From Balneolaceae bacterium (lineage in GTDB: Bacteria; Bacteroidota; Rhodothermia; Balneolales; Balneolaceae): DNA of 64,000 nt. Positions 1 through 64,000 of this stretch are shown in pieces. A program made the position numbers and the translations under genes. The notes under the pieces are model-generated. The model worked only from the letters and a program-made list of their open reading frames with translations, was not told the DNA's origin and searched no databases. Location of the stretch: positions 1 to 64,000 of the forward strand of contig REDS01000126.1 of NCBI GenBank assembly GCA_007693395.1. The letters are read 5' to 3'. Position 1 is the first letter of the stretch, and each line of letters begins with the position of its first letter.

Positions 1-168
1 AAAAAATCTTCAAAATATTAATTAAAACGAAAACGAGAAGTTTCTAGTAGTCCCCTAATTATATTTTTTTTAAATATAGTGAAACGAAAAGATCTTCTTT
101 CCGTAATGATTTATAATGTATCGAACATTATGTTGTTGCATATTCATTTTAGCTTTTCAATTTAAGTA

Positions 169-1401
169 ATGAACCGATTATTTATCAGCTTGTTAGAGGG
201 TACAAAGATTGCATTTTCTGCAATATGGACTAATAAAACCCGCGCAATTCTTACTACAACATGTATTGTGATCGGCATCGTGTCAGTAACTGCAATGAAT
301 ACCATATCCGATGGAATTGACCGCACATTTGAAGAGAGCATGGATATGCTTGGCAGAAATGTAGTGTATGTTGAAAAGTGGCCTTGGGGTTTTGGCGGTG
401 AATACCGCTGGTGGGAGTATCGCAATCGCAGAGAGATGGAAGTTGGCTATGTTGACCGGCTTCTTGAGCTTACCCCTTCAGCCAGTGATGTATCAGCCGC
501 TGCACGGAGAAATGTAAGCGTTCGCCACCTTGAGAGATCGGCCGATGGTGTGAGCCTTTCCGGAGTTACAACCGGATATTTTAACACATCAGGGATTAAT
601 ATTGAAGATGGCAGGGTGTTCACGGATTCTGAGGTGCAGAGGGTTGCGAGGGTAGTAATTTTGGGTAGTACTGTAGCAGATGCACTTTTCCCAAATCAGG
701 ATCCTATCGGGAAACAGGTACATATTCGGGGACAGCGTTTTACGGTTATTGGCGTAACCGAAAAACAAGGCAGTTTCCTTGGGCTCGAAGATTTTGATAA
801 TGCAATGATTATGCCCATTACCTCTTTCGGAACGATGTTTAGTCTCAGGTTTGGTGTTCAATTAACTGTTCAGTTTCCCGATGACGAGAGCATGATTGAT
901 GGCGAATATGAGGTAATTGGTGCCATGAGACAGATCCGCCAGCTCGACCCTCTTGATGATGATGACTTTGCCATTAATAAGGCATCTCTATTTGAGCAGG
1001 AATTTCAGGGAATGAAGATGGTAATTTATGGAATTGGGATTTTCCTTACCGGCCTGGCACTTTTTGTAGGCGGTATAGGTGTGATGAACATCATGTTTGT
1101 TTCAGTTAAGGAACGTACCAAGGAGATCGGTATTCGAAAAGCAGTGGGGGCTAAATCATGGGAGATTCTTCTTCAGTTTTTGATGGAGGCCGTTGTAATA
1201 TGCCTTGTTGGCGGATTGATTGGAGTTCTGCTCTCGATAGGAGTTACCCATCTTATTAATCAGTTTTTTGTTGCTTACATGGACTGGACCACTGTGCTGA
1301 ATGCCATATTGATCTGTGCATTTATCGGTATTCTTTTTGGGTATTTGCCATCGAGCAGAGCTGCAAAATCCGACCCAATTGAATCTTTAAGATACGAGTG
1401 A
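169..1401 (+). CDS. MacB/FtsX-type ABC transporter permease (first of pair)
   Basis: A 410-residue inner-membrane permease of the MacB family without its own ATPase domain. An N-terminal membrane segment (about residues 20-45) is followed by a long periplasmic MacB_PCD domain (about 50-275) and three C-terminal membrane segments of the FtsX domain. The cytoplasmic loop ERTKEIGIRKAVGAK, which couples to the ATPase in this family, is present near residue 322, and the protein ends in the usual DPIESLRYE tail. It is 6 nt upstream of a paralogous permease, so the two probably form a heterodimer. The matching ATPase, adaptor and TolC genes lie 3-6 kb downstream. Family role: export of macrolides, peptides or lipoproteins across the envelope; the substrate cannot be read from sequence. 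Confidence 0.9.
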   Translation: MNRLFISLLEGTKIAFSAIWTNKTRAILTTTCIVIGIVSVTAMNTISDGIDRTFEESMDMLGRNVVYVEKWPWGFGGEYRWWEYRNRREMEVGYVDRLLELTPSASDVSAAARRNVSVRHLERSADGVSLSGVTTGYFNTSGINIEDGRVFTDSEVQRVARVVILGSTVADALFPNQDPIGKQVHIRGQRFTVIGVTEKQGSFLGLEDFDNAMIMPITSFGTMFSLRFGVQLTVQFPDDESMIDGEYEVIGAMRQIRQLDPLDDDDFAINKASLFEQEFQGMKMVIYGIGIFLTGLALFVGGIGVMNIMFVSVKERTKEIGIRKAVGAKSWEILLQFLMEAVVICLVGGLIGVLLSIGVTHLINQFFVAYMDWTTVLNAILICAFIGILFGYLPSSRAAKSDPIESLRYE

Positions 1402-1407
1402 TAAACC

Positions 1408-2634
1408 ATGAATATTATTGAAGTTTTTCGGCAGGCTGTTGATTCTATCCGTGCCAATAAATTGCGCTCCTCCTTAACATTACTCGCAATATCTGTTGGT
1501 GTCTTTGCCATTATAAGTGCCAATACCGCTGTTTTAGTACTTGATACCTACTTTAAAGATACACTTAGCCTGATGGGTGGTGATGTAATTACCGTATCTA
1601 AATTTCCGGCAATTCAAATGGGACCTTCAGACTGGGAGAGATACCGAAACAGGCAGGATATTACCATTCAGCAAATGGAGCGTATGCAGGATATATCGCG
1701 CCTTGCTACCGGAATCGGGCCAAATCGTCAATACAGAACTACAAGAGTATCATACGGAGAGCGGGAAACGGAACCAAATATTGGTATTCAGGGCGGGAAT
1801 GAACATTTTCTCGAAAACAATGCCTACGTTATTGAAGAAGGGAGAAATTTTTTGCCTGAAGATATCGATTATGCCAGATCAGTAGCGATAATTGGAGCGG
1901 ATGTTGCAGATGCTCTGTTTGAAATTGAAACTCCTCTCGGTAAAATAATTCGCATTGAGGGGCGCCCATACACCATAATTGGTGTTACGGAAGCGAAGGG
2001 TAATGTGTTTGGGAGCACTCTTGATCGTTTTGTTGTAATTCCTTACTCAAATCTTGCAGGGGTGTACGGCAGAAATCTAAATATTGGAATACAGCTTCGT
2101 GCCGGTTCGGTAGACAGAGTATCCGAAACCATTGATGAAATGACAGGAATTTTGCGAGCTATTCGTCAGGTGGATCCCGCCGCGGAAAATGATTTTGAAA
2201 TCACCACTAACGAATCTCTTGGCAATGCTTTCGATTCCTTTACCGGTGTTCTCTACCTGATTGGTTTTGTAATTGGCGGAATTGTGCTGCTTGGTGCAGG
2301 TATTGGAGTGATGAACATTATGCTTGTATCTGTTACGGAACGCACACGAGAGATTGGCCTTAGAAAAGCAGTTGGCGCAACACGAAAGGCAATCACCTCT
2401 CAGTTTTTGATGGAGTCTATTGCCATTTGCCAGATTGGTGGTGTTATAGGGATACTTGCTGGAGTTGGTTTAGGCAATTTGGCTGCACTTTGGCTGGAGT
2501 CGAGCCTGGTGATACCCTGGAGTTCTGCTGTGGGTGGTGTGATAGGAATGACCATTGTTGGTGTTCTGTTTGGAGTTTATCCTGCCTACAAAGCTGCAAA
2601 TCTTGATCCAATCGAAAGTCTCCGGTACGAATAG
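1408..2634 (+). CDS. MacB/FtsX-type ABC transporter permease (second of pair)
   Basis: A 408-residue paralogue of the preceding gene with the same architecture: N-terminal helix at about residues 20-45, MacB periplasmic domain, and three C-terminal helices. The coupling loop reads ERTREIGLRKAVGAT, and the C-terminus is again DPIESLRYE. The shared tail and fold point to a tandem duplication, and such pairs typically assemble as a heterodimer served by one ATPase. It probably works with the ATPase at 6812-7543, the adaptor at 5447-6781 and TolC at 4074-5420. A 188-nt gap to the next gene suggests a separate promoter for the downstream small genes. Confidence 0.9.
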   Translation: MNIIEVFRQAVDSIRANKLRSSLTLLAISVGVFAIISANTAVLVLDTYFKDTLSLMGGDVITVSKFPAIQMGPSDWERYRNRQDITIQQMERMQDISRLATGIGPNRQYRTTRVSYGERETEPNIGIQGGNEHFLENNAYVIEEGRNFLPEDIDYARSVAIIGADVADALFEIETPLGKIIRIEGRPYTIIGVTEAKGNVFGSTLDRFVVIPYSNLAGVYGRNLNIGIQLRAGSVDRVSETIDEMTGILRAIRQVDPAAENDFEITTNESLGNAFDSFTGVLYLIGFVIGGIVLLGAGIGVMNIMLVSVTERTREIGLRKAVGATRKAITSQFLMESIAICQIGGVIGILAGVGLGNLAALWLESSLVIPWSSAVGGVIGMTIVGVLFGVYPAYKAANLDPIESLRYE

Positions 2635-2822
2635 GCCAACAACAGATGTACCCTTTCGTAGAAAATTACACAACTCCAAAAGCCTAAGTTGTATATGCAA
2701 CTGATTTGAAGGTTGAGTAGCCTCTATTCTCAAAACAATTCAGATATTTTGTTTATCATTACTCAACAACATGCTATTTTACCAAAACAGCATTGATTTT
2801 TATAATTCTGAAACCGAATTGA

Positions 2823-3029
2823 ATGATGGACGAAAATATTATTAACGATCTGAATGACGAACTGGAAAGTGTGATTGAAGAGGGGCACTCTATGCTTCGT
2901 GATGCTCAGCTTGAAGAGAAGTTCAATGAAATTAAAACAGAAGCCGAGTTACTTGTACGTAAGCATCCAATAACCAGTGTAGTTGTAGGTGCTGCAGTTG
3001 GTTATTTAATCGGTAAGATTTTCAGATAA
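2823..3029 (+). CDS. YqjD/DUF883-like small membrane-anchored protein
   Basis: A 68-residue protein with an acidic, helical N-terminal part (residues 1-45, probably coiled coil) and one short glycine-rich C-terminal membrane segment, VVVGAAVGYLIGKIF. This is the layout of ElaB/YqjD/DUF883 proteins, which anchor at the inner membrane and in E. coli bind ribosomes in stationary phase. It begins a run of three small genes (6-nt gap, then a 4-nt overlap) resembling the E. coli yqjD-yqjE-yqjK order. The family call rests on architecture. A second protein of this design is at 50131-50382. Confidence 0.65.
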   Translation: MMDENIINDLNDELESVIEEGHSMLRDAQLEEKFNEIKTEAELLVRKHPITSVVVGAAVGYLIGKIFR

Positions 3030-3035
3030 AATAGA

Positions 3036-3431
3036 ATGTCTCAATCAGAGGACGGAAATAAACATAAGTACGATCAGCGGCTCATAACCGATCTAAAAGA
3101 GTATATAGAGAAAAGAATTAAACTTTTCTCTCTTACAGTTGCTGAACAACTTTCGCATATGATGGCTTTGACCATCCAAAAGTTTACAGGGGTGGCTTTT
3201 CTTATTGGAGCGATGTTTTTTATCTCCTTTAGCGTAGCATTTTTGATTGGAGAACTACTTGGCAGTTTAAGTGCCGGCTTCGCTATTGTATCACTCCCTA
3301 TGTTTTTGTTGGGATTTATTTTCTTCAGGAAAAAGTCCACAAAGTTTACAGAACATTTTCAGGCAAAAATTATCGAAAAAACAATTTATCGATTTGAGAA
3401 AGATGAGGATAAATCATCAAATGGAGGGTGA
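3036..3431 (+). CDS. YqjE-like / phage-holin-superfamily small membrane protein
   Basis: A 131-residue protein with an N-terminal amphipathic helix (about residues 15-45), two hydrophobic membrane segments (about 50-75 and 80-102) and a charged C-terminal tail. This matches YqjE and Actinobacterial Holin-X-type proteins, which are usually chromosomal membrane proteins and not phage lysis genes. No other phage gene is near. It lies between a YqjD-like gene and a third small gene, which supports a YqjDEK-like module. Its stop codon overlaps the GTG start of the next gene. The function is unknown; a membrane-stress or structural role is inferred only from family context. Confidence 0.65.
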   Translation: MSQSEDGNKHKYDQRLITDLKEYIEKRIKLFSLTVAEQLSHMMALTIQKFTGVAFLIGAMFFISFSVAFLIGELLGSLSAGFAIVSLPMFLLGFIFFRKKSTKFTEHFQAKIIEKTIYRFEKDEDKSSNGG

Positions 3432-3814
3432 CACTGAGTAAGAAGAAAAAAATAACTATGGCTGAGATCAGATTGCGGAAAACACGCTTACAAGACGATC
3501 TTGATCTTCTTGAACAGAGTTTTGAAAACCGATATTCAAAATTCCAAAATAGTGCATTAGGTTCATTCAAACCGGTAGAATTTATAAAGAAAAGGCCATT
3601 GCAAGTTGTTGGAACGGTCCTGTTTCTGAGTTTGGCTATCGGTTTTTCCCGCCGTAAAAAAGGTTCATCAGGAAATGAGAATGTTCATTATTCGAAAAAG
3701 AGCCCATCATTCACAGGCATAGTTTATGATGAAATGAAACGCATCGCTGCAAGAAGGGCTGCATCGTACATGAGCGAATGGATAGATCAAAACATTACGT
3801 CAGATAAGAAATAA
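3428..3814 (+). CDS. hypothetical small membrane protein (YqjK-like position)
   Basis: A 128-residue basic protein with one probable membrane segment around residues 57-72 (LQVVGTVLFLSLAIGF), preceded by a charged helix and followed by a lysine-rich tail. I do not recognise a specific family. Gene order after YqjD- and YqjE-like genes suggests a role like YqjK. The start is uncertain: GTG at 3428 overlaps the previous stop in a GTGA arrangement, while an in-frame ATG lies at 3458 and would remove ten residues. A GGAGG directly abuts the GTG, too close to act on it. A 259-nt gap follows, holding a small inverted repeat (TTACAC/GTGTAA at 4026-4043) before the TolC gene. Confidence 0.6.
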   Translation: MTLSKKKKITMAEIRLRKTRLQDDLDLLEQSFENRYSKFQNSALGSFKPVEFIKKRPLQVVGTVLFLSLAIGFSRRKKGSSGNENVHYSKKSPSFTGIVYDEMKRIAARRAASYMSEWIDQNITSDKK

Positions 3815-4073
3815 GGAATCTGATTTTCCCAATCTGCAATTTTGAGACGGTTTTTGGTATGGCTTAAGCCGGGATGTTTGCCAGGATTCTTTAATCATCG
3901 GCTCAATTTCAGGATTATTTTAAAACCTGAATACTAATTTTTCGTCCAAAAGAATGGGCATAAGCCCTTAAATGTTAAATTTCGTTTTTATTTTCAAAAT
4001 CAGAGAAAATATTATGAAACTCTGGTTACACTTCTACGTGTAAAAAATCTAAAATCAAACAACAGCTAATTCC

Positions 4074-5420
4074 ATGAAGCAGATATTACTATTGGCACTG
4101 TGCTTTCTCATCACAGCACCCTTGTTACAAGCACAAGAACGTACCATAACACTCGAAGAAGCCGTACAGATTGCATTGCAAAATAATTTTCAGCTAAAGC
4201 AGGCAGAGAACAACCTTGGCCTTGCTGATACAAGAGTTCGAAGCGCCCAGGCAGACTTCCTTCCAAACCTTAATGCCAGCTTTTCAGGGAACAGGCAGGT
4301 TGGTAGGCAGTTTGTTCAGGAAGACCTCACCTTTGAAGACAGAACCACCTTTGGTTTAAATGGAGGTGTTAATACGAGTGTAACTGTTTTCGACGGATTC
4401 ACAAACATTTCCAACTTAAGAAGAGCACAAGCTGAGAAAGTATCAGACGAACTTCAGCTTGAGCGATTACGTGAAAACGTAATGTTTAACACAGCAAGCC
4501 GCTATTTGCAGGTTGTACTTAACGAAGAATTACTCAGAATTTCTGAAACCACACTTGAGGCTTCAATGAGCCAGCTTGAACAGGTGAGAGCACAAGTTGA
4601 AGTTGGGGCACGCCCCATGGTGGATCTGTTTAATCAGGAGTCTGCTGTAGCAAATGATGAGCTCACTTTAATTCAAAGGGAAAATGCTCTTGAAGTAAGC
4701 AAAGCTCAGTTAATTCGCATAATGCAAGACGAAAGTATTACAGATGTTGCAACAAGTATGCCTGCTGTAGAAGATCTTTCACTTACACCGGTAAATCTGA
4801 ACTTACAGGATTTGATTAATGCTGCACTTGAAATGAGGAGAGATTTGAGATCTCAGGAGTTTGATATTGAGAGCAACCGGCAAACTTACAGGATAGCAAG
4901 AGCACAATATTTACCAACAATTAGCGCGAGTGCTTCAATTGGTGCACGATATAGCGATCAGTTTACACTTCTGGGTGAATCAGTATCATTCACTGATCAG
5001 TTTTTTGATCAGAACATTACCAGAACCATAGGTTTTAATATTCAGATACCCATTTTCAATCGCTGGAATACACGAACAAACGTAGAAAATGCGTATGTAC
5101 AGTTACGAAACAGCGAACTACAGCTTGATAATGTGCGCTTTCAGATTTCTGAAGAAGTGAGGCAGGCGTACAGTGATTACCAGTCAATAGTAAAAGAGCT
5201 TGAATCAACAGAAAAATCTCTTCGTGCGGCAGAAAGAGCCTACGAAACCGAGCAGCAACGTTATGAAGTGGGATCATCCACACTGATTGAACTGAATCTT
5301 GCCAACGCAAATTTTGTGCAGGCTCAGTCAAACAGAATTCAGGCGATCTACAACTTTGTATTTCAGGAGCAGTTGTTAGACTTCTTCCTGGGGCAGCTCG
5401 ATACGGAGATGCAATTCTAA
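4074..5420 (+). CDS. TolC-family outer-membrane efflux protein
   Basis: A 448-residue outer-membrane channel subunit with a Sec signal peptide (residues 1-20, ending LLQAQ). Two outer-membrane-efflux repeats follow, rich in long helices and beginning with the typical TLEEAVQIALQNN segment. The second repeat, from about residue 240, starts again with LQDLINAALEMRRDLRS. TolC trimers form the exit duct through the outer membrane and periplasm. The gene is 26 nt upstream of an HlyD-type adaptor and next to an ATPase, so it is the duct of this tripartite exporter. Length and repeat structure are normal for the family. Confidence 0.93.
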   Translation: MKQILLLALCFLITAPLLQAQERTITLEEAVQIALQNNFQLKQAENNLGLADTRVRSAQADFLPNLNASFSGNRQVGRQFVQEDLTFEDRTTFGLNGGVNTSVTVFDGFTNISNLRRAQAEKVSDELQLERLRENVMFNTASRYLQVVLNEELLRISETTLEASMSQLEQVRAQVEVGARPMVDLFNQESAVANDELTLIQRENALEVSKAQLIRIMQDESITDVATSMPAVEDLSLTPVNLNLQDLINAALEMRRDLRSQEFDIESNRQTYRIARAQYLPTISASASIGARYSDQFTLLGESVSFTDQFFDQNITRTIGFNIQIPIFNRWNTRTNVENAYVQLRNSELQLDNVRFQISEEVRQAYSDYQSIVKELESTEKSLRAAERAYETEQQRYEVGSSTLIELNLANANFVQAQSNRIQAIYNFVFQEQLLDFFLGQLDTEMQF

Positions 5421-5446
5421 CATCGTTAAAAAATTAAACAAACGGG

Positions 5447-6781
5447 ATGGCAAAGGAGAAATCAGCAACAAAGAAACTGATAAAAATACTGGGTATTTTA
5501 TTCCTGGTGGTGGTTGTACTTGGTATCGTAGCTAAGATGGCTGGCTGGCTTGATGGCGGCTCGGGGGAGCAGGTAGTTGAAACCGAAACAGCAGAGTTGC
5601 GAACAATCACACAAATTGTATCAGCTACCGGGAGGATTCAACCTGAAGTTGAGGTAGTTATCCGCCCCGATGTATCAGGAGAGATCATAGAGTTGAATGT
5701 ACGTGAGGGCGATTATGTTCGCGAGGGAGATTTGTTGCTTCGCATCAAACCCGATCTTTATGAAGCCAGAATTGACGAGCTGAATGCCATGCTGTTAACG
5801 CAGCAGTCGCGCATGGAGCAGGCTCGTGCACAGATGTTACAGGCAGAAGTTGAATATCTGAAAAACAAACAACTCTATGATCGTGAGTTGATTTCAGAAC
5901 TGGAATATCTTCAGTCATCCAATAATTATGAAGCACAGAAGTCGAATTTCAGGGCAGCAGAATTTCAGATCGAAAGTGCCAGGGCACAGCTTCGAAGAGC
6001 AGAAGAAGAACTGCAGCAAACGGTAATCCGGTCACCAAAAAACGGAACCATAAGCCGCCTTGCTGTTGAACGCGGAGAGCGGGTACTTGGCCAGGCGCAA
6101 ACCGCAGGCACCGAGATGATGCGAATTGCCCGCATGGAGCAGATGGAGGTTGTTGTGGATGTTAATGAAAACGACATTGTAAATGTTAGCCTTTCTGATA
6201 CAACTACTATAGAAATTGACGCCTACCCTAACCGTTCGTTTGAAGGCGTAGTTACCGAGATTGCTAATTCAGCTGAAATTGCAGGCACCGGATCGGCTGA
6301 TCAGGTAACCAATTATAAGGTGAAAATCAGAATAACAACTCCTCACAATCTCGACCAGGCCGGTTCTGAATTTATGGCAATGAATGTGAGTGAAGGTTCA
6401 TCAACCGATGACTCTCCAAGCTTTAAACCGGGAATGTCTGCCAATGTGGATATTCGCACAAATACTGCTTATGATGTTGTTTCCATTCCAATTCAGGCTG
6501 TAACAGTGCGCGATTTTTCGCGGATGGCGCAAGCAGACACCACGAATGGATCAACCAGCCGATCTTCACGTGGAAGGAGTGAAGATTTCAGACGTGTGGT
6601 TTTTGTGAATGATGAAGGTACCGCAAGACAGACTGAAGTGACTACTGGCATCAGTGATAACAGCCACATTCAAATTATGAGTGGTATCGAGGCAGGCTCT
6701 GAGGTTGTTACCGGAAGCTTCCGTGTTCTGTCCAGAGAGCTTGAGGATGGAGATAAAATCACCGTTTCGAACCGAAACTGA
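5447..6781 (+). CDS. HlyD/MacA-type periplasmic adaptor subunit
   Basis: A 444-residue membrane-fusion protein linking the inner-membrane ABC permeases to TolC. There is a short cytoplasmic lysine-rich start, one membrane anchor (about residues 12-32), and a lipoyl half-motif around 60-100 (VSGEIIELNVREGDYVREGD). A long alpha-helical hairpin (about 105-180), the second lipoyl half (IRSPKNGTISRLAVERGERV) and beta-barrel and membrane-proximal domains follow. A Ser/Thr/Arg-rich insertion near residues 366-385 is probably a flexible loop. The gene sits between TolC (26 nt) and the ATPase (30 nt) in one operon. The family fits MacA-like partners of MacB permeases. Confidence 0.92.
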   Translation: MAKEKSATKKLIKILGILFLVVVVLGIVAKMAGWLDGGSGEQVVETETAELRTITQIVSATGRIQPEVEVVIRPDVSGEIIELNVREGDYVREGDLLLRIKPDLYEARIDELNAMLLTQQSRMEQARAQMLQAEVEYLKNKQLYDRELISELEYLQSSNNYEAQKSNFRAAEFQIESARAQLRRAEEELQQTVIRSPKNGTISRLAVERGERVLGQAQTAGTEMMRIARMEQMEVVVDVNENDIVNVSLSDTTTIEIDAYPNRSFEGVVTEIANSAEIAGTGSADQVTNYKVKIRITTPHNLDQAGSEFMAMNVSEGSSTDDSPSFKPGMSANVDIRTNTAYDVVSIPIQAVTVRDFSRMAQADTTNGSTSRSSRGRSEDFRRVVFVNDEGTARQTEVTTGISDNSHIQIMSGIEAGSEVVTGSFRVLSRELEDGDKITVSNRN

Positions 6782-6811
6782 TAACGAAAATTTCTAAGAG
6801 GTAATCAGGCC

Positions 6812-7543
6812 ATGCCAAAAAAAATTATAGAAATACGGGATCTGAAGCGGCACTACAAAATGGGACAAACCATTGTGCGGGCGCTTGACGGTGTAACATT
6901 TGATATTGCAGAAAATGAATACATCGCAATTATGGGACCATCAGGTTCCGGTAAATCAACTTTGATGAACCTTATCGGTTGCCTCGATTCACCAACAGAT
7001 GGCGAATACATTTTGAATGGCCACCGGGTTAGCGACCTCGATGATTCAGAGCTTGCACAGATCAGAAACCGCGAAATTGGCTTTGTTTTCCAGACATTTA
7101 ATCTTTTACCACGAACCGACTGCCTCAGCAACGTGGAATTACCACTGATTTACTCCGGTGTGAAGAGTAAGGCTCGAAAAGAAAAAGCATCAGAAACTCT
7201 TACGAAAGTTGGTTTGGGTGACCGAATGGATCACAAACCAAATGAACTTTCCGGTGGCCAGCGACAGCGTGTGGCCATTGCAAGAGCGCTGGTTAACGAT
7301 CCCTCCATTTTACTTGCTGATGAACCTACCGGAAACCTCGACAGTAAAACCGGCGATGAAATCATGCTTCTGTTTGAAGAGCTCTATCGCTCGGGCAATA
7401 CCATTATTCTGGTAACCCATGAGAATGACATTGCAAACTATGCCAGGCGTGTAATCAGGTTGCGCGACGGTAAAATTGAGGTTGATGAAAAAATTCAAAA
7501 CCCAACCCTTGCCAATAATGATCTCGAAGCTATAGCTGTTTAA
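6812..7543 (+). CDS. MacB/LolD-type ABC transporter ATPase
   Basis: A 243-residue nucleotide-binding subunit powering the efflux system. It shows Walker [10 protein letters not shown] (about residues 43-51), the Q-loop [11 protein letters not shown], the signature [15 protein letters not shown], Walker [13 protein letters not shown] and the H-loop LVTHE. These are diagnostic of the MacB/LolD/FtsE group. The separate permeases at 169-2634 lack an ATPase domain and are the obvious partners, although five genes intervene. An imperfect hairpin without a U-run (about 7560-7597) follows the gene and may stabilise or end the transcript. Confidence 0.95.
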
Positions 7544-7721
7544 GCTTTGGCAGTAAGATTTCAGAATAGCAGGAACTTGCGAACCTGTATTTCTGAACTG
7601 GGTATGATTAATCCGATTCATTAACCGGCTTTTGGATTTACACAGGCCGGTGAATCAATTTAACTCTTCTAATAAGTGCCAATGGCTGAACCAAGAAGCA
7701 GCTTCAGTTGTTTATCTTTTC

Positions 7722-9227
7722 ATGAAAAAGCAAAGAACAGATTTTGATGTGATTTTGGCGGGAGCCGGTATGGGCGGGATGACAGCCGCATCTCTGCTTG
7801 CTAATTCCGGCTATAAGGTTTTGGTACTCGAAAAAGCGCACGTAACAGGCGGTTGCAGCTCTTCTTACTACAGAAAAGGGTATATCTTTGAATCAGGGGC
7901 CACAACGCTTATCGGTTTCGATGAGAATCAGCCCCTGCGAATGCTGGAAGACACACTTGGTATCTCACTCCCCAAAGAAGCCATTGTTCCGTCCATGAGC
8001 GTTTACATGGGCAATAAAACGGTTACCCGATGGCAGGGGCGTGATGAGTGGGTAGATGAGGTTACGGGTCAATTTGGCGAACCGGCAGAGCAAAAAGCAT
8101 TCTGGAAGCTGGCTTTTGATATTTCAGAGGTGGTTTGGAAAGTATCGGGCAGGAATAATTTTTTCCCCCCGGTTGATACATATGACTGGCTGCAGCTCCT
8201 GAAAAATAACCCCCGTGATGTATGGGTGCTGCCATATGCTCTGAAATCCGTTAAAAATACAGCAACTGATATTGGGATTTCTAATCCTGAGTTTTTCAGA
8301 TTTCTGGACGAACAGCTCATTATCTCTGCTCAAGCAGATTCAGTGAACACGCCTTTTCTTTTTGGAGCACCGGCAATCACCTACACCAACTACACGAACT
8401 ACTATGTACCGGGCGGGCTTCATCAAATGGTAAAAACTCTTGAAGATTTCCTGAAAGAGAGAGGTTCGGAAATCCACACCAAAGAGGGTGTGAAAAGTAT
8501 CGACAGAGAAGGTGGGGGATTTAACGTAATAAGCACAAAAGGCAAAGCATACACGGCAAAAGCGGTAGTTTCAAATATTCCGGTCTGGAATATGCCAGAC
8601 TATACCGCCGGCAGGATTGCGGACTATTTCAGAAAAGAATCGGCAAAATATGAGGAAGCCTGGGGAGCTTTCACTTTAGGTGTTGTAACAGACGATGTCT
8701 ACGATGAAGAGATGACGTTGCATCACCAAATTCATATTAGTGAAACTGAAAAAACAGCAGGATTGGATTCTCATTCAGTATTTGTTTCTATGTCGAAACG
8801 AGGAGATACCGCACGGGCTGAAGAAGGCACGAGAGTACTGAATATATCAACACACACCAAGCCTGAATTTTGGTTTGAGCAAAATGGGGACTACGAATCC
8901 CTGAAGCTAAATGTTCAGAACAGAATTATCGCCATTCTCAAAGAGAAGCTGCCCGGTTTTGACAGGGCAGAAATTAAACTCTGTTTTTCTGCCACACCGG
9001 TTAGTTGGAGTAATTGGGTGTATCGCAAAAAGGGCAGGGTGGGAGGTATTCCTCAGAGTATGAGCCGCTCCCTGCTCGACTGGACGCCAAACAAAACCCC
9101 ATTTCCCGGCCTCTATCTCTGTGGCGATACAGTTTTCCCCGGACAGGGTATTCCGGGCGTAACTTTAAGCGGATTTAACGTATATTATAGGCTTGAAAAA
9201 TATTTAAAAAATCTCTCGAATCATTGA
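7722..9227 (+). CDS. FAD-dependent oxidoreductase, phytoene desaturase/CrtD-like
   Basis: A flavoprotein of the CrtI/CrtD/carotenoid isomerase/retinol saturase superfamily. It has an N-terminal dinucleotide-binding motif GAGMGGMTAA (about residues 14-23) followed by LVLEK, and the characteristic C-terminal FAD motif GLYLCGDTVFPGQGIPG. The reading frame is open back to a TTG at 7632, but the ATG at 7722 places FDVILAGAG at the normal distance from the N-terminus, giving 501 residues. Likely chemistry is desaturation, isomerisation or saturation of a polyene such as a carotenoid; the exact substrate is undetermined. Its TGA overlaps the TTG start of a rhomboid protease, so the two are translationally coupled. 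No other carotenoid gene is in the window. Confidence 0.8.
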   Translation: MKKQRTDFDVILAGAGMGGMTAASLLANSGYKVLVLEKAHVTGGCSSSYYRKGYIFESGATTLIGFDENQPLRMLEDTLGISLPKEAIVPSMSVYMGNKTVTRWQGRDEWVDEVTGQFGEPAEQKAFWKLAFDISEVVWKVSGRNNFFPPVDTYDWLQLLKNNPRDVWVLPYALKSVKNTATDIGISNPEFFRFLDEQLIISAQADSVNTPFLFGAPAITYTNYTNYYVPGGLHQMVKTLEDFLKERGSEIHTKEGVKSIDREGGGFNVISTKGKAYTAKAVVSNIPVWNMPDYTAGRIADYFRKESAKYEEAWGAFTLGVVTDDVYDEEMTLHHQIHISETEKTAGLDSHSVFVSMSKRGDTARAEEGTRVLNISTHTKPEFWFEQNGDYESLKLNVQNRIIAILKEKLPGFDRAEIKLCFSATPVSWSNWVYRKKGRVGGIPQSMSRSLLDWTPNKTPFPGLYLCGDTVFPGQGIPGVTLSGFNVYYRLEKYLKNLSNH

Positions 9228-9850
9228 ATTACCAAGGCGATAATTATCAACCCAACACGCAATTCTCCATTTTTCCTCCGGCAGTAAAGCATCTGCTTAT
9301 AGTAAATCTGTTGGTATTTGTGGCACTCAGTAACCCGATGCTTTACAGATTGCTGATGGAGTTCGGCGCACTTTGGCCTATTGGCTCCGGCTTGTTTATA
9401 CCTACCCAGCTGGTAACCTACATGTTTCTTCATGCAGGCTTCGGGCATATTATTTTTAACCTCTTTGCGCTATGGATTTTTGGGCAGGGAATTGAAAATT
9501 TCTGGGGCACAAAGCGGTTTGCCACCTATTACTTTTTAACCGGTATAGGTGCAGCACTAATTCACATGTGGATTGGTGGTACAGGTGCACCTACGGTGGG
9601 GGCATCAGGCGCAGTGTATGGCATTCTGCTTGCGTTTGGTATGATGTTTCCCGACAGATATATTATGCTATTAATTCCTCCAATACCGATTAAAGCCAAA
9701 TACTTTGTGGCTATCTTTGGAGTATTTGAGCTGGTTTCCGGTTTGATGCGGCCCGACAGTGGTATCGCGCATTTTGCCCACCTTGGCGGAATGGTAGTAG
9801 GTTACATTTTGATAAAATACTGGGGCCTGAAAGGAGAAAATCACTATTAG
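9224..9850 (+). CDS. rhomboid family intramembrane serine protease (first of tandem pair)
   Basis: A 208-residue six-helix rhomboid. The family's HxxxN-type segment is HAGFGHIIFNLFALWIFG (about residues 70-87). The catalytic serine is S128 in GASGAVYG, and the catalytic histidine is H186 in AHLGG. It cleaves membrane-spanning substrates in the inner membrane; the substrate is unknown. The start is TTG at 9224 inside the stop of the upstream flavoprotein (TTGA), and no nearer ATG gives a complete first helix. Three nucleotides separate it from the next rhomboid, so the three genes form one transcription unit. Confidence 0.92.
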   Translation: MNYQGDNYQPNTQFSIFPPAVKHLLIVNLLVFVALSNPMLYRLLMEFGALWPIGSGLFIPTQLVTYMFLHAGFGHIIFNLFALWIFGQGIENFWGTKRFATYYFLTGIGAALIHMWIGGTGAPTVGASGAVYGILLAFGMMFPDRYIMLLIPPIPIKAKYFVAIFGVFELVSGLMRPDSGIAHFAHLGGMVVGYILIKYWGLKGENHY

Positions 9851-9853
9851 ATA

Positions 9854-10738
9854 ATGCAAGGCATGTATCAGCAAGACTCTTTTCGCAGTGCATTTAAACG
9901 CGGCTTTCAGCGGATGCCGCTTATTATTCGTACAATCATCGCCATAAATGTTATTGTTTTTATTTTTCAGGCAATTTTTGGAAATATCCAAGTTGGAGGG
10001 CAGCCCTTAAACCGCCATATTGTATACTATCTTGCCTTTGACCCATCTCTGGGAACTGCTATAACACAACCCTGGCGGCTGATTACCTACATGTTTTTGC
10101 ATGGCGGCGGTTTTCACTTACTATTCAACATGCTTTGGTTGTGGTGGATGGGACGTTCCGTGGAAGAAGCTGTAGGTCCGCGAACATTTGCCGTTCTGTT
10201 TTTCGGTGCTGGTATTGGTGGTGCCTTTTTCCATATTGCTTTTTCTTTTCTATATGGAACAACTTTTGTAATTGGAGCTTCAGGTGCGGTTTTTGGAGTG
10301 ATGGTTGCCTTTGCATACATGTTTCCCAGGGCGCCAATTATGCTGATATTTCTGCCCCCTATTGAAGCACGATTTGTAGTTGCCGGCCTTATAGCTTTTA
10401 ATGTACTGTTTATAGGTTCGGGAGATGGTGTGGCTAGGCTTGTTCATCTCGGTGGGGCAGGCATTGGTTATCTTTTGATAAAAGCCCACTACGGAGGGCA
10501 CGATCTTTCAAAATATGTACGGCCCATTGAGCGGCTATGGAAAGAGTCACCCAAAAAGAAAGAGAAAAAATCCAGGCCAAAAAACAAGAAGATGTATAAC
10601 GTCAGCGATGTAGAAATAGTAGAAGAAACCGATCAAACCGAACTGGATGCCATTCTTGAAAAGATCTCAAAAAGCGGCTACGATGGCCTTACAGCAGAAG
10701 AGAAGAAGAAGTTATTTGAACTGAGTAAGAGAAATTAA
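9854..10738 (+). CDS. rhomboid family intramembrane serine protease with C-terminal cytoplasmic tail (second of pair)
   Basis: A 294-residue rhomboid paralogue. The core (about residues 22-212) carries HGGGFHLLFNMLWLWWMG, the catalytic serine S143 in GASGAVFG and the histidine H198 in VHLGG. A soluble C-terminal extension follows: a lysine-rich linker (KKKEKKSRPKNKK, about 231-244) and a short acidic helix pair (DAILEKISKSGYDGLTAEEKKK) typical of Bacteroidota-type rhomboids. The tail probably contacts cytoplasmic partners or substrate. It is in the same operon as the preceding rhomboid and the flavoprotein. Confidence 0.92.
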   Translation: MQGMYQQDSFRSAFKRGFQRMPLIIRTIIAINVIVFIFQAIFGNIQVGGQPLNRHIVYYLAFDPSLGTAITQPWRLITYMFLHGGGFHLLFNMLWLWWMGRSVEEAVGPRTFAVLFFGAGIGGAFFHIAFSFLYGTTFVIGASGAVFGVMVAFAYMFPRAPIMLIFLPPIEARFVVAGLIAFNVLFIGSGDGVARLVHLGGAGIGYLLIKAHYGGHDLSKYVRPIERLWKESPKKKEKKSRPKNKKMYNVSDVEIVEETDQTELDAILEKISKSGYDGLTAEEKKKLFELSKRN

Positions 10739-10833
10739 GTATGCAATTTATCTTTTGTTTAGGCTTAAAAATTCCAAGCATTAAATTCCTATTTCCAAAT
10801 ATCTTCACTCAGAGTTAGAAGGCAAGCATATAG

Positions 10834-11204
10834 GATCGGACGTATCAATTTGCGAGGGATTGTAGATTGATGGTGAAAAAGTTAAGAATGGATATATCCA
10901 ATATTGAAAATTGTTAGCATTTTGTTAAATCATCTGGATCTTTGGGGCTAAATTATATTGAAGCAAATGAATCACTTAGTAAAAAGGATTTTCTGTGTAG
11001 AATTTAATTTGCAGAAAAGAAGCAAAGGAATCTAAATATTGGTTGAAGTTGTTACATACAATGAACAATGAGTTCAAGAAAGATATAAATGAATTACAAA
11101 AAGAGGTTGATGTGTTAAAACGCGTTATCTCATCAATCATTAGCAACAGAAATAAACAGTTTCTAAATCCTTGGAATTCGGAAATTGAATTTAGGTGTTT
11201 TTAA
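10834..11204 (+). pseudogene. decayed four-helix-bundle protein (S23/23S rRNA intervening-sequence protein family)
   Basis: Three adjoining open segments together resemble one four-helix-bundle (S23/IVP, TIGR02436-type) protein. The first reads DRTYQFARDCRLMVKKL then MDISNIENC and meets an in-frame TAG at 10915. The same frame continues HFVKSSGSLGLNYIEANE then SLSKKDFLCRI to a TAA at 11005. The next frame, from 11007, continues ICRKEAKESKYWLKLL and runs to TAA at 11202-11204. Family members normally read straight through KSSGS-GANYIEANESLSKKDF-RI-CRKEAKES-YWL, so the join looks like a one-base deletion near 11005. The extreme N-terminus is not recoverable. This explains most of the 517-nt gap between the rhomboid gene and ispG; nothing else was seen there. 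The family match is from memory of conserved segments. Confidence 0.8.
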
Positions 11205-11255
11205 CGTAGAATTTCATAAAGATCAATCACAAAGTATAATCACTTAATATAAATC

Positions 11256-12491
11256 ATGGCCCTCATTCAAAGAAGAAAATCAATTCCAGTAACTATTGGC
11301 GATGTAACTGTTGGTGGTGGCAATCCTATTGTAGTGCAGTCTATGACGAATACCGATACCGCTGATATTGATGAAACTGTTGAGCAGATTGATCATCTGA
11401 ATAAAGCGGGTTCTGAGCTTGTGCGCATAACTGTAAACAATGATGCTGCAGCAAAGGCGGTTCCATATATCAAGGAGAAGCTCATCAATCGGGGTGTTAC
11501 TGTGCCTATCATCGGGGATTTTCATTATAACGGGCATGTTTTACTTACAAAGTATCCCGATATGGCAAAATCTCTGGCCAAGTTTCGGATTAATCCTGGA
11601 AACACCGGTACCAAAACACGAGATGAAAACTTTTGTACAATAGTTGAGCAAGCTATTACATATGATAAACCCGTTCGTATTGGTGTAAACTGGGGTTCTC
11701 TTGATCAGCAGCTGCTTGCACAATATATGGATGAAAATAATGCCCGCAAGGCGCCGAAATCATCCAAAGAAGTGATGCTTGATACCATGATCGAAAGCGC
11801 CCGCCGTTCTACTGAACTGGCGGAAGATGTTGGGCTGCCATCAGATAAAATTATTGTAAGCTGCAAAATGAGCGGAGTGCAGGATCTGATTACCGTTTAC
11901 AAGCGGGTAGCGGATGTTATTCCCTACTCACTACACCTTGGCCTTACCGAAGCGGGAATGGGCATGAAGGGGACTGTAGCCAGCTCGGTAGCACTTGCCG
12001 TGCTTTTGCAAGAAGGTATTGGGGATACAATCCGTGTATCACTCACGCCAATGCCGGGAGCCGACAGGGCAGAAGAAGTTCGTATTTGCCAGCAGATTTT
12101 GCAATCTCTCGGTATTCGCAGTTTTATTCCACAGGTAACATCCTGCCCGGGTTGCGGCCGCACTAAAAGTACCTATTTCCAGGAGTTGGCCGACGAAATT
12201 CAAAACCATATTGTAGAGATGATGCCAATTTGGAGAGAGATCTATCCCGGAGTAGAGGAGATGGATGTGGCCGTAATGGGCTGTGTAGTGAATGGCCCGG
12301 GAGAGTCGAGACATGCCAACATTGGTATTTCGCTGCCCGGAACATTCGAAGAGCCAAAGGCGCCTGTATATGTTGACGGCGAACACCACAGTACACTTCG
12401 CGGAGATAATATTGGCGCTGAGTTCAGAAAAATGCTCGAAGATTACATTCAGAAAAACTACGGAAAGAAAGATAGTACGGCCGTTCAATAA
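11256..12491 (+). CDS. ispG: 4-hydroxy-3-methylbut-2-en-1-yl diphosphate synthase (flavodoxin/ferredoxin)
   Basis: A 411-residue IspG/GcpE, the penultimate enzyme of the MEP isoprenoid pathway, converting MEcPP to HMBPP with a [4Fe-4S] cluster. The N-terminal TIM-barrel begins [20 protein letters not shown]. Cluster ligands are visible as C297 and C300 in [10 protein letters not shown] and C343 in [11 protein letters not shown]. The length fits the short bacterial form without the extra inserted domain of plant and some Bacteroidetes enzymes. The start is ATG at 11256. It appears monocistronic. Its products feed menaquinone and carotenoid synthesis, both hinted at elsewhere in the window. Confidence 0.96.
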
Positions 12492-12542
12492 GCTGTCTCA
12501 AATCTCAGATTAAGAGAAAAATAAACAGCCTGAAGAGCTATA

Positions 12543-12556
12543 TGTAAGCAGTTACA
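12543..12556. promoter_or_regulatory. LacI-family operator-like site 1
   Basis: TGTAAGCAGTTACA is a 14-bp near-palindrome with one mismatched centre pair. It differs from the perfect site at 12683 by one base. Both resemble the cre/LacI-GalR consensus (TGTAANCGNTTACA). It lies about 215 nt upstream of the SusE/F-like gene, just after ispG. Confidence 0.55.
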
Positions 12557-12682
12557 TTACCATTTCAGAATGTGTTTGTTCAAAATTGAGAGCCAGGCAG
12601 TCCCCGAATTTGCCTTAGCACCATTCAATCAAAGATTTTATTGATAAGATGTTGACTAAAATGTCTTTTTTTCTGATATTGT

Positions 12683-12696
12683 TGTAAGCGCTTACA
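12683..12696. promoter_or_regulatory. LacI-family operator-like site 2 (perfect palindrome)
   Basis: TGTAAGCGCTTACA is a perfect 14-bp palindrome with the central CG typical of LacI/GalR-family operators. It is 75 nt upstream of the SusE/F-like lipoprotein start, where a promoter is expected. Centre-to-centre spacing from site 1 is 140 bp, compatible with looping by a dimer of dimers. The LacI-family gene at 14090 is the likely ligand; this is inference. Confidence 0.7.
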
Positions 12697-12771
12697 TTAA
12701 TAAGCGTTTGAATAATTTATAAATTATTGAATTACAATTAGTTACAAATTTAACAAGTTAGGAGTAAGGAA

Positions 12772-13872
12772 ATGAAAAAATATTTAATGATTCTCTTCGC
12801 GATGTTTGTAGGTCTTGCGATGATCTCTTGCAGCGATGACAGTGTAAGCATTATCGAGGTGCCTGAAGAAGAAGAACCAGAAGGTTTTATCTATTCTATC
12901 AATTTTAATGTTGAAGGCGGAGGCACCTTTACGTTCTCTGTAGATATGGACGGAGCAACCATTGAAGGTGAAGATTTACCAGATGATTTTGATGGTGATG
13001 TTCTGGAATTTGATCCGGAATCACACGAAGTGTTTATCGCGGGTTCTATGGTGGGTTGGCCAGAGCCAGGCTCTGAGAGATCTCTGAGATTAACACGTGC
13101 AGGTTCAAGTGGCGGAAGTATCCCTGCAGGTAATGCTGAATTCAAGTTCTTCATTGTGATTGATCAGCAGCCTTCATGGGGCTTTGGTGAATGGGAAGGA
13201 AATCCTAACCGAAGAACTGAAGTTACCAGTGGCGGTACATTTTCAGCAGATTGGGGTGATCAACCAGAAGTAGAAGATCCTGAAGGTGATTTTCCTGAGT
13301 CACTATTCTTAGCTGGTAATTTCCAGGAAGTAAGTGGATATGGCTCAGATTGGTCACCAGACGTAGGGCCGCAGATTCCAGCACTTGATACAGGTATTTA
13401 TGACGGCTACGTATTCTTCGCAGAAGATGGTGCCGAATTTAAGCTTGTAAAGGGCGATGACTGGGGCGCAGGTGACTTTGGTGGCGCAGATGGAGTACTC
13501 ACTGATGGTGGAGACAACATCGTTGCAGGTGATGCCGGATATACGAGAGTACATGTTAATGCTGTTGAAATGACTTATTCACTCACCAATACTGTTTGGG
13601 GTATTATAGGCGATGCAACTCCGGGCGGATGGGATGAAAGTACAGAAATGGACTTTGACGAAGAGAGCAAAACATGGACTATCACTGTTGATTTGAACGA
13701 CGGGGAAATGAAGTTCCGTGCTAACGACTCATGGGATATCAACGTGGGCGATAATGATGGAGACGGAACTCTGCAAAATGATGGTGGTAATATTGCTGTA
13801 GATGCAGGTAATTACACAATTACACTTGATCTTAACGGTACCGAGTGGACATATACCGTAGAAGCTAATTAA
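12772..13872 (+). CDS. SusE/SusF-like surface lipoprotein (starch/maltodextrin binding)
   Basis: A 366-residue exported lipoprotein: lipobox LAMISCSDD with the lipidated cysteine at about residue 20, followed by a very acidic flexible stretch and repeated beta-sandwich domains. The last domain (about residues 278-366) contains VWGIIGDATPGGWDESTEM and KFRANDSWDINVGDN, which match the SusF/SusE C-terminal fold that binds alpha-glucans. Two earlier segments (SHEVFIAGSMVGWPEPG and SLFLAGNFQEVSGYG) look like degenerate repeats. The protein is strongly acidic, consistent with a marine or halophilic host. Two LacI-type operators lie upstream, a terminator follows, and a LacI regulator and amylase come next, supporting a glycan-capture role. 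No SusC/SusD pair is in the window. Confidence 0.75.
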   Translation: MKKYLMILFAMFVGLAMISCSDDSVSIIEVPEEEEPEGFIYSINFNVEGGGTFTFSVDMDGATIEGEDLPDDFDGDVLEFDPESHEVFIAGSMVGWPEPGSERSLRLTRAGSSGGSIPAGNAEFKFFIVIDQQPSWGFGEWEGNPNRRTEVTSGGTFSADWGDQPEVEDPEGDFPESLFLAGNFQEVSGYGSDWSPDVGPQIPALDTGIYDGYVFFAEDGAEFKLVKGDDWGAGDFGGADGVLTDGGDNIVAGDAGYTRVHVNAVEMTYSLTNTVWGIIGDATPGGWDESTEMDFDEESKTWTITVDLNDGEMKFRANDSWDINVGDNDGDGTLQNDGGNIAVDAGNYTITLDLNGTEWTYTVEAN

Positions 13873-13896
13873 AATTCATGTGGTTATGAATTGAGG

Positions 13897-13929
13897 CCCG
13901 CTCACATGAACCTGTGGGCGGGTTTTTTT
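13897..13929 (+). terminator. rho-independent terminator after the SusE/F-like gene
   Basis: Stem CCCGC-t-CACA with loop tgaacc and arm TGTG-g-GCGGG is followed by seven T residues. It begins 24 nt after the stop codon. It separates the lipoprotein transcript from the LacI regulator. Confidence 0.9.
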
Positions 13930-14089
13930 ATACGTACAAACCAAAAAAATCACTTGACTTACATTAACTTAGTGCTCATTCTTTTTGAGTGAACACTTGC
14001 ATAAATATAACTCAATTAATCAGGCTGGCCACACAATAAGATCAAGCCGAGTGCAGTACAAGTAACACTAAACGAAAACGAGTAGCAGT

Positions 14090-15082
14090 TTGCCTAAAAC
14101 CATATACGATATTGCAAAAGAAGCTGGCGTGAGTATTGCAACTGTATCGAGAGTGTTTAACAGCTCGAACAGTGTTAAAGAGTCAACCCGCGAAAAGATT
14201 CTTAAGATTGCAGACGATCTGGGATATCATCCACAGGCCTATGCTCAGGGGCTGGCCAGTAAAAAAAAGAACAGTATTATGCTTCTTGTACCTGTGATGT
14301 CGAACTATTTTTTTACGGAGATTCTTCGCGGCACGCAGGATGTTCTTGCAGATGAAAACATTGAGCTCACTATTTTAAACATCAATCAGGAAAAAGGCGT
14401 GTTTCGTCAGGTTGAACAGATAATTAAACGTCAATGGGCGGATGGTTACCTTCTTGTTTCACTGCATTTGTCACAACAAGAACTTCAAAAACTGAAGCGA
14501 TATAAAGTACCTATAAGCCTTCTTGATGACCATTCCACCCACTTCGATTCTGTAAGTTTTAATAACGAACAAGGAGGTTACACAGCCACAAAATATCTGC
14601 TGAATAAAGGTTATAAAAGGATTGTTTTTCTTTCAGGAAGTAAAGAAGCCTTACCCAATAAAGAGCGGTATAAAGGGTATAAAAAAGCACTCGCTGAGTT
14701 CAAGATTAAACCTGATGAGAGTTTATACATTACTGGTGATTCTATGGACAGAGACGGTTTTACAGAGAAAAACGGGTATGAGGCAATGTGTAAGATTATC
14801 AGCCTCGATGAACCTGGCGAAGCCATATTCTGCACATCTGATATTAAAGCTGTTGGGGCGCTAAAAGCGATGAATGATGCCAACGTAAGGATTCCGCTTA
14901 TTAGCTATGATGACTTATCCATTTCAGAATACATCGGCCTTTCAACGATCTCACAACCCATGTACAAAATGGGGTGTCAGGCAACAAGGCACCTTCTCAA
15001 TCGTATTGATAATTACGATATAATTATTTGTGACCATATCCACAATCCGGAGCTTATCATCCGTAACTCCTCCGAAATTTGA
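14090..15082 (+). CDS. LacI/GalR-family transcriptional regulator
   Basis: A 330-residue repressor-type protein. The N-terminal LacI helix-turn-helix is TIYDIAKEAGVSIATVSRVF (about residues 4-23), followed by the hinge helix region QAYAQGLASKK and a periplasmic-binding-protein-like effector domain. It starts at TTG 14090, which places the HTH at the normal distance from the N-terminus. Genes on both sides encode a glucan-binding lipoprotein and an amylase (20 nt downstream of its stop), so it probably senses a maltodextrin. Perfect or near-perfect 14-bp palindromes at 12543 and 12683 are candidate operators. Whether it represses or activates cannot be told. Confidence 0.9.
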   Translation: MPKTIYDIAKEAGVSIATVSRVFNSSNSVKESTREKILKIADDLGYHPQAYAQGLASKKKNSIMLLVPVMSNYFFTEILRGTQDVLADENIELTILNINQEKGVFRQVEQIIKRQWADGYLLVSLHLSQQELQKLKRYKVPISLLDDHSTHFDSVSFNNEQGGYTATKYLLNKGYKRIVFLSGSKEALPNKERYKGYKKALAEFKIKPDESLYITGDSMDRDGFTEKNGYEAMCKIISLDEPGEAIFCTSDIKAVGALKAMNDANVRIPLISYDDLSISEYIGLSTISQPMYKMGCQATRHLLNRIDNYDIIICDHIHNPELIIRNSSEI

Positions 15083-15101
15083 CACCGACAACCATACTTC
15101 T

Positions 15102-18014
15102 ATGAGAATTCTGCAACACCTACTTTCCTTATTCTTCACGTTTTTTCTGGCTCAATCTCTTTCTGCGCAGGTCATTGAAACCATTCCTGTATTTCCAACG
15201 GAAGAAGAACCATTAACCATAATTTTTGATGCTACCCAGGCAGATCGCAGCGATCTTATTGGGTTCACTGGCGATGTTTATGCACATACAGGTGTGATCA
15301 TATCCGAGCAGGACAGAAACACAGGAACCTGGAGTTATGTGAAAACCGGATGGGGAGAAAATACCCCTGAAACCCGTCTCGAAAGCCTTGGAGATAATCG
15401 CTGGCAGCTCGAAATTGAAAATATTCGGGAATATTATGGCGTGCCCGCATCTAACAGAATCTACCAGATTGCTATTTTGTTCAGAAGTGCAGATACCAGC
15501 CGGCAGACCGAAGATCTTTTTATCGATATTTTCGAAGATGAACTTTTGGTCAGGTTTTCGCGTCCCTCTGTGTCACCACCAAATCCATTTTTTGCTGAAC
15601 TCAATAGTGATGTAACTTTTGAAGTGGTTGGCAGTTCGCCGGATGGTACTCTTGCATCTATTACTCTTTTTCAGGGAATGGAAGAGATCGCATCTGTTAC
15701 AAACAGTGATACTCTTCGATATGACTATACGGTAACGAGCACCGGCCGTACCGACTTTCGTGCCGTAGCTGAAGATGCTGCAGGGGATATGGTTCAAGAC
15801 GAACTCTACATCATCGTAAATCCGGAGGTTACAGAGCAGCAGCGCCCGCAAGGCATTGAGGATGGAATTACCTATCACGACAACGGTTCATCGGTTACGT
15901 TTTCGCTCTTTGCACCTTCGAAAGATTTCGTATATGTAATTGGAGATCATAGTGACTGGGAAGTTCGGGAAGAGTTTTTTATGAAGCGGGATTTTGCCCG
16001 GAGTGATAGCGTTCACTACTGGCTAACTATCGATAATTTTACACCAGGCGAGGTTTACCGTTTTCAGTATTTAATTGATGGTGAAATCCGAACAGCCGAT
16101 CTATTTTCTGAACTTGTACTGCATCCTTCACGCGATCAACAGATTTCATCATCTGTTTTTCCCGATATGCCTCCATATCCACAAGGGTTAACTACTGAAT
16201 ATGTAACCGTTATCCATCCAGGAAGAGAAGCTTACGAGTGGCAGGTTACCGATTTTCAGCGTCCACCGGTTGATGAACTGGTAGTATATGAACTGCTATT
16301 GCGCGATTTTGTGGACCATAGCACGTTCGAAACTCTCCGCGATACACTTGGTTATCTGGAAAGAATGGGTGTAAATGTGGTAGAATTGATGCCTGTTCAG
16401 GAGTTTGATGGCAATCTGAGCTGGGGCTATAATCCCGTATTTCACGGAGCACTGGACAAGTCGTACGGTACGCGAAGAATGTTTAAAGAATTTGTTGATG
16501 AAGCACACAGGCGAGGTATGGCAGTAGTGATTGATGTGGTATATAACCATGCTCAGGATGATTCTCCCCTGATTCGAACATTTGGCACAAACCGGGTTGG
16601 TTCCAACACCGCATTTAGTGCCGGGAATCCTTTATTAGGGCCCGGGCATGCATACAACGTTTTTTTTCATCTGAATCACGATCATCCCTACATAAAATAC
16701 TGGGTTGACCGGATGAATCGTTACTGGCTGCAAACCTACAATGTTGATGGTTTTAGGTTTGATCTGACGAAAGGATTTGCATCAAATGTAAACAACCAGG
16801 CACTGCTTGATGGGAACAACCCGCGCCGTATTGCGAACCTAAAACGCATGTATGATGTAATCAGAGAGTATGATGAGGATGCGTATATCATTCTGGAGCA
16901 CTTTGCTGCGAACAGTGAAGAGCGTGAGCTCGAACAGCATGGTATGCTGCTATGGGGCAATCATAACTTTAACTATTCTGAAGCTGTAATGGGCTGGAAT
17001 CAGGGGGGTAATTCAGATATGTCGGGTATCTACTTTGGCAACCGGGGTTTTGAAAATCCTCACCTCATTGGTTACATGGAGAGCCACGATGAACAGTGGC
17101 TGATGCACAAAGCGGCCAATTTTGGAAATCAAAGTAATCCGGATTACGATGTACGCGAGCTGGATGTGGCACTCCAGCGAATGAAACTTGCGGCAACTTT
17201 CTTCTTCACAATACCGGGGCCTAAAATGCTGTGGCAATTTGGGGAATTGGGATATGGTTACGCTGATGGTGAATGCGTAAAACCGGGTGATGGAAGCAAC
17301 GGCGACTGCCGCCCTGAAGATCCCGGCCGAACCGCAGAAAAACCGGTACGATGGGAGTACTATGATGAAGAAAACCGAAACCGTGTATACCGATCGTACG
17401 GTGAATTAACAAGATTACGGCGATCAAGCCCTGTTTTTACAAGCAGAGATACAGAGTTTACATCACAGCTGCGCGGTGAAACCAAATGGATTCGTCTTGA
17501 GCATTCAGATATGAATGCAGTTGTTATTGGTAACTTTGGGGTGGTTGAAAATGAAATGAGTGTTGAATTTCCGCATGATGGGGAGTGGTTTGAATTTGTA
17601 ACGGGAACTTCTGAAACGATTTCAGGCGGAATGACGGACTTTTTCCTGGCTCCTGGTGAGTTTAGAATCTACACATCGGAGCGTGTGGAACCTGCTGAAA
17701 CGAATGTATTTTTTCCGGTTGGTGAAGATGGTTTTGGCTCGGTACCCGAAGAGTTCAGGCTGAATTCAAACTATCCAAATCCTTTTAATCCTACTACGAA
17801 TATTGAGTATGAAGTGCCAAGAGAGGCTTCACTTTCTATTCGTGTGTATGATATGCTTGGCAGAGAAGTAGCCACGCTGGTTAATGATGATGCTCACCGG
17901 CCCGGAAGATTTACCGTAACATTCGACGGAAGTTCACTAAGCAGCGGAGTGTACATCGCACGGCTTGTGAGCGGGAGTACATCCTCCATCGAAAAAATGA
18001 CACTGATTAAGTAG
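15102..18014 (+). CDS. secreted GH13 alpha-amylase-family enzyme with T9SS sorting domain
   Basis: A 970-residue exported glycoside hydrolase. The ATG at 15102 gives a clean signal peptide (ends SLSAQ); an upstream in-frame ATG at 15030 lies inside the regulator gene and is less likely. Order: N-terminal beta-domains (about residues 24-250), a CBM48-like segment (about 260-350, VTFSLFAPSKDFVYVIGD), a GH13 barrel (about 390-800), then a C-terminal type A sorting domain. GH13 hallmarks include VIDVVYNHA, nucleophile D554 in DGFRFDLTKG, acid/base E599 in ILEHFA and D663 in MESHDEQ. The tail carries NYPNPFNPTTNIEYEVP and ends SSIEKMTLIK, the substrate signal for type IX secretion; SprA, the T9SS pore, is encoded at 27924. 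Probably degrades starch or related alpha-glucans outside the cell. Confidence 0.92.
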   Translation: MRILQHLLSLFFTFFLAQSLSAQVIETIPVFPTEEEPLTIIFDATQADRSDLIGFTGDVYAHTGVIISEQDRNTGTWSYVKTGWGENTPETRLESLGDNRWQLEIENIREYYGVPASNRIYQIAILFRSADTSRQTEDLFIDIFEDELLVRFSRPSVSPPNPFFAELNSDVTFEVVGSSPDGTLASITLFQGMEEIASVTNSDTLRYDYTVTSTGRTDFRAVAEDAAGDMVQDELYIIVNPEVTEQQRPQGIEDGITYHDNGSSVTFSLFAPSKDFVYVIGDHSDWEVREEFFMKRDFARSDSVHYWLTIDNFTPGEVYRFQYLIDGEIRTADLFSELVLHPSRDQQISSSVFPDMPPYPQGLTTEYVTVIHPGREAYEWQVTDFQRPPVDELVVYELLLRDFVDHSTFETLRDTLGYLERMGVNVVELMPVQEFDGNLSWGYNPVFHGALDKSYGTRRMFKEFVDEAHRRGMAVVIDVVYNHAQDDSPLIRTFGTNRVGSNTAFSAGNPLLGPGHAYNVFFHLNHDHPYIKYWVDRMNRYWLQTYNVDGFRFDLTKGFASNVNNQALLDGNNPRRIANLKRMYDVIREYDEDAYIILEHFAANSEERELEQHGMLLWGNHNFNYSEAVMGWNQGGNSDMSGIYFGNRGFENPHLIGYMESHDEQWLMHKAANFGNQSNPDYDVRELDVALQRMKLAATFFFTIPGPKMLWQFGELGYGYADGECVKPGDGSNGDCRPEDPGRTAEKPVRWEYYDEENRNRVYRSYGELTRLRRSSPVFTSRDTEFTSQLRGETKWIRLEHSDMNAVVIGNFGVVENEMSVEFPHDGEWFEFVTGTSETISGGMTDFFLAPGEFRIYTSERVEPAETNVFFPVGEDGFGSVPEEFRLNSNYPNPFNPTTNIEYEVPREASLSIRVYDMLGREVATLVNDDAHRPGRFTVTFDGSSLSSGVYIARLVSGSTSSIEKMTLIK

Positions 18015-18083
18015 CGTGAGTTTGATATATATTCTTTGAATTTAACAACCAGAAAGTCCCCTTCCGCCTCAGACGGATTGGGA
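18015..18083. repeat. intergenic repeat element, partial copy with hairpin
   Basis: The first 36 nt (18015-18050, starting CGTGAGTTTGATATAT and ending TTTAACAACC) match 40770-40804 with about six differences including one indel. A hairpin follows (arms about TCCCCTTCCG and CGGATTGGGA, 18057-18083). The copy lies between the convergent amylase and menB genes. No right inverted arm like that of the 40.8-kb copy was found. Confidence 0.5.
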
Positions 18084-18155
18084 TTTAGAGGTGGTTGAAA
18101 ACAGGCTTATGAACAAAATCTAAAGTTAGAATTAGGTATTGAGACTTAGCCTCAT

Positions 18156-18995
18156 TTATAGAGAAAGCCAGGGAAATTTCCTGAAATCCGGTTTACGTTT
18201 TTCCAGGAACGCATTTCGGCCTTCCTCGGCCTCTTCAGTCATGTATGCAAGCCGAGTAGCTTCACCGGAGAATACTTGTTGGCCAACCATTCCATCATCT
18301 ACAAGGTTAAACGCAAATTTTATCATTCTAATCGCCGTTGGGCTCTTCCCGAGAATCTCCTGAGCCCATTCAAATGCCGTTTCTTCAAGTTCATCATGCG
18401 GTACAACTGCATTCACCATGCCCATTTCGTATGCATCCTGAGCTGAATAATCTCTTCCAAGAAAGAAAATTTCACGCGCCCGTTTTTGCCCAACCTGACG
18501 TGCGAGCAGGGCAGAGCCAAAACCACCGTCGAAACTTGCTACATCAGCATCGGTCTGTTTAAAAATACCGTGCTCTTTGCTGGCAAGTGTTATGTCACAA
18601 ACAACATGCAGGCTGTGGCCGCCGCCAACTGCCCAGCCGGGAACCACACAAATAACAACTTTGCTCATAAACCGAATCAATCGTTGAATATCAAGAACAT
18701 TGAGGCGCTGAATGCCATCCGTTCCTTCGTAACCTTTTGCCCCGCGCACGTTTTGATCTCCGCCTGAACAAAATGCCCAGCCGCCATCTTTTGGCGATGG
18801 ACCTTCACCCGATAGAAGTATAACGCCGATAGAGGTATCCTCTCGGGCATCGATTAATGCTTCCTCAAGTTCGTAGAGTGTTTTTGGGCGGAAGGCATTG
18901 CGAACTTCAGGACGGTTGAACGCAATTCGTGCAACACCGTCACGTTTCTTAAATGTAATATCTTCAAATTCTTTAACGGTTTTCCAGGTACTCAT
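18156..18995 (-). CDS. menB: 1,4-dihydroxy-2-naphthoyl-CoA synthase
   Basis: A 279-residue crotonase-fold enzyme that closes the naphthoquinone ring of O-succinylbenzoyl-CoA in menaquinone synthesis. MenB-specific segments are present: RPEVRNAFRPKTLYEL, CSGGDQNVRG, the oxyanion-hole region VPGWAVGGGHSLHVVCD, and the ASFDGGFGSALLARQVGQK block with the conserved aspartate. Length and motifs are normal for the full-length family. It is the last gene of a minus-strand menF-menD-menH-menB operon, 52 nt after menH. menC, menE and menA are not in the window. Confidence 0.96.
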   Translation of the reverse strand: MSTWKTVKEFEDITFKKRDGVARIAFNRPEVRNAFRPKTLYELEEALIDAREDTSIGVILLSGEGPSPKDGGWAFCSGGDQNVRGAKGYEGTDGIQRLNVLDIQRLIRFMSKVVICVVPGWAVGGGHSLHVVCDITLASKEHGIFKQTDADVASFDGGFGSALLARQVGQKRAREIFFLGRDYSAQDAYEMGMVNAVVPHDELEETAFEWAQEILGKSPTAIRMIKFAFNLVDDGMVGQQVFSGEATRLAYMTEEAEEGRNAFLEKRKPDFRKFPWLSL

Positions 18996-19047
18996 AAATT
19001 CGATTTTTTAGGTTGGTTGCTTTCGATTAATGTATCAAAGATCTCAG

Positions 19048-19860
19048 TTAATGTGAAAAGGAGGTAACGGTATCTTTAATAATACGTACAACTTCCAATG
19101 GCTTATCAGTATGCACACGATGTCCGGCTTCCCCGATGATGTGATGTTGAAAATTGACTGATTGATCTGCAATCTCTTTCTGAAGCTGAACATATTTTGT
19201 GTCAAAACTACCACTGATTAAATGAACGGGTAAATCTAACGGCAGATTTTTGTTAACAGCGGGTATTACTCCGGCACCAAATTCTCTGAGGGATCGGGCC
19301 ATTAATGCCGGAACTTGCGCCCTCATGATCGATTCATAAATCTCAGCAGCTTTTGCCGGTGTGTTAGCAAAGAGGGGCATTTTCACCCATTCATCAATAA
19401 AATCAGTAAACCCATTTTCGAGTGCATCAGCTCTTTCTGCATCCAGTAACCGGCGTTTTTTTCGTTGATTCTCCTCGTTTATACCACAATGCGCACTTTC
19501 AATAATTGCGCCTTTGAAATTACCGGGGGAATTTGAAATCAGCTGAAATGCCAGCCTGCCGCCCATGCTGTATCCGTAGATAAAAAGATTAGAAAATGAG
19601 AGCCTCTCTAACAGAGATTGAAGTTGTTTGATTTGATTTTGTGCGGAAAGAATACCATCTGTATCAGGAGTTTCTGTGCGCCCGTGGCCGGCAAGGTCGA
19701 TTGTAATGGGGTTGCAAAACGATTTGAGTGTTTCAAGCAGTGGATTAAAAACATCAGCAGATCCCATAAATCCGTGAAGCATCAACAGGTACGGAAAATC
19801 ACTGTTCGATTTGTGAATTGTGCAACTATATTTCACAGAATCTGCAATGAGTTGAATCAT
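19048..19860 (-). CDS. menH: 2-succinyl-6-hydroxy-2,4-cyclohexadiene-1-carboxylate synthase (alpha/beta hydrolase)
   Basis: A 270-residue alpha/beta-hydrolase fold protein. It shows the oxyanion/HG motif LMLHGFMGSADVF, the nucleophile elbow GYSMGGRLA, an aspartate in SGSFDTKY and a C-terminal histidine in EAGHRVH, completing a Ser-Asp-His triad. In this fold MenH eliminates pyruvate from SEPHCHC to give SHCHC in menaquinone synthesis. The assignment rests mainly on position: its start is one nucleotide from the menD stop, and menB follows 52 nt later. Other alpha/beta hydrolases would look similar without this context. Confidence 0.88.
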   Translation of the reverse strand: MIQLIADSVKYSCTIHKSNSDFPYLLMLHGFMGSADVFNPLLETLKSFCNPITIDLAGHGRTETPDTDGILSAQNQIKQLQSLLERLSFSNLFIYGYSMGGRLAFQLISNSPGNFKGAIIESAHCGINEENQRKKRRLLDAERADALENGFTDFIDEWVKMPLFANTPAKAAEIYESIMRAQVPALMARSLREFGAGVIPAVNKNLPLDLPVHLISGSFDTKYVQLQKEIADQSVNFQHHIIGEAGHRVHTDKPLEVVRIIKDTVTSFSH

Positions 19861-19861
19861 T

Positions 19862-21544
19862 TTAAAGCGATTCTCTGAGGTTCATACTGGCTGCTGCATC
19901 TGTAACGCATTCCACTATGGTTGAATTTTTCATCGACTGAAGGTTCAGGGCATCCAATTCCTCTAATCGTTCAACCCGCATATATGGCAGTTTCGAAGCA
20001 TTTGCCAGAAACTGAATATCCACATCCTGAGGCGTGAGGAAGTACTCTTCAAATAGGTGAGCTTTTTCCAGATCTTTCAGCATCTTATAAACCGGCAGCA
20101 TATTAAAGATTGTACCGCCACCATTGTTAATCACAACGGCAACTACCGGATTTGGAAGCTGTTTAAGTGAAAATAGCGCATTGCTATCATGAAGAAAGGC
20201 AAGGTCTCCTATGAAACAACAAACCGGTTTTGAAGATGAAAGCGCAACTCCTGCAGCAGTTGACAGAATGCCGTCTATACCCGCTGCACCCCGGTTTACA
20301 AACTGATGTTTTAATGGAAACCCAAATTGTGCCATATCCCTGACAGGGTATGAGTTGGATAGCATCACATTCCAGTTTTTCGGCAATTTTTTTGATATGG
20401 AATTGAAAATGTGGCCATCTGTCAGTTTTACGCTGTTTTTCAGAAATGTTTCAAGCCGGTCAGCCGCGGAATCATTGCGTGTCTGCCAACTCTTTAACCA
20501 TTTTCCCGAACTGTGTGCCTTAATTTGCTGAATGTCAAAAAAATCATTTGAATTCAATACAATGCGGTTTTGAATTTTTTTGAAATGGTCTTGCCAGGTG
20601 TCTCTCCCCAAAAACTGGATAATCGGTACATCATCCCAATGTTCAATGGCAGAAAGTATAGGTTTTGTGAAGGGTTGATCGCCAAAATGCAGAATAAGGT
20701 CAGGTTTCAGCTCTTTCTGATGTACCCCGTTTCTGAGGAGAGAATCGAATCGATCAATGATGTGATCATCAGAAATTGAGCTTCCCGGTTCTGCAATTAC
20801 CGGGCAGTTCAGCAGGTTGCTAAGTTCGGTAAGCTGATGATTTAATGCCGATTGTGGATTCGAAGGCCCGGCGATAATGAGAATTTTTTCAGACTGATTG
20901 ATCATTTTCGTCAACTCTTCATCCGGATGTATTGTGGCTGAGGAGGTATTAACTGGATCAGCTTTTTTTTTATGATTGTCGAAACCTCTGATCACTTCAT
21001 TTAACAGAACAGAGGTTGGCTCGAGCGGCTTTCTGAATGGCAAATTGATATGTGCTGCCCCACCTTTTTTTATAGAGCTTTCAACTGCTTGCCTGGATAA
21101 CAACTTCAGGCGGGCAATATCATCATATTCAAGGGCAGGTTCACCTGCTTCATGAAAAAATACCGCTTGATCTCCAAAAATCTTGATTTGGTCAACTGTT
21201 TGAGAACTGCCAATTCCCCGAAGGTTTGGCGGGCGATCAGCTGATAAAATGATCATAGGTGTACCCGACTCTTTCGCTTCCGTTACAGCCGGCATATAGT
21301 TTGCCACAGCTGTACCTGAGGTACAAATCAATGCAGCAGGCGAGCCGCTTTCTTTGCCGATACCAAGCGCCATAAATGCCGCAGAACGTTCATCAAGAAC
21401 AACTTTTTTGGTGAGGCCGGGATGCATTGCAGCAGCAAGTGTGAGAGGTGTAGAACGTGATCCGGGCGAAATAACCGCATGTTTTACACCCGAATGATAG
21501 AGGGCATCGATAAAATAGGCAGCCCTTTGCAATGGATTATGCAT
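19862..21544 (-). CDS. menD: 2-succinyl-5-enolpyruvyl-6-hydroxy-3-cyclohexene-1-carboxylate synthase
   Basis: A 560-residue thiamine-diphosphate enzyme joining isochorismate and 2-oxoglutarate in menaquinone synthesis. The N-terminal domain has the MenD-typical GVKHAVISPGSRSTPLTLA and the ThDP-activating glutamate region VLDERSAAFMALGIG. The C-terminal ThDP/Mg motif spans CCFIGDLAFLHDSNALF and VINNGGGTIFNMLP. The start codon lies inside the end of menF (8-nt overlap) and the stop is one base from menH, so translation is coupled across the operon. Confidence 0.96.
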   Translation of the reverse strand: MHNPLQRAAYFIDALYHSGVKHAVISPGSRSTPLTLAAAMHPGLTKKVVLDERSAAFMALGIGKESGSPAALICTSGTAVANYMPAVTEAKESGTPMIILSADRPPNLRGIGSSQTVDQIKIFGDQAVFFHEAGEPALEYDDIARLKLLSRQAVESSIKKGGAAHINLPFRKPLEPTSVLLNEVIRGFDNHKKKADPVNTSSATIHPDEELTKMINQSEKILIIAGPSNPQSALNHQLTELSNLLNCPVIAEPGSSISDDHIIDRFDSLLRNGVHQKELKPDLILHFGDQPFTKPILSAIEHWDDVPIIQFLGRDTWQDHFKKIQNRIVLNSNDFFDIQQIKAHSSGKWLKSWQTRNDSAADRLETFLKNSVKLTDGHIFNSISKKLPKNWNVMLSNSYPVRDMAQFGFPLKHQFVNRGAAGIDGILSTAAGVALSSSKPVCCFIGDLAFLHDSNALFSLKQLPNPVVAVVINNGGGTIFNMLPVYKMLKDLEKAHLFEEYFLTPQDVDIQFLANASKLPYMRVERLEELDALNLQSMKNSTIVECVTDAAASMNLRESL

Positions 21545-22991
21545 ACTCTTCGTCTAGCCTGTTTAGAGCATCAAGTAGGGGAGTAAATTTCATGAGAGTC
21601 TCTTTCCACTCTTTAGCGGGGTCTGAATCGGCTACGATGCCACAACCAGCATAAAGTGTAGCGCTGTTATCATGAAGAAGCGCGCTGCGAATAGCAACTG
21701 CGAACTCTCCGCAGCCAGTCAGGTTAAACCAACCAACAGGAGCTGCATACCAACCTCGGTCAATCTGTTCTATTTCGTGGATATGAGGAACCGCCTGCTT
21801 TTTTGGATAACCGCCAACAGCCGGGGTTGGGTGCAGCTCACTGATAAGTTCGTGAATCTGAACCCCCTCTTTGATGGAGGCTTTAATTGGAGTAAAGAGG
21901 TGCTGAACATTATGCAACTTTTTTATTTTTGGCTGCCGTGGATGTTCAATACGGTAGCTGAATTTCTCAAGACTGTCGCCAATAGATTGAACTACAAACT
22001 GATGCTCATCGCGGTCTTTCTTGCTTTTCAATAAGCTGTGTGCAAGGGATGCATCCTCAAGGGCACTTCGTCCGCGTGAGATACTGCCTGCAAGCCCTTC
22101 AGTTGAAAATTCACCATCACGGAAAGAAGCCAACCGTTCAGGCGTTGCTCCTATGAATGATGTATCAGCATCTTTCTGAATTAAAAAGTTGTAGCAGTCA
22201 GGGTAGGATTCACGTAAATGATGAGCCAGTACAGTAGGCTTCAGCTTACACCGGGATTGAAGTTTAAGCTGCCTCGCCAGTACAATTTTCTCAAATGTGC
22301 CTTTTGCAATTTCATTTCGGGCAATTTCAACTCTTTCAATCCACTTGCTGCGATCTTCCGGTTGTTGAAGGGTACATAGAATGTTGTTACGAAATACTTT
22401 TTCACGCTCTGAATGGTTCAGTTCACCTGCAAGATTTAAAAAGTCTGTGATGCGGAAAATTACCTCCTGGTAAATATCATCGGCGGTTCGGTTCTCTTTT
22501 TCAAAAACAAGAGTGAGTAGATGCAGATGCCCAATTTCGATTAGCATCCACTCGGGGAGAACAAACCGCGCTGCGCCAAAATTTTTCCATACGTTACCCA
22601 CGTTATGGTCGCTAAATGAGTAACCGCCCAGAAAAAGAGGGCCGGCCATGGCATGTTTGTACGATGTGTATGCTTCTATCTCTTTTTTTAGCTGAATAGT
22701 TTGCCGGGAAATTTCACTGAACCGATCTGTACCGGTTGCTTTAAGTTCGCGTATTTTGCCAGCGGCTGAAATTGATATGGAATTGTCAGGGTGGTTCCAG
22801 TAAAATTTTTCCTCGTAATCATGTTTTATTTCAAGCGCTGCAAGAGGATCAATACCGGCTATTGGTAATGTAATAGACAGGAGGGGTGAATCGGATACAG
22901 CTGCATTCTGAAGGAATTTTGTAAATGCCTGTGATTCAAGCGATTCAACAAATAGTGTAGGTGTTATGTCTTCGTTTTTGGTAAAGTTCAT
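21537..22991 (-). CDS. menF: isochorismate synthase
   Basis: A 484-residue chorismate-utilising enzyme, first step of the menaquinone branch. The C-terminal catalytic half (about residues 220-480) has FEKIVLARQLKL, SFIGATPERLAS, STEGLAGSISRGRS, HLFTPIKASI, LHPTPAVGGYPKKQA and the Mg-binding region VADSDPAKEWKETLMK, all expected for isochorismate/salicylate synthases. Linkage to menD (8-nt overlap) supports MenF over other family members. The N-terminal half is divergent, as usual. It is the promoter-proximal gene of the operon; an 8+4+8 palindrome lies 26 nt upstream of its start. Confidence 0.94.
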   Translation of the reverse strand: MNFTKNEDITPTLFVESLESQAFTKFLQNAAVSDSPLLSITLPIAGIDPLAALEIKHDYEEKFYWNHPDNSISISAAGKIRELKATGTDRFSEISRQTIQLKKEIEAYTSYKHAMAGPLFLGGYSFSDHNVGNVWKNFGAARFVLPEWMLIEIGHLHLLTLVFEKENRTADDIYQEVIFRITDFLNLAGELNHSEREKVFRNNILCTLQQPEDRSKWIERVEIARNEIAKGTFEKIVLARQLKLQSRCKLKPTVLAHHLRESYPDCYNFLIQKDADTSFIGATPERLASFRDGEFSTEGLAGSISRGRSALEDASLAHSLLKSKKDRDEHQFVVQSIGDSLEKFSYRIEHPRQPKIKKLHNVQHLFTPIKASIKEGVQIHELISELHPTPAVGGYPKKQAVPHIHEIEQIDRGWYAAPVGWFNLTGCGEFAVAIRSALLHDNSATLYAGCGIVADSDPAKEWKETLMKFTPLLDALNRLDEEYA

Positions 22992-23017
22992 CTATAGAGC
23001 AATCATTATTTTCAATA

Positions 23018-23037
23018 CTTTCAATAATAATTGAAAG
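23018..23037. promoter_or_regulatory. palindromic candidate operator upstream of menF
   Basis: CTTTCAAT-AATA-ATTGAAAG is a perfect 8-bp inverted repeat with a 4-nt spacer, centred about 37 nt before the menF start. The size fits a dimeric regulator site. No regulator gene is adjacent. It is AT-rich and has no U-run, so a terminator is unlikely. Confidence 0.45.
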
Positions 23038-23133
23038 TTAATAATTCCATCGCAAGAAATCTACTTATCTTTTTGCAGCGCAGCGGATAGGTGCAATCAG
23101 AAAAATTGTGGATTTGAATGGAAATTGATGATT

Positions 23134-23409
23134 TTACTCTGCATCATCAATTAAACCACTTTCAAACGGATTTTTTATTCCGTAATCGATGGGGTTAAAC
23201 TCTGCCAGCTCAAAGAAATATTCCCATGCGAGCTTACTCTGCCCGTTCTTATTAACCCAGTTAGGATGGCTCTGTTTTATTAATCCCACTACCCGTTTTG
23301 CGTAGCTGAGGCGCTCATCAAAATCTTCGATTCGGGGAATGGCAGCAATCATCAGGTCGAGATTGTATCCGCAGTCGTAATCTTTTGGTTTACTCTGGTC
23401 TAAAAACAT
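23134..23409 (-). CDS. small DUF4290-like protein
   Basis: A 91-residue soluble protein resembling the Bacteroidota-restricted DUF4290 family. The segment LMIAAIPRIEDFDERLSYAKRVVG followed by LAWEYFFELAEFNPIDYGIKNPF matches the family's pattern of an I-xx-R-xER helix, then a trp/his-leu-phe helix, then a proline-rich end. Here it is split in two pieces by a linker. Family function is unknown. It precedes menF by 142 nt on the same strand and probably has its own promoter. About 270 nt of otherwise featureless AT-rich DNA separates it from the divergent PLP enzyme gene. Confidence 0.6.
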   Translation of the reverse strand: MFLDQSKPKDYDCGYNLDLMIAAIPRIEDFDERLSYAKRVVGLIKQSHPNWVNKNGQSKLAWEYFFELAEFNPIDYGIKNPFESGLIDDAE

Positions 23410-23681
23410 AATTCGATTTGTTAGCTAATTGTGTTGTCTAAATGTAAGGAGATTGTACTGTAAATGTATAAAGTTAATCCGGGCATTGAGTATGAAAAGA
23501 TACCTCACCAGACATGGAGAAATATAGAAGAGTATTCATCGACTATTTGATTGTTTAGTTGAATTAAATGATTATTCTATAATCTCGGTACTTGTTGTAG
23601 GAGGCAGATCAAGCCATTTAGGGAGCCAAAAATTGCTATATTCAACCAAAGAAAAATGTAATATCATCAGTTAAACTTTTT

Positions 23682-24662
23682 ATGATACACAATTCGATTA
23701 TTGATGTAATTGGAAATACCCCTTTGGTTCGATTAAACAAGCTTGCAGAGGGACTCGATCTTACTGTAGCCGTTAAAGTAGAGTATTTAAACCCCGGTCA
23801 GAGTGTAAAAGATAGAATTGCCCTTAAGATGATTGACGATGCCGAAGAGAAGGGGCTCATTAAACCGGGGGGCACCATTATCGAGGGAACTTCAGGGAAT
23901 ACCGGAATGGGGCTGGCTCTGGTTGCGGCAGTTCGCGGTTACAAATGCATTTTTACAACCACCGATAAGCAGAGCAAAGAAAAGGTTGATTTGCTGAGGG
24001 CGCTTGGAGCTGAAGTTCAGGTTTGTCCAACAAATGTTGAGCCTGATGATCCCCGAAGCTACTACTCAGTTGCGCAGCGCCTGAGTGAGGAAATTCCCAA
24101 CTCGTACTATCCCAATCAGTATGATAATTTGAGCAACACGCAAGCTCATTACGAAACCACCGGGCCAGAAATATGGGAACAGACAGAGGGTAAATTAACA
24201 CACTATGTTGCAGGAATGGGCACAGGAGGTACTATATCAGGTGTGGGCAAATTTTTGAAAGAGAAAAACCCGGCAATTAAAGTTATCGGTGTGGATAGTG
24301 TAGGTTCTGTGTATAAGCACTATTTTGAAACGGGAAAGTTTGATAAAGATCAGATCAAACCATATGTAACAGAAGGGATAGGGGAAGACATTATACCCGG
24401 CACCATAGATTTCAGTGTGATTGATGATGTTGTGCAGGTGAATGATAAGAATGCTTTGGTAACCACGCGGAGACTTGCTCAGCAGGAGGGGTTGTTCATT
24501 GGCGGATCTTGCGGAGCTGCTGTTTATGGTGCTTTAGAATATGCACGTGAACAAAAACTTGGGAAAGAGGATTTGATGGTGGTAATTCTGCCCGATAGCG
24601 GTACCCGATACATATCAAAAATTTATAACGATGAGTGGATGAAACAGAAAAATTTCATCTGA
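23682..24662 (+). CDS. PLP-dependent cystathionine beta-synthase/cysteine synthase-family enzyme
   Basis: A 326-residue fold-type II PLP enzyme. The PLP lysine lies in NPGQSVKDRIALKMI (about residues 36-50), the substrate loop is EGTSGNTGMGLALVAAVRG and the phosphate-binding loop is GMGTGGTISGVGK. The wording VKDRIALKMIDDAE, the GEDIIPGTIDFSVIDD block and the FIGGSCGAAV ending are closer to cystathionine beta-synthases than to CysK. There is no C-terminal CBS regulatory pair; the protein stops after the catalytic core, as in many bacterial forms. Likely reactions are serine or acetylserine plus homocysteine or sulfide. The gene is followed after 36 nt by a DUF3467 protein. Confidence 0.85.
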   Translation: MIHNSIIDVIGNTPLVRLNKLAEGLDLTVAVKVEYLNPGQSVKDRIALKMIDDAEEKGLIKPGGTIIEGTSGNTGMGLALVAAVRGYKCIFTTTDKQSKEKVDLLRALGAEVQVCPTNVEPDDPRSYYSVAQRLSEEIPNSYYPNQYDNLSNTQAHYETTGPEIWEQTEGKLTHYVAGMGTGGTISGVGKFLKEKNPAIKVIGVDSVGSVYKHYFETGKFDKDQIKPYVTEGIGEDIIPGTIDFSVIDDVVQVNDKNALVTTRRLAQQEGLFIGGSCGAAVYGALEYAREQKLGKEDLMVVILPDSGTRYISKIYNDEWMKQKNFI

Positions 24663-24698
24663 ACAAAAGCAAGAACTGATAAACTTAATTAAACAGCT

Positions 24699-25019
24699 AT
24701 GAATCAGCCAAATAAACAAAAAAAGGGAAAGCCAATAGAGATTGAACTGAAAGAGGACGAGGCAACCGGAACCTATTCAAATCTTGTGATGATTACTCAT
24801 TCACCGTCTGAATTTGTATTTGATTTCATCGCAATGATGCCGGCTGTTAAAAAAGCCAAAGTTGTGAAGCGTCTTGTACTTACACCAGACCATGCCAAAC
24901 GCCTTGCCAATGCTCTAAATGAAAACGTAAGAAAATATGAAGCAGAGCACGGCCCAATTACAATCAAAGAGAAGTTCGATATCCCGTTCAACTACCGTGG
25001 GCCAAAGCCTGAGGCGTAA
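24699..25019 (+). CDS. DUF3467 domain protein
   Basis: A 106-residue soluble protein covering a whole DUF3467 domain: TYSNLVMITHSPSEFVFDF at about residues 26-44 and RLVLTPDHAKRLANALNEN at about 61-79 are the family's two conserved blocks. The function is unknown; members are common in Bacteroidota and archaea. It follows the PLP enzyme by 36 nt, probably in the same transcript, but no functional tie is evident. Confidence 0.85.
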   Translation: MNQPNKQKKGKPIEIELKEDEATGTYSNLVMITHSPSEFVFDFIAMMPAVKKAKVVKRLVLTPDHAKRLANALNENVRKYEAEHGPITIKEKFDIPFNYRGPKPEA

Positions 25020-25138
25020 GTTGAATTGATTTCATGCTTCCGAAGCCGTTCCTGCTTTAAAAACCGTACTTCGTAAAAGGCACCATTCATCGCATGGCTG
25101 TGGCTGGCTTTGGTAGGCTTTTCCCCAACTGCTTTTCC

Positions 25139-26218
25139 CTACTTCTTCGTTACAATCAACAGAATTATACCAACCAAAAGGAAGAACGCATGCGGGAAAA
25201 CCGCGGCAAACATGGGTGAAACGGTGCCGGCAGCACCGAAGGGTTCGATAACTTTTATCATGGCCAGATAGATGAAACTTATACCGAGCCCGGAGGCCAG
25301 ATAAAATCCCTTCCCACCCTTTCGACGCTGAGCAGCCAGGGCAAAGCCAATCAGACAGACGATGATAATGGAGACCGGGTAGGCAATACGACCGAAAAGC
25401 TGAACTTTCGGCAGTTCAATTCCTCCTGCCCCAATTCGCTGAATGGATGCGATATACTCAAACGCTTCAGGATACGTAAGCTGATAAATATCTGATGTGC
25501 GGCGGGTTAAATCCCTTGGTAAAATGTTGATATCAAAAAACTCCCGTTCAGTATCAAATTCGGTTGTGGTGCCTTTTTCGAATGTCCGTACTTTAGCACG
25601 GTCTGTTATCCAGTTCGATGTGGAGTCAACCCACATCATTCGGTTAGCCTGCACAACACGGGTTATCATATCATCATTAAACTCAATCAGGTGCACTCTA
25701 TAGCCAACATTCGCATTGGCATCGTAGAAGTTGATACTGAGAATGGTACTGTCAGAGTCCTGACGATAGATGCCGCCGCGATCAATTCTGTCGCCCGTAC
25801 GGGAGAGATAACGCTGTTCAAACTCAATTCGCTCAGCGTTTGATGCTGGAATAACATAGGCATCAAGATAGCTTACTATTGCAGCAAGAAAAATTCCTAT
25901 AAAGAGAAATGGCACCACGAGCCTGTAAAGGCTTACTCCTGACGCTTTGAGCGCGATGATCTCGAGCCGTTCGGTCATTTGGCCGGTAAGAAGAAGGCAT
26001 GCTGTAAAAACCGCAACCGGAATTACCAGGCGGGTCATTTCAGGAATATAGTTGAGGTAATACTCTCCCCAGATCTCTGCAAGTGTAGCGCCTCGGTCTG
26101 CAAAATCATCACTGTTTTCTGAAAAGTCGATGAGAATAAAAATACAGATCAGTACCGCCAGCATGAAGAAGGTGATGGTAAGAATCCTGAAAAATATATA
26201 ACGATCCAGCTTATTCAT
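25139..26218 (-). CDS. LPS export ABC transporter permease LptG-like (YjgP/YjgQ family)
   Basis: A 359-residue inner-membrane protein of the LptF/LptG family: three N-terminal membrane segments, a periplasmic beta-jellyroll (about residues 125-260) and three C-terminal membrane segments. Typical features are LDRYIFFRIL at the start, MTERLEIIALKASGVSLYRLV in the ATPase-coupling region and VSIIIVCLIGFALAAQRRKGG near the end. LptFG with LptB extracts lipopolysaccharide from the inner membrane. The gene overlaps the upstream paralogue by 8 nt. It is called LptG from its position as second in the pair. LptB is not in the window. Confidence 0.88.
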   Translation of the reverse strand: MNKLDRYIFFRILTITFFMLAVLICIFILIDFSENSDDFADRGATLAEIWGEYYLNYIPEMTRLVIPVAVFTACLLLTGQMTERLEIIALKASGVSLYRLVVPFLFIGIFLAAIVSYLDAYVIPASNAERIEFEQRYLSRTGDRIDRGGIYRQDSDSTILSINFYDANANVGYRVHLIEFNDDMITRVVQANRMMWVDSTSNWITDRAKVRTFEKGTTTEFDTEREFFDINILPRDLTRRTSDIYQLTYPEAFEYIASIQRIGAGGIELPKVQLFGRIAYPVSIIIVCLIGFALAAQRRKGGKGFYLASGLGISFIYLAMIKVIEPFGAAGTVSPMFAAVFPHAFFLLVGIILLIVTKK

Positions 26219-27626
26219 TTTTTCTCAACAGATTGGTAACTCGAAACGACGAGCTTACATGAAGCGTTAAAATCAGGCCAATGGTCAGATAAAATATGTT
26301 GATGCCCCACATACCCATAAAAGGTGAAATGATCATGCGGTCGGCAAATTTCTCACCCTGTATTATCGAAATAAAATAGATGGTTAACAGAACCGAGCTT
26401 ATGATGGCTGCAAAACCGATGTTTCCTTTTCGGGTTAACATACCGATGGGTGCGCCAAGCAGAACAAATACAAAACAGGCGAACGGTATAGAGAGTTTTT
26501 TGTGGACTTCTACCATAAACTCAGCAATTCTGAAATCGCGCCAGCTAAGGCTCGATTTGAGGCTCTCAAGTTCCGGCCGGTAGCGATCAAACGCATTAAT
26601 TGCCCTGTTCAGGGAAGAGCGTTGTGCGGTTATGTTATGGAGTAGATTAAGAGTTACAAATTGCGAATTGTGAATCTGGCTGGTATCGCGTAACGAGGCT
26701 TCGTTCATTTCAAAAATAGTGGTGGCATCATAAGAAAAGGGAGAATCCTCACTGCGCGAAATAGCATTCGAGAATTTTAGGAACTCATTCTGCTGCTCCT
26801 GCCTTAGGGTGTCAATCACTGCAAGCATGGCTTGTGCACTCATGGTGCGGTCAGTTCGGCTTCGTTGCTCAGGGTTTGAGCGTGAGAAAGAGAGATCAGA
26901 CAGATCAAAACTCATCCTGTATTTATTGAATGTGCTCTTTTCGAGTGTTTCCCCGCGCCCCTGCCGGCCGGGGATGTATCGCAAGATTGAGCCATCAAGC
27001 AGAAAAAGAGAGAGTGTTATGTCATCAGGCGACTCAAGCCAGCCACTTCTTGCATTGATAATTGCCCGGTTACGGGTATCTGTAGGCTCCTGAAATACCC
27101 GAATATCGAACAGTGAATCAGTTTCATTGTCGATGTCTCTGATGAGAAAGTTAAACCCGTCAATATTGTCATAAAATGTTGCAGGCTGAAGATCAAAAGC
27201 CGGTTTCTGAGTACGTATATCGATAAATAGTGAGCGCGCTTTGTGGTTAGCTTCTGGTAAGATATAGTTGGAAAAATAAGCCGTAAACAGAAAAAGCAGA
27301 AAGCCGCAAAACAGAACCGGCAATATCAGTTTGATTGGATTGACACCCGCTGCTCGGATGGCGGTAAGTTCATTCCACTCAGAAAATTTACCAAAAGCGA
27401 TCAACGTAGAAACCAAAACTGACATCGGTAGTGCCAAAACCACCATATAGGCCAGGTTGTTAAGTATCAGTTCTATGACAATCATTATTGGCAATCCTTT
27501 GCCAACCAGCTTATCCACATGCAGAATGAGGAACTGCATCAGCAGGATGAACATCACTGTAAAAAAGCAGAACAGGAACGGCCCTACATGCTTTTTAAGA
27601 AGATCTAGCTGAACGTGGTTTAACAT
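26211..27626 (-). CDS. LPS export ABC transporter permease LptF-like (YjgP/YjgQ family)
   Basis: A 471-residue permease paralogous to the downstream gene. The frame is open to 27701, but the ATG at 27626 gives MLNHVQLDLLKKHVGPFLFC, aligning the first helix with the family, whereas the longer version adds 25 polar residues. Membrane segments flank a large periplasmic domain, and EWNELTAIRAAGVNPIKLILP is the coupling helix region. The periplasmic domain is longer than in E. coli LptF, with an insertion of about 80 residues around 260-340. The 297-nt region to sprA is a divergent promoter region. Confidence 0.87.
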   Translation of the reverse strand: MLNHVQLDLLKKHVGPFLFCFFTVMFILLMQFLILHVDKLVGKGLPIMIVIELILNNLAYMVVLALPMSVLVSTLIAFGKFSEWNELTAIRAAGVNPIKLILPVLFCGFLLFLFTAYFSNYILPEANHKARSLFIDIRTQKPAFDLQPATFYDNIDGFNFLIRDIDNETDSLFDIRVFQEPTDTRNRAIINARSGWLESPDDITLSLFLLDGSILRYIPGRQGRGETLEKSTFNKYRMSFDLSDLSFSRSNPEQRSRTDRTMSAQAMLAVIDTLRQEQQNEFLKFSNAISRSEDSPFSYDATTIFEMNEASLRDTSQIHNSQFVTLNLLHNITAQRSSLNRAINAFDRYRPELESLKSSLSWRDFRIAEFMVEVHKKLSIPFACFVFVLLGAPIGMLTRKGNIGFAAIISSVLLTIYFISIIQGEKFADRMIISPFMGMWGINIFYLTIGLILTLHVSSSFRVTNLLRKNE

Positions 27627-27760
27627 CGATTTTGGAAATCTGCAGATTGATACTGTTTTTGAAAATTTGGACGGAAGATAAGATTTCTGTCTGACAACCA
27701 TAACGCAATTGAAACGGTTCTATGCGGCAATAAAGCAGAAGTTTTATCGGTTAACACTTT

Positions 27761-27843
27761 CAACATAGTTAGTAATGCTTTATTATCCTTTTTACTTGGA
27801 TATTTATCAGTTAAAATAACTATTTCCTATCGCAACATAGTTA
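27761..27843. repeat. direct repeats in the lptF/sprA divergent promoter region
   Basis: CAACATAGTTA occurs at 27761-27771 and again at 27833-27843, 72 bp apart, in the intergenic region between divergent lptF and sprA. It may be a regulator-binding pair or chance. Nothing else was recognised in this 297-nt gap. Confidence 0.3.
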
Positions 27844-27923
27844 CGGCGTTAATCTTTTTTAAACCCCCGACAGTTATTACTCCGGTTGTTCAAGAATTTT
27901 CAGCTGCGTTAAAGTTAAAGTCT

Positions 27924-30900
27924 GTGTTTGAACTGCGTCGTTTTATTATTCTGTTGCTTGTTTCAGTGTTCATCATGCTGAGTTCAGGTACTTTATACGC
28001 TCAAAACGGGATTGAAGAGGAGGCTGTAGAAGCTTTAACTGATACCGTTCTGGCTCCCCCAAGCCCAGCTTTTCTGCGTGCATTCAGGCCTATACATGCA
28101 GAACTGATATCTGACCCATTTCTGCGATCTATCCCTGGCCTCTATTTTATTACACTGCCGCTTGAAGAGGTTGTGATTTCTACCCGTCCTGATGGAAGCT
28201 TTTTTATAGAAAAGAGAATTTCGGGGTTTCGATCCGGTGTAGCTACTTCCATGAGTTTTGAGGAGTACGCTGCCTTAAACCGAAAAAATGCGATGCGCGA
28301 AAACTGGGAACGGCTTGTTTTTGAAGCCAGGCAGAGAGAGGAAACACAACGCGGGCTTCTCGATTTCAGCCTGCAGATTCCGGGGGGCAGTCAGTCTGCT
28401 TTTACCACCATCTTTGGCAAACCTGAGGTGAATCTTCGGGTTAATGGCGTGGCACAGATGAATGTGGGTGCGTCGGTACAAAGGTCAGAAGACCCATCCC
28501 TGCCGCCGGATCAGCAGACCAGGGTTGATCCCACATTTGAGCAAAATCTTCAGCTTAACATTCAGGGAAATATCGGGGATAAACTGACGATTCAAACCGA
28601 CTGGGACACCGAGCGAATGTTCGATTATCAAAACCGGCTGAATATCGTTTATCAGGGTTATGATGATGAAATCATCAAATCGATCGAAATGGGTAACGTG
28701 AGTATGAATACCGGTAACTCGTTAATTCGTGGCAGTGGGGCGTTGTTCGGGATTAAAAGTGTTGCCGAACTGGGTTCACTTCGGATAACATCGGTTATTT
28801 CGCAACAGGATGGTGAAAGCAATGTTGAAACCATTCGGGGCGGTTCGCAGGAGAGGGTCATTCAGCTTCGCCCGGCCGACTACAGTGACGACCGCCACTT
28901 CTTCCTGGATTTTTTCACTCGCCAGCAGTTCGAGAGTAGTATGGCAAATCCGCAGCAGTTGTCGCAAACGCTTCAGATCGCTGATGTGGAGATCTGGATT
29001 TTAAGAGAGAATATTCAGTCTGATGAGGGGGCACGCCTTGCTGTTGCGCTGGCTGGAAAAGGGGTAAATCAGCTGCCAGACGGTACGTTTGGCCCGCCGG
29101 ATAACCGCCAGGATATTTTCCCTGCAGAGCTTCTGAATCAGTTCAGAGATCCTCAAGTGGGTATTTCTGCTTCGGATCTTGGTGTACAGGATTCCCGGAA
29201 TTTCGAGGAGGGGTATTTTACGCTGCTACAGGAGGGGGTGGATTACACCATCAATACCATAACGGGATTTATTTCGCTGAGACGCTCTCTTGGCTCCCGT
29301 GAAGTTCTTGCTGTTGCCTACAATTACCGCGGGCCCGGGAACGAGCTTGTCAATGTTGGTGAGATTAACAGGGGCGGCGGCGATAGGATTTTTCTGAAGA
29401 TGCTTAGGCCAAAGAATGTCTCAACCGATAATTTTCTCTTCCCGATTACCATGCGGAATATCTATTCCCTTGGCGTGACGAACATTACCCGCGAAAGCCT
29501 GGATATAGAGCTCCAGTTCACCGAAGAGAATGTGGCACGTAACAGGTTGCCGGGAAGGAATTCCACGCTTCTGCAGGATCTTGGTCTCGACCGTGTTGAC
29601 TCACAGGGAGCGCTTGAGCCGGATAACCAGATCGATTTTGGAACAGGAACGCTCGATGCCCAGAACGGCCTTATTATTTTCCCCTACCTGGAACCGTTCG
29701 GAAACCGCATGAGGGAAGTACTCAAGGATTCGCCCGCTTCCGAGGAAGATATCAACCGGCTTGTGTACAGAGAGCTTTATACAGAACGGCAGCGAAATGC
29801 AGCTCAGAGTTCAAAAAACAGCTTCTACCAGTTTGCGGGTACATCGCGGGGTGGTGCTCAGGAAAATTTCAATCTTGGTATTGCACTTGTTGAAGGTTCT
29901 GTGCGGGTTTATGCCAATGGTTCGCTGCTTCAGGAGAATGTAGATTACCAGGTAGATTACTCTTTTGGAAGCATCACCATTTTAAATGACCGCTACACGG
30001 CGCCGGGGCAGGATATCCGCATTGAGTACGAAAACCAGTCTCTCACTTCCATTGAGCAGCGAACCTTTACAGGGTTACGGGCAGAGTACGGGGTTACCAA
30101 TGACTTCACCTTAGGAGGCACGTTTTTCCGGTTTAGTGAGCGCCCGCTGGATGATAAAATCAGAATAGGTGATGAACCGATCAACAACTCTGTGTTCGGC
30201 CTGGATGCCAATGCCCGGTTCGAAACACCATTCATCACCCGTTTTCTCGACTCACTGCCACTTTTACAAACCCGCGAGCGGTCGGAGTTTACATTTAGCG
30301 GAGAGTTTGCACAGCTTAGGCCCGGAGTTTCTGAAACCCGCGCTGTGAGGCGAGCTATCCGTAATAATGAGCTTTTTCCTGATGAGGAGCAGGGGCTCTC
30401 TTTTCTTGATGATTTTGAGGGTGCAAGCATAAAAGTAAATCTGCTGAATGCCACACGATGGCATCTCGCAGCTGCTCCGGCGGCAGTACCAGGTTACGAT
30501 CCCGACCGTGGTTTTTTTGAAGAGGACGATTTTCCCGGACAGCCGGTTAGCACCCAGCAGTCAAGGTTAGACAGGTCAGATCTTCGGTCAAAATTCTCCT
30601 GGTACACTATTCCAAGAAATATTTCTACCATTCTGGATAATGTTGAATTTACCCCTGAGTCCACACCTGTTCGTATAACTGACGTTTTTCCCGGCCGTGA
30701 AACACAAAATCCTCAGGAAGAGATCATTACCACGCTGGATGTGTTTTACAACCCCACGGCAAGAGGCCAATACAATTACAATATGAATCTTCGTCAACTG
30801 CTCGAAAATGAACCAGAAAATACCTGGGGAGGTATGACAGCAGTGATCCCATCAGGCCAGGAAGATTTTACCCAAAATAACATTGAGTTTCTTGAATTCT

Positions 30901-33900
30901 GGGTACAGCCAATTCTGCCTGATGGCCGCCTGCCTTCCGGTGCAACCATTGATGATTATGATGGCCGGATTTACATCGATATCGGGCTGGTATCGGAAGA
31001 TGTGATTCCTAATTCAAAAATAAATACCGAAGATGGCCTCGCCCTCAATCCTGAAACATTGATTTTGGATAGTGCTGCTAATCCGAGGTCGGCATTGCCT
31101 GCCAACCCGCCACCACCCGAGGGCCAATTTTCTAACATAAACCGTGATCTTGAAGATGTTGGGCTTGATGGCCTGCCAAATAGCGGAGGGGTAAATGGAT
31201 TAGACGAACAAACAGTTTTTGCAGACTTTGTGAATGAAATGCGCGAACAGTTTGGTGCTGATAGTGAAAAGTTTCAGAGAATTCAGGCAGACCCTTCAAA
31301 CGATGATTATATATTCTATGGGCAATCTGATGTACAAGACAGGCCGCTCCATGAGCGTTTTCACCGCCTGCTCGGCTTTACCGATGGAAATACCCCGATT
31401 GATCAGAGTGATAAACGTGCAATAACCAATCGGCCGGATACAGAAGGTCTCGTCAACCCATCGTCCGTGGCACTCACAAATGCCTATTTTCAATACGAGG
31501 TGGCATTTAACCCTGCCGATGAAGCAGGGTTGGAATCGGGCAGGCCGGAGACTTTTATTGTAGACCGAGTACCGGGCAGCCGTCAGCAGGATCGCTGGTA
31601 CCAGGTAAGAATTCCACTTAGTGAATTCAAACGGCAAGTAGGGGATATCAACGACTTTCAGAACATTACCTATATTCGTATGTGGATGTCGGGTTACAAG
31701 CAGCCATTTACCCTTCGCTTTGCCACCCTTGAATTTGTGGGGAGCCAGTGGCGTCAGGATGAAACCATCAACCAAAACAGTGACCCAACAGCTGAACTTC
31801 GTATAAGCACCATAAACATCGAAGAGAATTCAAACCGAAGGCCTATACCTTACCGCCAGCCGCTTGGAGCGATCAGGGCACAGAACAGAGGCAGCCAGCT
31901 GCAGTCGCTGCAGAATGAGCAGTCTATTGTATTGGATGTTTCTAACCTCAGTCCCGGTGGTGTTCAGCTGATAAAACGAGTTTATCCCGGCGGGCTTGAT
32001 CTGCTGAATTATACCAATATGCGGATGTTTGTGCATGGTGAAGGGTATGAAAACCGTGAAGATGCAGAACTGGTAATGCGTTTCGGTAACGACCTTGAGA
32101 ATAACTACTACGAATACAGACAGCCGGTAACACCTTCTGATCCAAACTTTCCCTATTTACCATTTGATCCCGGCAACTCGGGCCAGCTGCTTGATGAAGC
32201 TGAACGGGTATGGCTCTATGAGGAGAACAGTATGAATATTGTTCTATCTGCATTTAATCAGTTAAAGCAACTGCGCGATCAGGAAGCAGGAACTGATTTC
32301 TCTGATATCTACGAACGTGCTGATATTCTTGAAGATGCCGTTCCTGGTGCTGTGGTGGCAATCCGGGGAAATCCCTCTCTCGGTCGTATTACTGAAGTTG
32401 GTATGGGTATCAGGAATCCGTTTGATCCTTCAGATCCTTCAGGAAACGGTACGCCAATACTTAATGCACAGTTCTGGCTTAACGAGCTGCGGGTTTCCGG
32501 CTTTGATAATGAGCGTGGCTGGGCGGCAACGGCTAATTCAACCCTTCGACTTGCTGATTTTGCCACCGTGAACGCAAACCTATCACGTCAAACGCAGGGT
32601 TTTGGCTCTATCGATTCCAGGCTGGGACAGAGAAGGGTAAGTAACGAACTTGCCTACGATATCAACACCACCATAAACCTGGACAGTTTTATCCCGGAGC
32701 GATACGGATGGAATATTCCGGTAAATCTTTCTGCGAGGCGTTCATCATCCATACCAAAATATCTGCCAAACCAGGGGGATATTCGTTTTTCTGAGTTTGA
32801 GGATGCCGTACTTGCCAGAACAGATATTGGTACCGAGCAACAGGAGCTGTTAATCGAACAGCAGAAGCGCGAAATCGAGACATTTAGTGAAGCGTACGCC
32901 ATCAACTTCTCAAATATCTCAAAACGAAATTCGCAGAACCCAATTACGCGTGCCCTGGTTGATAATACCACACTCAATTACAACTACAACACTACAAACG
33001 GCAGAAATCCGCAGTTCAGATTTCAGGATAGCTGGAACTACAATGCCTCGGTTCGATACAATGTCGCCATCAGAAATGTGCGGTTTTTGAGGCCATTCGG
33101 TTTTCTGGAAGATGTGCCGCTTTTGAACAGCATTTCCGGTTTTCAGCTGGGATATACACCGAATAACGTTACCACATCTCTTAGTACGAGGCGAGCTTAT
33201 GAGGAAAGAAAACGCAGAATTTTACCGGGCGAAACCGAGCAACCACTGCAACAGACACATAGCTTCACCTACAACACAAATTTTGGTTTTGGATACAATC
33301 TCACCCGTTCCATTAATACCTCGTTTCAGTCGCAAAGCGTATTCGATCTTGCCCGTATTTCTGTAGCAGAGGGGGAGTTCCAGGGTGTTGACAGTACTGC
33401 TTTTAGCCTGCTGCCCTCGATGGATGTATACCGCGATCTTATTACAGGCGACGTTTCACCCCGCCGAAACAGTTATACCGAGAATTATACTGCCAGCTGG
33501 CAGCCGCGGTTCAATCAAACCCGTGCACTGAACTGGCTTTCTTACAATGCGCGCTATTCGGGTGGTTTCAGATGGGAAAACACACCTTTTGGTTCAAATC
33601 TCGGAGCGAGGGTTTCGAACACATTCCGCCTCGATCATACCCTGCGTATTGACACAAATAATCTGTTTAACCGAATACCATTTTATGAAAATGCTGTATC
33701 GGCAGATAGCCAGGAGCGCAGAGATAGGCAGTCCATGCGAAACCGCAATAATGACGAAGATGAGGAACTGGGATACACCTTCACTGAGAACCTTGTTTAC
33801 TTCAGCAGGAAAATAGCTCTGGCGCTGCTTAGCTTCCGCAGTATTGATATTACCTATAACGACGCAAAATCATCGGCTCAAGCAGGTTATGAAGGCGGCT

Positions 33901-35162
33901 CACAATTTTTCGATCTATTTTCAGCCGATTCTTTTACGCCATCATTTGGGTACAGGCTCGGGATTGTGGAGCGCATTTCACAAGACAGGCTGATTGCAAA
34001 TCCCGATGGGATGAGTACTATTCAGCTGCCGGCAAACAATACGTTTAATGATAACATTACACTGGGAACACAGCTTAGCCCATTCAGTAATGTAACGGTT
34101 GACCTAAACTGGCAAACACAGTGGGAAGAGCAGGTAACAGAATCTATTTCTCTGGACGCAGAGAATATAATTACGTCGGTGCGCAGCGCTTCCGGTACCA
34201 TCACTTCCAGCGTTTGGGCGTTTGGTGGGGGATATGAAGATCTCTTCAGGAGCCAGCTTCAGTCTGCATTTGATGGAATGAATGATGTTGAGAATATCAT
34301 TCGTGATCCACAAGGTAAAACGAATACACTTTTAAACCGTGTAAACCTGCAGGAAGATTTCAGGCAGGCATATCTTGGCAGCTCAAATTCAACTGGTAAG
34401 CGAAACTTCACGGCTATCCCTATGCCAAACTGGAGGGTAAACTGGGCGGGCTTAGAACGTATGATTCCATTTGTGGGCGACTATATGCAGAGGGCCACCA
34501 TCTCGCATGCATACACAGGCCTTTACAGGCTGGGCTGGAATCTGAATAACGATCCCGGAGAGATTATTACGAGAAGGGTGGGAATCTATACGGTTGAGGA
34601 TATCCGGTCTGAATTCGAACCAAATACGGTAAATATCGAAAGAAGATTTTCGCCGCTGGTTCAGCTGAATATTACCTGGGATAACGGATTAAGAACGCAG
34701 ATTGGCTATGAAAAGAGTAATATCACCAGTCTTTCATTGTCGAATACTCAGGTTATTGAACGCGTTTCTAAAGGGATGAGGTTTTCCGTTGCCTACACAC
34801 TTCGAAACTTTAGGATTCCGTTTGTCCGCACACTTGCAAGCAATGTGGACCTAACACTTAATGGCAGCATTATTGAAGATACTGAGCAGCGATTTCTGCT
34901 TGATGCCGACCTCGACAGAGCACTACAGCAGAACAGCCAGACAATTGAACGCGACCCTTCCATTTATGATTTTACACCCAGCCCGCCTACAGGGCAATCT
35001 CGTATCAATACATCAGCCGTAATTGGATATCGATTCTCAAATACCGTTCAGGCTAATTTTGAGTATGCTTTCAGCCAGATTCTTCCAAAATCATCCCGAA
35101 CATTCAAAAGAACCACCCACGATATTCGGTTCAATTTCAGGATTAATATTCGATCTACGTAG
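27924..35162 (+). CDS. sprA: SprA/Sov, outer-membrane translocon of the type IX secretion system
   Basis: A 2412-residue protein, the expected size for SprA, the very large beta-barrel that forms the T9SS pore in the outer membrane. The Sec signal peptide is residues 1-26 (ends TLYAQ). The N-terminal SprA_N region has PEVNLRVNGVAQMNVGA, LTIQTDWDTERMFDY and NTGNSLIRGSGALFGIK, and a second SprA_N-like block recurs around residues 420-700. The remainder is alternating beta-strand sequence rich in aromatic residues, ending RTTHDIRFNFRINI, typical of a closing strand. It starts at GTG 27924. It would export proteins with NYPNPFNP-type tails such as the amylase at 15102. Other T9SS parts (PorV, GldKLMN, PorU) are not in this window. 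Confidence 0.95.
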   Translation: MFELRRFIILLLVSVFIMLSSGTLYAQNGIEEEAVEALTDTVLAPPSPAFLRAFRPIHAELISDPFLRSIPGLYFITLPLEEVVISTRPDGSFFIEKRISGFRSGVATSMSFEEYAALNRKNAMRENWERLVFEARQREETQRGLLDFSLQIPGGSQSAFTTIFGKPEVNLRVNGVAQMNVGASVQRSEDPSLPPDQQTRVDPTFEQNLQLNIQGNIGDKLTIQTDWDTERMFDYQNRLNIVYQGYDDEIIKSIEMGNVSMNTGNSLIRGSGALFGIKSVAELGSLRITSVISQQDGESNVETIRGGSQERVIQLRPADYSDDRHFFLDFFTRQQFESSMANPQQLSQTLQIADVEIWILRENIQSDEGARLAVALAGKGVNQLPDGTFGPPDNRQDIFPAELLNQFRDPQVGISASDLGVQDSRNFEEGYFTLLQEGVDYTINTITGFISLRRSLGSREVLAVAYNYRGPGNELVNVGEINRGGGDRIFLKMLRPKNVSTDNFLFPITMRNIYSLGVTNITRESLDIELQFTEENVARNRLPGRNSTLLQDLGLDRVDSQGALEPDNQIDFGTGTLDAQNGLIIFPYLEPFGNRMREVLKDSPASEEDINRLVYRELYTERQRNAAQSSKNSFYQFAGTSRGGAQENFNLGIALVEGSVRVYANGSLLQENVDYQVDYSFGSITILNDRYTAPGQDIRIEYENQSLTSIEQRTFTGLRAEYGVTNDFTLGGTFFRFSERPLDDKIRIGDEPINNSVFGLDANARFETPFITRFLDSLPLLQTRERSEFTFSGEFAQLRPGVSETRAVRRAIRNNELFPDEEQGLSFLDDFEGASIKVNLLNATRWHLAAAPAAVPGYDPDRGFFEEDDFPGQPVSTQQSRLDRSDLRSKFSWYTIPRNISTILDNVEFTPESTPVRITDVFPGRETQNPQEEIITTLDVFYNPTARGQYNYNMNLRQLLENEPENTWGGMTAVIPSGQEDFTQNNIEFLEFWVQPILPDGRLPSGATIDDYDGRIYIDIGLVSEDVIPNSKINTEDGLALNPETLILDSAANPRSALPANPPPPEGQFSNINRDLEDVGLDGLPNSGGVNGLDEQTVFADFVNEMREQFGADSEKFQRIQADPSNDDYIFYGQSDVQDRPLHERFHRLLGFTDGNTPIDQSDKRAITNRPDTEGLVNPSSVALTNAYFQYEVAFNPADEAGLESGRPETFIVDRVPGSRQQDRWYQVRIPLSEFKRQVGDINDFQNITYIRMWMSGYKQPFTLRFATLEFVGSQWRQDETINQNSDPTAELRISTINIEENSNRRPIPYRQPLGAIRAQNRGSQLQSLQNEQSIVLDVSNLSPGGVQLIKRVYPGGLDLLNYTNMRMFVHGEGYENREDAELVMRFGNDLENNYYEYRQPVTPSDPNFPYLPFDPGNSGQLLDEAERVWLYEENSMNIVLSAFNQLKQLRDQEAGTDFSDIYERADILEDAVPGAVVAIRGNPSLGRITEVGMGIRNPFDPSDPSGNGTPILNAQFWLNELRVSGFDNERGWAATANSTLRLADFATVNANLSRQTQGFGSIDSRLGQRRVSNELAYDINTTINLDSFIPERYGWNIPVNLSARRSSSIPKYLPNQGDIRFSEFEDAVLARTDIGTEQQELLIEQQKREIETFSEAYAINFSNISKRNSQNPITRALVDNTTLNYNYNTTNGRNPQFRFQDSWNYNASVRYNVAIRNVRFLRPFGFLEDVPLLNSISGFQLGYTPNNVTTSLSTRRAYEERKRRILPGETEQPLQQTHSFTYNTNFGFGYNLTRSINTSFQSQSVFDLARISVAEGEFQGVDSTAFSLLPSMDVYRDLITGDVSPRRNSYTENYTASWQPRFNQTRALNWLSYNARYSGGFRWENTPFGSNLGARVSNTFRLDHTLRIDTNNLFNRIPFYENAVSADSQERRDRQSMRNRNNDEDEELGYTFTENLVYFSRKIALALLSFRSIDITYNDAKSSAQAGYEGGSQFFDLFSADSFTPSFGYRLGIVERISQDRLIANPDGMSTIQLPANNTFNDNITLGTQLSPFSNVTVDLNWQTQWEEQVTESISLDAENIITSVRSASGTITSSVWAFGGGYEDLFRSQLQSAFDGMNDVENIIRDPQGKTNTLLNRVNLQEDFRQAYLGSSNSTGKRNFTAIPMPNWRVNWAGLERMIPFVGDYMQRATISHAYTGLYRLGWNLNNDPGEIITRRVGIYTVEDIRSEFEPNTVNIERRFSPLVQLNITWDNGLRTQIGYEKSNITSLSLSNTQVIERVSKGMRFSVAYTLRNFRIPFVRTLASNVDLTLNGSIIEDTEQRFLLDADLDRALQQNSQTIERDPSIYDFTPSPPTGQSRINTSAVIGYRFSNTVQANFEYAFSQILPKSSRTFKRTTHDIRFNFRINIRST

Positions 35163-35334
35163 CGCTGATTATTATTTGATTTGCAGGAAATAAAAAAAAC
35201 TAATGCATTTTTGGTTGGAAAGTGCATACCCTGTTCAGAGTTTGGTGGCGGTAGTGTAGTACAACAACCGGGTATTGCAATCCCGGGTAATAATGGGCGA
35301 AAAATGAGATCCCCTCCAAAAGGTTCAGCAATGG

Positions 35335-36561
35335 CTATTTACCGAATGTTAAAACCTTAACAGGGTCGGTTTTGGCTGCTACTCGGGCTGGCAGCCACGA
35401 GGCAAGCGTACAGAGCAGAATGGTGATGGCCGCAACTATTACAAAATCGAGAAATTGAGGCTCTACAGGGGCTGTGCTCATGTAATAGTTCTCCTCAGAA
35501 AGAGGAATAATCTGAAACGTGATCTGAAGCCAGTAAAACAGAAGTGAAATACCAATCCCAATTATCAGTCCGGACATCGCCACGAAAAGCCCCTCAAGAA
35601 GAAAAATCTGACGAATTGCCTTACTCTTGGCACCGATTGTCTTCAGAATACCGATATCTTTGATACGTTCCAGCACCATCATTAGCACAGTTCCAATCAG
35701 GTTGAAAGCCGCTACAATAATCATCACACCGATAACAAGAGGAATGGTCTCTTCCTGCAAATCTATCCAAGCGAAGATATTTCTGTAGCGCTGATAGATA
35801 CTCTCAGTAAAGTAGGGAAAGCCGGTTCTGCTACTAATTTCGGCATAAACTGCTTCGATCTGATTAGGGTTCTCAACATTGATCTCAAGAACACTGGCAT
35901 GCCGTGGATTAAAATTGAAGAGATTTTTCACGAACTGAACATCGGCCAGGGCAAAATTATCATCAAACCGCGCAATACCTGTTTGGTAAATGCCTGTGAG
36001 TGTGAACTGCTGAATTTCGGGTGAATTGAACGGAGTGGGGAGCCCATCAATGGCATAGGTTGTAATTCTGCTGCCTATATCAGCACCAATGGTTCGCGTA
36101 AGTGCACTTCCTAAAATGATACCCGGCAGGCCATTCTCTTGCACGCTGAGATCGTACTCACCTGATATGATGTAGGTCCGCAAATTGGTTACATCACCGG
36201 TTTCCGGCACTCCTTTTATTACTGTTCCACTAACATCGCGGGTTGACTGTACCATTACCTGTCCGATGATTACTGGCTGCGACTCCGCTACTCCCGGAAT
36301 AGCGGCAACATATGCCTGAAGAGTGTCAGCTCTTAGAAGTGGTTCACCTGTATACGTTGTAATGGTAATATGAGGAGCAAACCCAACAATTTTTTCATTG
36401 ATGGTTGATTTGAACCCGTGTACAATCGAAAGAGCAATGAGTAGTCCTGCAGAACCGATGGCAACCCCGGCAATGGCCATAAATTTAATAAAGGAAAGAA
36501 ACCGCGAATCTCGTTTATTGCCTTTAAAGTATTTTCCGGCAATGTACCAGGTAAATTTCAT
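35335..36561 (-). CDS. LolC/LolE-family lipoprotein-releasing ABC permease
   Basis: A 408-residue permease with the LolCE/FtsX layout. The N-terminal helix (about residues 22-48) is preceded by the diagnostic IAGKYFKGNKRD start, then comes a periplasmic MacB_PCD-like domain, then three C-terminal helices. The ATPase-contacting loop is VLERIKDIGILKTIGAKSK. LolCDE transfers outer-membrane lipoproteins to LolA; in Bacteroidota-like lineages a single LolC/E type often serves. The gene follows lysS by 43 nt on the same strand, so the two are probably co-transcribed. No LolD lies alongside. Confidence 0.9.
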   Translation of the reverse strand: MKFTWYIAGKYFKGNKRDSRFLSFIKFMAIAGVAIGSAGLLIALSIVHGFKSTINEKIVGFAPHITITTYTGEPLLRADTLQAYVAAIPGVAESQPVIIGQVMVQSTRDVSGTVIKGVPETGDVTNLRTYIISGEYDLSVQENGLPGIILGSALTRTIGADIGSRITTYAIDGLPTPFNSPEIQQFTLTGIYQTGIARFDDNFALADVQFVKNLFNFNPRHASVLEINVENPNQIEAVYAEISSRTGFPYFTESIYQRYRNIFAWIDLQEETIPLVIGVMIIVAAFNLIGTVLMMVLERIKDIGILKTIGAKSKAIRQIFLLEGLFVAMSGLIIGIGISLLFYWLQITFQIIPLSEENYYMSTAPVEPQFLDFVIVAAITILLCTLASWLPARVAAKTDPVKVLTFGK

Positions 36562-36604
36562 GTGCTTGTTACGGGTTACCGGTTGGCTGTTTTATCAACT
36601 CCTG

Positions 36605-38128
36605 TTATTCAGGCCTCATCAGAGGGAAAAAGAGAACATCACGAATAGATTCGGAGTTGGTCATGATCATCGCCAGTCGGTCGATACCAATACCAATTCC
36701 AGCCGTTGGGGGCATTCCGTACTCGATGGCTCTGAGAAAATCCTCATCGATAGTCATTGCTTCGTCATCTCCTTCGCTGCGTAAACGTGCCTGATCTTCA
36801 AAACGTCTGCGCTGATCAACAGGATCATTTAGTTCTGAAAATGCGTTGGCAATCTCTTTGCCGTTACAAATGGCTTCGAACCGTTCTACAAGGCCCTCTT
36901 TGTTACTGTGTTTTTTTGCAAGCGGACTCATTTCAATCGGGTAATCGGTAATGAAAACCGGCTGTATAAGTTTGGATTCAACAAACTCACCAAAAATTTC
37001 ATCGATCAGTTTGCCCTTGCCCATTCCTTTTTCGATATGGATACCAAGTGATTCTGCAATTTCAATGATTTGCTCCTCACTTTTTCCGTAGAGATTATGC
37101 CCGGTCTCTTTTTCGATTGCCTCAAACATTGGGATTCTCGGCCAGGGCCGTTTGAAGTCAATCTCATGCTCACCAACTTTAACAACAGTAGAGCCGTGAA
37201 GTGTAATGGCCACCTGCTCAATCATCTCCTCCATAAAATCCATCATCCAGTTGTAATCTCTGTAAGCCACATAAAGCTCTACCTGTGTAAATTCCGGATT
37301 GTGGAATCGCGAAAGGCCTTCATTGCGAAAATCTTTCGAGAACTCATACACACCGTCAAATCCGCCTACAATCAAACGTTTCAGATAAAGCTCGTTTGCA
37401 ATACGCAGATAAAGAGGCATATCGAGAGCATTGTGGTGTGTCTTGAACGGGCGCGCGGTTGCACCACCATAAATTGGCTGCAAAATGGGGGTTTCAACCT
37501 CGAGGTAGCCACGTTCATTCATAAACTCCCGCATGGTTTGCACCATTTTTGTGCGTTTGATGAATGCATCGCGCACGTATGGGTTTACCACCAGATCCAC
37601 ATACCGCTGGCGGTAACGCAGCTCTTTATCGGAAAAAGCATCGTAGCGAACAATTTCGCCTGCTTCATTTTCTACCTCTTTAGGTGTTGGGAGCGGTCGG
37701 ACTGTCTTCCCAAGAAACGTGAACTCTTCTGCGTGGATTGTGGTCTCCCCGGTGCGGGTTTTAAAGATGAATCCCTTGATGCCAACAAAATCTCCAATAT
37801 CTGTAAGCTTCTTGAAAACTGTGTTATAGAGATCAGTGCCAACATCATCCCTGCGGATGTAAACCTGAATTAAACCTTCTGAATCCTGAACTGTGAAGAA
37901 CGAAGCTTTCCCCATGATGCGGCGTGTCATCACCCGCCCGGCAACGGAAACTCTCACCGCATTCTCATGATCTTCAGTGATGAGTGATTCATCAGCAAGA
38001 ATTTCTGAAGAAAGGTGGGTTACGTTGTAATTGGTAGGGAAGGGGTTTATGCCGCTCTCTCTGAGCTGATCAAGCTTTTCGAGCCGGATTTGTTGTTGTT
38101 CACTTAAAGAGGGTTCAGGATTACTCAT
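36605..38128 (-). CDS. lysS: lysyl-tRNA synthetase, class II
   Basis: A 507-residue class II LysRS. The OB-fold anticodon domain (about residues 55-160) includes [19 protein letters not shown]. The catalytic core has motif 1 region [20 protein letters not shown], motif 2 [19 protein letters not shown] and motif 3 [20 protein letters not shown]. It ends with FFPLMRPE, normal for the family. It charges tRNA-Lys. It is the first gene of a two-gene minus-strand unit with the LolC/E permease; a 284-nt divergent region separates it from the PPTase gene, with no feature recognised in it. Confidence 0.97.
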
Positions 38129-38412
38129 TGAAAATAATTTAAAATACGGTTCACATTCGTTTACAGCCTCAAAAGATACGGATTTATAAAATGATATAGT
38201 AAGGTCTTGGCGAGATGGCTAGTGATGAATGAATGCTCCCAATGAGCAACCTATTAGCGATTGATGTGTAGCAAAAAAATTTCAGGCTGTGCGGGGTGTA
38301 ATCCGAAAACTCACCGAAATTCTATATTTCCGTGCAACTCTTCATCGGTTTCATGTGGAGCAAGGTACCATAATTGCGTACCTTTACATCAAATTTAATT
38401 CATTTATAAGCA

Positions 38413-39015
38413 TTGCCAGAACGAATTTTGCATACTCATCTGCCAGACGAAATCCTGCTATCGCATGTCCTCATTCATATTGAGAAAAAACAGATCGATA
38501 AAAACACGCAGGAGTCTATAACCGGTTCAAAACTCATCAAAACACTGGCAAAGAAGTATTACGAGGAATCCATCACAGAAATTATCTCCAAAAAGTATGA
38601 AAAGCCCAGGGCGTTTATTCGCGACACAGAGATTTCTGTAAGCTTTTCTCATACAAAGAATGGACTCTCCGCGAGTTTGTCAAAAATCTACACAGTTGGC
38701 TGCGATATCGAACTGACAGACAGAAGCGTGAGTCCCGCACTTCTCGCACGCATGCGCTGCCCCTCTGAAGGAGAAAACCTCTATAAAAAAGCAGATCCCA
38801 TTCAGATATGGACACTTAAAGAGGCCGCCCTGAAAATGATTGGAACCGGGTTGCGAAAGCCAATGAACAGCGTAACCGTTACTATGCTAGAAGATTCTTT
38901 GTTTGATGTGGAATTTGGTGATGGAAAACGTGCAAAAATTTGTAGTTTTGAACATAAAGATCATTGGATTTCCATTTGCTACCATAAACATAACATGCCC
39001 CAGGCCTCTCTATGA
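38413..39015 (+). CDS. 4'-phosphopantetheinyl transferase (Sfp/AcpT-like)
   Basis: A 200-residue protein with the two PPTase signatures: VGCDIE (D98 and E100 as Mg ligands) and WTLKEAALKMIGTG (W133, K136, E137). It transfers phosphopantetheine from CoA to carrier proteins such as ACP. The length fits the compact Sfp-type half of the superfamily, longer than AcpS. It starts at TTG 38413, and no upstream in-frame ATG is available. Its stop overlaps the ATG of the next gene by 4 nt, so the three genes to 40648 are translationally coupled. No polyketide or peptide synthase gene is nearby, so fatty-acid ACP is the likeliest substrate. Confidence 0.85.
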   Translation: MPERILHTHLPDEILLSHVLIHIEKKQIDKNTQESITGSKLIKTLAKKYYEESITEIISKKYEKPRAFIRDTEISVSFSHTKNGLSASLSKIYTVGCDIELTDRSVSPALLARMRCPSEGENLYKKADPIQIWTLKEAALKMIGTGLRKPMNSVTVTMLEDSLFDVEFGDGKRAKICSFEHKDHWISICYHKHNMPQASL

Positions 39016-39779
39016 ATATAACCTCATTCAGCCGTGAAGAGATTGAAGCAAAACTGGCAACAGCCCGAAAACATGCAGTACCCTCCGATTCCATCCGGAT
39101 TATTTTCTCTCCTCAATTAATAACAGAGCAGAATATCGACGAAGTATGCAGGGTATACGCACATCTTGGCAGAACCGATTACGATACCGTTGTAATTGTT
39201 GAAACGCACGAGGGTGCTGCGGAAAAGAAACTGCCGATGCCTTCATTCAAATTTGTGGAAACATCGCTCGGAAGAGTAGAGGCGAACGATCAGCTCAGAA
39301 ATGATTTTGCCGATGAGGATGATGACTTTTTTATCAATGATGATGCTTTTGATGATGATGTTTCCCTCTACAACCAGCTGATGCTTTTACAATGTACAAT
39401 GGATGATTTTAACGTACTGAGTATTCAGATTACCGATGAACGATCATTTTATGTGAAAGAGTTAGAATCTGCGCTTGAAGAGATTCTGGCATCGAAAAAT
39501 GCGTTGATTGTTTTCTGCTGTGATCTGGATACAGAAAAAGTTGAAGAACTGAAAAGGGTTGTTACCATGAACGAGGCAGAAAGCCAATCTGAATTAATGA
39601 ATTACCTTAATGGAGGTCTCTCTTCTATTGATGGTGCCGGGGCATTTGTCTGTGGATTAATGGTAGCCAAAAAATGGGGCTTACGCCTTTCGTTTGATGC
39701 ACTCAATATCGGTGATCACGAAACGGTTAACCTGCTCACCGGCTTTGCAGATATGCAGAGAGTACCCTCACTAAAATGA
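39012..39779 (+). CDS. MEMO-like protein, probably degenerate (AmmeMemoRadiSam B family)
   Basis: A 255-residue protein whose pattern follows MEMO/AmmeMemoRadiSam-B. YDTVVIVETHEG corresponds to the family's V-ILGPSHH strand, SLGRVEAND to TPLGEVEVD, INDDAFDDDVSLYNQLMLLQ to the DDEAH-EHSLEVQLPFLQ helix, and IDGAGAFVCGLMVAKKWG to the CGxGPIxAxLxAA helix. Against that template several expected metal-site residues are gone: the PHAGY histidine (here SPQLI), the AH and EHS histidines (AF, DVS) and the CGxGP cysteine (IDGAG). One acidic run (about residues 98-116) is unusual. Family assignment is by pattern and needs a profile search. It overlaps both neighbours by 4 nt. Confidence 0.5.
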   Translation: MNITSFSREEIEAKLATARKHAVPSDSIRIIFSPQLITEQNIDEVCRVYAHLGRTDYDTVVIVETHEGAAEKKLPMPSFKFVETSLGRVEANDQLRNDFADEDDDFFINDDAFDDDVSLYNQLMLLQCTMDDFNVLSIQITDERSFYVKELESALEEILASKNALIVFCCDLDTEKVEELKRVVTMNEAESQSELMNYLNGGLSSIDGAGAFVCGLMVAKKWGLRLSFDALNIGDHETVNLLTGFADMQRVPSLK

Positions 39780-40648
39780 ATCTCCAAAAACCCCGTGTTA
39801 CAGTTATAGGAACAGGAGCAGTTGGCGGGGCTTTAATCGTTTTTTTCCGTGAGAGCAGCCACTACCATCTGCACTCAATCTGGAATAGCAGCCATGGTAT
39901 TTTGTTTGATGAATCTGGAGCTGAAAGAAAGATACAATCATCACTACCCAGTTCGGAAGATCAGGTTGGCGATCTTCTCTTTCTGGCTGTGCCTGATGAT
40001 GCAATCTCTAATGTTGCCGCAGCGCTTGCTTCAAACGGCTTGAACTGGACCGGCAAGCATGTGGTTCACTGCTCCGGAAATCTCTCTTCGGAGGCATTAA
40101 AAGCCCTTTTGGATGTTGGTTGCAGTACGGCTTCTATGCACCCCATCCAAACTTTCAAAAAAGGAGATGAAGCCAACCGGTTTAGAGGGATTTATGTTAG
40201 CCTGGAGGGAAATTCAAGTCTGATAAAAATTCTTGAGGTTCTTGTTAAAAACTTGGGAGCCAATTCAATATCATTATCCAGATATCAGAAGAGTATCCTT
40301 CATCTTGCTGCGGTATTATCATCCAATTATTTGGTAGCACTGATGAATCAAACAGAGAAAATCCTGAAAAAGGCAGAACTAAATGAAGGGATTTCACTGC
40401 TTGAGCCGCTCATCAGTCAAACCGCTCAAAACATAAAAGAGAAAGGAACGGTTGATGCTCTAACCGGCCCAATTTCAAGAGGGGATGTAAACTCCGTTCA
40501 AAAACATCTTGAATTAATTAAAGGTGACCTAACCTCAAAAGAACTTTATAAAGTTATGGGTCGCATTGCCATTGAAATCACACTTCAACGCAACGAAGTT
40601 CCCCCCGGAAAACTTCAACAGATGCGCGACCTGCTCAACGAACAGTAA
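39776..40648 (+). CDS. Rossmann-fold DUF2520 protein (NAD(P)-dependent dehydrogenase-like)
   Basis: A 290-residue protein with an N-terminal Rossmann domain: VTVIGTGAVGGALIVFF (about residues 9-25) is the nucleotide-binding glycine motif, and LLFLAVPDDAISNVAAAL follows. The C-terminal all-helical DUF2520 domain begins around residue 165 (ILHLAAVLSSNYLVALMNQ) and includes GTVDALTGPISRGD. This resembles ProC/ketopantoate-reductase-like enzymes, but the substrate of DUF2520 proteins is unknown. It is the last gene of the tightly overlapping PPTase-MEMO-like-DUF2520 unit. The 229-nt region that follows contains a repeat element and convergent transcription. Confidence 0.85.
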   Translation: MNLQKPRVTVIGTGAVGGALIVFFRESSHYHLHSIWNSSHGILFDESGAERKIQSSLPSSEDQVGDLLFLAVPDDAISNVAAALASNGLNWTGKHVVHCSGNLSSEALKALLDVGCSTASMHPIQTFKKGDEANRFRGIYVSLEGNSSLIKILEVLVKNLGANSISLSRYQKSILHLAAVLSSNYLVALMNQTEKILKKAELNEGISLLEPLISQTAQNIKEKGTVDALTGPISRGDVNSVQKHLELIKGDLTSKELYKVMGRIAIEITLQRNEVPPGKLQQMRDLLNEQ

Positions 40649-40768
40649 CCATTTCAGCTAACTTAAGTTGTCTTTTAAAATAGTCATCCAGTGTGGGTTT
40701 GTGGCAAAAAACTATGCGGAATTCTCTGCTTCCGAGGCAATATATTTTGCAATAAAGTTACTAAGGCT

Positions 40769-40863
40769 ACGTGAGTTCGATATATGTTTTTTAATTTGAC
40801 AACCGCCCCTCTTCTATACAAAGGAGGGCACGCTTTTTCCAAATTCTTACATCGAACTCACGT
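40769..40863. repeat. 95-bp element with 13-bp perfect terminal inverted repeats and inner hairpin
   Basis: ACGTGAGTTCGAT at 40769-40781 is matched by its exact reverse complement ATCGAACTCACGT at 40851-40863. An inner hairpin (CCCTC...GAGGG, about 40808-40827) lies inside. The left 35 nt recur in diverged form at 18015-18050. The element sits between convergent genes, so it may act as a bidirectional terminator or be a MITE-like relic. No target-site duplication was evident. Confidence 0.6.
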
Positions 40864-40877
40864 TAAGGTAAGAGAGC

Positions 40878-42251
40878 TCATGTATAGCCAATCACAACGG
40901 CAATCACCAGTGCTATTGAGCAGAAAACGAGCAATTTTAGCAGCAGAGGCATGATAAAGCGGAACCACTTATCGTAGGGAATGCTTGCAAGGCCAAGGAT
41001 GCCCATCAGCACGGGGTTGGTGGGTACTATCATGTTCATCAACCCATCACCAAACTGAAAGGCCAGCACAGAAATTTGCCTCGAAACACCTACAAGATCA
41101 CCGATAGGTGCCATAAGAGGCATGGTTACAAGCGCTTGTCCACTTCCCGAGGGGATAAAAAAGTTTAGTACACTCTGAATCATCAGCATACCAACAGCGG
41201 CAAGCTCAGGCCCAACGGCTGCAAGCGGTGTGGCAAGATAGTTCACCACTGTGTGCAAAATTTCACCATCTTCCATGATCAGGGCGATAGAACGTGCAAA
41301 CCCGATTAAAAGAGCAGTTCCTGTAAGCTCAGCGGCGCCTTTCCCGAACGCTTCAGCCATTTTGTTTACACCCAATCCGGCTATAAGGCCGGCCACAATC
41401 GTTAACCCAAGAAATAGTGCACCAAGTTCAACGAGATACCATCCGTATAGGGCAATTCCAACTACCACTACAATCAGCGCAACAATAGTGGCAAGTAAAA
41501 CGGAGATGGTTTTAAGCGATAGTTCAGGAAATTCCGGCGCTTTCTGATGGATATTCCCCTCTATACCGTAAACCAGGCTCTTTTCCGGGTTAGTCCTTAC
41601 GATTCGGGCATACTTCCAGACATGATGAAAACCGATGGCAAGCAGAGGAAAAGCGAGTACAATACGAAACCATGCCCCTGATGTCGGTTCAAGTCCGGCA
41701 ACATCCTGGGCTACAAGCAGCGTGAACGGGTTTAAAACTGCTACAGCATATCCAATACAATACCCAACCACCATAGTACCGATAGCCGTGATAGAGTCCA
41801 TCTTCAATGCAACGCACATCGAAACAAGGATTATAGCAAACGGAATATACTCCTCTGCCATACCAAGTGTGGCAGACGCCACTGCAAATGCAAACATGGT
41901 GAAAAAGAGAAGAGGACCGGGCACGTTGCCGAATGTGGTGATCATTTTGCCAAGCAGTGCGTCGATGGCTCCGGTTTGGCGAACCACAGCCAGTGCGCCA
42001 CCAATAATCAGCACAAAGAAAATGATACCTTGTGCATCGGCAAAAGCACGGGGAACCACTGTAAAAATGGAGGTTGGGTGCAGGTACTCTTTTTCGTCAA
42101 ACGCTTCGAACGTACCAGGAATTACAACCTCTCTCCCAAACTCATTTTCTTCTGTGCTGAATTCGCCTGAGGGTAAAATCCATGTGAGGATAAGGGCGGC
42201 CGCCATAAGGATGAAAAGCAGAACGAGTGTATGAGGTATTTTTATTTTCAA
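40878..42251 (-). CDS. YfcC/DcuC-family membrane carrier
   Basis: A 457-residue inner-membrane transporter with about 12 hydrophobic segments. It begins MKIKIPHTLVLLFILMA and has the ILPSGEF motif typical of YfcC/ArcD-related DcuC-superfamily carriers. IFFVLIIGGALAVVRQTGA, ATLGMAEEYIPFAIILV and the C-terminal FFIPSGSGQALVTMPLMAP are also characteristic. Substrates of the family include C4-dicarboxylates, basic amino acids and short-chain acids; this one cannot be assigned. The divergent gene, an AtuA/DUF1446 protein with 175 nt between starts, may share its promoter region and hints at uptake and degradation of an organic acid. Confidence 0.85.
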   Translation of the reverse strand: MKIKIPHTLVLLFILMAAALILTWILPSGEFSTEENEFGREVVIPGTFEAFDEKEYLHPTSIFTVVPRAFADAQGIIFFVLIIGGALAVVRQTGAIDALLGKMITTFGNVPGPLLFFTMFAFAVASATLGMAEEYIPFAIILVSMCVALKMDSITAIGTMVVGYCIGYAVAVLNPFTLLVAQDVAGLEPTSGAWFRIVLAFPLLAIGFHHVWKYARIVRTNPEKSLVYGIEGNIHQKAPEFPELSLKTISVLLATIVALIVVVVGIALYGWYLVELGALFLGLTIVAGLIAGLGVNKMAEAFGKGAAELTGTALLIGFARSIALIMEDGEILHTVVNYLATPLAAVGPELAAVGMLMIQSVLNFFIPSGSGQALVTMPLMAPIGDLVGVSRQISVLAFQFGDGLMNMIVPTNPVLMGILGLASIPYDKWFRFIMPLLLKLLVFCSIALVIAVVIGYT

Positions 42252-42426
42252 AACGTAGCAGAGTTCGTTAAACAGCGACTATGATACAAAAAGGTGACTA
42301 AATAATTTTACATGTTTGATCTATCCGTTCCATGTAGAGGCTAAATTCTATATTCCACATTCATTTCTTGCCATAATTTGCGATATTTATTTAAAGCAAT
42401 TCAGAAAATAAAGTATTGGAATTAGT

Positions 42427-43794
42427 TTGAAAGAGTTCATCAAAATTGCATCGGGACAAGGCTTCTGGGGCGATCTGCCAAATGCGCCTGTAGATCAGGT
42501 TAAGAATGGAAAAATTGATTATCTGGTGATGGATTACCTTGCCGAGGTAACCATGTCGATTATGCAGAAGCAGCGGATGCGCAACGAAAAGTTTGGCTAC
42601 GCCAGGGATTTTGTGGATGTGATTGAGGCAACCCTGCATGAGATAAAGAACGACGGGGTAAAAGTAATTTCCAATGCGGGAGGTGTGAATCCTTTAGCCT
42701 GTAAAGATGCCATTCTGCAGGTGGCTGAAAAGGCGGGAATCACCGGCTTAAACGTTGCAGTTGTTGATGGCGACGATATCCTCCCCGAGCTGGATAAGCT
42801 GATTACAGACGGGCACTATTTGAATAACATGGAAACGGGGGAGCCGATCGCCTCTGTAAAAGAGAGCCTGCTGAGTGCCAATGTGTATTTTGGCTGCCGC
42901 CCAATTGTGGAAGCTCTGGGAAAAGGTGCTGATATAATCATCACCGGCAGAGTTACCGATACCGGGCTCACACTTGCACCTATGATTTATGAATTTGGCT
43001 GGGATTATGAGAATGTTGATTTGATGTCGGCAGGTACCATAGCGGGGCACATTATTGAGTGCGGGGGGCAGGTATCCGGCGGTAATTTTACCGACTGGGA
43101 AGTGGTGAACAATCTTGTGAATATTGGTTTCCCTATCATCGAAGCATACCCGGACGGATCGTTTTATGTAACAAAGCATGATGGCACGGGCGGACTAATT
43201 TCTGAGATGACGGTAAAAGAGCAACTATTATATGAGATTGGAAACCCGGCAGAATACATTACACCTGATTGCATTGCGGATTTTACCTCTATCCGGTTAA
43301 GCCAGGAGGGGAAAGACCGGGTAAAAGTGTGGGGTATAACCGGTAAACCTGCCACTCCAACCTACAAAATTTCAGCCAGCTATATTGATGGCTATAAACT
43401 CTCATCAACTCTGGTTTATAGCTGGCCCGATGCCCTCAAAAAAGCAAAAACAGCCGGTGATATTCTGCTGAAACGAGCCGAAAAACTTGGTATCACATTT
43501 CGCGATAGCAATGTTGAGTTTGTGGGGCTGAATTCATGTAATGAAGATAAAAATGAAATAAAAAAAGATCAGAGCGATTTGAATGAAGTACAGATGAGAA
43601 TCAGCGTCCACGGAGATTCAAGGGAGGATTTGGAGCGATTTGCGAAGGAGATAGCACCTTTGATTTTAACCGGGCCGAGCGGTGTTACCGGCTTTGCAGG
43701 CGGTCGCCCCCGGGCAAGTGAAGTTGTTGCCTATTGGCCTGCACTTCTTGATAAGAAAGCGGCCACACCAAGGGTTACCGTTTTTAACCTGTAA
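42427..43794 (+). CDS. AtuA/DUF1446-family protein (acyclic terpene utilisation-like)
   Basis: A 455-residue soluble protein covering a complete DUF1446 domain. Conserved blocks are IASGQGFWGD (about residues 5-14), DYLVMDYLAEVTMSI, VISNAGGVNPLAC, DIIITGRVTDTGLTLAPMI, GHIIECGGQVSGGNFTDW and EVVAYWPALLDK. AtuA is required for acyclic terpene (citronellol/geraniol) catabolism in Pseudomonas, but its biochemistry is unclear and most homologues lie outside such pathways. None of the other atu genes is here, so a terpene role is doubtful. It starts at TTG 42427, in line with the family's short N-terminus. It is divergent from the YfcC-like carrier. The 206-nt gap after it shows nothing recognisable. 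Confidence 0.85.
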   Translation: MKEFIKIASGQGFWGDLPNAPVDQVKNGKIDYLVMDYLAEVTMSIMQKQRMRNEKFGYARDFVDVIEATLHEIKNDGVKVISNAGGVNPLACKDAILQVAEKAGITGLNVAVVDGDDILPELDKLITDGHYLNNMETGEPIASVKESLLSANVYFGCRPIVEALGKGADIIITGRVTDTGLTLAPMIYEFGWDYENVDLMSAGTIAGHIIECGGQVSGGNFTDWEVVNNLVNIGFPIIEAYPDGSFYVTKHDGTGGLISEMTVKEQLLYEIGNPAEYITPDCIADFTSIRLSQEGKDRVKVWGITGKPATPTYKISASYIDGYKLSSTLVYSWPDALKKAKTAGDILLKRAEKLGITFRDSNVEFVGLNSCNEDKNEIKKDQSDLNEVQMRISVHGDSREDLERFAKEIAPLILTGPSGVTGFAGGRPRASEVVAYWPALLDKKAATPRVTVFNL

Positions 43795-44000
43795 GCATAA
43801 GGTATAGAGGCCGGCATGGATCTAATTTTTTAGCATTACTTGCAGCCGCAAAGTGCCGAAGAGCTGAAGAATCAGGAACGATATAAACCGTAAATAACCA
43901 GCCATCATCCAAAAAATTCAGGAACAAGAGTTAATAGTTCATTAAATTCACCACATCAAAAAAATATATCATTTAAACAATCAGGACTAAGACAAAGAAT

Positions 44001-45035
44001 ATGGTTATTGGGATAATTGGAGCAGGAATATCCGGTTTAACGGCGGGAAGGTTACTTGCAAAAGCAGGCCATGAAGTTACAATTTTTGAAAAGAGCCGCG
44101 GCTTTGGCGGTAGAATGGCTACCCGATATGCCGGGAAATCCCTTGAATCACGGCTCGATCATGGTGTGCCCTATTTTGCAGCTGAAACACCCGAATTCAG
44201 GTCTTTTGTAACAGAACTGATCGACAAAGATATCATCAGAACCTGGGGCAGAAATTTTGCTGCTTATGATGGCGAAAAACTGATTCATAAGAATCCAAAT
44301 GATCCTCGTAATGTCATTTACACATCGAAAAACGGCATGAACAAGGTTGGTAAATTCCTATCTCGCTGGGTTGACGTTCAGTCGAACAGCCGGGTTGGCG
44401 GATTGACCTACTTTGGCAAAAACAGATCTAAAAAACGTGCATGGATGATCAATATGACCACCAGCAAAGCGTTTGGGTTCGATGCGGTAATTATAGCCTT
44501 ACCGGCACCTCAGGCATATGGAATTTTATCAACCACCATTGATGAAGTGAATACACTGAAGATTGTACGCCGTCTTGATGAGGTAAATTACAGGCCGCAA
44601 TTTTCGCTGATGGTTGGCTATGGCGATGCTGAACAGCCTGACTGGCAGGGTATCATCTGCAATAACAGTAATCTCGAATTTGTATCGAATGAATCTTCCA
44701 AACGGGATATTGGCAATGAAACCACCTTTGTGTTGCACGCAACAGCTGCCTTTTCGAGAAAGCACCGTGACGGAGATAAAGAATTAGTTAGCCGTGAAAT
44801 GCTGGCTGAGTTTTCTAACATAACCGGTGGCTGGGCTTCATCACCCGACTGGCAGCAATTACATTTTTGGCGATACAGCCGCCCTGAAGTTAAGTTGAAT
44901 CAACCGTACTTTGAGCTTGAAGATAATGACGCCCCGCTGGCACTCATTGGTGACTATTATAACGGATACGGTGTTGAGAGTGCCTATAAATCAGGTTATG
45001 ATCTGGCAAATCATTGGATTGAAAAGTTTTCATAA
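44001..45035 (+). CDS. FAD/NAD(P)-dependent amine oxidase-like flavoprotein (renalase-like)
   Basis: A 344-residue flavoprotein with the N-terminal FAD motif GIIGAGISGLTAGRLLAKAG (residues 4-23) followed by VTIFEKSRGFGGRMATR, the signature of the renalase-like short amine oxidases. The C-terminal FAD-contact region is ALIGDYYNGYGVESAYKSG. A substrate domain lies between. Bacterial relatives oxidise isomeric dihydronicotinamides or have no known substrate. It stands alone with a 99-nt gap to the ABC exporter; that gap holds a weak hairpin (AAAAAGC/GCTTTTT, 45068-45086) that may end its transcript. Confidence 0.85.
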   Translation: MVIGIIGAGISGLTAGRLLAKAGHEVTIFEKSRGFGGRMATRYAGKSLESRLDHGVPYFAAETPEFRSFVTELIDKDIIRTWGRNFAAYDGEKLIHKNPNDPRNVIYTSKNGMNKVGKFLSRWVDVQSNSRVGGLTYFGKNRSKKRAWMINMTTSKAFGFDAVIIALPAPQAYGILSTTIDEVNTLKIVRRLDEVNYRPQFSLMVGYGDAEQPDWQGIICNNSNLEFVSNESSKRDIGNETTFVLHATAAFSRKHRDGDKELVSREMLAEFSNITGGWASSPDWQQLHFWRYSRPEVKLNQPYFELEDNDAPLALIGDYYNGYGVESAYKSGYDLANHWIEKFS

Positions 45036-45134
45036 AAAAAGTGTAAAGCAACGGTTTAGCAATAAATAAAAAGCTGAATGCTTTTTCATGGCATGTTGTT
45101 TGATTGGCTTCATTAGCATGCAAAATTCCTCAAT

Positions 45135-46931
45135 GTGGAATCACTAAAAAAACTGAACCATTATTTAAAAAAGTATAAAGGGGCGGCGATCCTTGGCGGG
45201 ATTTTCCTCACAGGTGCAAACTTCTTCCTTATCTGGATTCCGGTACTGATCCGGCAAACAATGGATGAAGTTGAGGCGCTCGGTGCAGATGAGTCCGCTG
45301 AGTTCGATTCCATAATAACCATTCTGTTTTCCAGCGAGGCAGGTGCTATTCTCGCATACAACTCTTTGCTGCTTATTGGAACTGTTTTTCTGTATGGTAT
45401 TTTGCTATTTGCCACACGGCAGACGCTTATCGTAAGTTCCAGAAAAATTGAGTTTGACATTCGTAACACCATTATGGACAAACTCCTGCAGCTACCCCAG
45501 CGATATTTCTCAGCTAACCGAACCGGCGAAATTTATGTAAGGGCTACAGAGGATGTGGGCAGAGTGCGCGAATATTACGGCCCTGTACTGATGTACACAA
45601 TCAACACCATTACACGTGCTGGTTTCATCATTACGATGATGATTATTGTTAACCCCGAGCTTACATTTTGGGCACTGTTGCCCCTGCCTTTTCTCTCTGC
45701 ATTTGCATACTGGGTAAGCGGATTCATCAATAAATACCAGCTCATTATTCAGGAGCAGTATTCACGGATTGCGGGCAAGGCTCAAGAGACTTTCAGCAGC
45801 ATCAGGCTGATTAAAGCCTACAACCGTATTGATTATGAGCAAGAGCGCTTTGAGGAAGAGAGCGATCAGTACCGTAAAAAGAAACTGAAGCTTGATTTGG
45901 TTGAATCTCTCTTTCACCCAACACTAAACCTTCTTATCGGGGTGTCTGTTTTAATTGTAGTATGGAAAGGCGGGCTTATGGTAATTGACGGGATCATTAC
46001 CCTGGGAAATATCGCTGAGTTTGTGATCTATGTAGCATATTTAACCTGGCCTGTTGCCTCGCTCGGCTATACTGTAAACGTATTGCAAAAATCTCTTGCT
46101 TCGTGGGAGCGTATTGATGAAATGCTTACCGAGCCCATTGATATTCTGGATGATGAAAAACCGGCCGTGGAGAAAAAACTTAAAGGAAGCATAGAATTCA
46201 GGAATGTAAGCTTTAAATACCCCGGAGCAGAGGAATACGCTTTAAAAAATGTGAGCCTGGAAATTAAACCGGGGAGTAATATGGCAATTGTTGGACGTAC
46301 AGGTTCTGGTAAATCAACTCTGATAAATCTCATTCCACGTCTATTTGATGCAACCGAAGGTGAGGTTTTGATTGATGGAATCAATGTGAAAGAGTGGGGT
46401 GTTCAACATCTTCGTAAATCAATTGGTTATGTACCGCAGGAAACCTTTCTTTTTTCAACCACAATTAAAGAGAACATAGCCTTTGGAGTTGAGAATGCAT
46501 CAACAGAACAGATAGAAAAAGCTGCCGATCAGGCGCAGGTGCTGGATAATATTTTGGATTTTGAGAAAAAATTTGAGACACTTGTAGGGGAAAGAGGTAT
46601 TACACTATCGGGTGGACAAAAACAACGAACAGCCATTGCAAGGGCAATTATTAAAGATCCTGGAATAGTAATTTTTGACGACTCTCTCAGCGCAGTAGAC
46701 ACAAAAACTGAAGATGCAATTTTAGAGCATCTGCGCGTGAAATTATCTGACAAGACCACTATAATGATATCTCACAGAATTTCTACAGTAAAAAATGCTG
46801 ATACAATTTTTTATGTTCAAAATGGTTCAATAGTAGAATTTGGTACACACAGTGAACTAATTAAAAAGGAAGGACATTACTCTAACATGTACCAAAAGCA
46901 GTTACTGGAACAAGAATTAGCTGAAATTTAA
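45135..46931 (+). CDS. ABC exporter half-transporter with Walker B glutamate replaced by aspartate
   Basis: A 598-residue half-transporter: six membrane segments (about residues 15-330), then an ATPase domain with Walker A GRTGSGKST, signature LSGGQKQRTAIARAI, Walker B IVIFDDSLSAVD and the H-loop MISHRIST. The residue after the Walker B aspartate is Asp, not the catalytic Glu, as in the degenerate-site subunit of heterodimeric exporters such as BmrC. Its probable partner is the half-transporter at 48311, which has the canonical DE but an altered signature. The start is GTG 45135, giving the usual short cytoplasmic leader. An RNase Z-like gene lies between the two. The substrate is unknown (drug, lipid or peptide). 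Confidence 0.9.
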   Translation: MESLKKLNHYLKKYKGAAILGGIFLTGANFFLIWIPVLIRQTMDEVEALGADESAEFDSIITILFSSEAGAILAYNSLLLIGTVFLYGILLFATRQTLIVSSRKIEFDIRNTIMDKLLQLPQRYFSANRTGEIYVRATEDVGRVREYYGPVLMYTINTITRAGFIITMMIIVNPELTFWALLPLPFLSAFAYWVSGFINKYQLIIQEQYSRIAGKAQETFSSIRLIKAYNRIDYEQERFEEESDQYRKKKLKLDLVESLFHPTLNLLIGVSVLIVVWKGGLMVIDGIITLGNIAEFVIYVAYLTWPVASLGYTVNVLQKSLASWERIDEMLTEPIDILDDEKPAVEKKLKGSIEFRNVSFKYPGAEEYALKNVSLEIKPGSNMAIVGRTGSGKSTLINLIPRLFDATEGEVLIDGINVKEWGVQHLRKSIGYVPQETFLFSTTIKENIAFGVENASTEQIEKAADQAQVLDNILDFEKKFETLVGERGITLSGGQKQRTAIARAIIKDPGIVIFDDSLSAVDTKTEDAILEHLRVKLSDKTTIMISHRISTVKNADTIFYVQNGSIVEFGTHSELIKKEGHYSNMYQKQLLEQELAEI

Positions 46932-47002
46932 AATATAAAAACAGAAAACGGGGATCTTTTGTTTGAACGGCAAAAACCCATAAAACATACCGGGAGAAAA
47001 CA

Positions 47003-48277
47003 ATGATTATTGTACCCTTAGGCGTTGCATCAGCAACCCCAACAGCAGTTAGACACCTGCCATCAGTAGCCCTATGGAGAGAAGGCGATGTTCACCTCTT
47101 CGATTGTGGCGAAAATACCCAAATGCGAATGCTACAAGCCGGCTTAAAACGCTCAAAAATTGAGAATATATTCATCAGCCATTTTGATGTAGATCACTTC
47201 TCAGGTTTAATCGGGCTTCTTTCAACCCTGCAACTTCAGAGAAGAGACAGAGCCTTAAATATTACAGGTCCTAAAGGCATTAAAGAATATGTGGAGTGGA
47301 ACCTTAACTTTGCAAAAGTAGATCTCAGTTTCGATCTGAACTTTGTTGAGGTGGAGGAAGATTTCGAATCTCAACGGGTAGTAGATGAGGAAGAGTACTA
47401 CGTTGAGGCGAGGCCGTTAAATCATTCAAAATTCTGCATGGGTTTCCGCTTTCAGGAGAAAGACAAACCCGGAAAAGTAGATGCCGAAAAAGCTGGAGCA
47501 CTGGGTATTACAGAAGATGCGCAGTATAAGGCGTTGAAAGCCGGCGAGGATATTGAGGTGGACGGGAAAGTCATCAAATCGTACGATATTGTTGGCCATC
47601 CGCGTCCGGGAGATAGCTTTGCTTACATCTCCGACACAAAATATTGCCCCAATGCCGTAAAGCTGGCAATGAACACCAATATTCTTTATCACGAAGCTAC
47701 ATTCAGTGAATCGCTGGCTGATAAAGCAGCTGAAACCGGCCATTCAACCTCAGGTGATGCTGCGCGCGTAGCAACAGAAGCTCAGACCAAACTGCTTGTT
47801 ATTGGCCACTTCTCAGCAAGGTATACAAATCCGTTTGTTCTGCTTAGAGAAGCGCGAGCCAAATTCTTCCCGGCATGGCTGGCAACTGAACTGCGGCCTA
47901 TATACACAAACCCTGCCCAGGAGAAAGGCATTGTTGAGCAGAAGGTGTATATCAAAGAGATTGATGATAAATCGGATTCGAAGACGTCGCGTAAAAAGAG
48001 CTACGACAAGGGCGGCAGCAGCGGTAAAAAATTCAGAAAGCGCAGAAGCAGCTCCGATCGTGGCGATGACCGAAGAAGCAGCAGTTCAGGCAGTAGAAGA
48101 GGAAGTTACAGCCGCAGGGATGATTCCGGTGGCGAGCGCAGAAAGCGAAGGCCCGAACGGCAGCCACGGGATCGTGATTATAACAATAAAGATTACAATA
48201 ACGATAATCAGGGAACAGCGCGGCCACCTAAACATATTACGCCAAGAACTCCTTTTGATAACTTCGACCGTTTCTGA
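47003..48277 (+). CDS. RNase Z-like metallo-beta-lactamase-fold protein with basic disordered tail
   Basis: A 424-residue protein. Residues 1-315 follow RNase Z: FDCGENTQMRMLQAGLK, a metal motif at 60-65, PLNHSKFCMGFRF (His ligand region), YISDTKYCPNAVKLA, ILYHEATFSE, GHSTSGDAARVATEA and VIGHFSARY. RNase Z removes 3' trailers from tRNA precursors. The usual HxHxDH motif is HFDVDH here, so the second His is Asp (D62). Residues about 320-424 form a low-complexity tail rich in Arg, Ser, Gly and Asp (for example RRSSSDRGDDRRSSSSGS), probably disordered and RNA-binding; standard enzymes lack it. Catalytic activity is therefore uncertain. It lies between two ABC half-transporter genes, 71 nt after the first and 33 nt before the second. 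Confidence 0.8.
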   Translation: MIIVPLGVASATPTAVRHLPSVALWREGDVHLFDCGENTQMRMLQAGLKRSKIENIFISHFDVDHFSGLIGLLSTLQLQRRDRALNITGPKGIKEYVEWNLNFAKVDLSFDLNFVEVEEDFESQRVVDEEEYYVEARPLNHSKFCMGFRFQEKDKPGKVDAEKAGALGITEDAQYKALKAGEDIEVDGKVIKSYDIVGHPRPGDSFAYISDTKYCPNAVKLAMNTNILYHEATFSESLADKAAETGHSTSGDAARVATEAQTKLLVIGHFSARYTNPFVLLREARAKFFPAWLATELRPIYTNPAQEKGIVEQKVYIKEIDDKSDSKTSRKKSYDKGGSSGKKFRKRRSSSDRGDDRRSSSSGSRRGSYSRRDDSGGERRKRRPERQPRDRDYNNKDYNNDNQGTARPPKHITPRTPFDNFDRF

Positions 48278-48310
48278 TTTAGGTAACGCTCTAAAATTCA
48301 GGCCGTAAAT

Positions 48311-50101
48311 TTGAAGCAAAAAAAACAATCTGAAGCCGCCGATTCTGTTTTGATTCGGCGGCTTTATTACTTTTTCCATCCTTACCGCTGGTGGGCTGTG
48401 TTTGCAATTCTGCTTACGCTAACCGCCGCTTTTCTGGGAACAGTTCGTCCGAAGCTTACCCAGGTTGCTGTTGATGATCATATTGCCATCGGGGATATCG
48501 ACGGTTTACTTTGGATTGTGATACTGCTTGCCCTTGCTCTTGTAGGCGAATTTTTTATTCTGATTCTGAATACTTACATAACACGATGGTTTGGACAGGG
48601 CGTACTGTTCAGCCTCCGTAATGCAGTTTTTGAAAAAATCCAATCACTCCACGTTCAGTTTTTTGATAAAAATCCAATAGGCCGTCTCATTACCCGAACA
48701 ACCAACGATATTGAAGCATTAAGCCAGCTTCTTTCGGATGGTGTTGTTAGCATGATTGGTGATCTTTTTCGAATTTTTTTCATTCTCTACTTTATGTTGG
48801 TGATGAGTTGGGAGCTGACCATTATCGCCATTTTGGTGTTGCCAATACTTTTTTATGCCACATTTTGGTTCAAGAGCAAAGTGAGGGTAGCCTTTCTGGA
48901 GGTTAGAGATCAGATAGCAAGGCTGAACTCTTTTGTGCAGGAACACATCAACGGTATGATGATTGTTCAGCTTTTCAACAGGGAAAAAAAACAGAAAGAG
49001 AAATTTGAATCTATCAATGCAGAGCACAGGCATGCACACATCGAAACCATCTTCTATTTCTCCATATTCTGGCCAATTGTAGAGGTTCTTGCAAGTATTG
49101 CAATGGCGCTTGTAGTTTGGTATGGTGGTGCACGGGCGCTAATGGATCAGGTTACTTTCGGTGTGCTGCTTGCATTTATTCAGTATGTACGTCAATTTTT
49201 CAATCCAATCAGAGGCTTGTCAGAAAAGTATAATACGCTGCAATCGGCCTTGGCGTCATCTGAACGGATTTTCGATGTACTTGATACAGAGAATGAGGTC
49301 TACGAATCGGAATTACCCAAAAAACTGGAAAAAGTAGAAGGAAGAATAGATTTTGAAAATGTGGTTTTCCGGTATAATGAGGGTGAAGAGGTCATCATAA
49401 ACGACATCTCTTTCACTGCTAAACCGGGAGAATTACTTGCAATTGTGGGAGCTACAGGAGCCGGTAAAACTACTATAATAAATCTGCTTCTGCGTTATTA
49501 TGATATAAATGAGGGAACAATTTATCTGGATGGAGTTGATATTAAAGAGCTGTCGCTTAAAGATTTGCGAAAAAACTTCGGTTTGGTTCTCCAGGATAAT
49601 GCACTGTTTTCAGGCACCATCCATCAAAACATAACACTCGGCAACTCGGATATTACTCGGGAGCAGGTGATTAAAGCAGCCAAAGAGGTAGAAGCTGATA
49701 ACTTCATCAAAAAACTTCCCGGCAGCTATGACTATGTGCTTAGTGAGCGTGGGGCATCGCTCTCTATGGGGCAGAGGCAGTTAATTTGTTTTGTTAGAGC
49801 TATGGTTTATGATCCAAAAATTTTAATTTTAGATGAGGCAACATCAAGTGTTGACTCAGAGACCGAAGAGCTTGTTTCGCGTGCATGCCAGCGGATGATG
49901 AAAGGCAGAACCTCCATTGTAATTGCACACAGGCTATCAACTATACAGGGTGCCGACAATATTCTGGTTATGCATAAAGGTAAGATCAGAGAAACAGGTA
50001 ATCATCGTGATCTTATCGAAAAAAACGGCGGAATTTACAGAAAACTTTATGAGTTACAATACAAAGATCAAGCTGTTGGTACAAGCACAGCAATAAGCTA
50101 A
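48311..50101 (+). CDS. ABC exporter half-transporter with altered signature motif (partner of 45135)
   Basis: A 596-residue half-transporter with six membrane segments (about residues 25-315) and an ATPase domain: Walker A GATGAGKTT, signature LSMGQRQLICFVRAM, Walker B ILILDEATSSVD and the H-loop IAHRLST. The signature reads LSMGQ instead of LSGGQ while the catalytic Glu is kept, the mirror image of the upstream half-transporter. This matches BmrD-like subunits of heterodimers with one inactive site. The start is TTG 48311, and a strong hairpin (48333-48365) lies within its first 20 codons. The C-terminus is followed by a YqjD-like gene after 29 nt. Confidence 0.9.
   Translation: MKQKKQSEAADSVLIRRLYYFFHPYRWWAVFAILLTLTAAFLGTVRPKLTQVAVDDHIAIGDIDGLLWIVILLALALVGEFFILILNTYITRWFGQGVLFSLRNAVFEKIQSLHVQFFDKNPIGRLITRTTNDIEALSQLLSDGVVSMIGDLFRIFFILYFMLVMSWELTIIAILVLPILFYATFWFKSKVRVAFLEVRDQIARLNSFVQEHINGMMIVQLFNREKKQKEKFESINAEHRHAHIETIFYFSIFWPIVEVLASIAMALVVWYGGARALMDQVTFGVLLAFIQYVRQFFNPIRGLSEKYNTLQSALASSERIFDVLDTENEVYESELPKKLEKVEGRIDFENVVFRYNEGEEVIINDISFTAKPGELLAIVGATGAGKTTIINLLLRYYDINEGTIYLDGVDIKELSLKDLRKNFGLVLQDNALFSGTIHQNITLGNSDITREQVIKAAKEVEADNFIKKLPGSYDYVLSERGASLSMGQRQLICFVRAMVYDPKILILDEATSSVDSETEELVSRACQRMMKGRTSIVIAHRLSTIQGADNILVMHKGKIRETGNHRDLIEKNGGIYRKLYELQYKDQAVGTSTAIS
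48333..48365 (+). terminator. terminator-like hairpin inside the 5' end of the ABC gene
   Basis: AAGCCGCCGA (48333-48342) and TCGGCGGCTT (48355-48364) form a perfect 10-bp GC-rich stem with loop ttctgttttgat. Only a short T-rich stretch (TTTATTACTTTTTCC) follows. It lies 22 nt after the TTG start, within coding sequence. It could end the RNase Z-like transcript, attenuate the ABC gene, or hide its start. Confidence 0.5.
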
Positions 50102-50130
50102 TGAACAATAAACACTAAACGGAGATAATT

Positions 50131-50382
50131 ATGGCCGACTTCACAGAAAAAGAAAAAGAGATCAGAGAAGCACTATCGAAAGAAAAAGAGCAACTCAAAG
50201 AAACCTATAACGAAATACTTACCCGCTTAAAAACAGAAGGCGAGAAGTTGCAAGGCGATATCCAGAAAGAGTATGAAAATGCCCGCAAGTATGTAGAAAA
50301 AAACCCTGAAGCAGGGATAGGTGCGGCACTTGTTGGCGGATTACTTATTGGTTTTGCCATCGCGAAATTGTTTAAGAACTAA
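50131..50382 (+). CDS. YqjD/DUF883-like small membrane-anchored protein (second copy)
   Basis: An 83-residue protein: a charged coiled-coil-like region (residues 1-58, heptad-like Glu/Lys/Leu) followed by NPEAGIGAALVGGLLIGFAIAKLF, a short glycine-rich membrane anchor. The architecture is the same as the protein at 2823-3029 and fits ElaB/YqjD/DUF883. In E. coli such proteins tether ribosomes at the membrane under stress. Only 5 nt separate its stop from the prfB start, so it may be co-transcribed with prfB. Function here is inferred from shape only. Confidence 0.65.
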   Translation: MADFTEKEKEIREALSKEKEQLKETYNEILTRLKTEGEKLQGDIQKEYENARKYVEKNPEAGIGAALVGGLLIGFAIAKLFKN

Positions 50383-50387
50383 TATTT

Positions 50388-51510
50388 ATGAGCAGTTTGC
50401 AGTTAGATAAACTCGATAACCTCTTTGAGCGCCTTGATGCGCTCAGGGGGTATCTTTGACTACGACAGAAGAAAAGTAAAAATCATAGAAATAACTGAAC
50501 GTACACAAGATCCGGATTTTTGGAGTGATCCGGATAATGCCCAACAAGTGATGCGTCAGCTCGACTTCGAAAAAGAGATCACCGGAAAATGGGATGAGCT
50601 TGATGAACTCCGGGAGAGTGTCCGGGTTTTTGAGCAGTTTTTAAAAGAGGGAGAGGATGTCGAAGAAGAACTTCGGAAAGAGATTAACACATTCAGGGAA
50701 AAACTGCAGGATCTTGAACTGCAGAATATGCTAAGTGATACAGACGATCATCGCGATGCAATAGTAACCTTTAACCCAGGTGCAGGCGGTACGGAAAGCC
50801 AGGATTGGGGCGTGATGCTGTTCAGAATGTACACCCGATGGGCTGAGAAGCGGGGGTTCAAAGTATCGGTTGCGGAGTATCAGGATGGTGATGTAGCCGG
50901 ACTTAAGAGTGCAACCATTGAAGTATCCGGGCAGAATGCTTATGGATACTTAAAATCGGAAAGTGGTGTGCATAGGTTGGTGAGGATCTCCCCATTCGAT
51001 AGTAACTCCCGGAGACATACCTCATTCTGTTCTGTCTTTGTATCGCCCATTATAGATGATACCATTGAGGTTGACCTGAACGATGCCGACATTGAACTGC
51101 AGCGTTTCCATGCAAGTGGTGCCGGCGGGCAAAATGTTAATAAAGTTGAAACCGGAGTACGGCTGATCTGGACAGGTAAACTGAGTGATGGTACACAGGA
51201 AAGGGTAGTTGCCGAATGCCAGCAAGAACGCTCCCAGCTGCAAAATCGCGAAAAAGCCCTTGTGATGCTGAAATCGAAAGTTTACGAGCTTGAGAAAAAT
51301 ATCAAAGAACGTGAAAAGCAGAAGTTAGAAGATTCGAAAAGCAGCAATGAATGGGGCTCACAAATACGCTCGTACGTATTTCATCCGTACAATATGGTTA
51401 AAGATCATCGCACGGAGCATGAAACGGGTGACGTGCAAGGGGTGATGGACGGCAGCCTCGATGAGTTTATGAAAGCCTATCTGATGATGAACTCAACCGC
51501 TTCGGCATGA
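50388..51510 (+). CDS. prfB: peptide chain release factor 2, with programmed +1 frameshift
   Basis: RF2 releases nascent chains at UGA and UAA stops. The true start is ATG 50388: 23 codons (MSSLQLDKLDN... ending RGYL) run to an in-frame TGA at 50457-50459. A +1 shift at CTT-TGA-C skips T50457 and continues as GAC TAC GAC to 51510, giving 373 residues. The upstream AGGGGG (an internal Shine-Dalgarno) plus TATCTTTGAC is the classical autoregulatory site. Decoding motifs are the tripeptide S201-P202-F203 (RISPF) and G246-G247-Q248 in SGAGGQNVNKVETG. Its stop overlaps the coaE start (ATGA). An ORF caller would start it wrongly at 50425 or later. Confidence 0.96.
50446..50460 (+). promoter_or_regulatory. 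prfB programmed +1 frameshift site
   Basis: AGGGGG (SD-like, 50446-50451) followed by tatCTTTGAC with the in-frame TGA at 50457. RF2 shortage pauses at TGA, and the peptidyl-tRNA slips CUU to UUU. The core AGGGGGTATCTTTGAC equals the E. coli prfB element. Confidence 0.95.
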
Positions 51511-52097
51511 TAAAAATTGGTGTAACCGGTGCAATTGGCTCAGGCAAAACTACATTCTGTAAGATGCTGGAAAAGCTGGGTGCAACTGTGTTTTATGCCG
51601 ATGATGAAGCTAAAAGGCTTATGGTGGAAAACGTTGATCTTCGAAAGGCTTTACAGAAAGCCTTTGGCCAGGAAACATATCTCTCTGATGGCAGCCTCAA
51701 TAAACCTCATCTTATCAAAGAAGCTTTTCAGAAAGGGAATGTAGAAAAACTGAATCGAATTGTGCACCCTGTGGTGGGAGAGGAGTTCAGGCGGTTTGCT
51801 GAACATAGTGCCAAATCCGGGTGTAAATTGATTGTTAAAGAAGCTGCACTGCTGCTGAATTACGGCAGACCTGATGAACTGGATCTGGTTATTATTATAA
51901 AAAGTGACCAGAACAGCCGCGTGCAACGTGTTGTGAAGAGAGATGAAGCATCTGAACAGGCCATATTAGAAAGAAATGCCAGGCAACCCGATTTTGATAA
52001 ACTCACTTATCTTGCAGATTATGTAGTGAACAACAATGGTACTGTTGAGGAACTGCGAGAAAAAGCAGCTGAAATTTTTAAGCAGATCATCCAATAA
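51507..52097 (+). CDS. coaE: dephospho-CoA kinase
   Basis: A 196-residue P-loop kinase doing the last step of CoA synthesis. Walker A is GAIGSGKTTFC (about residues 8-18). DevA-like features YADDEAKRLM and IVHPVVGEEFRRFAE follow, then EAALLLNYGRPDELDLVIII (the LLFE-equivalent) and the helix RNARQPDFDKLTYLADYVVNNNG in two parts. It overlaps the prfB stop by 4 nt (ATGA). The length is normal. It feeds the pantetheine donor pool used by the PPTase at 38413. Confidence 0.94.
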   Translation: MIKIGVTGAIGSGKTTFCKMLEKLGATVFYADDEAKRLMVENVDLRKALQKAFGQETYLSDGSLNKPHLIKEAFQKGNVEKLNRIVHPVVGEEFRRFAEHSAKSGCKLIVKEAALLLNYGRPDELDLVIIIKSDQNSRVQRVVKRDEASEQAILERNARQPDFDKLTYLADYVVNNNGTVEELREKAAEIFKQIIQ

Positions 52098-52141
52098 CCG
52101 GATGAGCATATTTTAAACAAGAGCTAAATTTCTACCATACA

Positions 52142-53149
52142 ATGACTACAGCCAAGAACAGACTGGTAACACTGGAAGAGTACATCATCCAGAAACAAAA
52201 CAAATTTCCCGGAGCAACCGGAGAGCTTTCACAACTATTAAGAGATATTGGCCTCGCTGCGAAAATAATTTCCAGAGAGGTAAACAAGGCTGGGATAACC
52301 AACCTGCTTGGCGTAGACGGATCAACCAATGTTCACGGAGAATCGGTAAAAAAGCTGGATCTTTTTGCCGACAGCCAGCTCATTTTCGCCCTTGACCGCT
52401 CGCTGATTACCTGCATGGTTATTTCAGAAGAGAACAACGGTATTGTACGGCTTAACAGTGAGGGAGGCAAATACATTGTTTATCTCGATCCGCTTGATGG
52501 TTCCTCCAATATTGATGTGAATGTTTCAATTGGGAGTATTTTCTCAATATATATGCGGCAGCCGCGGTTTGGTGGGGAACTGAACGAAAACGATGCTCTG
52601 CAGCCGGGTATTCGTCAGGTTGCTGCCGGTTACGTACTTTACGGTTCAAGCACAATACTGGCATATACAACCGGGCTTGGGGTAAGTGCATTTACGCTCG
52701 ATCCAAGTATTGGGGAGTTTATCCTCTCGTTTGATGATTATAAGATCCCGGAACTCGGAAATATCTACAGCATTAATGAAGGAAGCTACAACTCTTGGCA
52801 GAATGGACTGAAGCGATATATTAAATTTTGCCAAGAAGAAGATCCGGAAACGTTACGTCCATATACTGCTCGTTACATTGGGTCTATGGTGGCTGATCTG
52901 CACAGAACCCTGATTAAAGGAGGTATTTTTATCTATCCCGCATCAAAAAAATATCCTGAAGGAAAACTTCGGCTTATGTATGAATGCAACCCGTTATCGC
53001 TAATCATTGAGCAGGCAGGCGGAATAGCTATAGACGGAGAAAAACGTATTCTTGAAATTGAGCCAACCTCAATCCATCAAACAAGCCCAATCTATATTGG
53101 TTCGCCGAAAAATGTAGAGATGGCAAAGAGCTTTATTAACCGTGCCTAA
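52142..53149 (+). CDS. fbp: fructose-1,6-bisphosphatase, class I
   Basis: A 335-residue class I FBPase, the committed gluconeogenic step. Metal-binding signature LDPLDGSSNIDVNVSIG (about residues 116-132) follows an EENNG-type acidic cluster at residue 99. Further conserved segments are RYIGSMVADLHRTLIKGG, YPEGKLRLMYECNPLS and IEQAGGIAIDG. The NEG/S loop (INEGSYNSW) is present. It begins at ATG 52142, 44 nt after coaE. Its stop region overlaps the convergent DUF192 gene by 4 nt, so the two transcripts meet tail to tail. Confidence 0.96.
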   Translation: MTTAKNRLVTLEEYIIQKQNKFPGATGELSQLLRDIGLAAKIISREVNKAGITNLLGVDGSTNVHGESVKKLDLFADSQLIFALDRSLITCMVISEENNGIVRLNSEGGKYIVYLDPLDGSSNIDVNVSIGSIFSIYMRQPRFGGELNENDALQPGIRQVAAGYVLYGSSTILAYTTGLGVSAFTLDPSIGEFILSFDDYKIPELGNIYSINEGSYNSWQNGLKRYIKFCQEEDPETLRPYTARYIGSMVADLHRTLIKGGIFIYPASKKYPEGKLRLMYECNPLSLIIEQAGGIAIDGEKRILEIEPTSIHQTSPIYIGSPKNVEMAKSFINRA

Positions 53150-53640
53150 TCCTCAAGGATGATAAACATACCTTCGCGAATGTCGTGCTGCATGGTGTAG
53201 CCTGCATTCACTTCAACCACATATTTTGCCGGCAATTCTGACTGGATGCTTTCGTGTGAGTAGGGTGGGGTGTTTCTGTGAATGCGCACAATTTCAAAAT
53301 CGGAGTTGGCAAAAATGATATCCAGGGAAATAGGGGTGTTTGCCATCCAGAAACTTCTTGGTTCTTCGCCGTCAAAAATAAATAGCATTCCTGCATCTGA
53401 TGGAAGATTGTGTACATCCATGAGCCCTTCGCTTCGGCTTGCATCATCATCAGCAACTGCGGCTCTAATAGTAGAAACGGATTCTGAGCCGTATTCACTG
53501 AATGAAACCGTTGTTACAAATTCGAGATCCCGTGTTTCTGCCTGGCGTGTTTGCGGTGATTCTTCAGATTGAGCGCATGACACTACAAAAAAAAGTACCG
53601 TAATCAAATAGAGAAAAAATGATTTTTTAAAATGAAGCAT
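53146..53640 (-). CDS. DUF192-domain lipoprotein
   Basis: A 164-residue exported protein with a lipobox FFVVSCAQS near residue 22 and a DUF192 domain (about residues 60-163). Conserved pieces are DASRSEGLMDVHNLPSDAGM, the MWFVFD-like MLFIFDGE, SFWMANTPISLDIIF and VVEVNAGYTM. The domain has an Ig-like fold of unknown function and is often secreted or lipid-anchored. It is convergent with fbp (4-nt overlap). Being alone on its strand, it probably has its own promoter in the 215-nt gap towards rimP. Confidence 0.87.
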   Translation of the reverse strand: MLHFKKSFFLYLITVLFFVVSCAQSEESPQTRQAETRDLEFVTTVSFSEYGSESVSTIRAAVADDDASRSEGLMDVHNLPSDAGMLFIFDGEEPRSFWMANTPISLDIIFANSDFEIVRIHRNTPPYSHESIQSELPAKYVVEVNAGYTMQHDIREGMFIILED

Positions 53641-53801
53641 CGGTTATGAAGAGTAAGTTTTTACTGAAAAAAGGATTAAAACAACGTTTAATATCTCATT
53701 TCAATTGTTAAATGCATCCTTAATGATACTTTGTTCTGCATGGGTATACAAGTTCTAAAGGTTGTAATTTTTAGCATTTTACGTTATTTTTAGAAACTGT
53801 G

Positions 53802-53834
53802 AAGTGAGCGCCGTAAGGTTCTCACTTTTTTTTG
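53802..53834 (+). promoter_or_regulatory. stem-loop with T-run in the rimP leader
   Basis: AAGTGAG (53802-53808), loop cgccgtaaggtt and CTCACTT (53821-53827) followed by a T-rich run form an intrinsic-terminator-like hairpin. It is 21 nt before the rimP ATG, so read-through or attenuation in the rimP-nusA-infB operon is plausible. Terminator-like hairpins directly before rimP are seen in several phyla. Confidence 0.55.
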
Positions 53835-53855
53835 TACTTGGTATCGGGTAAAACT

Positions 53856-54314
53856 ATGCAGAAGGATATTACAGAAGTTGTTAAAGAATTATCGGAACCC
53901 ATTGTAAATCAACAAAAGATGTTTCTTGTTGATGTGGAGCTGAAGCATAAAAAAGTGCCTGAAGTATGGATTTTGGTTGATACAGAAGAGGGCGGCGTTA
54001 ATGTGGATAAATGCTCGGCAGTAAGCAGAGAAGTAGCAAATTTGCTTGAAGAGCAGAACGTTTTTGGTGATGCCTACAGGTTAAACGTCTCCTCACCCGG
54101 CCTTTCGAGGCCTTTGAGTGACAGGCGGCAATACAGTAAGAATATTGGCCGCACAGCGAAGGTTAAGTACAAAGTTGAAAACAATTATTACACTGTTGAA
54201 GGTGTAATTGAAGCAGTTAATAATGAACTCATCACAATTTTAGATGAGAAAGACGAGAAGGTTGATGTACCATTCAGCCAGATTGTTGAAACAAAAATTA
54301 TTCCAAAAATTTAG
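53856..54314 (+). CDS. rimP: ribosome maturation factor RimP
   Basis: A 152-residue RimP, which assists late 30S assembly around the S12/S5 region. The first domain includes VDVELKHKKVPEVWILVDTEEG and CSAVSREVANLLEE, then LNVSSPGLSRPLSDRRQY, a highly conserved loop. The C-terminal SH3-like domain includes VEGVIEAVNNELITI. The ATG at 53856 is preferred; an in-frame TTG at 53832 lies within the leader hairpin's T-run. It is the first gene of the rimP-nusA-infB-rbfA-truB-ribF operon. Confidence 0.93.
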   Translation: MQKDITEVVKELSEPIVNQQKMFLVDVELKHKKVPEVWILVDTEEGGVNVDKCSAVSREVANLLEEQNVFGDAYRLNVSSPGLSRPLSDRRQYSKNIGRTAKVKYKVENNYYTVEGVIEAVNNELITILDEKDEKVDVPFSQIVETKIIPKI

Positions 54315-54343
54315 AATTAACTTTTTATACAGGTATAACTCTG

Positions 54344-55603
54344 ATGCAAAACGATATTTCAAAGCTCATTATTCAGTCATTTGCGGAAATTGCAAAAGAT
54401 AAAGGCATTGATAAAGATTTATTGCTGACCATTCTTGAAGATGTGTTCAGGACAATGATCAGGAAAAAATATGAATCAGATGAAGCGTTTGAAGTAATTT
54501 TAAATGCCGACAGAGGCGAGATACAGATTTTGCACATTCGTGAAGTTGTGCCGGAAGATGAATTAACAGATCCTGTAACTGAAATTTCTCTCAAAGATGC
54601 CCAAAAACACGATCCCGATTTGGAACTATACGATGAATTTGCACAGGAAATTTCAATTACAGACTTTGGGCGCCGTGCTGTTACAATGGCAAGGCAGCAG
54701 CTTGCACAAAGAATCCGTGAAATTGAAAAAGACAATATTTTTGAAGACTACTCCGACCGGGTAGGCGAAATTGTACTTGGGGATGTTTATCAGGTGCGAT
54801 CAAACAAAGACATACTCGTTAACCATAACGGTGTTGAACTGCTGCTACCAAAAAACGAGCAGATTTATAAAGACCGCTACAGAAAGGGTGATACCATTCG
54901 CGCGGTTGTTGTTGAAGTGAAAATGATTGGCGGTAATCCATCCGTTATCATTTCAAGAACATCACCGCTCTTTCTTGAAAGGCTGTTTGAAAATGAAATT
55001 CCGGAAGTATTTGATGGCATCATCGAACTGAAGCGAATAGCCAGAGAGCCGGGAGATCGTTCCAAGGTTGCTGTGGTTTCGTACGATGAGCGAGTTGACC
55101 CCGTTGGTGCCTGTGTGGGAATGAAGGGAATTCGGATCCACGCTGTGGTACGTGAACTTCAAAACGAAAATATCGATGTTATCAATTACAGTGATGATAT
55201 TATTGAGTTTATAAAACGTGCTCTTCAGCCTGCAAGAGTATTGAAAGTTGAAATGTCGGAAGATGGAAAGCGTGCAAGCGTTCTTGTGCCGGCAGATGAA
55301 GTATCCAAAGCAATTGGTAAAGGTGGGGTAAATATCCGCCTTGCGTCGAAACTTGTTGGATGCGAGATCGATGTGTTCAGAGAAGTTGAAGAAGAAGATG
55401 ATATCGATATCTCAGAATTTACGGTTGATTTTGGCGAAGAGACCGTTAACCTGCTTCGAGAGATTGGTTGCGACAGTGCACGTGCTGTTCTCGATCTTGA
55501 TGAGGATGAGATTATTCGGCGTACAGAAGGCAAAATTACCAAAGAGCAAGCCGAAAGAATTATCGACATCATTGCATATGAATTTGAGGACGAAGAAGAT
55601 TGA
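54344..55603 (+). CDS. nusA: transcription termination/antitermination factor NusA
   Basis: A 419-residue NusA: N-terminal RNA-polymerase-binding domain (residues 1-125, with the VFRTMIRKKY segment), an S1 domain (about 135-200, GEIVLGDVYQVRSNKDILV), then two KH domains. The first is RTSPLFLERLFENEIPEVFDG to VGMKGIRI, the second SKAIGKGGVNIRLASKLVGCEI. A short C-terminal helix-hairpin-helix follows (LLREIGCDSARAVLDL). It lacks the two acidic repeats found in E. coli, which is normal outside Gammaproteobacteria. It binds RNA polymerase and controls pausing and termination. It lies 29 nt after rimP. Confidence 0.96.
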   Translation: MQNDISKLIIQSFAEIAKDKGIDKDLLLTILEDVFRTMIRKKYESDEAFEVILNADRGEIQILHIREVVPEDELTDPVTEISLKDAQKHDPDLELYDEFAQEISITDFGRRAVTMARQQLAQRIREIEKDNIFEDYSDRVGEIVLGDVYQVRSNKDILVNHNGVELLLPKNEQIYKDRYRKGDTIRAVVVEVKMIGGNPSVIISRTSPLFLERLFENEIPEVFDGIIELKRIAREPGDRSKVAVVSYDERVDPVGACVGMKGIRIHAVVRELQNENIDVINYSDDIIEFIKRALQPARVLKVEMSEDGKRASVLVPADEVSKAIGKGGVNIRLASKLVGCEIDVFREVEEEDDIDISEFTVDFGEETVNLLREIGCDSARAVLDLDEDEIIRRTEGKITKEQAERIIDIIAYEFEDEED

Positions 55604-55668
55604 TCGTACCTTTAACAGGTACATCCCGCAGTAAATTTTTTTGATATAACAGACGTACAAACGAATAT

Positions 55669-58440
55669 ATGACCAATCAAAAACCGAAAAAACTCTTTAA
55701 GGTTGCATCCGAATTTAATGTTGCCACTCAATCTATTGTTGATACACTGAGTGAGAACGGATTCGATATTGCAAACCGGCCAAACTCCAAGATCACCCAG
55801 GAAATGTATGAGGTGCTGGATGGAGTTTATGGAGACGATAAAGAGAAAAGCAGGGAACACGAAAAAGCGCGGGAAGAGTACGAGTCACGTAGAAATCAAA
55901 TGATGTCAAATCGTAACGAACGTGTTACGATTGATACATTCCTTGAGCCGCTTGATGAGCTGCCAATTGAACCAGAGGATGTTCCTCCGCCAAAAGCTGA
56001 ACCGGTTCTGGAACCTGTTGAAGAGGCAATTGAGCCTGAACCGGTTGAAGAAAAACAACCAGAGCCCGAAACAGAAGAGGAGACTGCTGAGCCGGAACTC
56101 AAAGAAGCAGAAGAGATTGTTGAGCCGGAACTCAAAGAAGCAGAAGAGATTGTTGAGCCGGAACCCAAAGAAACAGAAGAGGTTGTGGCGAAGGAAGAAG
56201 AACCGGAGGTTGAAGAGGTAGCGGATGAGCCTGAGGAAGAGGATACCGATGAACTTGAAGAGGAAGTATCCAAACAGGAAGAGGAAGAAGAAATTGTGCG
56301 TGGCCGTGCCGATAAACTAAGTGGCACAAAAGTACTTGGTAAGGTTGAATTTTCGCGGGACACCAAGAAAAAGCGTAAAACCCGTAAACGAAGAAAAGAC
56401 AGAACTGAGGCTGATGAAGCGGCTCCTGCTAAACAGAAAGCCAAAGAGAAACCTGCTGATACTGCTCCGCCATCCAAGAAGCAGAAAAAGAAAAAATCGA
56501 AGCAGAGCAGTAAAGTTGATGAAGAAGATGTAGAGAAGAAAATGCGTGAAACCATGCAAAAATTGCAGGGAACCGCAACAGTAGGCAGCAGGCGGCAAAA
56601 GAGAAGAAGGCAGCGTAAAGAGGAGAGAGAAGAAGAACGCGCCATGATGGAGGAGATGGGAGAACTTGAAAATGATGTGCTCGAAGTGGCAGAGTTCATC
56701 ACAGTAAGTGATCTGGCCGACCTTCTTGATGTGAAACCAACCGATGTAATTACGACTTGTATGAATATTGGTATGATGGTATCTATCAACCAGCGACTTG
56801 ATGCGGCTACAATAGAACTTGTAGCTTCTGAGTACGACTTTGATGTGAATTTTGTAGATGCTGATGAGATGATCGAAGATGAGATCATTCAGGAAGAGGA
56901 CGATCCCGCCGACCTGCGTCCCCGTGCACCGATTATTACAGTAATGGGTCACGTTGATCACGGGAAAACGTCACTTCTTGATTACATCAGAAAAACAAAG
57001 GTTGCAGCGGGTGAGGCCGGTGGTATTACCCAGCACGTTGGTGCTTACGAAGTGGATACCGAATCCGACAAAAAAATAACTTTCCTAGATACACCGGGCC
57101 ACGAAGCTTTTACTGCTATGAGAAGCCGGGGTGCCCAGGCTACAGATATTGTAATTCTGGTAGTAGCTGCCGATGACTCGGTAATGCCCCAAACAATTGA
57201 AGCGATCAACCACGCCAAAGCAGCAAATGTATCTATTGTTGTGGCAATCAACAAGATGGATAAGGAGGGAGCTAACCCTGATAAAATTAAACAGCAGCTC
57301 TCTGAGCATGGCGTAATTGTTGAAGACTACGGTGGCACAAACCAGTGTGCGGAAGTATCTGCTCATACAGGAATGGGTATTGATGAACTGCTCGATAAAG
57401 TTCTCATTGAAGCGGAATTGATGGAACTGCAGGCAAACCCCGACCGCCTTGCACAAGGTATTGTTCTCGAATCACGTGTTGACAAAGGAAAGGGTACAGT
57501 TGCCAACGTACTGGTACAAAACGGAACACTTAAAATTGGGGATCCTTTTGTTGCCGGTTCCGTATCGGGCAGAGTACGAGCCATGGAAAATGAACATGGC
57601 CAACGATTGAAAGAAGCCGGGCCCTCTGTACCTGTGCAGCTTACCGGGTTTGTTGATTCACCGCAGGCAGGTGATAAACTTATTGTGCCGAAAGATGAGA
57701 AAACAGCTCGTGAAATTGCGAATCAGCGTCAGCAGATCAGACGCGAACAGAACCTGAGAAAAGTGAAACACCTTACTCTGGATGATCTCTCAAGAAGAAT
57801 GGCACTCGGTGAGGTTTCTGAACTGAATATCATCATCAAGGCTGATGTGGATGGTTCTATTGAAGCACTTTCCGGAGCTCTGCAAAAATTGAGTACTGAA
57901 GAAGTTTCTGTAAATATCATTCACACCGGCTCTGGTGCTATTACCGAATCGGATGTTCTCCTCGCTTCTGCTTCAGACGCCATTATTATCGGTTTCCAGG
58001 TGCGGCCAACAGCCAATGCACGGAAACTGGCTGAAAATGAAAGTATCGATATTCGTCTCTTCAGTGTTATTTATGACGCCGTGGATGAAGTTCACGATGC
58101 ACTCGAAGGCTTACTTTCACCGGAGATAAAAGAGGAGATGAAAGCTCTTGTTACTGTGCGTGAAGTGTTCAAAGTATCGAAAGTTGGTACCATTGCCGGT
58201 TGCTATGTAACTGAGGGTAAAGTGAACCGTAATAATCCGCTGCGTATCATCAGGGATGGTGTTGTGATTTACGACGGTGAGATCGATTCCCTGAAACGTT
58301 TCAAAGACGACGTTAAAGAAGTACAATCCGGATACGAATGCGGTATTAGTATTAAGAACTTTAACGACATTAAAGTTGGTGATGAGTTCGAGAGCTACGC
58401 AATTGTAGAGCAGAAGCGTAAACTGGAAGACGCCCAGTAG
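55669..58440 (+). CDS. infB: translation initiation factor IF-2
   Basis: A 923-residue IF-2. The N-terminal IF2_N module is [21 protein letters not shown] (residues 5-25). A long low-complexity linker (about 80-320) is very acidic then lysine-rich and contains three 33-nt tandem repeats. A second IF2_N region follows around 340-400. The GTPase domain begins near 420: G1 GHVDHGKT (427-434), G3 DTPGHEAF, G4 NKMD. Domains II-IV end with [16 protein letters not shown] and [11 protein letters not shown]. It recruits initiator tRNA to the ribosome. The linker's strand bias creates a 330-codon antisense ORF that is not a gene. Gap to nusA: 65 nt. Confidence 0.97.
56089..56187 (+). repeat. three tandem 33-nt repeats inside infB
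   Basis: Units at 56089-56121, 56122-56154 and 56155-56187 encode [22 protein letters not shown] and [11 protein letters not shown]. The first two are identical at the DNA level; the third differs at four bases. This is in-frame repeat expansion within the acidic linker of IF-2. Confidence 0.95.
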
Positions 58441-58479
58441 AGCACGATCTGTAACTGACTGAATTTTTGCCCCCGCATT

Positions 58480-58851
58480 ATGAGTATACGAACTGAAAAA
58501 CTGGCATCGGTTATAAAGCAGGATCTGGGAGAAATCTTGCAGCGAAATTTTCAGCCGCAGGGAGCTTTCATCACCGTAACCCAGGTAAGGGTTACAGATG
58601 ACCTCTCCATCGCCAAAGTATATCTTAGTGTATTTTCGCCCGGCAGGGACCCTGAGCCAATCTATAAACACATTGATGATCATCAAACAGAGATACGGTA
58701 TCAACTTGCAGGCAGGATAAAAAATCAGGTTCGCAGAATACCTGAATTGATCTTTTTTCAGGACGACACATCAGAGTATGTGAATAAAATCGAAACACTC
58801 TTCTCCAAGGCCAAGCAGAGCGGTTCATCAGGGGATCGTTCTGAAAGCTGA
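58480..58851 (+). CDS. rbfA: 30S ribosome-binding factor RbfA
   Basis: A 123-residue KH-fold protein that matures the 16S 5' end. Conserved pieces are SVIKQDLGEILQRNFQPQG (about residues 10-28), VTQVRVTDDLSIAKVYLSVF, and the C-terminal ELIFFQDDTSEYVNKIETLF with the family's DxSxxxxxxI pattern. Length is normal and the position between infB (39 nt) and truB (28 nt) is standard. Confidence 0.95.
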   Translation: MSIRTEKLASVIKQDLGEILQRNFQPQGAFITVTQVRVTDDLSIAKVYLSVFSPGRDPEPIYKHIDDHQTEIRYQLAGRIKNQVRRIPELIFFQDDTSEYVNKIETLFSKAKQSGSSGDRSES

Positions 58852-58879
58852 TTTTATACTCTGAAAACTGCCTTTCTCT

Positions 58880-59626
58880 ATGGCTAAACCTATTCCATTA
58901 TCAGAATTACCTGTAATAAACTCAGATAATTTTGAACAGTTTAGCCCTGATTACTATCAAGCAGGAACTGTAATACTTTTGGATAAGCCACGGGATTGGA
59001 GCAGTTTTGACCTCGTGAAGTATGTGCGCAATCGCTTGCCTGTAAAAAAAGTTGGCCATGCAGGGACGTTAGATCCACTTGCAACCGGCCTTCTGATTGT
59101 TTGCACCGGGAAAGCAACCAAAACTATATCACAGATACAGGAGCTTGCAAAAGAGTATGTGGCCACAATAAAGTTCGGTGAATCAACGGCAAGTTATGAT
59201 GCTGCGATGGAGCCTGATGAAATTGCAGTCTGGCAGCACATCACAGAAGAAAAAATAATTGAAAAACTTAGCACTGTTTTTACCGGTAATATTCAGCAAA
59301 AACCACCGGCTTATTCCGCACTTCGGATTGGAGGGCGCAGAATGTACGAACTTGCACGAAAAGGGAAAGAAATAGAAATTAAGGCCAGGCCGGTAGTTAT
59401 TCATGAAATTGAATTAATGGAAGTAAAGCTGCCGGAAATTGTTCTCAGAGTTCGCTGCGGAAAAGGTACATATATTCGCTCACTTGCTCATGATTTAGGT
59501 CTTGAGCTCTCATCACGGGCTCACCTCACTGCTCTGAGAAGAACTAAAACAGGCGATTTTGATGTTGATGATGCAATAACACCGGAAACTTTTAAAAGCT
59601 TGATTAAACCCAAAAGCGATGGCTGA
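58880..59626 (+). CDS. truB: tRNA pseudouridine(55) synthase
   Basis: A 248-residue TruB, which makes pseudouridine at position 55 of tRNA T-loops. The N-terminal LLDKPRDWSSFDLVKYVR is followed by the catalytic motif VGHAGTLDPLATGLL with Asp65. KPPAYSALRIGGRRMYELAR and the strand VRCGKGTYIRSLAHDLG follow. It lacks a PUA domain, as in most non-proteobacterial short forms. Its stop overlaps the ribF start by 8 nt. Confidence 0.96.
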   Translation: MAKPIPLSELPVINSDNFEQFSPDYYQAGTVILLDKPRDWSSFDLVKYVRNRLPVKKVGHAGTLDPLATGLLIVCTGKATKTISQIQELAKEYVATIKFGESTASYDAAMEPDEIAVWQHITEEKIIEKLSTVFTGNIQQKPPAYSALRIGGRRMYELARKGKEIEIKARPVVIHEIELMEVKLPEIVLRVRCGKGTYIRSLAHDLGLELSSRAHLTALRRTKTGDFDVDDAITPETFKSLIKPKSDG

Positions 59627-60581
59627 TATTGTTTATTTAAAAGATGTTGAGAGAAATAGGGCCACAGTTCTTACAGTTGGTACGTTTGATGGTGTACATG
59701 CAGGACACAAAGTATTAATCAATACAGTAGTTCAAACAGCAAAAGAACAGAGTGCACGCAGTGTAATTGTTACGTTTGATCCACATCCAAGAGAAATCAT
59801 TAACCCAGGTAAATCTGGTATTAAACTGCTAAGCTCACTTGAAGAGCGAAGCGAGCTTCTGTCTGATCTCGGTGTAGATGAAATGGTGGTTATCCCATTC
59901 GACAGAGATTTTTCTCTTTTGACTTCGGAGGAATTTGTGCGTGATGTTGTTTGGGAAAAAATTGGAGTTTCACATTTTGTAATCGGGTACGATCATCACT
60001 TTGGGCGCGACCGGGAGGGTACCATTGAAACAGTTGAGATGCTTGGCAGTGAACTTGGGTTTACCTCGCACATTGTATCTCGCCAGGAAGTAGGAAGTAA
60101 AACAGTAAGCAGTACAGCTGTAAGGCGGGCACTGCAGGATGAGGGAGATATGAAACAGGCTGCAAGCTTTTTAGAACGATTCTATATTCTGAATGGAACG
60201 GTGGTTCACGGGGATAAGCGCGGTAAAACAATTGGATATCCCACTGCAAATATCCAGGTACGCAATTCCAGAAAAATTATCCCAAAACGCGGAGTATATG
60301 CCGTTTGGATTCGGGTTGATGGAAGCTACCATGCCGGCATGATGAACATCGGCATTCGCCCAACTTTTGAAGGAGACGCTGAAACTCTTGAAGTAAATAT
60401 TTTTGATTTTGATACGGATATTTATGGAAAGGATATACAGATTCAATTTGTTGAAAGGCTTCGTGATGAAAAGTCGTTTAACGGCCTTGAAGAGCTAAAA
60501 AATCAGCTTGCCGGTGACAAACGCAATGCCCAAATTGTTTTGGGGAACTCATCACCAAATATTGCAAAACAAGCGAAATAA
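59619..60581 (+). CDS. ribF: bifunctional riboflavin kinase / FAD synthetase
   Basis: A 320-residue RibF making FMN and FAD, the cofactors of the flavoproteins in this window. The N-terminal FAD synthetase (about residues 14-170) has TVGTFDGVHAGHKVLI, VTFDPHPREII and the loop STAVRRALQDEGDMKQA. The C-terminal riboflavin kinase (about 180-310) has GDKRGKTIGYPTANI and GVYAVWI, then LEVNIFDFDTDIYGK. The start lies inside the end of truB (8-nt overlap). It is the last gene before rpsO, with 53 nt between. Confidence 0.95.
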   Translation: MADIVYLKDVERNRATVLTVGTFDGVHAGHKVLINTVVQTAKEQSARSVIVTFDPHPREIINPGKSGIKLLSSLEERSELLSDLGVDEMVVIPFDRDFSLLTSEEFVRDVVWEKIGVSHFVIGYDHHFGRDREGTIETVEMLGSELGFTSHIVSRQEVGSKTVSSTAVRRALQDEGDMKQAASFLERFYILNGTVVHGDKRGKTIGYPTANIQVRNSRKIIPKRGVYAVWIRVDGSYHAGMMNIGIRPTFEGDAETLEVNIFDFDTDIYGKDIQIQFVERLRDEKSFNGLEELKNQLAGDKRNAQIVLGNSSPNIAKQAK

Positions 60582-60634
60582 GCGTATTTTGGTTTGCTAT
60601 ACAAGAAAAATAGATACAATATTTACAAACGATA

Positions 60635-60904
60635 ATGAGCATAACAAAAGAACAAAAAGCAGAAATTATTCAAAAATTTGGCGGGACAGCTGAAAACTCA
60701 GGTTCCGTAGAAGCACAAATCGCTATTCTAACCGCACGAATCAACGATTTGACCGGTCATTTAGGTGAAAACAAAAAAGACCATGCTTCAAGAAGAGGTC
60801 TTTTAAAAATGGTAGGTAAGCGAAGAAGATTATTAAACTACCTAAGCGATAACGATATTTTAAAGTACCGAGAGCTCATTAAAGAGCTTGGCATAAGAAA
60901 ATAA
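60635..60904 (+). CDS. rpsO: 30S ribosomal protein S15
   Basis: An 89-residue S15, the standard length. Motifs include the N-terminal [14 protein letters not shown], the helix [21 protein letters not shown] and the conserved [18 protein letters not shown] (16S rRNA contact). It binds the central domain of 16S rRNA early in assembly. Order rpsO then pnp is conserved across bacteria. A terminator follows, so pnp may be expressed by read-through or its own promoter. Confidence 0.97.
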
Positions 60905-60915
60905 GCATTTCCTAT

Positions 60916-60946
60916 GGGCACGTATTTTTATATGTGCCTTTTTTTT
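60916..60946 (+). terminator. rho-independent terminator after rpsO
   Basis: GGGCACGTAT with the arm ATATGTGCC around a T-rich loop, then eight T residues. It starts 11 nt after the rpsO stop and separates rpsO from pnp. Confidence 0.88.
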
Positions 60947-61044
60947 ATCTGTATGTTTCGAAAGCCTATCATAGAAATCCGCAGATATGTTTATTAAGAC
61001 GACAAAAGACGAAATAATAGTAAGAAGACAATTAGAAAACAGTT

Positions 61045-63162
61045 ATGAAAGAAGAATTTAGAAGCGTAGAATTTGCACCCGGAAAAACAATTTCAGTAGA
61101 AACCGGCAGAATTGCCAAGCTGGCTGATGGTGCAGTAATGGTTCGCATGGGCGATACCATGGTACTCTGTACAGTAGTAAGTGCAAAAGAAGCAAAGCCG
61201 GGGCAAGATTTTTTCCCGCTTGTAGTTGACCTCAGAGAGAGTTTTACAGCCGCAGGAAAATTCCCGGGCGGATTTTTGAAAAGAGAGGGCCGGCCATCTG
61301 ATGATGAAACACTTGCAAGCCGGTTGATTGACAGAAGTTTACGGCCTCTTTTCCCAAAAGGATATTACAATGATACACAGGTAATTTGTCAGGTATTTTC
61401 TTCCGATGGGCAGAACCAGGCCGATGTACTCGGTGCTTTTGGTGCATCTGCAGCAATTCACATCTCAGATATTCCTTACGACGGGCCAATGGCTCAGGTA
61501 AAAGTAGGGCGCATTAATGGTGAGTTCGTGATTAACCCTACCATAGATGAGCTCAAAGAGAGTGACATGGATATGGTTGTGGCCGGTACAGCAAAAAGCG
61601 TATTGATGATTGAAGGCGAGATGAGCGAAATCAGCGAGAAAGAGATGCTGGAAGCCATCAAAACCGGCCATGAGTCTATCATCAAATTGTGTGAATTCCA
61701 GGAAGAACTCAGAAAAGAGTTTGGAGTTGAGAAGCGAGAGTTTGTACCTGAAGAGGGCAACATAGAGCTCGAAGAGAAAGTAGCTGCTCTTGTTGGTACA
61801 AGGCTTCACGATATTGTTGGACAGGGACTTAGTAAGTACGAATTCAGTGGTAAACTAAAAGAAGTTAAAACTGAAGTAGTGGAAACTATTACTGCTGAAG
61901 AGGGATTTGAAGATGCCGGCGGCGAAGTTTCGGGTATTTTTGGCGACTTGGTGAAGGATGCTGTGCGTAACATGATTCTTGAAAATAAAAAGAGAATTGA
62001 TGGGCGCGGTCCGGAAGATATCCGGGATATCTGGACTCAGGTTGGATACCTGCCAAGAGCACACGGTTCATCAATTTTCTCACGAGGAGAAACTCAGGCA
62101 CTCGTATCTGTTGCGCTTGGAACCAAGCGCGATGCACAAAGTGTTGACACACTCTTCTATCAGAAAGAACAAACATTTATGCTTCACTACAATTTCCCGC
62201 CCTATTCAGTTGGAGAGGCAGGGTTTATGAGAGGGCCGGGAAGGCGCGAAATTGGGCATGGCCATCTTGCCGAGCGCGCTCTCAAAATGGTTCTGCCAGA
62301 CTTTGAAGATTTTGGTTATGTGGTACGGGTGCGATCTGATATTACCGAATCTAACGGTTCATCTTCCATGGCTTCAGTTTGTGGCGGTTCAATGGCGCTA
62401 ATGGATGCAGGTGTTCCGCTTCCAAAGCCGGTTGCAGGTATTGCAATGGGAATGATTGTTGGAGAAAACAACACGGTTGTTCTTTCTGATATTCAGGGAG
62501 AGGAAGATTTCATGGGTGATATGGATTTCAAAACTGCCGGTACAGCAGATGGCCTCACTGCCACTCAAATGGACATGAAAGTTCAGGGTATCAGCTTCGA
62601 AATTATCGAAGAGGCGCTTGAGCAGGCGTACAAAGGCAGACTGCATATTCTTGAGAAAATGGCAGAAACAATTTCCGCATCGCGAGAATCGCTTTCTAAA
62701 TATGCCCCTCAGTTTGTACGCATGACGATTGATGGCGACAGCATTGGAGCTGTAATTGGCCCGGGTGGAAAAGTAATTCAGACTCTTCAAAAAGAGACAG
62801 AAACTGAAATCTGGATCGAAGAAGATGAGCAGGGCAAAGGCCAGATTACGATCTCAGCCGATAATCTCGATAAGGCAGAAGCTGCTAAAAAACGTATTCA
62901 GGCTATTGCCGGTCAGCTCGATGAAGGTGCTACCTATCAGGGCACGGTAAAAGCCATTAAAGAGTATGGTGCTTTTGTTGAGATTGTACCCGGAAAAGAA
63001 GGCTTGCTTCATATCTCTGAGCTGGAGCACGGCCACGTAAAAAAAGTTGAGGATGTTATCTCAGTTGGAGACCAGATAGATGTTAAACTTCTTAAAGTTG
63101 AGCATGGCGGAAAACTAAGATTATCAAGAAAAGCTCTTCTTCCGAAAGAAGATGAAGAGTAA
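61045..63162 (+). CDS. pnp: polyribonucleotide nucleotidyltransferase (PNPase)
   Basis: A 705-residue PNPase, a phosphorolytic 3'-5' exoribonuclease and degradosome core. First RNase PH domain begins SVETGRIAKLADGAVMVRMG (about residues 18-37) with FPGGFLKREGRPSDDETLAS. The helical linker is about 230-300, and the second RNase PH domain (about 320-540) has RRDAQ-type residues, GSSIFSRGETQALVSVALG and catalytic DFMGDMDFKTAGT. A KH domain (GDSIGAVIGPGGKVIQTLQ) and a C-terminal S1 domain (GTVKAIKEYGAFVEIVPGKEG) follow. Length is normal. A bidirectional terminator follows. Confidence 0.97.
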   Translation: MKEEFRSVEFAPGKTISVETGRIAKLADGAVMVRMGDTMVLCTVVSAKEAKPGQDFFPLVVDLRESFTAAGKFPGGFLKREGRPSDDETLASRLIDRSLRPLFPKGYYNDTQVICQVFSSDGQNQADVLGAFGASAAIHISDIPYDGPMAQVKVGRINGEFVINPTIDELKESDMDMVVAGTAKSVLMIEGEMSEISEKEMLEAIKTGHESIIKLCEFQEELRKEFGVEKREFVPEEGNIELEEKVAALVGTRLHDIVGQGLSKYEFSGKLKEVKTEVVETITAEEGFEDAGGEVSGIFGDLVKDAVRNMILENKKRIDGRGPEDIRDIWTQVGYLPRAHGSSIFSRGETQALVSVALGTKRDAQSVDTLFYQKEQTFMLHYNFPPYSVGEAGFMRGPGRREIGHGHLAERALKMVLPDFEDFGYVVRVRSDITESNGSSSMASVCGGSMALMDAGVPLPKPVAGIAMGMIVGENNTVVLSDIQGEEDFMGDMDFKTAGTADGLTATQMDMKVQGISFEIIEEALEQAYKGRLHILEKMAETISASRESLSKYAPQFVRMTIDGDSIGAVIGPGGKVIQTLQKETETEIWIEEDEQGKGQITISADNLDKAEAAKKRIQAIAGQLDEGATYQGTVKAIKEYGAFVEIVPGKEGLLHISELEHGHVKKVEDVISVGDQIDVKLLKVEHGGKLRLSRKALLPKEDEE

Positions 63163-63185
63163 TTCTTTACGAATCTGAAATTCTT

Positions 63186-63221
63186 AAAAGCGGCCTCATT
63201 CATATGAGTGCCGCTTTTTTT
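63186..63221. terminator. bidirectional terminator between pnp and E1-beta
   Basis: AAAAGCGGC and GCCGCTTTT arms with an inner CTCAT/ATGAG extension. T-runs lie on the plus strand after the right arm and A-runs before the left arm, so it can end both convergent transcripts. Confidence 0.88.
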
Positions 63222-63225
63222 ATAA

Positions 63226-64000
63226 CTAATACTTAAGTAGCATTTCGATTTTTTCCTTCAGCCGGTAATTGGCCATATATCCATTTTCAAGTTCTCTGCT
63301 AAACGGAATAGGGGTGTGAAGGGATGAGCACCGAAAAACTGGCGCATCAAGATAACCAAACGCTTTTTCCGAAATTCCGGCGGAGATTTCGCTCATAGGG
63401 CCGAGTATTTCTGATGGTTCCTGCAACAACAGAACCTTTCCGGTTTTAAACACAGAGCCGATAACTGTTTCCCAGTCAATAGGGGCGAGGCTCCGCAGGT
63501 CCACAAGCTCAATGCTGATCTCTTTTTTTTCATACTCGGGGATTACATCCAGAGCCCAGTGAACTCCCATTCCATATGTAATTATCGTTAGATCATTTCC
63601 CTGTTTTACAACGCTGGCTTTTGAGAGATCTACAAACCTGCAGTGATCTTCTGTAACATCTTTGATGCTTCTGTACAGCTTTTTGTGCTCGAAAAATAGG
63701 ACAGGGTTTGGATCGAACAGAGAGGTATATAACATATTCTGCGCATCTTCCACAGATGAAGGAACCAATACACGCATACCCGGCAGCTGCATAAACCAGC
63801 TTTCAGGGCTCTGTGAATGAAATGGGCCCGCAGCAACCCCTCCGCCATGTGGAGCTCGTAATGTAACATTCAGGTCTGGCATCCAGCGATACCGGCCTTT
63901 CGAAAGGTTATTCACAATTTGGTTAAACCCGCACGAAATAAAATCAGCAAACTGCAGCTCTACCACAGGTTTAAATCCTTCCATAGCTAAACCAATAGCG
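63226..64000 (-). CDS. 2-oxo-acid dehydrogenase E1 component, beta subunit (5' end outside window)
   Basis: The frame is open to the right edge (reading AIGLAMEGFKPVVELQFADF inward), so the N-terminal part is missing; 257 residues are present. Family features are PHGGGVAAGPFHSQSPESWF, GMRVLVPSSVEDAQNMLYTS, NPVLFFEHKKLYR and a transketolase C-terminal domain with ITYGMGVHWALD, ELVDLRSLAPIDWETV and LLLQEPSE. This is the thiamine-dependent E1 beta of branched-chain 2-oxoacid or pyruvate dehydrogenase; the sequence alone does not decide between them. The alpha subunit would lie outside the window or be fused upstream. Confidence 0.88.
   Translation of the reverse strand, partial: AIGLAMEGFKPVVELQFADFISCGFNQIVNNLSKGRYRWMPDLNVTLRAPHGGGVAAGPFHSQSPESWFMQLPGMRVLVPSSVEDAQNMLYTSLFDPNPVLFFEHKKLYRSIKDVTEDHCRFVDLSKASVVKQGNDLTIITYGMGVHWALDVIPEYEKKEISIELVDLRSLAPIDWETVIGSVFKTGKVLLLQEPSEILGPMSEISAGISEKAFGYLDAPVFRCSSLHTPIPFSRELENGYMANYRLKEKIEMLLKY

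Follow-up and report, generated by a model that had tools for sequence, protein, structure and literature searches.

A lineage-fixed RNase Z variant of Balneolales with aspartate in metal motif II and a basic, disordered C-terminal tail

The rnz locus and the identity of its product

In the window (the whole 64-kb stretch of DNA analyzed), rnz occupies positions 47003–48277 of the forward strand, running from an ATG at 47003, with a purine-rich GGGAG immediately 5′ of it, to a stop codon that ends at 48277, and encoding a product of 424 aa. It is flanked on the same strand by two ABC half-transporter genes, one 5′ (45135–46931) and one 3′ (48311–50101), and this ABC-rnz-ABC arrangement (45135–50101) is kept in most related Balneolales loci. 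We read this conservation as supporting orthology of the rnz genes and not as pointing to a functional tie, and we treat the transporters as conserved neighbors that stand outside the mechanism considered below.

Profile searches placed the product in the RNase Z family, where it scored 307.4 bits with TIGR02651, the RNase Z equivalog profile (cut-off 292.95), and 300.8 bits with NF000801 (cut-off 252), and gave no match to the Apyc1 profile PF23023. The B. subtilis RNase Z structure 1y44 aligns with the product at E = 3e-47, and the top PDB matches for its AlphaFold2 model were the B. subtilis RNase Z-tRNA complexes 4gcw and 2fk6 (TMt 0.88–0.89). The catalytic core, residues 1–310 (47003–47932, forward strand), was modeled mostly at pLDDT above 85, aligns to 1y44 and to the E. 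coli structure 2cbn, and includes the tRNA exosite arm, which aligned between residues 152 and 203. Within this arm, residues 168–172 read GITED instead of IPPGP or VPPGP. GITED or GVTEP also occurs in members of the same class that possess the canonical HxHxDH motif (loci L047–L049), and since these class-mates likewise lack PPGP, the exosite change predates the aspartate exchange described below. Compared with bacterial short-form RNase Zs (TIGR02651; 1y44/2fk6/4gcw and E. coli 2cbn), the Balneolales enzyme has in common the fold, the core length, the exosite arm and all ligands but one, whereas it differs in an Asp for the second His of HxHxDH, the missing PPGP and a basic, disordered tail of ~114 aa with a conserved end. 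Judged from its sequence, then, the rnz product is a lineage-fixed variant that descends from RNase Z and departs from the strict HxHxDH definition of the family.

Aspartate in metal motif II across Balneolales

Metal motif II of the product reads HFDVDH (47180–47197, forward strand; context SHFDVDHFSG), where Asp62, encoded by codon 47186–47188, replaces the second His of HxHxDH. This replacement had been pointed out in an earlier note made from the DNA letters, and alignment bears it out, with Asp62 falling on B. subtilis His65 and on the second His of E. coli HLHGDH. Ala takes the place of His65 in 2fk6, a structure with bound tRNA (HMAGDH in the alignment), and among the solved RNase Z structures matched, none has Asp at this position. 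The note had also recognized other ligand regions; the remaining ligand positions, H60, D64, H65, H141, D211 and H269, are all there, and E231 and H247 are present as well.

We read 97 distinct proteins gathered from a search of relatives and from 80 public loci, the majority of the latter bearing in their titles the name Balneolaceae, Balneolales or one of the group's named genera. All 97 carry HxDxDH, most often as HFDVDH (55), followed by HLDGDH (16), HFDTDH (10), HMDGDH (6) and a few others. Every one of the 96 distinct Balneolales sequences has Asp at the position of Asp62, and these same 96 are invariant for H60, D64, H65, H141, D211, E231, H247 and H269, while His occupies this position in each of 20 non-Balneolales RNase Zs, drawn from further orders of the class, from other classes of the phylum, and from B. 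subtilis and E. coli. A sequencing error, which a canonical HxHxDH in close relatives would have indicated, is ruled out by the 96/96 count, and the aspartate is no oddity of a single protein. The gene was found in 92 of the 99 relatives searched, three of the 99 lying outside Balneolales, and in all 64 relatives with completeness of at least 90% and contamination of at most 5%.

With the Asp/His residue masked, maximum-likelihood inference on 67 sequences gave a tree that places a single state change on a branch with SH-aLRT 100; because this was a quick build with long outside branches, it supports one origin of the Asp and leaves that origin undated. A second order-specific residue lies near motif I, where position 38 is Asn in 95 of 96 Balneolales sequences and Gly or Ala outside, and it is a guess on our part that Asn38 compensates for Asp62.

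Scanning 395 genomes of the phylum for the DNA pattern of I-x-H-x-D-x-D-H-x-x-G matched rnz in several Balneolales families. None of the 30 non-Balneolales matches that were retrieved (10 further ones were left out) is an RNase Z; most are ORFs of ~700 aa resembling the ComEC type, and the remainder are other metallo-beta-lactamase (MBL)-fold proteins. For this 395-genome sample of the phylum, the scan shows HxDxDH in RNase Z to be restricted to Balneolales. Because Asp62 and the tail are both fixed across the order, neither is a matter of chance, and the sequence comparisons identify the two together as a derived trait common to the entire order.

A basic tail, predicted to be disordered, that ends in a conserved peptide

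The tail begins at about residue 311 and extends over 114 aa (residues 311–424; 47933–48274, forward strand) with a net charge of ~+15 and a composition rich in RS, RGG and YDN. AlphaFold2 predicts it to be disordered (pLDDT below 50). The earlier note had described a long basic tail foreign to standard RNase Z, and comparison upheld this description: the Balneolales proteins read measure 392–537 aa, as against ~300–330 aa for non-Balneolales RNase Zs, and all of the former have a basic tail that is absent from the latter. The tail evolves faster than the core, and its differences among close relatives cluster at third codon positions, a bias which shows that it is translated in the rnz frame. 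Among the other proteins of more than 150 codons in the window, none carries a tail of this type.

The last residues of the tail form a conserved peptide, ITPRTPFDNFDRF (48236–48274, forward strand), whose ending is kept across the order, being nearly always (P/S)(F/Y)D(D/N)FDRF with PFDDFDRF and close variants predominating. In its own genome the pattern FDxFDRF occurs once, at rnz, and this single match rules out a tag common to several proteins; among 80 Balneolales genomes scanned, 48 contained matches, nearly always at rnz. The conserved end is a candidate short docking motif for a putative partner, and a role of the tail as a whole in binding or clustering on RNA would fit its composition and its order-wide conservation. 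The rnz tail exemplifies how a tRNA-processing enzyme of bacteria can carry a long, disordered and basic extension, and its conserved end hints at a partner.

Metal site, catalysis and competing explanations

The second His of HxHxDH counts as an invariable metal ligand in RNase Z, and the enzymes examined to date are impaired when it is lost, such that an order with a natural and uniform Asp offers a ready-made experiment on metal choice by the MBL fold. Flavodiiron proteins, which carry HxExDH, bind iron and act as oxygen or NO reductases and not as nucleases, likewise have an acidic residue at this motif position; theirs is Glu, however, not Asp. In PNGM-1, an MBL protein with tRNase Z activity, the equivalent His93 ligates site 1 and binding of the metal at this site is weakened in H93A (PMC7404133), and Mn2+ restores the RNase activity of this mutant, inefficiently (PMC6882493); wild-type PNGM-1 is canonical HxHxDH and the mutant has Ala, whereas the Balneolales enzyme has Asp. 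The ComEC nuclease domain, a nucleic acid phosphodiesterase, shares the motif II Asp with Balneolales RNase Z: its motif II His is naturally Asp and its motif III His naturally Asn, Mn2+ stabilizes it whereas Zn2+ does not, and its nuclease activity depends on Mn2+ (PMC8579336). It nonetheless belongs to another family, being the extracellular domain of a membrane transporter that acts on DNA and has no tRNA exosite. The ComEC pairing of motif II Asp with motif III Asn is not reproduced in the rnz product, which has the Asp and retains His141 at motif III, and because ComEC differs at motif III as well, the choice of metal may not be decided by the Asp on its own. By analogy, our best reading is that site 1 of the Balneolales tRNase would prefer Mn2+ or Fe2+. 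For the altered metal use proposed in the earlier note, the follow-up thus supplied precedents at the same position (ComEC, PMC8579336; PNGM-1 H93A, PMC6882493), and the proposal stands as one by analogy.

Descent from RNase Z, the fixed Asp62, the other ligands, the conserved tail, the single over-cutoff copy and the CCA-less tRNA genes stand firmly on the sequences. We infer activity, metal preference and tail function of the Balneolales RNase Z within one explanation, which we hold to be probable on balance: a working tRNA 3′-end endonuclease with an Asp-altered metal site 1 and a tail that lends RNA affinity. In the ancestor of Balneolales, the second His of site 1 would have been swapped for an Asp that was then retained. 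The enzyme would keep two metals and cut precursor tRNA close to the discriminator, and the added carboxylate would make site 1 favor Mn2+ (or Fe2+) at the expense of Zn2+, much as the nuclease domain of ComEC does. The positively charged disordered tail would probably let it bind precursor tRNA, or other RNA, more tightly, and the conserved terminal peptide may dock a partner. A stronger form, in which the whole order switched the enzyme from zinc to manganese or iron through one ligand and gave it an RNA-binding, possibly condensing tail whose conserved end draws it to an RNA-processing complex, we regard as unlikely, and if such a switch were true it would tie tRNA maturation in a whole order to Mn/Fe supply.

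A simpler possibility, to which we give a somewhat small chance, is that the enzyme is an active tRNase whose metal use never changed, with Asp62 ligating as well as His, and with the substitution and the tail serving as lineage markers of little functional effect. One ancient change followed by plain conservation, an otherwise unaltered active site and a tail diverging faster than the core all suit it, but Ala mutants at this position in PNGM-1 lose most of their activity, the 96 Asp residues without any reversion to His on the tree suggest selection, and the natural Asp of ComEC accompanies Mn2+.

The preferred explanation of an active tRNA endonuclease also draws on the rest of the genome. 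Only one RNase Z scores above the TIGR02651 cut-off, namely rnz itself, and the second RNase Z that the earlier note had proposed looking for was sought and rejected, the next matches being far weaker; four of these weaker MBL matches, when read, showed canonical motifs and the appearance of other MBL families. CCA is unencoded in 24 of the 26 tRNA genes examined, which were obtained through a family search, so that maturation through an endonuclease and CCA addition is to be expected. Taken together, the sole over-cutoff RNase Z and the CCA-less tRNA genes indicate that the Balneolales RNase Z is probably catalytically active.

In six genomes of the same class (G110, G172, G291, G369, G404 and G438; loci L289–L298), we observed weak MBL-fold matches and no over-cutoff RNase Z. 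In two of them, G110 and G404, the tRNA genes examined are mostly CCA-less, which implies that other nucleases can trim tRNA, that the need for rnz is no proof of its activity, and that the argument for RNase Z being essential because CCA is unencoded is weakened. These alternatives, the several further MBL-fold proteins in the rnz-bearing genome and the finding that E. coli RNase Z also strips AMP from proteins (PMC12663964) would accommodate a protein that has left tRNA maturation for another substrate, for example to degrade mRNA or rRNA to which the tail tethers it or to deAMPylate proteins, with another MBL-fold nuclease trimming the tRNAs. We think this quite unlikely, given that the rnz product exceeds the RNase Z equivalog cut-off and retains its exosite arm, while the other MBL proteins of the genome fall far under that cut-off. 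That the protein is a catalytically dead RNase Z retained for RNA binding is very improbable, for all that the loss of the equivalent His cripples tested enzymes and the tail has an RNA-binding look, because none of the other ligands or catalytic residues varies among the 96 sequences, unexpectedly for a dead enzyme, and because residual RNase activity is reported for B. subtilis RNase Z H65A (PMC12663964).

Among CCA-less tRNA genes, the base after the discriminator was C in all but one case, with the next two bases variable (23/24, 19/19, 28/28, 15/15, 11/11 and 10/10 in G000, G097, G067, G110, G404 and G117, respectively; loci L059–L083 and L134–L203), and the lone exception, in the set of 24, looks like a boundary artefact of tRNA calling. 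A link between Asp62 and this C is ruled out, as the same C occurs in genomes with a canonical RNase Z. The C may be due to pairing with the RNase P RNA, or else the tRNAs may be cut after C74 and then receive CA.
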